This document shows positions 1 to 40,997 of a DNA stretch of 40,997 nt, one piece after another; position 1 is the first letter of the stretch, and every line of letters starts with the position of its first letter. The notes below the pieces were generated by a model, which was not told the DNA's origin, did no database searches, and worked only from the letters and a program-made list of their open reading frames with translations. Source of the stretch: SAR202 cluster bacterium (GTDB lineage: Bacteria > Chloroflexota > Dehalococcoidia > Lucifugimonadales > UBA826); the NCBI GenBank assembly GCA_008373095.1, contig RQOP01000032.1, forward strand, positions 1 to 40,997, in the 5' to 3' direction. A program made the translations under genes and the position numbers.

Positions 1-977
1 TAGTCAGAACAATGGCGAGCCAATGAATCTGACAATGCTCTACATTGAGATTTATATAAACTCCTCATTTCCTCAACATGTTTTGAGTATTCTGAAGATT
101 CAATGAAGCTAGCCACTGCTGTCTGAATAAAAGGAGCATTCCCCATGTCGGATCTCGTTTTCCTTATAACATCAATCGCCCCACCTGAACCTTGAAGCCA
201 ACCCAACCTCAACCCTGTGGCAATCGTTTTACTGAAAGTCCCCATCCTCATGACACCCTCTCCACCATTTATAGAGTAAATGTCCGATGGTGGCGGTTCG
301 TCGAAAAACAAACCACTATATGTCGAATCCTCTAATATCATAATTCCATTATCCAACGCTAATTTGGCAATTGAATGGCGATTACTTTCACTCATTGTTA
401 AGCCAGTTGGATTGTGAAAATCGTCTATCGTATATAGCGCCTTTATTACATCGCCATTATTACGCGAATTCCTAATTATATTCTCAACGACTTCAATAGA
501 AATACCGTCCTCATCAAGCGGTACTTCTATAATCTTCCCTTGATATTTAAGAATAGTCTCGACAGTTCCTGAAAAACTTGGACCTTCTACTAAAACAATG
601 TCTCCTGGGTCTATAAAGGTGGCGCAAAAACTCTCCATGCACCCAGAACTGCCATTGAAAAGTATGAAATTATCGGGAGTCTGTGGCAGCGATGTGAAAC
701 CATATATGGGATCATTCAACAATTCTCTAAGATCGGCCTTGCCCCGGCCATATTCGTATTCCATTTCGGTAAATTTACCGGAATGTAAAACTTGCGACAT
801 ATGATCGGCCATAGAATCCATTGGTATTCCTTCAGGAACTGGCATACCTACAGCGAGATCAATAGGATCATGATGATCGGTTGGGATTTCCCATCTGCTT
901 TCTGAATCGACTCCCGCGCCCAGAGCCTTGGCTCCGGTAGAAAGAATCTCCAAGACATCAAATTTAGTATCAGACAT
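1..977 (-). CDS. PLP-dependent class I/II aminotransferase (partial)
   Basis: This is a fold-type I aminotransferase, probably of the 2-aminoadipate/MocR-like branch, which moves an amino group between an amino acid and a 2-oxo acid using pyridoxal phosphate in the cytoplasm. I read 325 residues from the ATG at 977 until the window ends, so the C-terminal small domain is missing. The segment FHNPTG (about 188-192) is the classic N-P-T-G loop. The stretch GTFSKTIATGLRLGW (about 246-260) carries the Schiff-base lysine, K250, and the arginine that usually holds the substrate carboxylate. It is transcribed away from cassette A, and a 7-bp-arm inverted repeat lies in its leader. Substrate cannot be told from the sequence. 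The family is secure, the exact reaction is not. Confidence 0.85.
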   Translation of the reverse strand, partial: MSDTKFDVLEILSTGAKALGAGVDSESRWEIPTDHHDPIDLAVGMPVPEGIPMDSMADHMSQVLHSGKFTEMEYEYGRGKADLRELLNDPIYGFTSLPQTPDNFILFNGSSGCMESFCATFIDPGDIVLVEGPSFSGTVETILKYQGKIIEVPLDEDGISIEVVENIIRNSRNNGDVIKALYTIDDFHNPTGLTMSESNRHSIAKLALDNGIMILEDSTYSGLFFDEPPPSDIYSINGGEGVMRMGTFSKTIATGLRLGWLQGSGGAIDVIRKTRSDMGNAPFIQTAVASFIESSEYSKHVEEMRSLYKSQCRALSDSLARHCSD

Positions 978-994
978 TTAATCTCTCTTTATCC

Positions 995-1013
995 ACAATT
1001 GGTCTTCAATTGT
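995..1013. promoter_or_regulatory. Inverted repeat ahead of the aminotransferase, possible operator
   Basis: ACAATTG, five bases, then CAATTGT form a perfect 7-bp-arm dyad 18 bases upstream of the aminotransferase start at 977. The size and symmetry suit a dimeric repressor site, but no cognate regulator is adjacent. Function is inferred only from position and symmetry. Confidence 0.35.
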
Positions 1014-1067
1014 ACCTTGCACCTTATTAATCAGATAGGCTCTAAATGAAACCAAAAGGCACATCCA

Positions 1068-1117
1068 TTAGCAACTATCTTCACTTTCGCTATAATGGGC
1101 AAAACTTTCGCTATAAT
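1068..1117 (+). promoter_or_regulatory. Promoter region of cassette A with duplicated -10 box
   Basis: TTAGCA (1068-1073), a 17-base spacer and TATAAT (1091-1096) form a plausible sigma70 promoter. A second TATAAT (1112-1117) sits 21 bases downstream because the 14-mer ACTTTCGCTATAAT is tandemly repeated. Either -10 box would start transcription before the ATG at 1144, which supports that start over the upstream TTG at 1117. Confidence 0.5.
1083..1117. repeat. Tandem 14-bp direct repeat, 21-bp period
   Basis: ACTTTCGCTATAAT occurs at 1083-1096 and again identically at 1104-1117. The 21-bp period is two helical turns, so both copies face the same side of the DNA. Each copy contains a full TATAAT. 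Confidence 0.7.
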
Positions 1118-1143
1118 TGCAAAAAATGGTGAGGAACAATGCT

Positions 1144-2535
1144 ATGAAATCAGACAGGAAACTTGTAGCGCATCTAATGAGGAGGGCAGGGTTTGGAGCC
1201 ACACCCAAAGAATTAGACGAACTTACTTCTAGCAAATCATACGAAGAAATTGTAGAAGACCTGATCAACCCGGAAAAATTTGACCCTATTGATATGTCCT
1301 ACGTGGAAAGATATTACACTGGGGAACCGGTAGCAGTGCATGTTGGAAAATGGCTCTATAGAATGGCGAACACTAAAAGACCTCTTGAAGAAAAGATGTC
1401 CTTATTCCTACACCATATTTTCCCCGTTGCCTGGGGAAAAAGTGAACACGGGCCTTCCCTATACCGAGAGATCGAAATGTTCCGAAATACGGGATTAACT
1501 AATTTCAAGAATATCTTGTTGAACCTATCTAAAGATCCAGCTATGCTTTTTTGGTTAGACAATAACGAAAACCATAAAGATGAAATAAACGAAAACTATG
1601 GAAGAGAGCTACTTGAGTTATTTTCCATGGGAGTTGGCAATTACACGGAAGATGATATAAAGAACGCCTCCAGAGCCTTCACTGGATGGACTTTTAGACA
1701 ACCGCTATCTTTATATCCGTATGGTCATCACCACGCTGATTTCGAGTTCATATCGGATGACCATGATTACGATGAAAAAGAATTCCTAGGACAAGTTGGA
1801 AATTTCGACGGTGAAGACATCATCGATATTATCGTCAAGGAAGAAGCCGCTGCCAATTTCTTATCACGTCACCTATACAATTTTTTTGTGGAAGATGAGG
1901 TACAAGTCCCTTCATGGGAAACTGTAGACCCTAAAGACCCTCAGGCGATTAAAGAACTTTCAACCGCCTATATGGAATCTGAAGGGAATATGCGAAATGT
2001 TCTTAGCACCCTGTTTAATTCAGATTTCTTCAAAAATTCTATGAATTTGCCAAAAGTGAAAAGTCCTACTGAACTTATAGTTGGTGTAATCAAACAAACC
2101 GGTGAATTTAACTCCCCGACACCTGGCATCCATGAATTTGCGGTAACAACCCTCAACGGTTCGGCCTTTGAAGGTCCTCTGGCAATCATGGGACAAAGAC
2201 TTATGAATCCTCCCACTGTGGAAGGATGGCACACGGGATCTGAATGGATTGATTCCGGAACATTGAGTGAAAGAATTGGTTTTGTAGAAAAACAATTTGC
2301 AGACCCCTTGAAACCAGGTGTTTCAGAAATGGTCAGCAGAATCGGAAGTTTGAATGATAACCCGGCCGAACTAGTAGACAGATGCCTCGATTTGTTAGGG
2401 GCAGTGAATGTTCGTGAGGAAACATACAAATCACTTAAAACATATGCTGAAGAGCTCAGGGAACTTGAAACCTCAGCTGGAGTGCATAATCTTATACAAA
2501 TGACAGCTTCTACCGTTGACTATCAGTTTGCGTAG
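1144..2535 (+). CDS. DUF1800 family protein (cassette A)
   Basis: This 463-residue protein belongs to DUF1800, a family of largely helical proteins of unknown biochemical role that usually sits beside DUF1501. Family hallmarks are clear: HLMRRAGFGATP (10-21), a KMSLFLHHIF segment (84-93), the signature NENYGRELLELFSMG (149-163) followed by SRAFTGW (176-182), and PPTVEGW near the C-terminus. I chose ATG 1144 because GAGG lies 9 bases upstream and the two paralogues start at the same point of the alignment; a TTG at 1117 overlaps the second -10 box. No signal peptide or membrane segment is visible, whereas DUF1800 proteins elsewhere are often exported. It is the first gene of a tight operon with DUF1501 (22-base gap) and NHL proteins. 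Function unknown. Confidence 0.9.
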   Translation: MKSDRKLVAHLMRRAGFGATPKELDELTSSKSYEEIVEDLINPEKFDPIDMSYVERYYTGEPVAVHVGKWLYRMANTKRPLEEKMSLFLHHIFPVAWGKSEHGPSLYREIEMFRNTGLTNFKNILLNLSKDPAMLFWLDNNENHKDEINENYGRELLELFSMGVGNYTEDDIKNASRAFTGWTFRQPLSLYPYGHHHADFEFISDDHDYDEKEFLGQVGNFDGEDIIDIIVKEEAAANFLSRHLYNFFVEDEVQVPSWETVDPKDPQAIKELSTAYMESEGNMRNVLSTLFNSDFFKNSMNLPKVKSPTELIVGVIKQTGEFNSPTPGIHEFAVTTLNGSAFEGPLAIMGQRLMNPPTVEGWHTGSEWIDSGTLSERIGFVEKQFADPLKPGVSEMVSRIGSLNDNPAELVDRCLDLLGAVNVREETYKSLKTYAEELRELETSAGVHNLIQMTASTVDYQFA

Positions 2536-2557
2536 GAATAAGGAGAGGTAAACCAAT

Positions 2558-3694
2558 ATGACAACCGACGCCAGAGAAAAAACTCTAGTAGTTATTCAAT
2601 TAACCGGTGGAAATGATTTCATGAACACCCTGGTTCCTTATACAAATGAGCACTATTATGACGCCCGAAAAAAAATTGTTATAGGACAAAACGATGTACT
2701 TCCCATAAATAAAACATTGGGAATAAATAACAATGCGGCTCCTCTGAAAAGACTCTTTGATGAGGGAAAAGTGGCCATCGTTCAAGGAATAGGATATCCA
2801 AATTCAAATAGATCTCATTTCAGAGGAATGGATATATGGCACACGTGCGAACCTGACAGAGTCGGCAGTGAGGGCTGGCTAGGTTTAGCTATAAAAGATC
2901 TAGACCCCAAAAGTGAAAATGTATTAACTGGTATAAACATTGGGCAAGGTTTGCCAAGGGCAATGTCCGTAGCTGGTGTACCAGTAACCTCTGTAGGAGA
3001 TCTAGAAAGCTATGGCGTCATGAACAAAATCGAACAAGAACGTCTTAAGGAAAGATCACTCCAGGCTTTCAAAGATATATATGGCCAAGCAATAGGAAGT
3101 GGACAAGTAGCAGAATACATTGGTAAGACGGGACTAGATGTACTTAAGGGTGCAGACCTTTTGGCCGACGTGGCCAGCAAGTATCAATCCTCCATTGAAT
3201 ACGCCGACAACTCTATAGCAAAAAGCCTGAGAGACGTGGCACGCATACACTTTGCTGACTTAGGGACCAGAGTTTTTTATACTAATCACGGCGGATATGA
3301 CACTCATGCAAATGAAATGCCGGCACACCCAAAATTATTAACCGATCTTAGCGGTGCTATATCTGACTTCATGGATGACCTTGAAGAACACAATGCTGCG
3401 GACGATGTATCAATACTTGTTTTCACAGAATTTGGAAGACGGATGCGAGATAACGGAAGCGGCACAGACCATGGCTCAGGAGGAGGTGCATTCTTAATTG
3501 GCAAAAATGTGAAAGGTGGTCTTTATTCAGAATACCCTTCATTAAATCCCAACGACTGGGAACATGGGGAAGACCTAAAACACACCATAGACTTCCGTGG
3601 CATTTACGGCACTGTGCTAGACCAGTGGCTCGGCCTGGATGCTAGGCCGATTGTCAAAGGCGAATTTGAACAGATAAAGCCTTTTTACATTTAA
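2558..3694 (+). CDS. DUF1501 family protein (cassette A)
   Basis: This 378-residue DUF1501 protein is a distant relative of the alkaline phosphatase/sulfatase superfamily; the family has no established reaction. Recognisable stretches are VVIQLTGGNDFMNTLVPY (11-28), the GIGYPNSNRSHFRGMDIWH segment (77-95), HGGYDTHANEM (244-254) with D248 and H250, and FTEFGRRMRDNGSGTDHGSGG (289-309), where E291, D304 and H305 are candidate metal ligands. The chain begins directly with the core domain and has no Tat or Sec leader, which is unusual because planctomycete and proteobacterial DUF1501 proteins commonly carry one. It sits between DUF1800 and NHL genes with gaps of 22 and 18 bases and is surely co-transcribed with them. 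An AGGAG-type site precedes the ATG. Confidence 0.9.
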   Translation: MTTDAREKTLVVIQLTGGNDFMNTLVPYTNEHYYDARKKIVIGQNDVLPINKTLGINNNAAPLKRLFDEGKVAIVQGIGYPNSNRSHFRGMDIWHTCEPDRVGSEGWLGLAIKDLDPKSENVLTGINIGQGLPRAMSVAGVPVTSVGDLESYGVMNKIEQERLKERSLQAFKDIYGQAIGSGQVAEYIGKTGLDVLKGADLLADVASKYQSSIEYADNSIAKSLRDVARIHFADLGTRVFYTNHGGYDTHANEMPAHPKLLTDLSGAISDFMDDLEEHNAADDVSILVFTEFGRRMRDNGSGTDHGSGGGAFLIGKNVKGGLYSEYPSLNPNDWEHGEDLKHTIDFRGIYGTVLDQWLGLDARPIVKGEFEQIKPFYI

Positions 3695-3712
3695 TTAATC
3701 GGGAGACCTACG

Positions 3713-4741
3713 ATGACGAGACCACACGGATTATTGAGAGCTGGATACCCCTATTCAACAACTCTCGGGATGAGGAGAGTAACCAACTTCCCAACTGACA
3801 TAGCCTTTGGTGAGAATGACATTTTGTACGTGCTGCTAAGGTCAGAAGGAGTAGCCTCGGTTCGAATATGGTCGACAGAGGATATGGATGAACTCACCGA
3901 TGAGTTAAAAGGGTTCGGTAGTTTTGGCTCTGAAGACGGGCAACTAAAATGGCCTGTCAACATAATTACTGACGATTCAGGCGGGATATTCATCAGTGAC
4001 GAAGCTAACCATAGAATCACCAAATATGATCAAGAAGGCAATTACATAAGTAAATTTGGTACCTACGGTGACGGTCAAGGTGAATTCAACGGCCCTTCAG
4101 GGTTCGCTCTTGATATAGATAATAATTTCATAGTGTGTGATTCTAAAAACAACAGAATCCAAAAATATACTAAAAGTGGAGACTATATATCTTCATTTGG
4201 TACATATGGATCGGGCCTAGGGCAATTTAACCTACCTTGGGGTTTGGACTGTGACGAAAATGGAAATATATACGTTTGCGACTGGGGAAACCATCGAATT
4301 CAAATTTTTTCTTCTGACGGTGAGCTGATAAATGTTTTTGGAGAATACGGTGACGGCACGGCGCAACTGAATAGGCCAACTGGGATCACTGTAGACAACC
4401 ATGGCGATATTTATGTGGCTGACTGGGGTAACAACAGAGTCCTCATGTTCAACTCAGAAGGTCAATACATCTGGAGTTTCTATGGGGATGCTACTCTATC
4501 AAAAGTTGCACGCAATTACATGCTGACTAACGCAGTACCCAACAGACTTAGAGAGATGGGTAAATTAGAGGCAGAAAAATATCTGCGAAGACCAAGATCC
4601 GTGAGGATAGATAGTGATTTCAGGCTATTTATACCAGATTTCGAATCCTACCGTATTCAGGTCTACCAAAAAGACTTCATAGAATTGGATGAGACTCAGT
4701 TCGCAGAACCATTGAGAAATCCTACCTTGGAAGTCACATAA
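3713..4741 (+). CDS. NHL-repeat beta-propeller protein (cassette A)
   Basis: This is a 342-residue six-bladed beta-propeller of the NHL type, likely a protein- or ligand-binding scaffold. Four canonical repeats of the form PxGI...GNIYVxDWGNHRIQ run from about residue 79 to 255, with an atypical first blade (about 25-75) and a last blade at 293-322. Between blades five and six lies a charged helical insert (about 257-293, GDATLSKVARNYMLTN and on) that the two cassette B paralogues share in position. There is no signal peptide. It follows DUF1501 by 18 bases with GGGAG upstream of its ATG. The partner is unknown; co-occurrence suggests it works with the DUF1800 and DUF1501 products. Confidence 0.88.
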   Translation: MTRPHGLLRAGYPYSTTLGMRRVTNFPTDIAFGENDILYVLLRSEGVASVRIWSTEDMDELTDELKGFGSFGSEDGQLKWPVNIITDDSGGIFISDEANHRITKYDQEGNYISKFGTYGDGQGEFNGPSGFALDIDNNFIVCDSKNNRIQKYTKSGDYISSFGTYGSGLGQFNLPWGLDCDENGNIYVCDWGNHRIQIFSSDGELINVFGEYGDGTAQLNRPTGITVDNHGDIYVADWGNNRVLMFNSEGQYIWSFYGDATLSKVARNYMLTNAVPNRLREMGKLEAEKYLRRPRSVRIDSDFRLFIPDFESYRIQVYQKDFIELDETQFAEPLRNPTLEVT

Positions 4742-4772
4742 ATTTTTCCAGTTAGACAAAGAGTTCTGTTGT

Positions 4773-5267
4773 ATGAAAGTTACCAACCAAATTGAGTCTG
4801 AAATTAAGCAAGTTATGGAAAGCCTAAGCATAACTTACAGTTGGATTGATGTAGATCCTGATTTTGCAGATACTGAAAATTTCTGCCAGAAATATAATTA
4901 CCCAATGGACAAGTCAGGCAATACCATTCTCGTGGCATCAAAAAGGGGTGACAAAAAATACAGTGCATGTATAGTCCTTGCCACAACCAGATTAGATGTA
5001 AACAAGAAAGTTAAAGAATTAATGCAGGTATCCAGACTATCTTTTGCGAATGCTGAAGAAACTACAGAAATTACAGGGATGCTTATTGGAGGAGTCACAC
5101 CGGTCGCACTACCAGAAAATTTACCTCTCTATATTGACAGTAAAGTGATGCATAAAGACTACGTCATAATAGGAGGTGGTAGCAGATCTGGAAAAATTCA
5201 ATTAGATCCTGAAGAACTACTAAAACTTCCTAATGCCCGAGTGATCGAAGGTCTTTCTAAATCCTGA
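4773..5267 (+). CDS. YbaK/ProX-type aminoacyl-tRNA deacylase domain protein
   Basis: A 164-residue stand-alone YbaK/EbsC-type editing domain. Members hydrolyse mischarged aminoacyl-tRNAs, for example Cys- or Ala-tRNA(Pro), in the cytoplasm. The diagnostic C-terminal half reads GMLIGGVTPVALPENLPLY, then IDSKVM, then a GGGSR loop and KIQLDPEELLKL, matching the family order; a conserved-type lysine-containing strand lies earlier. Length is normal for the family. It follows cassette A by 31 bases on the same strand, so it may be read through from that operon, although its housekeeping role gives no functional link. The particular tRNA substrate cannot be assigned. Confidence 0.85.
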   Translation: MKVTNQIESEIKQVMESLSITYSWIDVDPDFADTENFCQKYNYPMDKSGNTILVASKRGDKKYSACIVLATTRLDVNKKVKELMQVSRLSFANAEETTEITGMLIGGVTPVALPENLPLYIDSKVMHKDYVIIGGGSRSGKIQLDPEELLKLPNARVIEGLSKS

Positions 5268-5867
5268 TTACCCTGACCAATTCAAAATAAAATCACGCTG
5301 TATCTGGGTTTCTGGTGAAGCCCTAAATGCCCCTGCTACATCTAGTCTCAAATTCGTAATCTGATCCAATGCTTCTTGACCAGTCATACCGTGCCTTACC
5401 AAATAACATCCCACAACCGTTCCAGTTCTACCAAGGCCCCTAAAACAATGCACATAGACCGAGTTGTTAGACTCAATTTGAGAGTCAATTAAATCTAAAA
5501 TTCTTTTCATCTCGTCAGAATCTGGTACCTTCCTATCGATTATAGGAAACCTGTAATACTCAGACCTTAAGGAGCGTCGGCGTCTTTCCAGATGTAAGTT
5601 GCGTTGATAATCGGGTCTTTCACCAGCCTCGGTCAAATCTATAAATGAACTGATACCGCATTCCATGAGATTACCGATTTTGTAGGAAGGGGTGTTCCTA
5701 TCCCTAAACTTTGTCTTCAGCATCGCTGAAACAGAATTAACAATGGTAGCCAAAGTTGTTGAAGGCCGAAATGACAATTGATTACCCGGGTACTCCCCTG
5801 CTGCCAAATTTCCTTCTACCACCCAATAGGCAAAACTATTTAATTGATTTTCAGTATTATCGATCAT
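5268..5867 (-). CDS. Dual-specificity/tyrosine-type protein phosphatase
   Basis: A 199-residue cysteine-based phosphatase. The P-loop HCFRGLGRTGT (140-150) has the CX5R signature with nucleophile C141 and phosphate-binding R147, and the aspartate in PIIDRKVPD (D111) is well placed as general acid. Such enzymes dephosphorylate phosphotyrosine, phosphoserine or non-protein substrates such as nucleotides or inositol phosphates. There is no signal peptide, so it is cytoplasmic. It converges on the YbaK gene without any gap and is divergent from orn. The N-terminal 70 residues include GEYPGNQ, typical of small DSP-like bacterial enzymes. Its substrate is unknown. Confidence 0.85.
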   Translation of the reverse strand: MIDNTENQLNSFAYWVVEGNLAAGEYPGNQLSFRPSTTLATIVNSVSAMLKTKFRDRNTPSYKIGNLMECGISSFIDLTEAGERPDYQRNLHLERRRRSLRSEYYRFPIIDRKVPDSDEMKRILDLIDSQIESNNSVYVHCFRGLGRTGTVVGCYLVRHGMTGQEALDQITNLRLDVAGAFRASPETQIQRDFILNWSG

Positions 5868-5931
5868 AGGTATAAGATTACATCGTGATAATTACATAAT
5901 TAGAATCTATTCCTTTGCTAAGGACGCATAA

Positions 5932-6486
5932 ATGGTATCAGAGTTAGACAAAGACAATAACTTGGTCTGGATAGACTTGGAAATGACAGGTTTAGAGGAT
6001 GAACATTTGATTATAGAAATAGCAACTATAGTGACAAATGGTGACCTAGAAGAGATCGCGGAAGGTCCCTCTATAGCTATAAATCGCAGCTCACTTGAAA
6101 TGCAAAACATTAATGAATGGTCAAAAGAACAACATCAACAATCTGGTTTATTAGATCGAGTGGTAAACTCATCAATTTCAATAAATGAGGCCGAAAATAA
6201 AACTCTTGAATTTTTGGAGAACTGGATAGAACCAGGAAAATCTCCAATCTGCGGAAATTCCATAGGAACTGATAGAAGATTCATAAGAAGGGAGATGCCA
6301 CGCCTTGATAAATTCCTGCATTACAGGATGGTCGACGTTTCCACGATAAAGGAACTGGTAAAACGATGGTACCCCTCAAAAGAGTTACCTGACAAACAAA
6401 GTAAGCATCTTGCCCTTGATGATATTCGGGAAAGCATTGAGGAATTGCGTTGGTATAGGAAGACATTCTTCATGGAAGAAATGTAA
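5932..6486 (+). CDS. orn: Oligoribonuclease
   Basis: Oligoribonuclease is a DEDDh 3'-5' exonuclease that degrades two- to five-residue nanoRNAs, including pGpG from cyclic-di-GMP turnover, to mononucleotides. At 184 residues it has the usual length. The catalytic set is visible: D15 and E17 in WIDLEMTG, D114 in GTDRRF, H159 and D164 in HLALDD. The motif IRESIEELRWYR near the C-terminus is also typical. It starts a likely three-gene operon with the aldo/keto reductase (18-base gap) and glnS. Confidence 0.95.
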   Translation: MVSELDKDNNLVWIDLEMTGLEDEHLIIEIATIVTNGDLEEIAEGPSIAINRSSLEMQNINEWSKEQHQQSGLLDRVVNSSISINEAENKTLEFLENWIEPGKSPICGNSIGTDRRFIRREMPRLDKFLHYRMVDVSTIKELVKRWYPSKELPDKQSKHLALDDIRESIEELRWYRKTFFMEEM

Positions 6487-6504
6487 ATTTAGGAGTTTCA
6501 TAAA

Positions 6505-7452
6505 TTGATAAAGAGACCTCTCGGTAAAACAGGAATGGAAACTTCCATATTGAGCCTGGGCACTGGTGGTGCAAGACAATTCGGCCAAAACATGGGGCAT
6601 TCCATCAAGGACCAAACAAAACTCGTGCATGCCGCACTCGACATGGGAATAAATATTTTTGACACAGCTAGCCATTATGGACATTCGGAATCCATATTAG
6701 GCAATTGCTTATCAGGTGTTCAAAGAGATTCATTCCTCATATGTACTAAATGGCCAGCCAGAGACGAAACGGACAACACCGTTCTTGACCCCACCAAACT
6801 CATTGAATCAGTGAATAAAAGCCTTGCAAGACTTCAGACCGACTACATCGACATAATGCTCTTCCATGGAATAATGCCTGACGAGTATTTATCTATTGTG
6901 GAGAACCTGTATCCAACAATGGCTCAACTAAAATCTGAAGGAAAAATTAGGAGTATTGGATTTAGCAGCCGTTTTTCCGAGGACCCTGAGCAAAAAAGCA
7001 TCGAATTAGGTCTTTCACAAAACCCAGATTTGTGGGACGTCGTGATGTTGAAGTATGGAATACTTAACCAACATGCAGCGAAGGAAATCCTGCCTTTAGC
7101 TCAAAAGCACCAGATAGGAACAATCAACATGGCTGCTGTTAGGGTAAAACTGCCCGATGCCAACCTTTTGGAAGAACTAATTGCAAAATGGAAGTCCTCA
7201 GGATTAATAGACATTAATTCGTTACCGTCTTCAGACCCCCTGGGTTGGCTAATTGATGGAAATGTAACATCTGTCATTGAGGCTGGATACAAATTTGCAG
7301 CTGAACCCGAATCTATCTCGACAGTATTAACAGGAACTGCTTCAATTCCTCACCTCAAAATGAATGTTGAAAGCATTAGAGAACCAAATCTCAAAAAAGA
7401 GCATCTAGATAGGCTTAAAAACACTTTGAGCCACATAGTTGAATACGCGTAA
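6505..7452 (+). CDS. Aldo/keto reductase
   Basis: A 315-residue aldo/keto reductase of the D-threo-aldose/L-fucose dehydrogenase-like branch, using NAD(P)H to interconvert carbonyls and alcohols or to oxidise sugars. The N-terminus RPLGKTGMETSILSLGTG is the standard first strand and loop. DTASHYGHSE supplies the catalytic aspartate and tyrosine, CTKW the lysine, and LFHG the histidine. The start is TTG 6505, with AGGAG 9 bases upstream; no ATG fits the fold. It lies between orn and glnS. A long C-terminal region after about residue 235 is typical of this branch. The substrate is not clear. Confidence 0.88.
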   Translation: MIKRPLGKTGMETSILSLGTGGARQFGQNMGHSIKDQTKLVHAALDMGINIFDTASHYGHSESILGNCLSGVQRDSFLICTKWPARDETDNTVLDPTKLIESVNKSLARLQTDYIDIMLFHGIMPDEYLSIVENLYPTMAQLKSEGKIRSIGFSSRFSEDPEQKSIELGLSQNPDLWDVVMLKYGILNQHAAKEILPLAQKHQIGTINMAAVRVKLPDANLLEELIAKWKSSGLIDINSLPSSDPLGWLIDGNVTSVIEAGYKFAAEPESISTVLTGTASIPHLKMNVESIREPNLKKEHLDRLKNTLSHIVEYA

Positions 7453-7485
7453 TATATAAATAGCGACGCAACATAGGACCCAAAA

Positions 7486-9168
7486 GTGGAAGAAAACATT
7501 CATCAAGATTTTATAAGAGACATAATCAAAACCGATTTGGCCTCCGGAAAACACAAATCGATCACTACTAGATTCCCTCCAGAGCCAAACGGATACCTTC
7601 ATATAGGTCATGCCGCCTCCATATGTCTAAATTTCGGAATAGCAGCGGAAAATAATTTAGCTACATGTAATCTTAGATTTGATGACACCAATCCTTCCAA
7701 AGAAAACACCGAATTTGTAGAGGCTATCAAAACAGACATCGAATGGCTCGGATTCAGTTGGGATGAAAGGGAATATTTTGCTTCCGATTATTTTGAAAAA
7801 CTTCATGGATTTGCTATCACCCTTATAGAGAAAGGAAAAGCCTACGTAGACAGTCAAACCCAAGAGCAAATCAGGACAAATAGAGGAACCCTTACACAAC
7901 CGGGTCATGACAGCCCGTACCGAGCTCGAAATGTACAGGAAAATTTGAATCTTTTTGTTGAAATGAGAGAAGGTAAACACCAACCTGGTTCCCATGTTTT
8001 ACGGGCCAAAATTGATATGTCTTCCCCTAACCTAAATATGCGAGACCCTGTGATGTATCGAATACTCGACACTCCCCATCACCGCACAGGTACTGATTGG
8101 CCTATCTATCCAATGTATGACTTTGCCCATGGGCTCTCTGACTCCATTGAAGGCGTCACTCATTCCTTATGCACTATGGAATATGAAGACCATAGACCTC
8201 TTTATGATTGGTTCATAGACGAATTAGAAGTATTCAAGTCACGACAAATAGAATTTGGAAAAATATTTCTTAGCCACACTATTTTAAGCAAAAGAAATCT
8301 GACAAAATTAGTTGAAAATAAGCTGGTAAGCGGATGGGATGATCCAAGAATGCCCACCATATCGGGTATGAGGCGCCTCGGATACAGTGCAGAATCAATA
8401 AAGGACTTTTGTAAAAGAGTTAGCATAACCAGGAGATGGAACACAGCAGAAATAGAACTTTTGGAACATTGCCTACGAGAGGATTTGAACAAAAAGGCGA
8501 ATAGAGCTCTAGCAGTTTTAAAACCTGTCAAAGTAGTGATAGAAAACTATCCTGAAAACCAAGTCGAATATCTAGAAGCGTTGAACAATCCTCAAGATGC
8601 TGACAGTGGAACTAGAAAAATACCTTTTTCTAAAGAAATCTATATTGAGCAAGAAGACTTTATGGAGAAAGCCACAAACAAATTTTACAGGTTAACTCCT
8701 GGCAGAGAAGTTAGATTAAGATATGGTTATTTCATCACTTGCACAAGTGCTATAAAAGACCCCGTCACTAATGAGATTGTTGAGATTAGGTGTACCTATG
8801 ATCCTGAAACTCGCGGCGGGAATGCACCTGACGGTAGAAAAGTGAAATCGACCATCCACTGGGTAAGTGCAAGCCATGCAGTGGATGCTGAAATAAGGCT
8901 TTATGAAAGACTTTGCCTTGATCCAGAACCAGATATATCGGATGGTCAAGATTTAGAATCAGTACTGAATCCAAATTCCCTTGAAACCATTACATCAGCC
9001 AAACTAGAACCTAGTCTCAAAGATGCAACTCCAGGCAATCCAATTCAATTTGAGAGATTAGGATATTTCTGCTTGGATTTCAAGGATTCTACCGGAGAAA
9101 ACAACCTTGTTTTCAATAGGACTGTATCCCTCAGAGATAGTTGGAATAAACAACAATCTGCCAGTTAG
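7486..9168 (+). CDS. glnS: Glutaminyl-tRNA synthetase
   Basis: Class I glutaminyl-tRNA synthetase of 560 residues, close to the E. coli length. It charges tRNA(Gln) with glutamine using [18 protein letters not shown] (29-43) contains the HIGH motif, and SHTILSKRN (263-271) contains the KMSKS equivalent LSKR. The anticodon-binding beta-barrel region follows from about residue 340 ([11 protein letters not shown]) to the end. The start is GTG 7486, with an AGGA-like site upstream; there is no closer ATG. A direct GlnRS means the cell need not rely solely on the Glu-tRNA(Gln) amidotransferase route. Confidence 0.95.
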
Positions 9169-9184
9169 AAGTAGCGCTCACCCC

Positions 9185-10510
9185 CTAGTCTTTTGATAAT
9201 CCAGGGGAAGATTCCTTGGTTTTTTTATCTACATTCGGATTCTTGCAGAAAAGAAATCCTATACTGCCTATTAACGACACTATAGCTAAATAATAAAAAG
9301 CTCTATCGTAACTTCCATAATGATCATACATCAATCCTGCCACATAGGGCCCCAGAGTCATCAGGATCATCATTGGAAGCATAGAAACACCCAAAACTTT
9401 CCCAAAGGCTTTCCGTCCGAAATATTCACCCCTTATTGCCGTACCAAGAGGAATTCTTGCTCCAAATCCGAGCCCGTAGACAACAACAAATATCGGAGCC
9501 ATAAGTACAGTTGTGATCGAAGTTGAATACATGACACCCAGGGCTTGTATGATTCCAAAAACACAAAGAGAGATGTTTTTAGGCACCTTATCTCCCAAGT
9601 AACCTCCAAAGATTTGTGCAGCCCCTGAGAAAAGCATGGTGGATCCCCATATCCATGCTCCAGTCTGAACCGCTATACCCTGGTCTTTCAATGCCAAAAT
9701 CAGATGCACAGTCATGGTGCCTATAAGCATCGTAGACATTCCATTGCAAATTGCCAAAAGCCAAAACACTGGCATTTTTATGATAGTCATCATTGGAAAT
9801 TCGTTATCGACTTTCATGGCGAAATTTCGTGTTCGCTTGCCTTTCTCTTTTTCTACAGCCTTTATGCCGTCCGGAATTTCGCCAAATTCCTCAGGTGTAT
9901 TTCGTATAAGGGTACTGATCGGATAGGCCAGCAAAATAAAGAAAATCCCTAAAGACATGGAGGTGGTTCTCCAGCCAATACCATCTGGTTGAACCAACCA
10001 TGCCAACAGTGGAACCAAAAGGAAACTTCCCATGGAGAACCCGATACCTCCCAGACCCATCGCCATGGTTCGGTTCTTATCAAACCAGTTGTTTATAACG
10101 GACATCATTGGAAGCCAGCCACCAGCCGAGGCACCCAACATAATGACAATATATGAGGCATAAAAAACCAAGAGTGTGTTGGTTTGGCTAAACAAAATGA
10201 ATCCCAAACCAATAATTGTCACTCCAGAAAAAACAATCTTCTTAGGGCCATATTTGTCGACCAATATGCCCACTACCGGTCCTGCCAACCCACTTTCCAA
10301 TTGCCCAAGCGAGAACGCTAGAGAAAGTTCAGCTCTACTCCAACCAAAATGCTGTTCCAGCGCGTCAACCCATACTCCCACCCCACCAAAAACAGGTGAC
10401 CCTGTCACAGCATTTAAAAATATGGTTATAACAACCAGCCACCATCCATAAAAAACAGCGTGCCGCCATTTAAATGGTGCAAATAGGCTTGGTGACTCGG
10501 GTGCTTTCAT
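9185..10510 (-). CDS. MFS transporter, MCT/OFA-like
   Basis: A 12-helix major facilitator of about 441 residues. The N-terminus FYGWWLVVITIFLN, and VGILVDKYGPKKIVFSG with the DxxGxK loop between helices 2 and 3, match monocarboxylate/oxalate:formate-antiporter-like carriers. The family moves small mono- or dicarboxylates across the inner membrane. I favour ATG 10510; a TTG three codons earlier (10519) is possible, since GGAG lies between the two. It has its own promoter and two 12-bp palindromes upstream, so it is probably regulated apart from the gene behind it. Facing the ThDP decarboxylase cluster, it may carry that pathway's substrate, which is inference only. Confidence 0.87.
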   Translation of the reverse strand: MKAPESPSLFAPFKWRHAVFYGWWLVVITIFLNAVTGSPVFGGVGVWVDALEQHFGWSRAELSLAFSLGQLESGLAGPVVGILVDKYGPKKIVFSGVTIIGLGFILFSQTNTLLVFYASYIVIMLGASAGGWLPMMSVINNWFDKNRTMAMGLGGIGFSMGSFLLVPLLAWLVQPDGIGWRTTSMSLGIFFILLAYPISTLIRNTPEEFGEIPDGIKAVEKEKGKRTRNFAMKVDNEFPMMTIIKMPVFWLLAICNGMSTMLIGTMTVHLILALKDQGIAVQTGAWIWGSTMLFSGAAQIFGGYLGDKVPKNISLCVFGIIQALGVMYSTSITTVLMAPIFVVVYGLGFGARIPLGTAIRGEYFGRKAFGKVLGVSMLPMMILMTLGPYVAGLMYDHYGSYDRAFYYLAIVSLIGSIGFLFCKNPNVDKKTKESSPGLSKD

Positions 10511-10559
10511 ATACTCCAATTAAATCGAAAAAAATCTAAAACAAAGCTGACTGGAAATT

Positions 10560-10571
10560 ATGAAGCTTCAT
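10560..10571. promoter_or_regulatory. 12-bp palindrome ATGAAGCTTCAT in the MFS leader
   Basis: A perfect 12-bp palindrome about 25 to 35 bases downstream of the predicted transcription start of the MFS gene. Its location fits a repressor site. Binding is inferred only from symmetry and position. Confidence 0.35.
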
Positions 10572-10585
10572 AGTGATTCAATTCA

Positions 10586-10597
10586 AATTCATGAATT
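10586..10597. promoter_or_regulatory. 12-bp palindrome AATTCATGAATT at the MFS transcription start
   Basis: A second perfect 12-bp palindrome, spanning the expected transcription start just downstream of the -10 box. Its centre is 26 bp from that of the other palindrome. Confidence 0.38.
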
Positions 10598-10600
10598 ACG

Positions 10601-10629
10601 ATTATGTAATGAATACACAACCGGGTCAA
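10601..10629 (-). promoter_or_regulatory. Sigma70 promoter for the MFS gene
   Basis: On the minus strand TTGACC (10624-10629), a 17-base spacer and CATAAT (10601-10606) match the consensus at five of six positions each. It lies just beyond the stop of the preceding minus-strand gene, giving the transporter its own promoter. Confidence 0.55.
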
Positions 10630-10640
10630 GTAGATTTGAA

Positions 10641-11495
10641 CTATCTATGAGCAGGTGAGGTTTCGGGCTCTCTAACATAGGGAACCAACCTCGGAGATTC
10701 AAATTGCGGTTCTCCTTTTATGGATTCAACCAATTCAAATGCCTCTAAAACTGTTTCTCGATCACCTTCTAGTGCCAACATAACAGCACCTTCCGAGCCA
10801 GCGACACCACCTGACCCAATATGAGTGGCCGTAACCCCAGTCAACAATTCTAAACTTTGTATTTCGGTTATCACTTGAGCATTTACCACGGGCATGAATC
10901 CCGCCGACTGCCCCATAGTGTAATCCCATAGATGATTTCCACAATGTTTCGCAGCTTCAATCACAGATGGAATAAGTCTTTCAAGACTAACGGGAGCTAC
11001 CCAATGAGCTCCTCTAGCAGTCAATGTAGGCCATATGCCGCCGACAGTACCCCCTGCCTTATCAGCTGCAAAGACGCCAATATTACCTTCTGGATCAACA
11101 GCATTGGCACCCTTAATAGATACGTCATACGCGGTAAATTCACTGAGTGCTTGTGGTGCTGGGGTCTCATCCAACTGTCCATCTCGAAAAACCCAAGGAC
11201 CTAGCCGATCTTCCTCCAAAACGCTAGCCATTCTGCCTTCTGTAATAATTCCAGCGGTGCAATTAGCGGTATCAAATTCCTGCTCGGTTAATTCTTCCAA
11301 AATATAAGAAGGCGTAATTCCCCTAGAGACCACAAACCATCCTTTTTCCAAAACTCTTTTAACTTCGGGCATAGCCAAAACGCCCTTTGATATAAGTCTT
11401 TTTGATTCTCTTGGAAGGATGTTGACCAAAGCATGTGTCCTATCATCCCTAACAGGCTCCAAAGACTTTCTATAGTGACTGGTATCGTAAAACAT
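10641..11495 (-). CDS. Conserved-looking protein of unknown family, beside ThDP decarboxylase
   Basis: A 284-residue soluble protein I do not recognise. Two glycine-rich blocks look conserved: YDVSIKGANAVDPEGNIGVF with AADKAGGTVGG (about 123-155), and THIGSGGVAGSEGAVMLALEGD (about 223-245). There is no signal peptide or membrane helix. The alternation of strands and GG loops resembles Rossmann-like or LUD/NagB-type folds, but I cannot align catalytic residues, so that is only an impression. It starts with ATG 11495 after a GAGGG site and is divergent from the two ThDP decarboxylase subunits, with 145 bases between them. Shared control of that pair is plausible. Confidence 0.7.
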   Translation of the reverse strand: MFYDTSHYRKSLEPVRDDRTHALVNILPRESKRLISKGVLAMPEVKRVLEKGWFVVSRGITPSYILEELTEQEFDTANCTAGIITEGRMASVLEEDRLGPWVFRDGQLDETPAPQALSEFTAYDVSIKGANAVDPEGNIGVFAADKAGGTVGGIWPTLTARGAHWVAPVSLERLIPSVIEAAKHCGNHLWDYTMGQSAGFMPVVNAQVITEIQSLELLTGVTATHIGSGGVAGSEGAVMLALEGDRETVLEAFELVESIKGEPQFESPRLVPYVREPETSPAHR

Positions 11496-11562
11496 TTATC
11501 CCTCTTAAATTAGCTATTGAAGCAATCAACCTGTTAATAATAATAAAAATATACATTATCAC

Positions 11563-11591
11563 GAGACATGTTAGTTTCAGTCAGTTATACT
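11563..11591 (+). promoter_or_regulatory. Promoter for the ThDP decarboxylase operon
   Basis: GAGACA (11563-11568), a 17-base spacer and TATACT (11586-11591) form a sigma70-like promoter. A strong GGAGG (11626-11630) lies 10 bases before the ATG at 11641. Confidence 0.5.
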
Positions 11592-11640
11592 AGCGGACGT
11601 TAAAAACAGGCTCATTAAACAAAATGGAGGTTTAGAGGCC

Positions 11641-12159
11641 ATGGTGGAACAACAGCTACAGATACTAAGACCTGAAACTCTTATAGCAGAGTTCAAAAAA
11701 ATCGGTGTCACACACATAATCACTATCCCTGATAGCGAGACAAACTATCTTTATGAATTAATGGAAAAAGAAGATTGGCTAGAAGTGGTACCAGTGTCAA
11801 GAGAAGGAGAATCAATGGCCGTCGCATTGGGGCTCAATGTGGCAGGAAAAGTACCAGTGGTACTTATCCAAAACACTGGCATGATGGAATCAGGCGATTC
11901 CATTAGAGGAATGGCGTTAGACACAGGTTTCCCTCTTTTAATGGTTGTAGGATACCGAGGATGGACTAGAAAAGGACATACCCCAGATTCTGCCGCCGTC
12001 TATACTGAACCATTTCTTAACGCATTCCGCCTAAATTATTATTTGGTTGAAACCGACGATGATGGTGCGCGAATAACTGAAGCATACGAAGAAGCGGTTA
12101 AAGACAAAAAACCTGTTGTTATTTTGGTTGGAGATGAATACCACGGGTTTAATAGATAG
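11641..12159 (+). CDS. ThDP-dependent decarboxylase, alpha subunit (sulfopyruvate/phosphonopyruvate type)
   Basis: A 172-residue protein matching the pyrimidine-binding (PYR) domain of thiamine diphosphate enzymes, as in ComD of sulfopyruvate decarboxylase. The motif PVSREGESMAVALGL (51-65) contains the glutamate, E57 by alignment, that activates the ThDP aminopyrimidine. NTGMMESGDSIRGM and GYRGWTRKGHTP follow in the usual order. Family members decarboxylate 3-sulfopyruvate or 3-phosphonopyruvate to the aldehyde. The beta half is encoded 28 bases downstream. Which 2-oxo acid is used cannot be read from sequence. Automatic pipelines often call this comD; I leave the symbol blank because the substrate is open. 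Confidence 0.85.
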   Translation: MVEQQLQILRPETLIAEFKKIGVTHIITIPDSETNYLYELMEKEDWLEVVPVSREGESMAVALGLNVAGKVPVVLIQNTGMMESGDSIRGMALDTGFPLLMVVGYRGWTRKGHTPDSAAVYTEPFLNAFRLNYYLVETDDDGARITEAYEEAVKDKKPVVILVGDEYHGFNR

Positions 12160-12187
12160 TCAGCATATAGGTATCAGGAGTTAACAA

Positions 12188-12772
12188 ATGATTGAATCAA
12201 AAGAAGTATTTGAAGCTTTTCAAGAGCACAGAGGCGAAGCGATTGTATCGGTTCAAGGAACCTCTGGAAAACATTGGGCCGATGTTACCACCAATCAGAA
12301 CAGAGATATCTCGATGGGTGGAGCCATGGGACAATCCACTGCGGCTATTTTTGGCCTAGCATTGGGTTTGCCCGATCAAAAAGTTGTGCATTTTGATACA
12401 GAGGGCGCTCTGCTAATGAACCTCGGGGTCCTAGCTTCCATAGCAGGCAAAAAGCCTGAAAACTTCGTTCATTTTCTTCTCGACAATGGATGTTACGCAA
12501 CCACAGGTGGTCAGCCAGTTCCTAACTCAGAAGATATAGACTACTCAGTTATAGCTGCCGGATCGGGCTACGCGGCAACTTATAACTTTGATGATCTTGA
12601 AGAACTGTCTACCAGTCTTGAAGAAATCATGAGTCAGAAAGGACCGGTTTTTGTGGCCATAAAGGTCCCAGCTGAGGTAGAAAATCTACCAATAGGAATG
12701 AGAGAAAGAAGAGCTACAAGAAGCAGAGGGCAAACAATAAATGACCTTCGATCAGAACTCGGAATAAGCTAA
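12188..12772 (+). CDS. ThDP-dependent decarboxylase, beta subunit (sulfopyruvate/phosphonopyruvate type)
   Basis: A 194-residue diphosphate-binding (PP) domain, the partner of the preceding subunit, similar to ComE. The GDG...N motif that holds Mg-ThDP is present in altered form: FDTEGALLMNLG has T71-E72-G73 where Gly-Asp-Gly is usual, and the closing asparagine is N100 in LLDNGCYATTGGQP, 28 residues later as expected. The Asp-to-Glu change at the metal ligand is conservative but noteworthy. MGGAMGQSTAAIFGLALGLP (43-62) is the typical helix before it. The two subunits together make a full active site at their interface. An AGGAG site precedes the ATG. Confidence 0.85.
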   Translation: MIESKEVFEAFQEHRGEAIVSVQGTSGKHWADVTTNQNRDISMGGAMGQSTAAIFGLALGLPDQKVVHFDTEGALLMNLGVLASIAGKKPENFVHFLLDNGCYATTGGQPVPNSEDIDYSVIAAGSGYAATYNFDDLEELSTSLEEIMSQKGPVFVAIKVPAEVENLPIGMRERRATRSRGQTINDLRSELGIS

Positions 12773-12790
12773 GCAATATCCGAGAAGTGA

Positions 12791-12848
12791 GATGAAGGTG
12801 CTGAAAAATTAACCTCTGTAATTAGGGTTATCTAGCGGCACCTTCATC
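12791..12848. repeat. Nested inverted repeat between convergent genes
   Basis: GATGAAGGTGC (12791-12801) is the exact reverse complement of GCACCTTCATC (12838-12848). A smaller TAACC/GGTTA pair (12810-12814, 12826-12830) lies inside the 36-base loop. It falls between the convergent ThDP beta-subunit gene and the small helical gene, whose last codons include the right arm. It may act as a bidirectional transcript-end structure, though there is no clear U-tract. Confidence 0.45.
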
Positions 12849-13180
12849 CAGCTCATAATGGCCTTAACTGAGTTGTAGGCCTCCAACCTGGCCGTATCAG
12901 TATTCTCAGACTCTGCATCGTCAAAAATATCGGCTATTTTTTTCACCATATCCGGGCCTAGATCCAACAGTGACTCACTCCCTGACATAGCCCATTTACA
13001 AAGAATGTACCTGACCACTGATCCAATTGGTATATCCAGATTTTGACTTAACCGTTGTACCGTAGGGAGAGGATCCTCCTGCGTATAGAGGGCAACATCA
13101 TTTTTGAAATTATTATCTTTGTCGGAATCATCTGATTCCCATATGAATTGCTCTAACGTAACTGAATCACCAAAAGACAT
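12809..13180 (-). CDS. Small helical protein of unknown function
   Basis: A 123-residue soluble protein that I cannot assign. The N-terminal 35 residues are acidic and probably flexible (WESDDSDKDNN). The rest is mostly helical, with a compact block IPIGSVVRYILCKWAMSGSE (51-70), then DLGPDMVKKIADIFDDAE and RLEAYNSVKAIMSWMKVPL. It has no cysteine motif, metal site or DNA-binding signature that I can see. It lies 7 bases behind the phosphodiesterase gene on the same strand and is probably co-transcribed with it. Codon use resembles its neighbours. Confidence 0.7.
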   Translation of the reverse strand: MSFGDSVTLEQFIWESDDSDKDNNFKNDVALYTQEDPLPTVQRLSQNLDIPIGSVVRYILCKWAMSGSESLLDLGPDMVKKIADIFDDAESENTDTARLEAYNSVKAIMSWMKVPLDNPNYRG

Positions 13181-13187
13181 ATTTTTC

Positions 13188-14627
13188 TCACTTTTTTAAC
13201 CAAGATTTCCCTTCATCGACATATCGACTTTGCCCCACAGCTGATATTGTAATTTCCTGAGAGTAGGTACCGAATTCTGTGCTCAATGAGGCCTCATATA
13301 TTTCCGTTTCGGATATTATTTCATTATCAGAACCCTTGAAACTTTCTTCCAATATTCTGCCTTCTACTTGATCCGGTATTTCTTGCCCCAATATGTATAG
13401 GATAGTCGGCAAGATATCTATGTTGCCAGTGGGTGACAATATTTTCTCGCCTTCTAAAAATGACGGTCCTCGACAAATAAGGGTGTTATTCATTTCATGT
13501 CTACTCATAGACCCATGTTGCCCTAAGCCTACGGACCCTCCTGTGGAGTAAACCTGACCAGAGTAGCCGTGTAGATTATCCGAAGAATCCCAATTGAAAG
13601 ACATTATGAGATCAGGTGACCTTTTTCCTTCATTCATAATTAATGAAGAAGAAATAGTCCCCGGAATTTCCCCAAATCGATCCGAAGAGCATAAAGCTCC
13701 ACACCAAATTTGGCCTGAAAGCCATTCTATTAATTCAGATACCAAAAAAACTTCATCTGGATTTTTCAAGTAGAAAAGAACGCTTCCACCATTTTGAGCC
13801 ACAAGCCATTCATTAGCAGATTCTAATTCAGAGGACTTCAATATAGATTCAACATCTACTACTTCAGAAATAGTCGAATAGCCATGATCGGATAAAATCA
13901 TCAAATCAAAATTTTGATGTTTAGGGGAATTGTTAAGATATTTTATGACCTTTCCAAATTCATAATCGGCCTCCTGCAGTGCCAATTTCGCCTCGTCACT
14001 TCCAACACCGAAAGAATGCTGAGATTTATCTGGTTCCGAAGACCAAATCAAACCTACTTCAGGATTCACTGTCTCAAGAATATATTCAGTGAAAATATCC
14101 ACGGCTTTTCGATACCTGGGAGTGTTGGGTAATTGTTCACTAGGCCATGTTCCAAATAAATCTTCCAATTCACCACTCAGAGACGAAGGAATTGTGAATT
14201 CGGGGTGAATAGTAGCGCCTCCATATCTATCCGCTAGAGGATTATGAACATATGCATTACCGCTGGTTCCTACTCCTATAGCGACATAATTCATATTTTT
14301 TGAAGAAATAATTTCTTGTAAAGTGGGGACCCCAAGTACGTCTAAACCAGAATTTCGTATTTTCGATAATTGGTCGTTAAGGGCTGGCATCACATTAGAA
14401 TCATCATAATCTCTAGCCACAAAAGTATTACCGGCAAGCCAATGTTTACCTGGGTTCACTCCTGTAACCATTGATGCTGCGTTCACTCTGGTGACAGATG
14501 GGAATACAGGATGATGATTTTCAAAAAACGAACCTTCTCCGGATAAATTAAACAGGTTTGGTGTATCCAAACTGTTAATTTGAGAAGGTTGCAACCCATC
14601 AAAAACTGCAATAACTATTTTAGTCAT
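13188..14627 (-). CDS. Alkaline-phosphatase-superfamily phosphodiesterase/phosphonoacetate-hydrolase-like enzyme
   Basis: A 479-residue enzyme of the type I phosphodiesterase/nucleotide pyrophosphatase branch of the alkaline phosphatase superfamily. The two-zinc site is complete by position: D10 in VFDGLQ, nucleophile T46 in PSVTRV, D200 and H204 in SSEPDKSQH, D247 and H248 in LSDHGYS, and H371 in GQHGSMSRHE. The segments FPSVTRVNAASMVTG and WSSEPDKSQHSFGVGS look like phosphonoacetate hydrolase (PhnA) and its relatives, but broader phosphodiesterases share them. There is no signal peptide, so it acts in the cytoplasm. A phosphonopyruvate-type decarboxylase and a PEPM-fold lyase nearby make carbon-phosphorus metabolism possible; this is inference. 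Substrate unproven. Confidence 0.83.
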   Translation of the reverse strand: MTKIVIAVFDGLQPSQINSLDTPNLFNLSGEGSFFENHHPVFPSVTRVNAASMVTGVNPGKHWLAGNTFVARDYDDSNVMPALNDQLSKIRNSGLDVLGVPTLQEIISSKNMNYVAIGVGTSGNAYVHNPLADRYGGATIHPEFTIPSSLSGELEDLFGTWPSEQLPNTPRYRKAVDIFTEYILETVNPEVGLIWSSEPDKSQHSFGVGSDEAKLALQEADYEFGKVIKYLNNSPKHQNFDLMILSDHGYSTISEVVDVESILKSSELESANEWLVAQNGGSVLFYLKNPDEVFLVSELIEWLSGQIWCGALCSSDRFGEIPGTISSSLIMNEGKRSPDLIMSFNWDSSDNLHGYSGQVYSTGGSVGLGQHGSMSRHEMNNTLICRGPSFLEGEKILSPTGNIDILPTILYILGQEIPDQVEGRILEESFKGSDNEIISETEIYEASLSTEFGTYSQEITISAVGQSRYVDEGKSWLKK

Positions 14628-14635
14628 TTAGTACC

Positions 14636-14926
14636 TCACAGAAATTCCCATAATAACTTCCAATCCAAACCACTACAACAAGCTCCCCAATTTACAAATA
14701 AATAATAGTCACCATTTTTGTAAATATACGCCGCTTCAATTTCTGCTTCATCATCAATTGCAGCTGGAAAATATTGTGCTATTTTTACGAATCTGTCGAT
14801 GTACTCTAAAGTCTCTGGATTGTCCGGATAATCTTTTAACAATTTACTTTCCAAATCAAGTTGGGTTATATATTCATGTAGCAAACCATCGAAATCAAGG
14901 TCTGCTAAAATCGGTCTGATCGTGCG
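14636..14926 (-). pseudogene. GH43-like glycoside hydrolase fragment
   Basis: An open stretch of about 96 codons, bounded upstream by an in-frame TAA at 14927-14929 and with no ATG start; the first usual start codon is TTG 14884 (82 residues). Its C-terminal part, AEIEAAYIYKNGDYYLFVNW then GACCSGLD, strongly resembles the central strands of family 43 arabinanases/xylosidases, where an E-A-P-x-I-Y-K-x-G-x-Y-Y-L-F-V-S stretch is followed by CC. In intact enzymes a D-S-T-Y-like strand and about 150 more residues follow; here the frame ends after LLWEFL. Full enzymes exceed 300 residues, so this is a remnant, probably of an enzyme for plant or algal polysaccharide. It is 8 bases upstream of the phosphodiesterase gene. 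It could still be translated as a short protein. Confidence 0.6.
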
Positions 14927-14944
14927 TTATCAAAAGGGGTAAAA

Positions 14945-15805
14945 ATGATTGATAGTCAAAAAAGAGAAAATTTTAGACAGGTTCTGGAAGGCACAGAATG
15001 CATCCATCCCGGATCAGTATTTGACGCCATATCCTCCCGCATAGCCGAAGATTTAGGCTACCAAATAGGTATGTTTGCTGGGTCAATAGGATCAGCAACG
15101 GTCCTCGGAGACCCCGACCACATATTAATAACCTTAACTGAGTTTGCGGAACAAGCACGAAGAATATGCAGAGCTTCCAATCTACCACTTATGGTGGATG
15201 CAGACCATGGTTACGGAAATGCTTTAAACGTTAAGAGAACAGTAGAAGAGCTGGAAAATGCCGGCGTGTCAGCACTAACGATAGAGGATACTGTGCTACC
15301 TAGACAATTTGGGAAATCCAAAGCTGAATTAATATCACTTTCGGAAGGAATAGGAAAAATGAAGGCGGCATTGGAAGGCAGGAAAGATCCTAATCTCGTT
15401 GTAGCTGGTAGAACCAGTGCTTTCCAAATAAATGGGACGAACGACGCTATAGAAAGAGCCAAGGCATATGAACATATTGGAGTTGATGCCATTTTCTTTG
15501 CTGGTCTAAGCACTAGAGACCAATTAGAAGCCGCAAGAAATTCCATCGACATCCCTATTATGTTGGGCGGTACCCCCAAAGAAATTGAGGATAAAAACTA
15601 TCTCGCTTCAATGGGAGTAAAGATAGCCCTCCAAGGGCACCTCCCGTTTATGGCCTCAGTTAAAGCAACTAGAGATACTATGAAAGCCCTTAGAGATGGG
15701 AAACTACCGTCAGAAATCAGTCCAGCGGCATTAGATACAGAGCTGATGAACAAGGTGACTAGAGACCAACAATTTAAAGATTGGTTCCAAGAATTCCTAA
15801 CGTAG
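14945..15805 (+). CDS. PEP mutase/isocitrate lyase superfamily lyase, oxaloacetate-decarboxylase-like
   Basis: A 286-residue TIM-barrel enzyme of the ICL/PEPM superfamily. DADHGYGNALNVKRTVEELE (85-104) and LTIEDTVLPRQFG (111-123) closely follow the Pseudomonas PA4872 oxaloacetate decarboxylase. D85, D87 and E114 are the Mg2+ and substrate-binding positions, and H232 in QGHLPF corresponds to that enzyme's late histidine. The PEP mutase EDK loop and the isocitrate lyase KKCGH motif are absent, so neither of those reactions is likely. A tyrosine that I recall as important in PA4872 appears to be threonine here (MLGGTPKE), so the substrate may differ. The reaction is probably Mg2+-dependent cleavage or decarboxylation of a 2-oxo or hydroxy acid. 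An AGGGG site precedes the ATG. Confidence 0.83.
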   Translation: MIDSQKRENFRQVLEGTECIHPGSVFDAISSRIAEDLGYQIGMFAGSIGSATVLGDPDHILITLTEFAEQARRICRASNLPLMVDADHGYGNALNVKRTVEELENAGVSALTIEDTVLPRQFGKSKAELISLSEGIGKMKAALEGRKDPNLVVAGRTSAFQINGTNDAIERAKAYEHIGVDAIFFAGLSTRDQLEAARNSIDIPIMLGGTPKEIEDKNYLASMGVKIALQGHLPFMASVKATRDTMKALRDGKLPSEISPAALDTELMNKVTRDQQFKDWFQEFLT

Positions 15806-15811
15806 TACTTT

Positions 15812-16852
15812 TCAAGAAATTAAAGGTAGTACTTTCTTTTCGAACAACTTCATAGATTTAATTATTTCTTCTTGAGGGAGTCCACCCATTGCAAAGTTAC
15901 ACCCAAAGTATGAAATCCCGTGGTCTTTTAGCATCATAATTTTTTCTGCTACTGCTTCAGGGGTTCCAATGAAAGCTCTTTTCTCAGAAATATAGGAGTC
16001 GCTCGGAGGAAGTTCGTCCCGTTCCTCTAGCCATTTCTGCATGGGCACATAAACTTCGGTAGTATTCGGAAGATTTCTACGCCACTGCATAATATCCTGA
16101 ATCCAATCCACATGTTTCTTGGTATTTTTTTGTGCTTTTTGATCAGATTCTGCAACGTGAACATAGCGAAAAAAAGGAACCTCATCAAGATGATCCGACT
16201 GATCTCGCTCTTTGCATAATCGGCTATATTTTCCTACCAGATTCAGAGCAGCATCAGTATCTTGTACCACAGCAATACAAAGAAGAAATTGATTTGAAAT
16301 CATAAAATCTAAAGTTTCCTCAGACCTCGTTGCGGCGATATAAATGGGCGGATGAGGTGATTGAAGTACGGAGGGCACTAGATCTGCGTTGTTGATTGAA
16401 AAAAAAGGGCTTTCAATACTAACCGCTTTGTTGCACCACAAATCCCTAACCGCCAGAACTGTGTCTCGAAATCGATCTTGACTATCCTCCGTAGGAACAC
16501 CAAACCCACCATATTCATAGCCATAGGTTCCTCTCCCGAAACCGACGTCTAATCTACCTTGACTCAATACATCCACAAGAGCCGCATCCTCTGCAATTCT
16601 AATAGGATTATGTAAGTTAGGGACAATTACTGCCGTGCCCAAACGGATTTTATGTGTGACTGCTGCCAAATGCCCCAACATAAGTAACACAGAGGAACCC
16701 ATGCTGTATCGAGTGAAGTGATGCTCAGCGAACCATGCTCCGTGGTATCCCATGGACTCAGCTAACTTCACCTGCTCAACTGAATTGTGAAACACCGAAG
16801 TCTGATTCACTCCCTCTGGCCACGACATATGGGTGAAAAGTGCTAGCTTCAT
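15812..16852 (-). CDS. LLM-class flavin-dependent oxidoreductase (luciferase-like)
   Basis: A 346-residue bacterial-luciferase-fold monooxygenase. WFAEHHFTRYSMGSSVLLMLGHLA (about 41-64), followed by IRLGTAVIVPNLHNPIRIAED and GRLDVGFGRGTYGYEY, matches the FMN-dependent alkanal/alkanesulfonate-type group. Such enzymes insert oxygen into aldehydes, sulfonates, chelators or hydrocarbons with FMNH2 supplied by a reductase. The late GTPEAVAEKI motif is also typical. It is the last gene of a four-gene operon, 5 bases after the F420-type LLM protein. No flavin reductase gene is next to it. The substrate is unknown. Confidence 0.87.
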   Translation of the reverse strand: MKLALFTHMSWPEGVNQTSVFHNSVEQVKLAESMGYHGAWFAEHHFTRYSMGSSVLLMLGHLAAVTHKIRLGTAVIVPNLHNPIRIAEDAALVDVLSQGRLDVGFGRGTYGYEYGGFGVPTEDSQDRFRDTVLAVRDLWCNKAVSIESPFFSINNADLVPSVLQSPHPPIYIAATRSEETLDFMISNQFLLCIAVVQDTDAALNLVGKYSRLCKERDQSDHLDEVPFFRYVHVAESDQKAQKNTKKHVDWIQDIMQWRRNLPNTTEVYVPMQKWLEERDELPPSDSYISEKRAFIGTPEAVAEKIMMLKDHGISYFGCNFAMGGLPQEEIIKSMKLFEKKVLPLIS

Positions 16853-16857
16853 GTTCG

Positions 16858-17901
16858 TTAATCCAAGTCAGAAACAAGATCCATTAATCTTCCTAAAGCA
16901 TCACTTTTACTAGCAATATCGTCACCCGGCAAATCAACTTTAAGAGTACTAACACCCAGGTTCTTATATAGTAAAAGTCTTTCCCTAATCATGTTATCGG
17001 TTCCAATTAAATTGGATTTTAAAGCGAGATCATTAGGTACCATATCTCGAGCCTCTTCTCGTCTCCCTTCAACCCATAATTTTTGAACAACATCCACAAC
17101 CTCGCCATAACCTTGTCTTGCATAGGCATTCTTGTAAAAATTATTTTTCACTGATCCCATTGCACCAAAAGTAAATCCGTATCCACGAGCGTGTCTTTTT
17201 GCAGCTTCTTCGACTTCATCAGTAAACTCTAGGGAAACTGGGATCAATATATCTATGTCATCAATTTTTCGACCGGAGCGAGATAAACCCGTCCTTATTT
17301 TGTCCAAAAACACATCTCCAGTTTCTGGTATGAAACAACCCCCTATCCACCCATCGGCTTTTTCACCTGTCATTTCTAAGTTACTAGGACCAAGAGAGGC
17401 CACATATACTGGGACATGCCAAGTTTTAGCACTGGTCCTTATGGCTTTACCTTCCCCACCATCCAAGGGCAATTGATAATATTTGCCTTGATATTGAAGT
17501 TTTTCCCCTGACACGCCCATCTTAATAATTTCCAATAGTTCCTTTGTTCTTAGTACAGGATTACCAAAAGTCACGCCATGAAATCCTTCTATAACTTGTG
17601 GGCCGCTTGTACCCAACCCAAGAATAAATCTACCGCCCGACATTGACTGCAAAGTTAAGCTAGTCATTACCAAATTACCTGGGGTTCGACTACCGACCTG
17701 AACAATCCCCGTACCCAGACGTATCTTTGTTGTGGCAGCCGCCAAATAAGCCAAAGGGGTGATTGCGTCAGTCCCCCAAGCTTCAGAGGTCCATATCGAA
17801 TCAGCTCCCAAAGATTCAGCTTCCTTTGCGAATTCTGCTATTTGATTCCAATCCGAGGCATCAGACCTAACACCATTAAATGATCGTACCGCTATTTTCA
17901 T
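16858..17901 (-). CDS. LLM-class F420-dependent oxidoreductase
   Basis: A 347-residue luciferase-fold enzyme of the F420-binding kind related to methylenetetrahydromethanopterin reductase and F420-dependent dehydrogenases. Landmarks are SIWTSEAWGTDAITPLAYLA (35-54), TKIRLGTGIVQVGSRTPGNL, GGRFILGLGTSGPQVIEGFHG and YVASLGPSNLEMTGEKADGW. It probably transfers hydride between F420 and an alcohol, aldehyde or enone. The F420 assignment rests on family resemblance and is supported by cofG and cofH less than 4 kb away. It lies in an operon with the second LLM enzyme, DinB-like and MFS genes. Confidence 0.85.
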   Translation of the reverse strand: MKIAVRSFNGVRSDASDWNQIAEFAKEAESLGADSIWTSEAWGTDAITPLAYLAAATTKIRLGTGIVQVGSRTPGNLVMTSLTLQSMSGGRFILGLGTSGPQVIEGFHGVTFGNPVLRTKELLEIIKMGVSGEKLQYQGKYYQLPLDGGEGKAIRTSAKTWHVPVYVASLGPSNLEMTGEKADGWIGGCFIPETGDVFLDKIRTGLSRSGRKIDDIDILIPVSLEFTDEVEEAAKRHARGYGFTFGAMGSVKNNFYKNAYARQGYGEVVDVVQKLWVEGRREEARDMVPNDLALKSNLIGTDNMIRERLLLYKNLGVSTLKVDLPGDDIASKSDALGRLMDLVSDLD

Positions 17902-17926
17902 GTTATCTATCTGTCACCTTTATTTA

Positions 17927-18445
17927 CTAATCGTTTGGATAATCAGTGTGAGATTTATTGTTTCTTATTTGGTTCAAATGATCTAAATCATGAACTCTTT
18001 GGAACATGTACCAACCTCCGGCATGCAAATCCCCGAAAAACCCGTGGTTTGAATTATTTTCCATATTCGGGGTATCTGGCAGATTATCTGTCATAGCAGT
18101 CCATTTAAATGCTCCTTCCAGAATTCGTTGGCGTAAATCATCGATTTTGGAGTGAGAAAGCTGTCTTGGTGGATCTATGTTCGAGGAATCCCCAATACCT
18201 CCTCTCGTAAGGTCTGATATAAGATCGGTCACTCTACTTGTACTGTTAATGACATGTTCCAATATCTCTGAAATAGTCCATTCATCTTTATCAAAAGAAA
18301 AATCTGCCTGGTCTTGATTCACATCTGACACTTCTTTTATCAGTTCCAGGCGAGCTGCTATAGCTCTTATCCATAACTCCTTAAAAGGATATTTCTCTCC
18401 TTGTGAAATCAGATATTCTCTAACTCTTTGCTCTTCAGGGGTCAT
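17927..18445 (-). CDS. DinB-like four-helix protein
   Basis: A 172-residue member of the DinB/YfiT-like superfamily, four-helix bundles that often bind a divalent metal through three histidines and include thiol-dependent S-transferases. WTISEILEHVINSTSRVTDL (about 77-96) carries the first histidine, and RVHDLDHLNQI near the C-terminus has the H-x-x-x-H pair, so the metal triad is complete. The N-terminal helix EEQRVREYLISQGE is as expected. It is located between MFS and LLM genes with gaps of 21 and 25 bases. Its substrate or cofactor is unknown, and a role in DNA damage should not be assumed from the family name. Confidence 0.78.
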   Translation of the reverse strand: MTPEEQRVREYLISQGEKYPFKELWIRAIAARLELIKEVSDVNQDQADFSFDKDEWTISEILEHVINSTSRVTDLISDLTRGGIGDSSNIDPPRQLSHSKIDDLRQRILEGAFKWTAMTDNLPDTPNMENNSNHGFFGDLHAGGWYMFQRVHDLDHLNQIRNNKSHTDYPND

Positions 18446-18466
18446 TATATTTAATCCTCTAAACCA

Positions 18467-19684
18467 CTACCTTTTATGCAACATTTCAGGCCATTTAAAA
18501 ATGGCGAGTACCAGTATAAACAAACCCAGTATTCCATTAAATATTAAGGCCAAAGATGCATCAGCATTTTCAGCTATAAAACCGGAAATCAACACGCCAA
18601 CTGGCAATCCATAAACGGCTAGCTGCCGAAGTCCGAGAACTCTGCCTCGCATCTCTTCTGAGGTATATTTCAATAACATCATAGCCATGGTGACCATCGC
18701 AAAAGACTGAGATATACCAATAAAGAAAAGAACAGGCAAGGATATGAAAAACCACTGCATGTAAGCCATTATTAAAATCCCAATATGCCACAGTATTGAA
18801 CCTATAATCATGGCTTTCCCTGCCTTCTCCATTGTGGAAAAATATCCAATAATCAAGGACCCAAGTAAGGCACCTGCAGAGTATGTGCCCATTAACCATC
18901 CTAACCCAGCCGCGTCAATTTCCATTACCTGCCTTGCTATAACCGCTAAAAGTGTGTTGTTTAATGGAAATGCAGTCAGATTCACAATAAAAGCGACAAC
19001 AAGTAATCCAAATAGGAACGGGTTTACCCTTACATATGAAAGCCCACCTTTTAGATTTTCAAATATGGATTGGGCTGTTTTTATGGTTGTATTAGGGACT
19101 CCAGGAATTAGGAACACAAACATCAGTGATAACAGGTGAAAAATAATAATAAAAATATAGCTCTTCCCAATACCAATAGCTTCTAGTAATACCCCTCCTA
19201 AAACTGGACCAATAATTTGGGTTATATCTCTGCCAGTTCTTAGTAGTGCAACACTGTTTTGAAGTTGGGAACTAGAAACTATTACTGGTAAGACAGACTG
19301 TCTCACAATCATATCTAACGAACGAGAAAGGCCGACTAAGGCAGCAACCACCAAAACCGCGATCACATTAAGAAGATCGAATATCGTTAAAACTAAAACG
19401 GAGCAAGATAAAACAACGAATGAACTTCGAGCGAATATATATATGTGACGCCTACCCAATCGGTCGACTATGACACCAAAAAAAGGAGCTACCACTGTTC
19501 CTGTAAATCTAAGTGCCGCAAATACTCCGAGGATAAGCGGCGACTCAGTTTCTCCTAGTACATACCAGGACAATATGACGATTTCCATAAATTCCGCTAT
19601 TGAGAGTGTTAAATCTCCCAACCACATGAACCGAAACCCTCGAACGTTTAGGGAATCAAAAGCTCTCTCAAGAATCTTCCGCAT
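18467..19684 (-). CDS. MFS transporter, EntS/MFS_3-like exporter
   Basis: A 12-helix major facilitator of about 405 residues, resembling the EntS/MFS_3 exporters. The loop GVIVDRLGRRHIYIFARSS holds the DRxGRR motif between helices 2 and 3, and EEMRGRVLGLRQLAVYGLP is the matching loop before helix 10. Such carriers usually drive efflux of siderophores or drugs by proton antiport. I chose ATG 19684; a GTG at 19705 would add seven residues, and neither has a strong ribosome site. It opens the operon with DinB and two LLM enzymes, so export of a product or intermediate is possible. Confidence 0.87.
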   Translation of the reverse strand: MRKILERAFDSLNVRGFRFMWLGDLTLSIAEFMEIVILSWYVLGETESPLILGVFAALRFTGTVVAPFFGVIVDRLGRRHIYIFARSSFVVLSCSVLVLTIFDLLNVIAVLVVAALVGLSRSLDMIVRQSVLPVIVSSSQLQNSVALLRTGRDITQIIGPVLGGVLLEAIGIGKSYIFIIIFHLLSLMFVFLIPGVPNTTIKTAQSIFENLKGGLSYVRVNPFLFGLLVVAFIVNLTAFPLNNTLLAVIARQVMEIDAAGLGWLMGTYSAGALLGSLIIGYFSTMEKAGKAMIIGSILWHIGILIMAYMQWFFISLPVLFFIGISQSFAMVTMAMMLLKYTSEEMRGRVLGLRQLAVYGLPVGVLISGFIAENADASLALIFNGILGLFILVLAIFKWPEMLHKR

Positions 19685-19737
19685 ATGACTTTTAACTTGA
19701 ATCACAGTTACTGAACATCGGAGAATCCTACACGAAT

Positions 19738-19817
19738 CTTGCGTCTAATACACATGAGACAAGATAGAGGTATAATCCAAAGGGAATGACGACGAAATAG
19801 TTCAAAGAAGACGCAAG
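19738..19817. promoter_or_regulatory. msrA promoter region flanked by a 9-bp inverted repeat
   Basis: CTTGCGTCT (19738-19746) and its exact reverse complement AGACGCAAG (19809-19817) enclose a TATAAT box (19771-19776) on the msrA strand. No good -35 box is visible, so the promoter may need an activator. Only the right arm would be transcribed, which argues for protein binding and not an RNA hairpin. The msrA ATG follows at 19829. Confidence 0.4.
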
Positions 19818-19828
19818 GTGGTAAAAAA

Positions 19829-20380
19829 ATGAGTTCCATTGAGAAAGCTACGTTAGCAGCAGGATGTTTCTGGTGTATCGAAGCGGTGTTTGAACTAGTT
19901 GAAGGAGTAGACCGAGTAATATCCGGATACACGGGAGGCGATACAATCAACCCTTCTTATGAGGAAATATGCTCAGGTACGACGGGGCATGCCGAGGCCG
20001 TAGAAGTTTATTATGATCAATCCATATTGGATTACCAAACTGTCTTAGAAATTTTCTTCAGCTACCATGACCCTACGACACTCAACAGACAGGGTGGCGA
20101 CGTTGGTACACAATACAGGTCTGCAATTTTCTATAATGATGAATCACAAAAAGACTTTGCTGAAAAATCCATAAAATATCTAAACGATGAGAACGTATTT
20201 CCAGACCCAATTGTGACTGAAGTAACAGCCGCTTCCAAATTCTACGAAGGCGAGGATTACCATCAATCCTTCTTTAAAAACAACCCATACCAACCATATT
20301 GTCAGTTCATAATCGCTCCAAAAGTGATGAAGCTACGAGAAAAGCACGCACACCTTCTTAAAGTTGGTCTCCCTCATTAA
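19829..20380 (+). CDS. msrA: Peptide methionine sulfoxide reductase A
   Basis: MsrA reduces methionine-S-sulfoxide in proteins and free methionine, using thioredoxin as electron donor. This 183-residue protein has the signature GCFWC (12-16) with nucleophile C13, then SGYTGGDTINPSYEEICSGTTGHAEAVEV and the DPTTLNRQGGDVGTQYRS block. The C-terminal resolving cysteine lies in YQPYCQF. It is monocistronic, divergent from the MFS operon and convergent with cofH. An AAGGTGG site precedes the ATG. Confidence 0.96.
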   Translation: MSSIEKATLAAGCFWCIEAVFELVEGVDRVISGYTGGDTINPSYEEICSGTTGHAEAVEVYYDQSILDYQTVLEIFFSYHDPTTLNRQGGDVGTQYRSAIFYNDESQKDFAEKSIKYLNDENVFPDPIVTEVTAASKFYEGEDYHQSFFKNNPYQPYCQFIIAPKVMKLREKHAHLLKVGLPH

Positions 20381-20396
20381 TTTCGGTGAGCTATTT

Positions 20397-21722
20397 TCAT
20401 GCACCGGCGGTTCTTTCAGCTGCTTTTCGGGGATGCTCAAACCGATAGGTTTCCATTGCAATCAACTTATTGTAGGAACCGAATATCTCTTCGACGTTAT
20501 CTTCCAGGAGATCTAGTGGATCTTTTTCGTTATCTGCCTTGTCGTATACCTTTCGCAGGCTATAATTTGTGAATCTCTCTGCTGGTATTCTCCCAGCATC
20601 TCTTATCATGTCTCTGAATTGCGAAGGTTTCATCAACTGCCCATGTTGTGCTCCCGCTGATGTAGAAATACTTTCATTAATTAAGGTCCCACCCAAATCA
20701 TTTACACCTGCAGTAAGCAATAGCTGAGAAATTCGATCTCCCTCTTTAACCCAAGAAGCCTGAATATTTGGTATCCAATTATTCAACATTATCCTCGCAA
20801 CAGCATGAACCTTTACTACATCCATTCCACTTGGACCTGTTCTAACGTTGGGGACCAAACCTTTCAAAAACATGGGGGCCTCAGAATTCACAAAGCTCAG
20901 TGGAACGAATTCTGTGAAGCCTCCTGTTTGAATTTGTATATTTCTGATTATGTCCATATGCTCAGCGATTTGCATATTGGTCTCAACATGACCAAACATC
21001 ACTGTCGATGTAGTCTGTATTCCCAATTCATGGGCCGTGGTTATAACATCAATCCATTGGTCCTTGGTTATACGACCCGGCGATATTTTATCCCTGAGAT
21101 CTTGATCTAATATCTCTGCAGATGTGCCAGGCAAGCTCCCGACTCCAGCATCTTTCAAATCACTAAGATGCTGCCGTATAGATGTTTTAGATCGAATCGA
21201 TCCATAAAGGACCTCTTCTGGAGAAAACCCATGAATGTGCATATCTGGCAGTTCCGCTTTTATCGCCTCGCATAGCCGAACATACAGATCCCCCTCCATT
21301 TGAGGAGGTAGACCAGCCTGTATACAGACTTCTGTGGCACCATAGTCCCACGCCTCTTTCGAGCGACGAACAATTTCCTCAACAGGCAGGAGATAACCTT
21401 GTTCTTCCCTAAAGTCCCTACTAAATGCACAGAATCCACATCTTTTTATACAGACATTCGTGAAATTAATATTTCTGTTTACAACGTATGTAACAACATC
21501 TCCCACGGTCCTTCTCCGCAAAACATCTGCAACCAAAACTGTGGCGTTGTACTCTAGTCCATCTGAATCCAAAAGCATGCAAGCATCTGATGCCGAAATA
21601 TCTTTCCCTTCTATTGCACTTTTTAAGACACGCGATATTTCCGGATTTATAGAAGCCAAAAGACCTGAAAAATCCACATTAGCATCATTTGGTTCAATAT
21701 TAGACATATCTGTTAATACCAT
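20397..21722 (-). CDS. cofH: 7,8-didemethyl-8-hydroxy-5-deazariboflavin synthase subunit 2 (CofH)
   Basis: A radical SAM enzyme that joins tyrosine-derived and diaminouracil precursors in making the deazaflavin chromophore (FO) of coenzyme F420, together with CofG. The [4Fe-4S] cysteines are C91, C95 and C98 in NVCIKRCGFCAFS. Other CofH features are GATEVCIQAGLPPQMEGDLY, HIHGFSPEEV, and GVNDLGGTLINESISTSAGA. At 441 residues it is longer than archaeal CofH because of a helical N-terminal extension of about 50 residues. The start may be ATG 21722, overlapping cofG by 23 bases, or ATG 21707. It is the last gene of an operon with cofG. Confidence 0.92.
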   Translation of the reverse strand: MVLTDMSNIEPNDANVDFSGLLASINPEISRVLKSAIEGKDISASDACMLLDSDGLEYNATVLVADVLRRRTVGDVVTYVVNRNINFTNVCIKRCGFCAFSRDFREEQGYLLPVEEIVRRSKEAWDYGATEVCIQAGLPPQMEGDLYVRLCEAIKAELPDMHIHGFSPEEVLYGSIRSKTSIRQHLSDLKDAGVGSLPGTSAEILDQDLRDKISPGRITKDQWIDVITTAHELGIQTTSTVMFGHVETNMQIAEHMDIIRNIQIQTGGFTEFVPLSFVNSEAPMFLKGLVPNVRTGPSGMDVVKVHAVARIMLNNWIPNIQASWVKEGDRISQLLLTAGVNDLGGTLINESISTSAGAQHGQLMKPSQFRDMIRDAGRIPAERFTNYSLRKVYDKADNEKDPLDLLEDNVEEIFGSYNKLIAMETYRFEHPRKAAERTAGA

Positions 21723-22902
21723 CCTTTACATAACCTTGGTCATCAGCCAAGCCTCTCACCTTTGCGAGTAAGTCTACCGGTAAATATTCCTCCGTATCAA
21801 GGAAATATTCAGGGTACACGGCCAATCTAGGTTTCAATTCAAACCCTGCAGACTCTGTTTTCGACTTCAGGTTTGTTATTAAAGGCCAAGGGGCCTCAGG
21901 ATTGACATAATCAATCGTTAAAGGAGACACACCACCCCAATCATTTATACCTGCAGTCAAATACATCTCGTAATTCTCAGAGCTAAGATTTGGTGGCACT
22001 TGTATATTGGCTTGAGGTCCCAAAATAATACGAGCTGCTGCAACTGTCCAAAGCATTTCCTGAGTTTCAGCATCTGGAGATTCTGCCATAGGAGTCTCAG
22101 GTTTTGCCCTAAAGTTCTGAATTATTGTCTCTTGTATATGATTATATTTTCGTTGAAGATTTCTAATTTCCAGTAATGATTCGATTCTGTCCAACATAGT
22201 CTCACCTATGCCTATCAGGAGGCCAGTGGTGAATGGAATTCTTAATTCACCTGCTATTGAAATTGTCTTTAATCTAACAATTGGCCTTTTACTAGGCGCA
22301 AATTCATGAGGGCCACCCTCTTGATATAGGATTTCGCTGGTACTTTCCAACATTATGCCCGTGGATGGATTAGAGTCTTTTAAAACATTTAACTCTCTAT
22401 GAGTCATAGTGCCTGGATTTGCGTGAGGCAAAAGTCTAGTCTGTTTAACTACAAGTTCAGTCATTGAAGCCAAATAATCAAGAGTACTGTCATATCCATT
22501 ATTTGAAAGCCATTCTTTCGCTTCCGGATATTTTTGCTCTGGCCTTTCTCCAAGGGTAAATAATGCTTCTGTACAACCTAGATCTTCCCCCTGCTTGGCC
22601 ACATTCAGTACTTCTTCCGCACTCATGTAGAGACTTTGGGTTTGGTCTGGATCTATTCTAAAAGTACAGTATCCACAGTAGTCACGGCATAGCCTGGTTA
22701 GTGGGATAAAAACTTTTGGTGAAAAAGTAACTGTTGTCCCTTTTCCATGATTTCTTACCTTTGATGCGGCACCACACAAATCAATCAAGTGATCTTCAGA
22801 GTATCGGGAAAGTGCGAGTGCTTCTTCATCACTAATCTCAGCAACCTCTGAGGCTTTAGCAATTACTTCGTCCAAATATTCATTTATTTTTTGTTGATGC
22901 AT
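21700..22902 (-). CDS. cofG: 7,8-didemethyl-8-hydroxy-5-deazariboflavin synthase subunit 1 (CofG)
   Basis: Radical SAM partner of CofH, completing the FO chromophore of F420. The cluster cysteines are C72, C76 and C79 in RLCRDYCGYCTF. Also typical are the segment LGCTEALFTLGERPE, the NPGTMTHRELNVLKDSNPS region, and GINDWGGVSPLT close to the end. The 400-residue length is slightly above archaeal CofG. It follows the double CoA-transferase gene by 17 bases and overlaps cofH, so the cofactor genes seem to be co-transcribed with catabolic genes. cofC, cofD and cofE are not in the window. Confidence 0.92.
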   Translation of the reverse strand: MHQQKINEYLDEVIAKASEVAEISDEEALALSRYSEDHLIDLCGAASKVRNHGKGTTVTFSPKVFIPLTRLCRDYCGYCTFRIDPDQTQSLYMSAEEVLNVAKQGEDLGCTEALFTLGERPEQKYPEAKEWLSNNGYDSTLDYLASMTELVVKQTRLLPHANPGTMTHRELNVLKDSNPSTGIMLESTSEILYQEGGPHEFAPSKRPIVRLKTISIAGELRIPFTTGLLIGIGETMLDRIESLLEIRNLQRKYNHIQETIIQNFRAKPETPMAESPDAETQEMLWTVAAARIILGPQANIQVPPNLSSENYEMYLTAGINDWGGVSPLTIDYVNPEAPWPLITNLKSKTESAGFELKPRLAVYPEYFLDTEEYLPVDLLAKVRGLADDQGYVKDGINRYV

Positions 22903-22919
22903 TATTTCACTCAGGTATT

Positions 22920-25328
22920 CTAAGTCAAAGGATCTGTGCCAGTTAGGCCAAGGTTCTTAAATCGAGTGATTTCATTTTCAGACCATCCATTGAGATTACT
23001 AAAAATCTCCTCGGAATGCTCCCCTAAGGTTGGGGCTGGTTCCTGAGCGTTGCGGGGATTGTTCTCAAAATCCCAAGGAGGCACCGGATAATAAAAATTT
23101 CCTGACTCCGAATGAAATATTTTTTCAAATAACCCCATTTGATAAAAATCATCGTTTTCTGCGGCTTCCAACAAGGTGGAAATAACTTCGCATGGCACTG
23201 ATTCAGCCTGTAGTTTTCCCACAACTTCACTCGCTATACAATTTCCCATTTTTTTTGATATTTCTCGATCCAATCGCACTGCATTCATTTTCCTAAATTC
23301 TTTGGTGGAATAATCTTCATCAGTGACCAAAGAATCCAGCATCAGTGAATCACAAAAAGATTTCCATTGGCGGTCTGTTTTAACAGAAATAGCTATCCAA
23401 TAAGAATCCTTTGAAAGGTAACACCCTTGAGGGGCGTAATCCCTGTTGATATTACCTTGTCTTCCAGGAGATTCTCCTGACAATGACCCTTCCATAATAT
23501 ACTCGGCCAATAGTGTCATACTCACCTCTTGTTGGGAAATATCCACCTCCTGCCCTACTCCAGATATTAACCTTTCTCTCAAAGCAGTTATTGTGGCTCC
23601 ACATGCTAATACACCGCTATAGGCGTCTGTATGCATTATTCCTGAATTTACAGGGGGACCATCATGATACCCCATGAGGAATGACATGCCTGATACAGGT
23701 TCTGTGGTTCCTCCGTTGCCAGGGTAATTTGAATAAGGTCCGCTTGTTCCATAAGTTGGCATTCTGACCATGACAACTGAAGGATTAACGGACCTAAGGG
23801 ATTCGTAATCGAGTCCGAGATTACTTATTACCCTTCCAGAGAAGTTTTCTACCACAACATCACTTATTGAGACTAATTCCATAAATACTTCTTTTGCTTC
23901 TGAATGAGATAGGTCAAGGGTTATGGCCTTTTTACCTCTATTTACACCATTGTAAAGAGCATTCCTATCCCAAGGATTATCCCCAGGGTTGGAATTTGGA
24001 TACAATCCTGCCAACCTTGGAGGAACCCCCCCTCGCCAAGGATCTATTCTGGTAACAGATTCAACCTGAATTATTTCCATGCCTAGGTCTGAGAGAAGTT
24101 GGGTGCTGTAAGCCCCAGCCCAAGCTTGCGTTAGCACAATCCCTCTCATCCCAGAAAGAGGTCCTTTGGGTTTATTGAGCGCAGATAAACTTTTAGACGT
24201 TTTATTCGTGAGTTTTAAGGGTTCTTCCCAAATCTGAAAATCTTCAGAAGTAGCTGAGGACTCGAATTTCCATGGTGTTAAGGACATCTGGAAAGGAGGT
24301 CCTGGCATTTGCCATGATTTACCTTCACTTTCATAATTTATGAAAGCATTCCTTGCTTTAAGATGTTCATCTTCCAGTAAATCCGATACTGAATTGGCTA
24401 TCCCAACCAATATCCGAAGAGGACTCAAACCGTGAAGGAGATCCTTACGGGAATACTGTGCAAGTATTGGCAAGAGAATTTCAGAAAGCTCTTCCTCATT
24501 AATCCGCCTTTTAGCAGCTGTATCAAATTTCGGGTTTTCTGAGAATTCAGGATCACCAAAAAATAGCCACATATGTTCCCATGTAGGTTCATGACGAACA
24601 CTGAGCGACACGTACCCATCTTTGCAAGGAATTAAGCCAAAATGTAGTCCCTGGGACTGCTGTTCCCGAGGGTTCCTTGTATGAAGTGCGGCTAACAGGT
24701 ATGGACTATAACTATGCAAAACAGATTTCAATATAGATACATTCACTCCTTGCGAAACCCCTGTGACATCCCTGTTGATTAAGGCCGCTACAGAAGCAAC
24801 GAATGCATTTGCTCCAGTTATAAATTCGCTTTCCGTTCCTGGTTCCTTCAAGGGAGCTTTTCCCTGTTCTCCATTTACGCTACACATCCCAGTCAAAGCC
24901 TGAATGGTTAGATCACTCCAAGGTTTGTCTACCCACTCAGTCTCTCTGCCAAAGGGCGTCAAAGAACAAATTAAAATATCAGGGTTTAATTTACGTATTT
25001 TTTCTAAATCCAAACCACAAAAATTAAAGTCCTTACTTGAAAAATCCTCAATTAATAGATCTGCAGAAAGTAATAGTTTCTCATTGAGTTGCGTCCCCTC
25101 AGGTACTGGAATAACCTCTTTGTTGTAATTCATATAGTGAAACATCGCACTGGATTTTGAATCTCTGAAGTCGTCGATGAACGGACCATATGAGGCAGAA
25201 CGATCTCCTCGTCCCTCATATATGATCTTTTTTACGGAGGCCCCAAAATCAGCGAGCAACTTGCTGCAGTAACTTCCGGCAAAATCGGCAGAAAAATCTA
25301 AAACTTTTAAATTAGAAAATGGCGCCAT
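22920..25328 (-). CDS. Double-domain class III CoA-transferase (CaiB/BaiF fusion)
   Basis: An 802-residue fusion of two CaiB/BaiF domains, about 1-380 and 390-800. Each begins with the standard Rossmann-like start (LKVLDFSADFAGSYCSKLLA; MRGIVLTQAWAGAYSTQLLS). Class III enzymes move CoA between acids through an aspartyl anhydride. Domain 2 has the nucleophile, D568 in HTDAYSG, but at the aligned site of domain 1 there is a glutamate, E168 in ESEFITG, so domain 1 may be inactive or altered. Single-domain members of about 400 residues act as interlocked dimers; this chain may be an internal heterodimer. It lies 5 bases after the crotonase and 17 bases before cofG. The acid substrate is unknown. 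Confidence 0.88.
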   Translation of the reverse strand: MAPFSNLKVLDFSADFAGSYCSKLLADFGASVKKIIYEGRGDRSASYGPFIDDFRDSKSSAMFHYMNYNKEVIPVPEGTQLNEKLLLSADLLIEDFSSKDFNFCGLDLEKIRKLNPDILICSLTPFGRETEWVDKPWSDLTIQALTGMCSVNGEQGKAPLKEPGTESEFITGANAFVASVAALINRDVTGVSQGVNVSILKSVLHSYSPYLLAALHTRNPREQQSQGLHFGLIPCKDGYVSLSVRHEPTWEHMWLFFGDPEFSENPKFDTAAKRRINEEELSEILLPILAQYSRKDLLHGLSPLRILVGIANSVSDLLEDEHLKARNAFINYESEGKSWQMPGPPFQMSLTPWKFESSATSEDFQIWEEPLKLTNKTSKSLSALNKPKGPLSGMRGIVLTQAWAGAYSTQLLSDLGMEIIQVESVTRIDPWRGGVPPRLAGLYPNSNPGDNPWDRNALYNGVNRGKKAITLDLSHSEAKEVFMELVSISDVVVENFSGRVISNLGLDYESLRSVNPSVVMVRMPTYGTSGPYSNYPGNGGTTEPVSGMSFLMGYHDGPPVNSGIMHTDAYSGVLACGATITALRERLISGVGQEVDISQQEVSMTLLAEYIMEGSLSGESPGRQGNINRDYAPQGCYLSKDSYWIAISVKTDRQWKSFCDSLMLDSLVTDEDYSTKEFRKMNAVRLDREISKKMGNCIASEVVGKLQAESVPCEVISTLLEAAENDDFYQMGLFEKIFHSESGNFYYPVPPWDFENNPRNAQEPAPTLGEHSEEIFSNLNGWSENEITRFKNLGLTGTDPLT

Positions 25329-25333
25329 TTAAT

Positions 25334-26155
25334 TCAATCACCAAACTTTTTATCACGCTCTCTAGCACGGTCAATCGAGGTAACTCTTTCACCATCATAA
25401 ATCTCACGTCTGTATGACAGTCCCAAAGCGTGATTATGAAAACCTGACATAATGCTATTCCTATAGCCCATCTGATCTTGTACCTGATTCAGCGAAGCTT
25501 TGGACAATCTCAAGGCAAAAGAATCTTGCAAAGCTATTCTTTGAGCCAGTTTCATTGTCTCTTTTTCAAGTTGGTCAGCAGGCACCACTTTATTAACAAG
25601 TCCCATTTGTTCGGCTTCAGAAGCAGTCATCCAGTCCCCTGTGAAAAGATATTCTTTTGCCTTGCGTACTCCAATTTCATAGGGAAGACTAAGATATTGG
25701 ACATGGGGACCTCCCCACCTAACCGTTCTATCACTAAAGCGAGCATCATCTGAAGCAACAATCAGGTCACAAGATGAAGCCAAAATTATTCCACCCATAA
25801 TACATACCCCCTGGACCTGAGCTATTGTTGGCTTGGGAAAATCTCTCCACCTGAATGTGTTCGCTACATTCTGTTGCCAACTCCTCTCATACTCTCCCGC
25901 GGTACCTGGCTGATAAGGACGTTTTTCCCGATCGGCCATTTCTTGAGGGCTTCCTAAGTCATGTCCGGCAGAGAAATTAGTCCCTGCTCCAGCAATGATC
26001 ACTACCTTGACCGATTCGTCATCTGCTGCTTTATCAAAGGCATCATCAAGTTCTTCTCTCATTATCCTGCTCTGAGCATTCAAAACTTCGGGGCGGTCAA
26101 CTGTTATCTTAAGTACAGCGTTATCCTGCTCTAGTTTTAGATCTGTGTAAGCCAT
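25334..26155 (-). CDS. Enoyl-CoA hydratase/isomerase family protein
   Basis: A 273-residue crotonase-fold enzyme acting on acyl-CoA. VLKITVDRPEVLNAQS and AGTNFSAGHDLGS form the first half of the oxyanion hole, and VQGVCIMGGIILASSCDLIVAS the second. The usual catalytic glutamate at the GG(x)xE position is not evident in MGGIILAS, and R-W-G-G-P-H follows, so the reaction may not be classical hydration. I chose ATG 26155, with GGGAG seven bases upstream; a longer frame to 26230 would cross the -10 box at 26199. It is the first gene of the operon with the double CoA-transferase and cofGH. Confidence 0.85.
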   Translation of the reverse strand: MAYTDLKLEQDNAVLKITVDRPEVLNAQSRIMREELDDAFDKAADDESVKVVIIAGAGTNFSAGHDLGSPQEMADREKRPYQPGTAGEYERSWQQNVANTFRWRDFPKPTIAQVQGVCIMGGIILASSCDLIVASDDARFSDRTVRWGGPHVQYLSLPYEIGVRKAKEYLFTGDWMTASEAEQMGLVNKVVPADQLEKETMKLAQRIALQDSFALRLSKASLNQVQDQMGYRNSIMSGFHNHALGLSYRREIYDGERVTSIDRARERDKKFGD

Positions 26156-26198
26156 TATCAAACTCCCAATTCTAAACACTTCTCCGATCACAGATTGG

Positions 26199-26204
26199 AT
26201 TATA
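26199..26204 (-). promoter_or_regulatory. -10 box of the crotonase/CoA-transferase/cofGH operon
   Basis: A consensus TATAAT on the minus strand, 43 bases before the crotonase ATG at 26155. No convincing -35 box is seen at 16 to 18 bases, so activity or control by an activator is uncertain. Confidence 0.4.
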
Positions 26205-26251
26205 CAATTGAATAGAGTCATACCATTCATACATGCAATAGTGAAATTATA

Positions 26252-27139
26252 TTGATTGCAATTGAAACCAATAACCTGACAAAAAAATATGGGGATTCTC
26301 TTGCCATAAAGGAAGTTTCCCTAACCGTTAATGTAGGTGAAGTATTTGCCTTGCTCGGACCGAACGGAGCAGGTAAAACAACAACTGTAGAAATACTGGA
26401 AGGGCACAGAAGCAAAACCTCTGGGCAAGTAACAGTACTAGGAATGGATCCTTCAAACGATTCAGCAGCATTTCGTTCAAAAATAGGGATCGTTTTACAA
26501 GAAACTGGAATAGAACAATATTTAACAGCATCCGAAATATTGGAACAATTTACAAATTTTTACGAAACCCCAAGGAAAGTCTCTGACTTGTTAGAAATGA
26601 CAGGGCTGACAGAGGAAAAAAACAAGCGAGTTAAGAAGCTTTCAGGGGGACAAAAGCGTCGTCTAGATGTAGCAATTGGACTTTGCGGAAACCCTGATCT
26701 TTTATTTCTAGATGAACCGACTACCGGGTTCGATCCTTCGGCCCGACGCAACTTTTGGGACATGATAAAAAAATTAAAGACGGATGGTACTACCGTCGTA
26801 CTTACAACCCACTATATGGAGGAGGCGGAATACCTCGCGGATACCGTTGCCCTCATGAACCATGGTGAATTAATTACCCAGGGTTCATTAAGTGAACTAA
26901 GAGATGAACACAATAAAACATCCATCACATTTAAAATGGATAACCCACAGGATCTCCTGCCAAAAACCGTAGCAGATATATCATTAATCTCCGAAGGGGT
27001 AGTTTCAATAAGCACCGAAAACCCAACTGGTGTTCTTTCAGAATTAACAGGCTGGGCGATATCACAAGGAATCGAACTTGGTGATTTAGAAGTCTCCAGG
27101 CAAAACCTTGAAGAGATTTATTTAGGAATTCTTGAATGA
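26252..27139 (+). CDS. ABC transporter ATP-binding protein (ABC-2 type)
   Basis: A 295-residue ATPase subunit of an ABC-2 exporter of the drug/antibiotic (DrrA-like) group. Walker A is GPNGAGKT (36-43), the signature LSGGQ is at 130-134, Walker B is LLFLDEP (150-156), and the H-loop is in VLTTHYMEEAEYLAD. The C-terminal 70 residues form the accessory domain usual in DrrA-type proteins. The start is TTG 26252 with a weak ribosome site; no in-frame ATG precedes the first strand. The stop overlaps the permease start by four bases (ATGA). The substrate is unknown. Confidence 0.9.
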   Translation: MIAIETNNLTKKYGDSLAIKEVSLTVNVGEVFALLGPNGAGKTTTVEILEGHRSKTSGQVTVLGMDPSNDSAAFRSKIGIVLQETGIEQYLTASEILEQFTNFYETPRKVSDLLEMTGLTEEKNKRVKKLSGGQKRRLDVAIGLCGNPDLLFLDEPTTGFDPSARRNFWDMIKKLKTDGTTVVLTTHYMEEAEYLADTVALMNHGELITQGSLSELRDEHNKTSITFKMDNPQDLLPKTVADISLISEGVVSISTENPTGVLSELTGWAISQGIELGDLEVSRQNLEEIYLGILE

Positions 27140-27915
27140 ATTTTAAAAAACATTTACCGCTTTTCCTGAAACAAATAGTCTATGAGAGTAAATCGTACCG
27201 AAGAAATCCAGCGGCTGCTTTTTTTACCCTTGTTTTTCCTCTTCTGTTTCTATTTATGCTTCGAATTTTCGGGAACGATTCTGTGGAAATAGACGGTGGC
27301 ACTGTATCTAGAGCCACTAAATACATACCGATGATAACCGCATTTTCTGTAATCGGTTCATCTTACACAGGAATCGCTATGACATTGACCATAAATAGGG
27401 ATATAGGAGTACTTAAACGCTACAAAGGTACTCCTCTCCCATTAATAATATTTCTACTCAGCAAAATAGCGCATAACACGATCGTATCTTTTGCCTTGGC
27501 CGTAATCATTGCCGCAATAGCCTTTACCGTATTCGATGTTGCGCTACCAAACAATTCAATACCAGCATTTTTGCTAACAATGATCCTTGGAGCCGCCACT
27601 TTTACAACCCTAGGAATTGCCTTCACTAGTCTAATTCCCAATTCGGACGCTGCTGCTCCAATGGTAAACGCCTCGATCATACCTTTGATGTTTATATCTG
27701 ATGTATTCATTCCTATGGACAGCGCACCAAATTGGCTCAACGGAATAGCCCAAATATTCCCGGTACGACCATTTTCGCTATCATTACAAGAAGCCTACAG
27801 TCCATTCTCCACTGGCCTAACTGAAAACCCGGAAAATTATTTGATACTACTTGCATGGCTAATGCTAGGCCTTGCAACATCACTAAAATTTTTCTCTTGG
27901 GAACCAAGAAAATAA
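27136..27915 (+). CDS. ABC-2 type transporter permease
   Basis: A 259-residue integral membrane protein with six predicted helices (around 27-43, 68-90, 105-132, 138-160, 168-185 and 230-248), matching ABC-2 permeases. The amphipathic start HLPLFLKQIVYESKSYRRNP leads into the first helix, and the DSAPNWLNGIAQIFPVRPF segment before the last helix is typical of DrrB-like partners. It overlaps the ATPase gene by 4 bases, so translation is coupled. It forms a homodimer with two ATPases for export of an unknown lipid-soluble compound. Confidence 0.88.
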   Translation: MNFKKHLPLFLKQIVYESKSYRRNPAAAFFTLVFPLLFLFMLRIFGNDSVEIDGGTVSRATKYIPMITAFSVIGSSYTGIAMTLTINRDIGVLKRYKGTPLPLIIFLLSKIAHNTIVSFALAVIIAAIAFTVFDVALPNNSIPAFLLTMILGAATFTTLGIAFTSLIPNSDAAAPMVNASIIPLMFISDVFIPMDSAPNWLNGIAQIFPVRPFSLSLQEAYSPFSTGLTENPENYLILLAWLMLGLATSLKFFSWEPRK

Positions 27916-28016
27916 TATCTAGGCAAAGATCATATTAGATACAGCCTTTACAGAAAGTTGTAGAGGATATAACAAACTATTACCATTCTTTATTATTTCA
28001 GAGTTATGGAGATACT

Positions 28017-29213
28017 ATGAGTGCCTTAAAAGACCTTAAAGTCTTAGATTTATCAAGAATTCTCGCTGGACCATTCGGAACCCAAATATTAGCTGACTTA
28101 GGAGCTGAGGTCTGGAAAGTGGAATCACCATGGGGCGACGACACCCGTGGATGGGGTCCCCCTTTTGTGGGTGAGGAAAGCGCGTATTATCTTTCTGCAA
28201 ACCGAGGGAAGAAAAGTATTATAGTGAACCTTAGGGATGAAAAAGGCCAAAAAATAATCAAAGAACTAGCACAAAAAGCTGATGTTTTCGTAGAAAATTT
28301 TAAAGTGGGAAATTTAGCTAGATTTGGGTTAGATTACGATTCCATATCCTCCCTAAACCCTAAAATCATTTATGCTTCAGTTACCGGATTCGGGCAAACA
28401 GGACCTAGAGCTCCAGAACCAGGATACGATGCTGCTTTGCAGGGAATGACAGGGGTCATGAGTGTTACTGGTGAAGCTGAAGGTGGCCCTACTAAAGTGG
28501 GCGCTGCATGGATCGACATTATGACAGGTCTCACATCTACTATCGGCATTTTATCGGCCCTGCATGAGCGATCTTTAAGTGGGAAAGGGCAGCACGTCGA
28601 CGTCTCATTATTTGATGTCGGCATCGCATGTATGGCGAACATAGCCCAAAGCTATTTAGCTACTGGTGAAGCACCAGGACGAATAGGAAATGCACACCCA
28701 CAAGTAGCACCCTACCAAGACTTTACAGCTTCCGATGGAGACTTCATGACTGCTGCCAATAACGACGACCAATTTAAGCGAATGTGTGAAACAGTAGGAA
28801 AGCCTGAGTTAGCTGAAGATAACAGGTTCTTGTCTAATGCTGACCGAGTGAAAAACCGAAAAGAGCTCGAAGAATTATTGAATACTGAATTCATAAAAAA
28901 TCCTAAATCTCATTGGATGTCTGCGCTACAAGAATCGGGATTAACAGTCACTTCAATAAACACCTTAGACGAAGTCTTTAAGGATCCTCAAGCCGAGGCT
29001 CGCAAATCACTATGGGAAATTGACCATCCGAATTTGGGAAAAATCAATTTACTAGGAAGTGCCCTTCAACATCTAAGCAGAACTCCAGCCCAACCAACAA
29101 GTCATCCTCCTTTATTGGGAGAACACACAGAAGAGGTGATGAAAAATGTATTGGGAATGGATGGACAAGAAATACAAGAATTAATTTCATCAGATGTCAT
29201 TAAGGGTAAATAG
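28017..29213 (+). CDS. Class III CoA-transferase (CaiB/BaiF)
   Basis: A 398-residue single-domain CaiB/BaiF enzyme, the normal length. LKVLDLSRILAGPFGTQILA (7-26) is the family start, SANRGKKSIIVNLRDEKG binds CoA, and D167 in AWIDIMTGL is the nucleophilic aspartate. The last third has the PPLLGEHTEEV motif. Its sequence is nearest to the succinyl-CoA- or formyl-CoA-dependent acyl transferases. It is 69 bases upstream of the enolase-superfamily gene on the same strand, which suggests activation of an acid made by, or competing with, that dehydratase. The substrate is unproven. Confidence 0.9.
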   Translation: MSALKDLKVLDLSRILAGPFGTQILADLGAEVWKVESPWGDDTRGWGPPFVGEESAYYLSANRGKKSIIVNLRDEKGQKIIKELAQKADVFVENFKVGNLARFGLDYDSISSLNPKIIYASVTGFGQTGPRAPEPGYDAALQGMTGVMSVTGEAEGGPTKVGAAWIDIMTGLTSTIGILSALHERSLSGKGQHVDVSLFDVGIACMANIAQSYLATGEAPGRIGNAHPQVAPYQDFTASDGDFMTAANNDDQFKRMCETVGKPELAEDNRFLSNADRVKNRKELEELLNTEFIKNPKSHWMSALQESGLTVTSINTLDEVFKDPQAEARKSLWEIDHPNLGKINLLGSALQHLSRTPAQPTSHPPLLGEHTEEVMKNVLGMDGQEIQELISSDVIKGK

Positions 29214-29250
29214 ATAAGACTGCAATCCATAATGCAATAATCAAGGCAAG

Positions 29251-29262
29251 AGAAACGTTTCT
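29251..29262. promoter_or_regulatory. 12-bp palindrome AGAAACGTTTCT before the enolase-superfamily gene
   Basis: A perfect 12-bp palindrome in the 69-base gap between CoA-transferase and dehydratase genes, just ahead of the AGGAG site of the latter. It may be an operator or a small RNA hairpin; neither is demonstrated. Confidence 0.3.
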
Positions 29263-29282
29263 GCTCTAGGAGAAAATTCAAC

Positions 29283-30464
29283 ATGAAAATCAAAAGTATT
29301 AAAGCAATAGCGGTAAATTTAAGTCCCGATCCTAAAACTCAGCCGCGAGTAGAAGTGGACCCAAATGGTGGATATTTTGTAAACCCTATGGATAGATACA
29401 AATTTGATCCCAAATACAGGTCGGGCACAAATTGGACTCGTGTTGCCTGCGTTGTAACAGCTGAAGACGGGACATGGGGTTTAGGAACAACAATACATTC
29501 TGGCCCTGTCGTATCCATAATAAATGATCACTTTTCTGAACTCTTGGTAGGTCAAAATCCAATGGCCACCGAAAAAATATGGGATATGATGCGGAGATCA
29601 TCCTCACCATATGGAACTGCAGGAGTGGTGAGCTATGCAATCAGCGCCTTAGACAATGCCATATGGGATCTCAAAGGAAAACTTTTAAAGAAGCCGGTTT
29701 ACGAACTTCTAGGAGGCCCAGTGAAAGATGATATTTTTTGCTACGCATCTAATACCATGTTGAAATACAAAACTAGTGACTACATGGATTGGTTCCTTGA
29801 ATTAGGTTTCAAAGCAGTGAAAGTATTTTTGAGACATGGTCCTGATGAAGGTTTGGAAGGTCTAAACAAAAATGTCGAGATAGTGGCTAAGACCAGAGAA
29901 CAAATAGGTCCTGATATCGAATTAGCTGTCGATTCATGGATGTCTTCCAATATAGAATATGCGGTCCGTGTCTCAGAGGCACTCAAGCCATACAGTATCA
30001 AGTGGTTAGAAGATTACATGCTCCCTGAAGATATGGATAGCTATTCTAAATTAAGACAAAGAGTTCCTGCACAGACTTTAGCTACCGGCGAACACTGGTA
30101 CACAATACACCCATTTGCAGATGCAGCGGGGAGGGGTCTCGTAGATATACTGCAGCCAGATGTCCAGTGGGTAGGAGGAATAACAGCGAGCGTAAGAATT
30201 TGCCATATCGCTGAAGCCCATGGCCTAACTGTAATAGGGCATGCAGGTATGAACTATCCGTATGGACAGCATCTAGCATATGCTATGCCAGTCATTCCAT
30301 GGGGAGAAAGGTCCGAGGGTGTTTCACCTCCTGGAGTACCACTAGAGGAGATGGTCGCATTACCGGGAACCCCTGTGATAAAGAACGGTAGATTAAAACC
30401 TTCCGATGCTCCAGGATTTGGCATTGAAGTAGACATCGACTGGATCGAAGCAAGAGCAATATAA
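29283..30464 (+). CDS. Enolase-superfamily (MR-type) dehydratase, L-rhamnonate-dehydratase-like
   Basis: A 393-residue mandelate racemase/muconate lactonising-type enzyme that abstracts an alpha proton from a sugar acid and eliminates water with Mg2+. The metal ligands are D217 (AVDSWM), E243 (WLEDYM) and E270 (ATGEHW), and H320 in VIGHAGMNYPY is the general base; their spacing nearly equals that in E. coli L-rhamnonate dehydratase. The N-terminal capping domain (1-130) is complete. There is no K-x-K motif typical of racemases. It ends against a terminator shared with cassette B. Exact sugar acid unknown. Confidence 0.88.
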   Translation: MKIKSIKAIAVNLSPDPKTQPRVEVDPNGGYFVNPMDRYKFDPKYRSGTNWTRVACVVTAEDGTWGLGTTIHSGPVVSIINDHFSELLVGQNPMATEKIWDMMRRSSSPYGTAGVVSYAISALDNAIWDLKGKLLKKPVYELLGGPVKDDIFCYASNTMLKYKTSDYMDWFLELGFKAVKVFLRHGPDEGLEGLNKNVEIVAKTREQIGPDIELAVDSWMSSNIEYAVRVSEALKPYSIKWLEDYMLPEDMDSYSKLRQRVPAQTLATGEHWYTIHPFADAAGRGLVDILQPDVQWVGGITASVRICHIAEAHGLTVIGHAGMNYPYGQHLAYAMPVIPWGERSEGVSPPGVPLEEMVALPGTPVIKNGRLKPSDAPGFGIEVDIDWIEARAI

Positions 30465-30504
30465 AAAAAAGGTCCTCAGCTGCTTTGCCGCAACTGAGGA
30501 CCTT
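30463..30504 (-). terminator. Rho-independent terminator of cassette B
   Basis: On the minus strand an 11-bp stem (30469-30479 paired with 30494-30504, core GGTCCTCAG/CTGAGGACC) with a 14-base loop is followed by a run of eight T. It lies 18 bases after the DUF1501 stop. The hairpin also ends the plus-strand dehydratase transcript, but that side has no U-run. Confidence 0.78.
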
Positions 30505-30521
30505 CAAAACGCCTTAGTAAA

Positions 30522-31643
30522 CTAATTCTTTAAAAAACCAACTTTCTCATATTCGCCTTTTACTACCGGCCTAGCATCTATTTCTAACCAATCTTCTAAT
30601 ATTTCTGTATAGACGCTTCTGAAGTCTAAATTAAACCTCAAGTCACCCTCTAAAAGTTGGTCTGGTGCCAAAGAGGGATAATCACTGTACTGTCCTCCCT
30701 CTACTTGATCACCAATGACAAATGCCACTCCTCCAGACCCATGGTCTGTACCATTACCATTGTCCTTAACTCTACGTCCAAATTCTGTGAAAACAAACAT
30801 TATGACATCGTCACTTTTATTGGCTCTCTTCATGTCGTCGTAGAAATCGTATATCCCACCAGAAACATCTGTGAGTAAACCTTCCTGAAGGGCGATCCCA
30901 TTCGTATGTGCGTCAAAGCTACCATGTTGCGTATAGCAAATCCGAGTACCTATATCCGCCTGCAAAACCTGGGCTGCTCCTTTCATTGCCTTGGCAAATG
31001 AGTTTTCTGCATACTCAACATCTGACGAATACTTCTCAGTAACACTTCCTATAATCTCTGCACCTTTCAATGCATCGAGACCGGTCTGGCTAAGATAGTC
31101 CATAACGGGACCGCTACCTATAGCTTGAGAATACATATCTTTAAAGGCTTGTAGAGCTTCATTTCGTTGATCAAGTTCAGTGACGTGGTTCATTAGGCCG
31201 TAGGTGTTCAAGTCTGTCACTGACGCAACTGGTGCACCATGAGATACAAGTGCTCTAGGTAACCCTGCTCCAAAATTAACAGCGGCTACAACATTGTCAT
31301 GTTTTGGGTACATTTGATTTATGGCGTTCCCCAACCAGCCTTCGTTACCTACCTTGGTTGGTTCCGCAGTATGCCATATATCCATTGATCTGAAGTGAGA
31401 TCTATTAGGCTCCGGATATCCAACTCCATGGATGACAGCAACTTTGCCTTGATCATACAAATCTTTTATAGGACTCATTACCGGGTTGAACCCCAAGCCA
31501 TCTCCAATAGGTATTACCCTATCTTCCGTGATACGTACATTGGGTCGATTATCTACGTAATGTGGATTATCATAAGGGATCACGCAATTAAGGTAATCGT
31601 TGCCTCCAGATAACTGAACCACCACTATCTTTTTATCGCCCAT
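30522..31643 (-). CDS. DUF1501 family protein (cassette B)
   Basis: A 373-residue DUF1501 protein, paralogous to the one in cassette A along its full length. It shares VVVQLSGGNDYLNCVIPYDN, GVGYPEPNRSHFRSMDIWH, the DAHTNG metal-site loop, and FTEFGRRVKDNGNGTDHGSG. In HGSFDAHTNG the local sequence differs slightly from the HGGYDTHANE of cassette A, but Asp and His are kept. There is no signal peptide. It is the last gene of cassette B, 35 bases behind an NHL gene, with AGGAG before its ATG and a terminator just after it. Function is unknown. Confidence 0.9.
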   Translation of the reverse strand: MGDKKIVVVQLSGGNDYLNCVIPYDNPHYVDNRPNVRITEDRVIPIGDGLGFNPVMSPIKDLYDQGKVAVIHGVGYPEPNRSHFRSMDIWHTAEPTKVGNEGWLGNAINQMYPKHDNVVAAVNFGAGLPRALVSHGAPVASVTDLNTYGLMNHVTELDQRNEALQAFKDMYSQAIGSGPVMDYLSQTGLDALKGAEIIGSVTEKYSSDVEYAENSFAKAMKGAAQVLQADIGTRICYTQHGSFDAHTNGIALQEGLLTDVSGGIYDFYDDMKRANKSDDVIMFVFTEFGRRVKDNGNGTDHGSGGVAFVIGDQVEGGQYSDYPSLAPDQLLEGDLRFNLDFRSVYTEILEDWLEIDARPVVKGEYEKVGFLKN

Positions 31644-31678
31644 AATATTCTCCTATTCCTTGTATGGTCGTAATTGTA

Positions 31679-32674
31679 TTAAATTCTTTCAAAAATTTGA
31701 AATCTATGCCTACAAGTTTCCAAGATGTAGACTCTCCCATCTCCATCAACCATTATCGAGCACGGGTCCCAAAAATATGGTTCTATTCTCGCTGATATCT
31801 CCCTGACATCTTCCGTATCCGTCTCAAAAACTGGGACATAACTGGACCTTGCTCGTTTCTCGTCCTGCTGAGATTCGAAATATTCAAGAGCCCATTGGTT
31901 GAGATCTGCCTCACCTCTATTCATATACAAAAATTCATTGTTCTCATCAAAAACTTGGAAAATTTGGTTGCCCCAATCAGCAATATAGAGATTTCCTTCA
32001 CTATCTACCGCAACATCAGCTGGTCTGTTAAGTGATATGTCAGCACCAATACCGTTCGATACAGTAGATATTACTTCTCCATCAATACCAAATCTAACAA
32101 TTCTGTCATTTCCCCAATCAGCCACATAAATATCATCTCTGATGCCGGCAGTAAGACCCCAAGGGTAATTTAATTGGGATTCCGAGGTTGTCCCCGAGTT
32201 AAGCTGATCTATATACCTTCCGTCGGTGTGATAGCGCTGAATTCTATGGTTCATTGCATCGCTCACATAAACTATGTCATCAACAATTAGTAACCCAGTT
32301 GGACGACTAAGTTCACCTGCTAGTTCCCCTGAAACGCCCCAAGAATCTATAAGTTCTCCTTCCGGATCAAATCGGGTAATCCGATCCAGTTTCTCATCTG
32401 AAACGTACATGTTTTGTTCAGAGTCAAAAGCGATGGCGCTTGGTTCCAGCATCTGACCTTCAGATTTACCTTGTGACCCCACCTTTCCAAAAAAATCAAA
32501 TTCTCCTGACACCATCTGCACACCAACTGTGGGTCCCCTTCCTCTGCTAGCAACGAAGATCCTTTTGTCTTCTCTCATCGCGATATGAGCAGGCAACTGA
32601 AATCCTCGGCCTCCTTGGTCAGTAGCAAACCCTATATTAGAACTATATTTGAGGCCAAATTTTGTAGCTACCAT
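31679..32674 (-). CDS. NHL-repeat beta-propeller protein (cassette B, second copy)
   Basis: A 331-residue six-bladed NHL propeller without a signal peptide. The repeats are less regular than in the sister copy but contain DIYVADWGNDRIVRF (181-195) and NLYIADWGNQIFQVF (228-242). The helical insert between blades five and six (253-302) reads RGEADLNQWALEYFESQQDE and on to EISARIEPYFWDP, nearly the same as in the sister. The final blade ends with the shared CRHRFQIFERI-type tail. It lies between DUF1800 (25-base gap) and DUF1501 (35-base gap). The partner is unknown. Confidence 0.88.
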   Translation of the reverse strand: MVATKFGLKYSSNIGFATDQGGRGFQLPAHIAMREDKRIFVASRGRGPTVGVQMVSGEFDFFGKVGSQGKSEGQMLEPSAIAFDSEQNMYVSDEKLDRITRFDPEGELIDSWGVSGELAGELSRPTGLLIVDDIVYVSDAMNHRIQRYHTDGRYIDQLNSGTTSESQLNYPWGLTAGIRDDIYVADWGNDRIVRFGIDGEVISTVSNGIGADISLNRPADVAVDSEGNLYIADWGNQIFQVFDENNEFLYMNRGEADLNQWALEYFESQQDEKRARSSYVPVFETDTEDVREISARIEPYFWDPCSIMVDGDGRVYILETCRHRFQIFERI

Positions 32675-32699
32675 TTACTATTACCCCTTTTAAATAAAC

Positions 32700-34154
32700 C
32701 TATGCAGTTTGGTATTCCTGGGTGCAAACAATAAGCTGAATCACAGATAAAGCTGCCTTATCAAATTCTTTCGACGATACTTCATCTTGCCAGCCCAATT
32801 TTTCATACTTAGTAGCAAATTCCTTCAACCTATTTTCAGTCATAACTGAAACATCTACAGGACCAAGAACTTCAAGGCAAGCCGATACTAACTCATCAGA
32901 GGTAACCACATTAGTCCCCACATTAACTTTTATGCGGTCAATTATGTTTCTAACCCCTACTTTATCCGGGTTATCCAGTATTTTGGATGCGAAATTTATC
33001 CTTTCAACATAGGTACCAGTATTTATCCATTCGTTACCACCTTGCCAGCCTTCTACACTAGGAGGGCCTAGCAGAGCTTGTCCCATATTAGAACATACTG
33101 CCTGGGCGTAATAAGTCTCATCTGAAGGAAGCTGAATGGGGCCTGCAAGCCTCATGGTACCTACCACCATCTCTGCAGGACTTTTTATCCTGGCATACCT
33201 AACAGATTGGTTTTTGAAAAACTCAGATTTGAACATAGTTTCTAGCATGGCCTTGATACTATGCTCACTCTGAAAGTAAGAATCGACCATAGCTTGAATA
33301 GCTTTGGGATCTCTGGGTGATTCATGAGGCCATTGCGGAACCGGGACTTCGTCAGCTACATAGAAATGATATAAATGGCGTGCAATATACTCGGCCGTAG
33401 CTTTGTGCTCACATATAATTCTAACTGCGTCCTCTCCATTCCAATTACCCGTCTCACCCAAAATCGTTTTTTCGCCGTCGTCGTGATCCTCAGGATCATA
33501 CTGATACTGCCAGGAAATATACCCGTATGGTCGTACAGTATTGTTTCTCATCTTAATTGACATGTATTCAGGATTTACTACACTCCAACCAGTGAAAGCC
33601 CTAGCAGTTTCCTTAATGTCATCTTCGTTGTAGTTACCCACGCCCATTGAAAAAAGTTCTAGAATTTCCCTGCCATAGTTCTCGTTAATGCTTGTCCCAT
33701 GATTATCTTGATTATCCAACCACATGATCATAGCCGGATCTTTAGAGAGGGCCAGTAAAAGATCATCAAACCTTTCAATCCCTTTTTCCCTGAACATATT
33801 GATTTGATTCACAACTACTCTGTTCTGTATTAGTTTCGTTCCAGCAGTAGCAAAAATCCGGTGCCAAAACAAACACATCTTTTCTCTCAGAGGTGTTTCA
33901 GTCATAACCATGCGGTAAACCCAATGAGCTCTTGCTCCTTCCGCTAACCTCAAATCAGATTGATCTTTATGAAATCTAGAGATGAAATCTTGGGGAATGT
34001 AGTCGGGTGTCTCGAAATTGAGGAGATGGTCAACTATTTCGTCGTAGTCCATCTCACTAAATCTATCCATTTCCTGGGGAGTAGCTCCAAAGCCCGCCCT
34101 TCTTAGTAAATGGGCTATTAGCCCAAGATCCGCCTTGCTCTTAATTGTAGTCAA
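32700..34154 (-). CDS. DUF1800 family protein (cassette B, second copy)
   Basis: A 484-residue DUF1800 protein, very similar to the first copy of the cassette and more distant from cassette A. It keeps LIAHLLRRAGFGATPQEM, REKMCLFWHRIFATAG, WLDNQDNHGTSINENYGREI, the LELFSMGVGNY signature and RAFTGWSV. The start is TTG 34154 with GGAGG 5 bases upstream; an ATG is absent at this position in frame. It has no export signal. It follows the first NHL gene by 70 bases, the widest gap in the cassette, in which I see no promoter or hairpin. Function unknown. Confidence 0.9.
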   Translation of the reverse strand: MTTIKSKADLGLIAHLLRRAGFGATPQEMDRFSEMDYDEIVDHLLNFETPDYIPQDFISRFHKDQSDLRLAEGARAHWVYRMVMTETPLREKMCLFWHRIFATAGTKLIQNRVVVNQINMFREKGIERFDDLLLALSKDPAMIMWLDNQDNHGTSINENYGREILELFSMGVGNYNEDDIKETARAFTGWSVVNPEYMSIKMRNNTVRPYGYISWQYQYDPEDHDDGEKTILGETGNWNGEDAVRIICEHKATAEYIARHLYHFYVADEVPVPQWPHESPRDPKAIQAMVDSYFQSEHSIKAMLETMFKSEFFKNQSVRYARIKSPAEMVVGTMRLAGPIQLPSDETYYAQAVCSNMGQALLGPPSVEGWQGGNEWINTGTYVERINFASKILDNPDKVGVRNIIDRIKVNVGTNVVTSDELVSACLEVLGPVDVSVMTENRLKEFATKYEKLGWQDEVSSKEFDKAALSVIQLIVCTQEYQTA

Positions 34155-34224
34155 AAGCTCCTCCGTTATTGCCCTTGTATGATGATGCCAATAGCCCCAT
34201 CAAAAACGTTAAATTCAGTTTTGT

Positions 34225-35223
34225 TTAAATCCGCTCAAATATTTGAAACCGATGCCTTCCTGTTTCCAATACATATACTCTACCTTCTTCATCTAATTCC
34301 ACTGAAACTGGGTCCCATAAATATGGCTCCATCCTAGCTGATATTTCAGAAGGGTCTCCAGTATCAGGTTGGTACACTGGGACATATGATTCTCTTGCAT
34401 TTCTCTCATCATCCTGAGAAGCCAGATATTCGACCGACCAAGGGTTAAGATCTGCCTCACCTCTTTTGGTTGCCAATACATTGCCCATTTGATCTAAGAC
34501 CACAAGACGCTGACTCCCCCAATCAGCAACAAACAAAGTCCCTGATGAATCTACTGCAACATCAGCCGGACGATCCAAAACCGAATTAACCCCTCCAGCG
34601 ATGGTCAATGTATGGTTCCCTTTTGCATCAAATTTTTGAACCCGGTCATTTCTCCAATCTGCTATGTATATATTTCCTTCAGAATCGTCACATATACCCC
34701 AAGGTAAATTGAATTCACCGTTACCTTCGCCTGCACTGCCCCACTGGTCTATAAAATCCCCGTCAAGGGTATACATTTGAATCCTATTATTTCTTGAATC
34801 AACCACATACATCACTTCTCCGCGTATAAGCAGACCACTTGGCTGATTAAATTCCCCATCCCCAGAGCCTTTTCTTCCCCATTGTGAGATAGGATTTCCT
34901 TCTCGATCAAATTTAGTCACTTTGTTGAAATATTCATCTGACAAATATAAATTTTCGTCGCTGTCCAAAGCTACTGACGTAGGCCACATCATCCCTCCTA
35001 AGCCAGCCCCATAGGTACCAATCTGTCCTAAAAAGTCATGATCTTTAGTAACCATTTGTATACCATTAGATCCTTTTGTTGAAGATTTACCTCGACTAAC
35101 TACGAAAATAACACCATCATCTCTTATTACCATGGAGGAAGGCAGTTGGAATCCTCTCCCTCCAAAATCGGCACAGAATCCCACATTGGTCACATATTTT
35201 AATTCAAAAGCAGTTGTTGTCAT
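34225..35223 (-). CDS. NHL-repeat beta-propeller protein (cassette B, first copy)
   Basis: A 332-residue NHL propeller with well-formed repeats: NLYLSDEYFNKVTKF (91-105), VMYVVDSRNNRIQMY (137-151), NIYIADWRNDRVQKF (184-198) and TLFVADWGSQRLVVL (229-243), then a last blade to the C-terminal HRFQIFERI. A helical insert fills residues 254-303 before the last blade. The N-terminus FELKYVTNVGFCADFGGRGF is shared with the second copy and not with cassette A. No signal peptide. It lies 24 bases behind the first DUF1800 gene, with an AGGAG site. Likely a binding scaffold; ligand unknown. Confidence 0.89.
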   Translation of the reverse strand: MTTTAFELKYVTNVGFCADFGGRGFQLPSSMVIRDDGVIFVVSRGKSSTKGSNGIQMVTKDHDFLGQIGTYGAGLGGMMWPTSVALDSDENLYLSDEYFNKVTKFDREGNPISQWGRKGSGDGEFNQPSGLLIRGEVMYVVDSRNNRIQMYTLDGDFIDQWGSAGEGNGEFNLPWGICDDSEGNIYIADWRNDRVQKFDAKGNHTLTIAGGVNSVLDRPADVAVDSSGTLFVADWGSQRLVVLDQMGNVLATKRGEADLNPWSVEYLASQDDERNARESYVPVYQPDTGDPSEISARMEPYLWDPVSVELDEEGRVYVLETGRHRFQIFERI

Positions 35224-35247
35224 CTTCTATCTCCTGTCCTTGTTTTC

Positions 35248-36696
35248 TCAGACCGTCTGATATTCTTGGCTAGATACGACGAGTTGTATAATCGCCACCG
35301 CTGCCCGATCAAATTCTTCACTAGATGTGTCATCTGACCAAGTTAGATTCCCAAACTTAGAAGCATAGTCTTTTAAACCTAAACTGGTAGTATCTAATAC
35401 TTCCAAAGGTCCCAAAACCTCTAAACAGTTGTCAACCAATTCATTGGAGGAAATCTCCATTCCATCAGACAAGGCTTTTATTCGGTCAATTATGTCGCGA
35501 ACTCCTTGTTTGTCGGGATTATTCAATATTCTCCCCGCGAAATTAACCCTTTCCACATAGGCACCAGTATTAATCCACTCCGTGCCTCCCTGCCATCCTT
35601 CAACACTGGGAGGTCGCATTAAAGCTTGGCCCATGTTTGCACATGCAGCATCAGCCATATAGGTTTCCTCAGACGGTAATTCAATTGGTCCAGCTAGCCG
35701 CATTGTACCTATCACCATCTCTGATGGACTTTTTATCCTTGCATATCTGGAACCCGCATCTTTGAAAAACTCCGATTCAAATAAAGTTCGTAGTACCGCT
35801 CCTATGTCATGTCCATTGTCAAAATAGGACTTACATAAAATATCTATAGCTTCGGGATCGCGAGGTTCTTCATGTGGCCATTGAGGTACTGGCAGTTCAT
35901 CAGCAACAAAATAGTGATACAAATGGCGAGCCACAAATTTAGCGGTGGCCTCTTGCTCGCAAATAATTCTTACTGCATCCTCTCCGTTCCAGTTGCCCTT
36001 TTGACCTAATATTACTTTCTCACCCGCATCATGATCTTTTTCATCATACTCAAACTGCCATGACATATATCCATAGGGCCTCGCGGTATTGTTTCGCATC
36101 CTAATAGACATATAGTCTGGATTAACTACCCTCCACCCTGTGAATGCTCTGGATGTCTCCTTTATATCTTCTTCAGAATAATTGCCAACCCCCATGGAAA
36201 ACAATTCCAGAATTTCTCTTCCATAATTTTCATTAATGTTCGATCCATGATTGTCTTGGTTATCCAGCCACATGATCATTGCCGGGTCCCTCGACAGTTC
36301 AATTAATAAATCGTCAAAACTGCCCATTCCATGCTCTCGGAACATATCTATTTGATTTGTAACTACCCTGTTTTGAATCAATTTAGTGGTACCCGTAGCG
36401 AAAACTCTATGCCAGAACAGACACATTTTTTCTCGCAGTGGAGTATCTGTCATTACTAGCCTATAGACCCAATGAGCCCCTCCACCATTTCTAAGGTCAG
36501 ATTGATCGACATGGTACCTTCTAATCAAATCGTCAGGAATCACATCTGGGTGATCCGGATTCAATAGTTCATCAATGACCGCTTCATAGCCCATTCCAAG
36601 AGCTCGTTCCATCTCATATGGCGTTGCTCCAAACCCAGCCCGTCTCAATAGATGGGCCATTAATAAAGCCTCCTGTCTTGAGTGAACTGTAGTCAT
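35248..36696 (-). CDS. DUF1800 family protein (cassette B, first copy)
   Basis: A 482-residue DUF1800 protein with HLLRRAGFGATP (15-26), KMCLFWHRVFATG (90-102), INENYGREILELFSMGVGNY (154-173), SRAFTGW (182-188) and PPSVEGWQGG. I chose ATG 36696, which has GGAGG (36704-36708) 7 bases upstream; an open frame continues to 36777, but a consensus promoter with its -10 at 36757-36762 lies inside that stretch, so the longer start is unlikely. There is no signal peptide. It opens cassette B and is most similar to the other DUF1800 copy of this operon, which suggests tandem duplication. Confidence 0.92.
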   Translation of the reverse strand: MTTVHSRQEALLMAHLLRRAGFGATPYEMERALGMGYEAVIDELLNPDHPDVIPDDLIRRYHVDQSDLRNGGGAHWVYRLVMTDTPLREKMCLFWHRVFATGTTKLIQNRVVTNQIDMFREHGMGSFDDLLIELSRDPAMIMWLDNQDNHGSNINENYGREILELFSMGVGNYSEEDIKETSRAFTGWRVVNPDYMSIRMRNNTARPYGYMSWQFEYDEKDHDAGEKVILGQKGNWNGEDAVRIICEQEATAKFVARHLYHYFVADELPVPQWPHEEPRDPEAIDILCKSYFDNGHDIGAVLRTLFESEFFKDAGSRYARIKSPSEMVIGTMRLAGPIELPSEETYMADAACANMGQALMRPPSVEGWQGGTEWINTGAYVERVNFAGRILNNPDKQGVRDIIDRIKALSDGMEISSNELVDNCLEVLGPLEVLDTTSLGLKDYASKFGNLTWSDDTSSEEFDRAAVAIIQLVVSSQEYQTV

Positions 36697-36756
36697 AGTT
36701 ATTCCTCCTCCAGTCTCATTTTTAACTCTTGCATTTTGAGCATTTTGATAGCCATG

Positions 36757-36784
36757 AGTATACCAATCACTCTGCACATGTCAA
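36757..36784 (-). promoter_or_regulatory. Strong sigma70 promoter of cassette B
   Basis: On the minus strand TTGACA (36779-36784), a perfect -35 box, is followed by a 16-base spacer and TATACT (36757-36762). It predicts a leader of about 50 bases before ATG 36696. It is the best promoter match in the window and implies solid basal expression of the five-gene cassette. Confidence 0.7.
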
Positions 36785-36834
36785 AAGCTCTGTATTTTTA
36801 TTAATTACGATGAGATTCTAAGGTATTATTGTGG

Positions 36835-37875
36835 CTAAGAAACAGAAAGTCGACCCTCTCTGTATTTGCCTAGAAAATCCATGCAATATTCATCTTTCCC
36901 AGTAAGCATATTTATTGCCGTTTGAACTCGTTCAGATTCCATATCCAAGTCGAAAATACGTCCTAGATCACTTTCTACGGGGTTTAGGATCGCAGAATCC
37001 ACTCCCGCCTCGATAGAAAGCCTTATAAAAGTGTCGTTAATCAATCTTCTCAAAGGAAGCCCGAAAGAAACATTACTTAAACCACCAGTTATATGGATTT
37101 CACTCCCAAACTGCCTACGTATTTCCGTAACGGATTCAAGGTAATGATTACCAAAATTTTGATCTACTGAAATCGGAAATACTAGAGCATCCACGTATAT
37201 TTTGGACCTGGGAATTCCCCTCTGCAAGCATTCTTCAATCATTTGAGAAACGTTGGAAACCCTATCCGAAACTTCGCTGGGCATAGCGTCTGATCCAGCC
37301 GCCGTCACGATTACTGAAGAGTCAGTTCCTGCTACGAGATCTAGCACCGATATCCTTTCTAGTGAAGCTGAATTGACCATCGGTGAACCCTGAGTTGATC
37401 CAAGGTTTTTGTATGTTTCCAAACCCCATTGAATTATCTCCTCACTAGATGAATCAATACTAGGGGGTACTTTAGCTCTAGCAGAATAGAATTCGACCAA
37501 CCAGGCAATAGCAGCCTTTTGAATATCAATTTTGTAAGAAATCTCATCGACGTTTAGGTCAAGAAAGTGACTTCCTTTGCTCTCTTGGCGCTGGATCTCT
37601 GCCAAAATGTAATTTTCTCCTTGGATCCGTTCCTCAGCAGAATCTGACATACCAAGAGTCACGGCTATCATAAAATGCTTCACCCTACCCTGCTTGTAAA
37701 CCTGGGTGTCTTTAAAGGAATCAGGTATATGCATAAAGGATATATCCCCATTTATATCCCTATAGTTGACGAATTCTGTACCACTTTCATCCTTCGTCAC
37801 CCGTTTCCCATCAGTCCGAAGAACTCTTGTTGTGTGAATGTTTTCGCCTACTATTGTAAAAGATGAATTAGTCAT
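36835..37875 (-). CDS. Pterin-binding (methyltetrahydrofolate:corrinoid-type) methyltransferase
   Basis: A 346-residue TIM-barrel protein of the dihydropteroate-synthase/MeTr superfamily, as in AcsE and the folate domain of MetH, which move a methyl group from methyltetrahydrofolate to a corrinoid. Family blocks are TIVGENIH at the start, GSHFLDLNVDEIS, PPSIDSSSEEIIQWGLETY, GSPMVNSASLER and ITGGLSNVSFGLP. Between the first and second blocks there are about 60 extra residues not usual in MeTr. I chose ATG 37875, with GGAG seven bases upstream; ATG 37887 would place that site inside the coding region. No corrinoid protein is encoded in the window. The actual methyl acceptor is unknown. Confidence 0.83.
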   Translation of the reverse strand: MTNSSFTIVGENIHTTRVLRTDGKRVTKDESGTEFVNYRDINGDISFMHIPDSFKDTQVYKQGRVKHFMIAVTLGMSDSAEERIQGENYILAEIQRQESKGSHFLDLNVDEISYKIDIQKAAIAWLVEFYSARAKVPPSIDSSSEEIIQWGLETYKNLGSTQGSPMVNSASLERISVLDLVAGTDSSVIVTAAGSDAMPSEVSDRVSNVSQMIEECLQRGIPRSKIYVDALVFPISVDQNFGNHYLESVTEIRRQFGSEIHITGGLSNVSFGLPLRRLINDTFIRLSIEAGVDSAILNPVESDLGRIFDLDMESERVQTAINMLTGKDEYCMDFLGKYREGRLSVS

Positions 37876-37945
37876 TAATTTCTCCATTTGTTAGAACATA
37901 TTAATAGAAGGCGAAAATTAAGTCTGCCCCAAATCCAGTGCAAAT

Positions 37946-37974
37946 TTGACGGAGTAAGCTATTCCAAATAGACT
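37946..37974 (+). promoter_or_regulatory. Promoter for the CoA-transferase/MBL gene pair
   Basis: TTGACG (37946-37951), a 17-base spacer and TAGACT (37969-37974) give a moderate sigma70 match in the divergent 147-base region, 60 bases before the ATG at 38035. Confidence 0.45.
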
Positions 37975-38034
37975 CCTGCAGTCATATGGATGCTGTAATA
38001 GTCCAAAATCTGAATTTTCATAAGGGAATTACAA

Positions 38035-39267
38035 ATGACAAGTTCAACTAAACCCCATGGACCCTTATCCGGAACCCGAGTGATTGATTGGACCATGTGG
38101 CAATTTGGTCCCGTATGTTCAATGATGCTTGCGGACCTGGGCGCAGAGGTCATTAAAGTTGAATCCCTTGATGGCGACCATGCTCGTCAGTTTCACACTG
38201 TCAGCGGGTCATCTTCGGCATTACCGGGTGGTTTAAATGCATATTTTGAGTCCTTGAATCGTCAAAAGAAAAGTCTTTCATTGGATTTAAAAAACCCATC
38301 AGGACAAGAAATCATGAGGAAACTCGTCAAAGAATCTGATGTTTTTGTTCAAAATTTCAGGAAAGGGGTAGCGGAGAGATTGGGACTAGGTTACGAAGAT
38401 TTAAGGGAAATTAATCCAAAGCTAATTTACGGATCTGCAACAGGATACGGACCCAACGGACCAGACTCAGGCAAACCAGCATTTGCTTACACGGGCGAAG
38501 CAAGGTCTGGATCTTTATGGTGGGCAGGACCAAACGATGGAAATCCTTATAACCTACAAAGTGTGGCCGATCAAATAGCTGGGATCATGCTCTGTAATGG
38601 GATACTGGGTGCACTTGTCAGCCAAAAGGAGACCGGTCAAGGTCAGAAAGTTGATGTTTCACATTTGGGAAGCATGATGTGGTTAGGTGGTAATCGTTAT
38701 GGAATGGCACTACTCACAGGCAATGAACCTGGAGGCCAAGAAAGGCAAAGCGCCAGAAATCCTTTATGGAACTGTTACAAATGCTCAGATGACCAATGGA
38801 TTGCATTTGCAATGAATCAAAGTGATAGATATTGGCCAGCATTCTGTGAAGCAATTGAGAGGCCTGAATTAGGTCACGATGAGCGTTATAACAATATGGC
38901 AGTCCGAACCGAAAACAAGATCGAATTGATAGCAAAGCTTGATGATGTTTTTATAACTAGACCAAGAACTTATTGGATTGATAGGATGGAGACCACCGAA
39001 GGCATAATCTGGGAAAAAGTACAAAATGTATGGGACCTACCGGAAGATCCTCAAGTTATACAAAACAACTATATAGTGGATTTTGAACATCCAGCACTTG
39101 GACCCGTAAAATACTTACAGACTCCATTCCAGTACAGCGAGACTCCAATTGAAACCAAAATGCCTGCCCCAGAGCTAGGGCAACACACAGAGGAAATATT
39201 AACCGAAACTCTTGGATATTCATGGGATGATATCGCAAACTTCCAAGATCAAGGAACAATAATTTAG
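38035..39267 (+). CDS. Class III CoA-transferase (CaiB/BaiF)
   Basis: A 410-residue CaiB/BaiF enzyme. After a short N-terminal leader the fold starts at LSGTRVIDWTMWQFGPVCSM (11-30). The nucleophile is D179 in SVADQIAG, aligned by the glycine four residues on with D167 of the other single-domain enzyme. The tail has the family motif PAPELGQHTEEIL. The insertion SLWWAGPNDGNPYN before the active site is not shared with the other copies, so its acid substrate probably differs. It is 9 bases upstream of the MBL-fold gene, certainly the same operon; the hydrolase may act on the thioester or ester product. Confidence 0.9.
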   Translation: MTSSTKPHGPLSGTRVIDWTMWQFGPVCSMMLADLGAEVIKVESLDGDHARQFHTVSGSSSALPGGLNAYFESLNRQKKSLSLDLKNPSGQEIMRKLVKESDVFVQNFRKGVAERLGLGYEDLREINPKLIYGSATGYGPNGPDSGKPAFAYTGEARSGSLWWAGPNDGNPYNLQSVADQIAGIMLCNGILGALVSQKETGQGQKVDVSHLGSMMWLGGNRYGMALLTGNEPGGQERQSARNPLWNCYKCSDDQWIAFAMNQSDRYWPAFCEAIERPELGHDERYNNMAVRTENKIELIAKLDDVFITRPRTYWIDRMETTEGIIWEKVQNVWDLPEDPQVIQNNYIVDFEHPALGPVKYLQTPFQYSETPIETKMPAPELGQHTEEILTETLGYSWDDIANFQDQGTII

Positions 39268-39276
39268 GGAGCTATT

Positions 39277-40110
39277 ATGGATTACAAATCAGGTGTAATA
39301 GAAGTTGCAGACGGGGTCTACGCATGGATAAATGAAAACTGTGCAACAAACGCTGGGTTTATCGTGGGGGACGACGGTGTAATTTTAATAGACACTCTGA
39401 TGACTCCGACCTTAGCTTCTAAACTTTTAACCGTTGTAAAAGACGTTACACCCAAACCAATAAAGTTTGTAGTTAACACGCATTTCCATGGAGATCATGT
39501 TTATGGAAACCAATATTTCCTGCCCGCTCCAATTTTAGGGCATGAAAATTGCAGATTTGAGCTTGACACAAAATGGGATGCTAATTTTTCAAGATATTGG
39601 GCACGGGAAGCTTTAAGACCAGAACTTGAACGTATTAACAAAACTCTACCTGATGTTACCTTCAAGGATCAGATGTCTATATGGCTAGGGGATCGAGAAA
39701 TAAGGATGTCATACCACGGTAGAGCACATTCAGACAGTGACATATTGCTATATTTGCCGGAAGAAAAAGTTTTGTTCGTAGGTGACTTAGCGGTAAATAA
39801 AACTATCCCCGCGTTCCCAGATGGTCACATTTCCAAATGGGTGGATGTTTTAGAAAAAGTAGAAACTGTAGATGCTGACACTTTTGTCCCCGGTCATGGC
39901 CCTGTCGGTGGAAAAGAAGAATTTGATGAGGCCAAAGATCTCTTGAAATTGTTAAATGATGAGATAAAACAATCATTCGACAACGGGAAGAGCGAAGAAC
40001 AAGCGGCCAAAGATGTCAATGTTGGAAAATTCTCTGTCTTCGCAAACCAAGACAGAATTCCTCAAGTGGTAGAAATGGCATATAAGGCATATAAAGGAGA
40101 ACTAGATTAA
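39277..40110 (+). CDS. Metallo-beta-lactamase-fold hydrolase
   Basis: A 277-residue MBL-fold enzyme. The zinc motif HFHGDH (69-74) supplies the HxHxDH ligands, followed by GRAHSDSDILLY, FVGDLAVN with the bridging aspartate, and FVPGHGPVGG with the last histidine, so the two-metal site is complete. It begins with the usual strand IEVADGVYAWINENCATNAG. There is no signal peptide, unlike periplasmic lactamases, so it acts in the cytoplasm, perhaps as a thioesterase, lactonase or glyoxalase-like enzyme. It is co-transcribed with the CoA-transferase and its stop overlaps that of the convergent regulator by four bases. Confidence 0.87.
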   Translation: MDYKSGVIEVADGVYAWINENCATNAGFIVGDDGVILIDTLMTPTLASKLLTVVKDVTPKPIKFVVNTHFHGDHVYGNQYFLPAPILGHENCRFELDTKWDANFSRYWAREALRPELERINKTLPDVTFKDQMSIWLGDREIRMSYHGRAHSDSDILLYLPEEKVLFVGDLAVNKTIPAFPDGHISKWVDVLEKVETVDADTFVPGHGPVGGKEEFDEAKDLLKLLNDEIKQSFDNGKSEEQAAKDVNVGKFSVFANQDRIPQVVEMAYKAYKGELD

Positions 40111-40967
40111 CCTCTCTCCCCAAAACCTTCGACATCGTACCGGGATTGCCCAAGTTCACCCTTTCGTTGTAGATAACTTCTAACAACAGCATCAAGATAA
40201 TAATAATCATTCAGACCATACTCGCCATCACCACTCATCAGCACTGAGACGGTCCTTTCTATATTCCCAGGTAAGGCAACTCTAACGACGATTACATACT
40301 TGAAATAGTCGTTGATGACCTGGCTTACAGGTTTAAAATCCTCTCCTGTAAACACCCCGCCATCATCAATTTGGTCCAGGAAAAATGAAAATAAAGGTGT
40401 CCCTGTAGTTCTATGTCCTTCTACATAAATCTCACCTTTTACAACTTCCTCACCTTTTACCTTAATGGGATACGTACGGTGTATTGATATCCTATTCCAG
40501 GTCATCACTGGCGCACATTCAGAAGTGATATATCTCTCCATTTCCCGGGGGCCCCAACTCCAGTCGCCTCCCCACAGACTTTGTTTCGGTATTTTGGGTC
40601 CTTCCGCAGTGAAAGAAGATTCATTGGACAACCCTACTATGTGCTGCACATAAGCTTTAATCGCCGATATCCCAGATTCACTTAAAACAGTCTGGTAGCG
40701 ATCTATCAATTGTTTTATTTCTGTAACGTCTTGAGGCTCACCTGGCCAACTTTTTCTGTAGAGCAATGCATCAACAATTGGAAGGCCATATACATCTTCG
40801 AGGCCTTCAGCAATTTTATTACTGGCAGATATTTCACCAGCCTCTATCCGTGAAATAACGCTCTGATTTACTCCAACCATTCGTGCTACATCTTTCTGCG
40901 TCAGCCCTTTTTCTTTCCTAACCCTTTTCAAAACATCCGTTGTATAAGTCAAGCCATTAGTTGCCAT
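40107..40967 (-). CDS. XRE-family transcriptional regulator with unknown C-terminal domain
   Basis: A 286-residue protein with an N-terminal Cro/C1-type helix-turn-helix: KGLTQKDVARMVGVNQSVIS then RIEAGEISASNKIAEGLE (about 19-56). The remaining 220 residues form a mixed alpha/beta domain I cannot assign, with ISIHRTYPIKVKGEEVVKGE and a FKYVIVVRVALPGNIERTVS strand region; it may sense a ligand. It is much longer than simple XRE regulators. It converges on the MBL gene, and its promoter would lie beyond the window end. Its target is unknown. Confidence 0.82.
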   Translation of the reverse strand: MATNGLTYTTDVLKRVRKEKGLTQKDVARMVGVNQSVISRIEAGEISASNKIAEGLEDVYGLPIVDALLYRKSWPGEPQDVTEIKQLIDRYQTVLSESGISAIKAYVQHIVGLSNESSFTAEGPKIPKQSLWGGDWSWGPREMERYITSECAPVMTWNRISIHRTYPIKVKGEEVVKGEIYVEGHRTTGTPLFSFFLDQIDDGGVFTGEDFKPVSQVINDYFKYVIVVRVALPGNIERTVSVLMSGDGEYGLNDYYYLDAVVRSYLQRKGELGQSRYDVEGFGERG

Positions 40968-40997
40968 AAAACCTTGTTCACTATCCCTTATATTTAG

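Follow-up and report, generated by a model that had tools for sequence, protein, structure and literature searches.

Two operons of the same three protein families

The window, by which the whole analysed stretch of 40,997 nucleotides is meant, carries at two loci eight genes that encode members of three protein families:

1144-2535, plus strand: DUF1800 gene of locus 1, 463 aa from the ATG at 1144 (the open reading frame opens with TTG at 1117); PF08811, 310 bits
2558-3694, plus strand: DUF1501 gene of locus 1, 378 aa; PF07394, 89 bits
3713-4741, plus strand: NHL beta-propeller gene of locus 1, 342 aa; PF01436, 122 bits
36696-35248, minus strand: DUF1800 gene, first of locus 2 (the open reading frame opens with GTG at 36777); PF08811, 337 bits
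35223-34225, minus strand: NHL beta-propeller gene of locus 2, 332 aa; PF01436, 98 bits
34154-32700, minus strand: DUF1800 gene, second in locus 2, 484 aa; PF08811, 344 bits
32674-31679, minus strand: NHL beta-propeller gene, second in locus 2, 331 aa; PF01436, 87 bits
31643-30522, minus strand: DUF1501 gene, last of locus 2, 373 aa; PF07394, 76 bits

All eight reading frames are present, closely spaced and assigned by Pfam well above the gathering cut-off (26.1 bits for PF08811 and 27 bits for PF07394, with scores of 310-344 for the DUF1800, 76-89 for the DUF1501 and 87-122 for the NHL proteins). This agrees with an earlier note on this DNA, according to which the same three families form tight operons at 1144-4741 and 30522-36696 in different orders. 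In locus 1, DUF1800 and DUF1501 are separated by 22 bp and DUF1501 and NHL by 18 bp. The gaps in locus 2, in the order of transcription (DUF1800, NHL, DUF1800, NHL, DUF1501), are 24, 70, 25 and 35 bp; here the DUF1800-NHL unit occurs as a tandem duplicate, the NHL proteins of which are 51% identical to each other. The two DUF1501 proteins of the window share 53% identity. Several PF01436 repeats score above the cut-off in the NHL proteins, and solved NHL propeller structures match the same profile.

A DSP-PTPase-type phosphatase gene of the window (5268-5867, minus strand; PF22785/PF22784) lies two genes downstream of the module of locus 1, and relatives of it are found near the module in 4 loci. 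A type I phosphodiesterase/nucleotide pyrophosphatase gene (13188-14627, minus strand; PF01663, E 1.7e-33), which is a further member of the alkaline phosphatase superfamily, is also present in 6 of the 7 other searched genomes of the genus.

Copies in the source genome and spread of the module

The source genome (1.95 Mb in 104 contigs) contains 10 DUF1800, 10 NHL and 5 DUF1501 genes, distributed over nine module loci. Each DUF1800 gene has its own NHL gene beside it, all DUF1501 genes lie within module loci (5 of the 9), and every member of the group of close NHL paralogues (E below 1e-30) either adjoins DUF1800 or lies at a contig end. The start of contig C83 (L046) and the end of contig C75 (L049) each carry an NHL fragment; the two are complementary (query residues 3-162 and 166-331) and thus represent the halves of one gene, which brings the ratio of DUF1800 to NHL to 1:1; the two contigs probably adjoin each other. 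As all 10 DUF1800 genes adjoin a close NHL paralogue, the neighbourhood is not a matter of chance, and the proposal that the families form a unit is upheld. The description of the module as present at two loci proved correct for the window but too narrow for the genome, in which four of the nine loci are without DUF1501. At L051:5934-7358 DUF1800 consists of two abutting open frames (a broken gene or a sequencing error), and the NHL gene is found about 2 kb beyond DUF1501. GMC oxidoreductase genes lie directly upstream of two modules of this genome on the same strand (L044:10570-12162 and L048:7608-9164, both minus); as a partner of the module in general, GMC oxidoreductase was rejected.

In GTDB, the 80 loci nearest by DUF1800, chosen by similarity to the window DUF1800 and describing this clade rather than all DUF1800, belong to SAR202/Dehalococcoidia and other Chloroflexota, Caldilineaceae, Poribacteria, Candidatus Entotheonella and one latescibacterium; several come from single-chromosome assemblies. 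NHL was present in 79 of their 81 modules, the other 2 running off the contig, and 69 of the 81 had the order 1800-1501-NHL. The orders 1501-1800-NHL and NHL-1800 also occur, and DUF1501 follows DUF1800 on the same strand in locus 1 and in most module loci. The adjacency is not confined to the source genome, since the triplet is found in SAR202-type Chloroflexota, Caldilineaceae, Poribacteria, Entotheonella and Latescibacteria. DUF1501 was absent beside 17 of the 114 NHL-associated DUF1800 genes. All 16 genomes searched of the family to which the source genome belongs contain DUF1800, in 3-18 copies each; for the phylum Chloroflexota this was 67 of 151 genomes, mostly with a single copy. Clustering of the neighbours of about 89 loci yielded neither a fourth conserved operon partner nor a recurrent metabolic gene hinting at a substrate: the commonest neighbour family occurred in 17 loci at scattered positions.

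Leaders and the exported DUF1800-DUF1501 pair

Leaders were sought upstream of the domain by hydropathy and the RR motif, not by SignalP. By this test the eight window proteins are leaderless, in-frame stop-to-stop extensions included, and neither a hydrophobic nor an RR segment precedes the window DUF1800 of 1144-2535. A twin-arginine leader was likewise found in 0 of the 25 module proteins of the source genome. None of the 334 proteins from three NHL-module sets combines a hydrophobic segment with an RR motif; 8 of them have a hydrophobic stretch, which lies ahead of the domain in the in-frame extension. The earlier statement that the proteins are without signal peptide and cytoplasmic is thereby borne out as far as leaders can tell, and the module is a real and widespread unit that is probably located in the cytoplasm.

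A different picture was obtained for 20 DUF1800 loci of Chloroflexota from other orders, 19 of which consist of DUF1800 followed by DUF1501 without NHL (the remaining one, L146, is a leaderless triplet). A hydrophobic segment before the domain was seen in 15 of the 20 DUF1501 proteins, 14 of these with a twin-arginine motif, and in 13 of the 21 DUF1800 proteins. Most pairs in other Chloroflexota have Tat-type leaders. Plasmid-borne pairs of Thermus, Vibrio, Persicobacter, Azospirillum and Rhizobium showed no NHL within the stretch covered, and their DUF1501 is preceded by an RR motif. Matches to both families were also obtained in Caulobacter vibrioides. In the Thermus thermophilus TTHNAR1 plasmid 4 (L204), DUF1800 is interrupted by an IS982 transposase, while the adjoining DUF1501 is intact. 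Five exported-type pairs (L133, L134, L136, L137 and L206) have an RR leader on DUF1501 and none on DUF1800, an arrangement suggestive of export of DUF1800 as a bound passenger; these pairs are candidate Tat hitchhiker complexes.

The exported pair and the NHL module have in common the two families, the order 1800 to 1501 and the conserved residue set of DUF1501. They differ in that the pair has Tat-type leaders, no NHL and usually one copy per genome, whereas the module is leaderless, has an NHL partner and occurs in 3-18 copies.

Origin and co-divergence of the module

In a FastTree tree of 142 DUF1800 sequences, which contains some long exported branches and leaves the exact sister group unsure, the NHL-associated sequences form one clade (119 rows, support 100). 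The five changes of NHL state that were initially counted fell to one after four DUF1800 at contig ends had been set aside. The DUF1800 tree thus indicates that the association with NHL arose once, together with the loss of the leader. Inside the NHL clade the presence of DUF1501 changes at least 10 times.

The distances of the partners are strongly correlated (r 0.89 for DUF1800-NHL, 0.90 for DUF1800-DUF1501 and 0.91 for DUF1501-NHL). For 26 modules of five multi-module genomes the cognate DUF1800-NHL pairs gave r 0.81, against a mean of 0.08 and a maximum of 0.38 after shuffling within genomes (0 of 2000 as high), which implies that the modules diverge as units without exchange of parts. Linked genes would be inherited together whether or not their products touch, and co-divergence alone does not demonstrate contact. 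The earlier note had proposed a complex with a hydrolase core. The hydrolase-like fold of DUF1501 (see below) speaks for this, but DUF1501 is dispensable (17 of 114 absent), while DUF1800 and NHL stay 1:1. The constant unit is therefore DUF1800 plus NHL, and the notion of a hydrolase core needs revision.

Structure and conserved residues of the three proteins

The AF2 model of the window DUF1501 (2558-3694; pLDDT 86.1, pTM 0.89) matched best to nucleotide pyrophosphatase/phosphodiesterases (Z 18.4, rmsd 3.3 over 244 residues); 482 of 999 aligned chains had Z >= 8, and sulfatases were found by Foldseek with E 1.6e-6. The proposed relation of DUF1501 to alkaline-phosphatase-type hydrolases is confirmed at the level of this predicted fold, which is that of the alkaline phosphatase superfamily. 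DUF1501 has the fold in common with these enzymes but differs from them in sequence: no significant match was obtained (PF01663 in 4 of 76 members, best E 0.047), and it has an EFGR...TDHG motif of its own. No PDB entry was related to DUF1501 in a sequence search. Cytoplasmic and exported forms both retain D20, S86-H87-F88, D248, H250, D274, E291-F-G-R294, N299, T303-D304-H305-G306 and R347, so the catalytic-type residues D20, S86, D248, H250, E291, D304 and H305 are the same in both. At R89 and H95, next to S86, and at D298 the two forms are not alike, a hint of a different substrate. Alkaline phosphatases have a strand with D-H at its end; the counterpart in DUF1501 seems to terminate in E291-F292. 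As the HMM-HMM alignment with the type I phosphodiesterase of the window (13188-14627, minus strand) gave no residue mapping, the metal ligands are predicted from residue conservation together with the predicted secondary structure.

The window DUF1800 (1144-2535) gave a confident AF2 model (pLDDT 90.3, pTM 0.91) that is mostly helical, as had been stated. The whole model found no Foldseek match at E <= 0.001 and no Z above 4.4 in a second structural comparison; as the whole chain was searched, this indicates neither a new fold nor unrelatedness. The PDB likewise yielded no relative in a sequence search with DUF1800. Across 97 triplets, 18 NHL-only modules and 19 exported pairs, little or no variation was seen at R14, E83, D139, N149-E150-N151, R154-E155, E158 and D171, and H207 is conserved except in 2 of the 18 NHL-only rows. 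DUF1800 thus retains its polar core even where DUF1501 is absent.

A segment of DUF1800 (about residues 239-305) is related to PSD1/DUF1553 (HMM-HMM probability 93% over 62 columns, controls 0.3% or less). The PSD1/DUF1553 profile matched 30 of 83 DUF1800 members weakly (best E 4.4e-4, below the membership cut-off) and did not match the window DUF1800. PSD1 genes in Poribacteria are followed by an RR-motif DUF1501. Such PSD1-DUF1501 pairs (Poribacteria, PVC group) resemble the module in that a protein with a DUF1800-like segment precedes DUF1501; unlike in the module, the proteins are large, and the DUF1501 carries an RR motif and aligns with N at position S86 and with S at D20. The pairing of a PSD1/DUF1800-like protein with DUF1501 is therefore wider than DUF1800 itself.

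The signature of the NHL protein of the module is that of an ordinary propeller, to which a conserved insert (GxATLS...) is added. A role as metal-dependent lyase of the Vgb/PAL type was set aside, because a near-invariant His column is missing. An assignment of the NHL protein of locus 1 to ScyF (scytonemin) was also rejected (E 1e-47, but 163 bits against a cut-off of 350), the similarity being that of NHL only.

Proposed function and alternatives

Beyond the direct observations (tight operon, strict co-inheritance, no leaders, the folds, the conserved residue sets and a single NHL origin in the DUF1800 tree), we favour, with a probability of roughly 0.45, a cytoplasmic enzyme module diversified by paralogues, in which DUF1800 and NHL are constant, a DUF1501 metallo-hydrolase of the alkaline phosphatase superfamily is present in 5 of the 9 loci, and the whole is derived from the exported pair. 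The mechanism that we infer, with moderate confidence, would be as follows. The module would descend from a Tat-exported DUF1800-DUF1501 pair that, in the SAR202-type clade, lost both leaders and recruited the NHL propeller. DUF1800 would most likely bind NHL, which may provide recognition of a substrate or partner, and would itself supply the conserved polar site (R14 to D171 as listed above, and H207). DUF1501, where present, may cleave a phosphate or sulfate ester of an imported compound in a phosphodiesterase-like manner. The many paralogues could serve to handle various substrates, in line with what has been proposed for other enzyme expansions in SAR202.

DUF1800 could instead be the main enzyme (metal- or cofactor-dependent), with DUF1501 and NHL as alternatives or auxiliaries: DUF1501 would prepare or release the substrate, and NHL would replace DUF1501 or anchor the enzyme in the cytoplasm. 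We consider this somewhat unlikely. It would account for DUF1800 alone among the members occurring in every arrangement, with its polar residues preserved in triplets, NHL-only modules and exported pairs, while DUF1501 comes and goes within the clade; the kinship of part of DUF1800 with PSD1, which also precedes DUF1501 in Poribacteria, points in the same direction. However, no known catalytic motif was recognized in DUF1800, its invariant residues may be structural, and modules without a DUF1501 of their own could be served by one in trans. The bolder idea that DUF1800 is an undescribed kind of enzyme in a cytoplasmic complex with the NHL propeller (and optionally the phosphodiesterase-fold DUF1501), and that its multiplication is a main catabolic invention of SAR202 and sponge symbionts, is similarly doubtful.

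A co-regulated operon, the proteins of which work separately in one pathway without forming a complex, is consistent with the variable gene order (1800-NHL-1501, 1501-1800-NHL, NHL-1800) and with adjacency and co-inheritance being all that has been shown. It is nevertheless rather improbable, given the 1:1 ratio of DUF1800 to NHL over at least four phyla, their co-divergence module by module and the leaderless DUF1800 beside a Tat-leadered DUF1501 in several lineages, which suggests binding. Very improbable is a role of the NHL proteins as eukaryote-like effectors of symbionts on the sponge host, made or delivered with the help of the DUFs. NHL repeats are listed among the eukaryote-like domains enriched in sponge symbionts (PMC5524777), and Poribacteria and Entotheonella have the module; but SAR202 genomes, those of the open ocean included, hold many copies, and export signals are absent from the module proteins.

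Biological meaning

The dark ocean harbours abundant SAR202 bacteria, to which the degradation of resistant organic matter is ascribed. Published work already covers the operon of DUF1800 and DUF1501, its transfer together with chitin synthase genes and the Tat motif on DUF1501 (PMC5122149), and signal peptides in DUF1501 clusters of the PVC group have been described (PMC4452313). Saw et al. (2020; PMC6946804) include COG3391, COG4102 and COG5267 in a correlation analysis of the 50 COGs most abundant in SAR202 and call them uncharacterised conserved proteins. The paralogue expansions of these COGs in SAR202 concern the same three families as the module; the relevant parts of that paper give an abundance correlation only, without operon, leader analysis, origin or function. 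In the open-licence literature no report was found that describes the leaderless NHL-containing operon, traces it to a single origin or provides biochemical data.

Three of the most abundant SAR202 families without assigned function are thus one inherited module, which has apparently moved from the outside to the inside of the cell. The module may explain part of the enrichment of 'eukaryote-like' NHL repeats reported for sponge symbionts. For experiments it offers three handles: an enzyme with a phosphodiesterase fold, a helical hub whose polar core is conserved, and a defined partner, the NHL protein. With up to 18 copies in a genome, a much-used function in these poorly understood ocean and sponge-dwelling bacteria awaits discovery.
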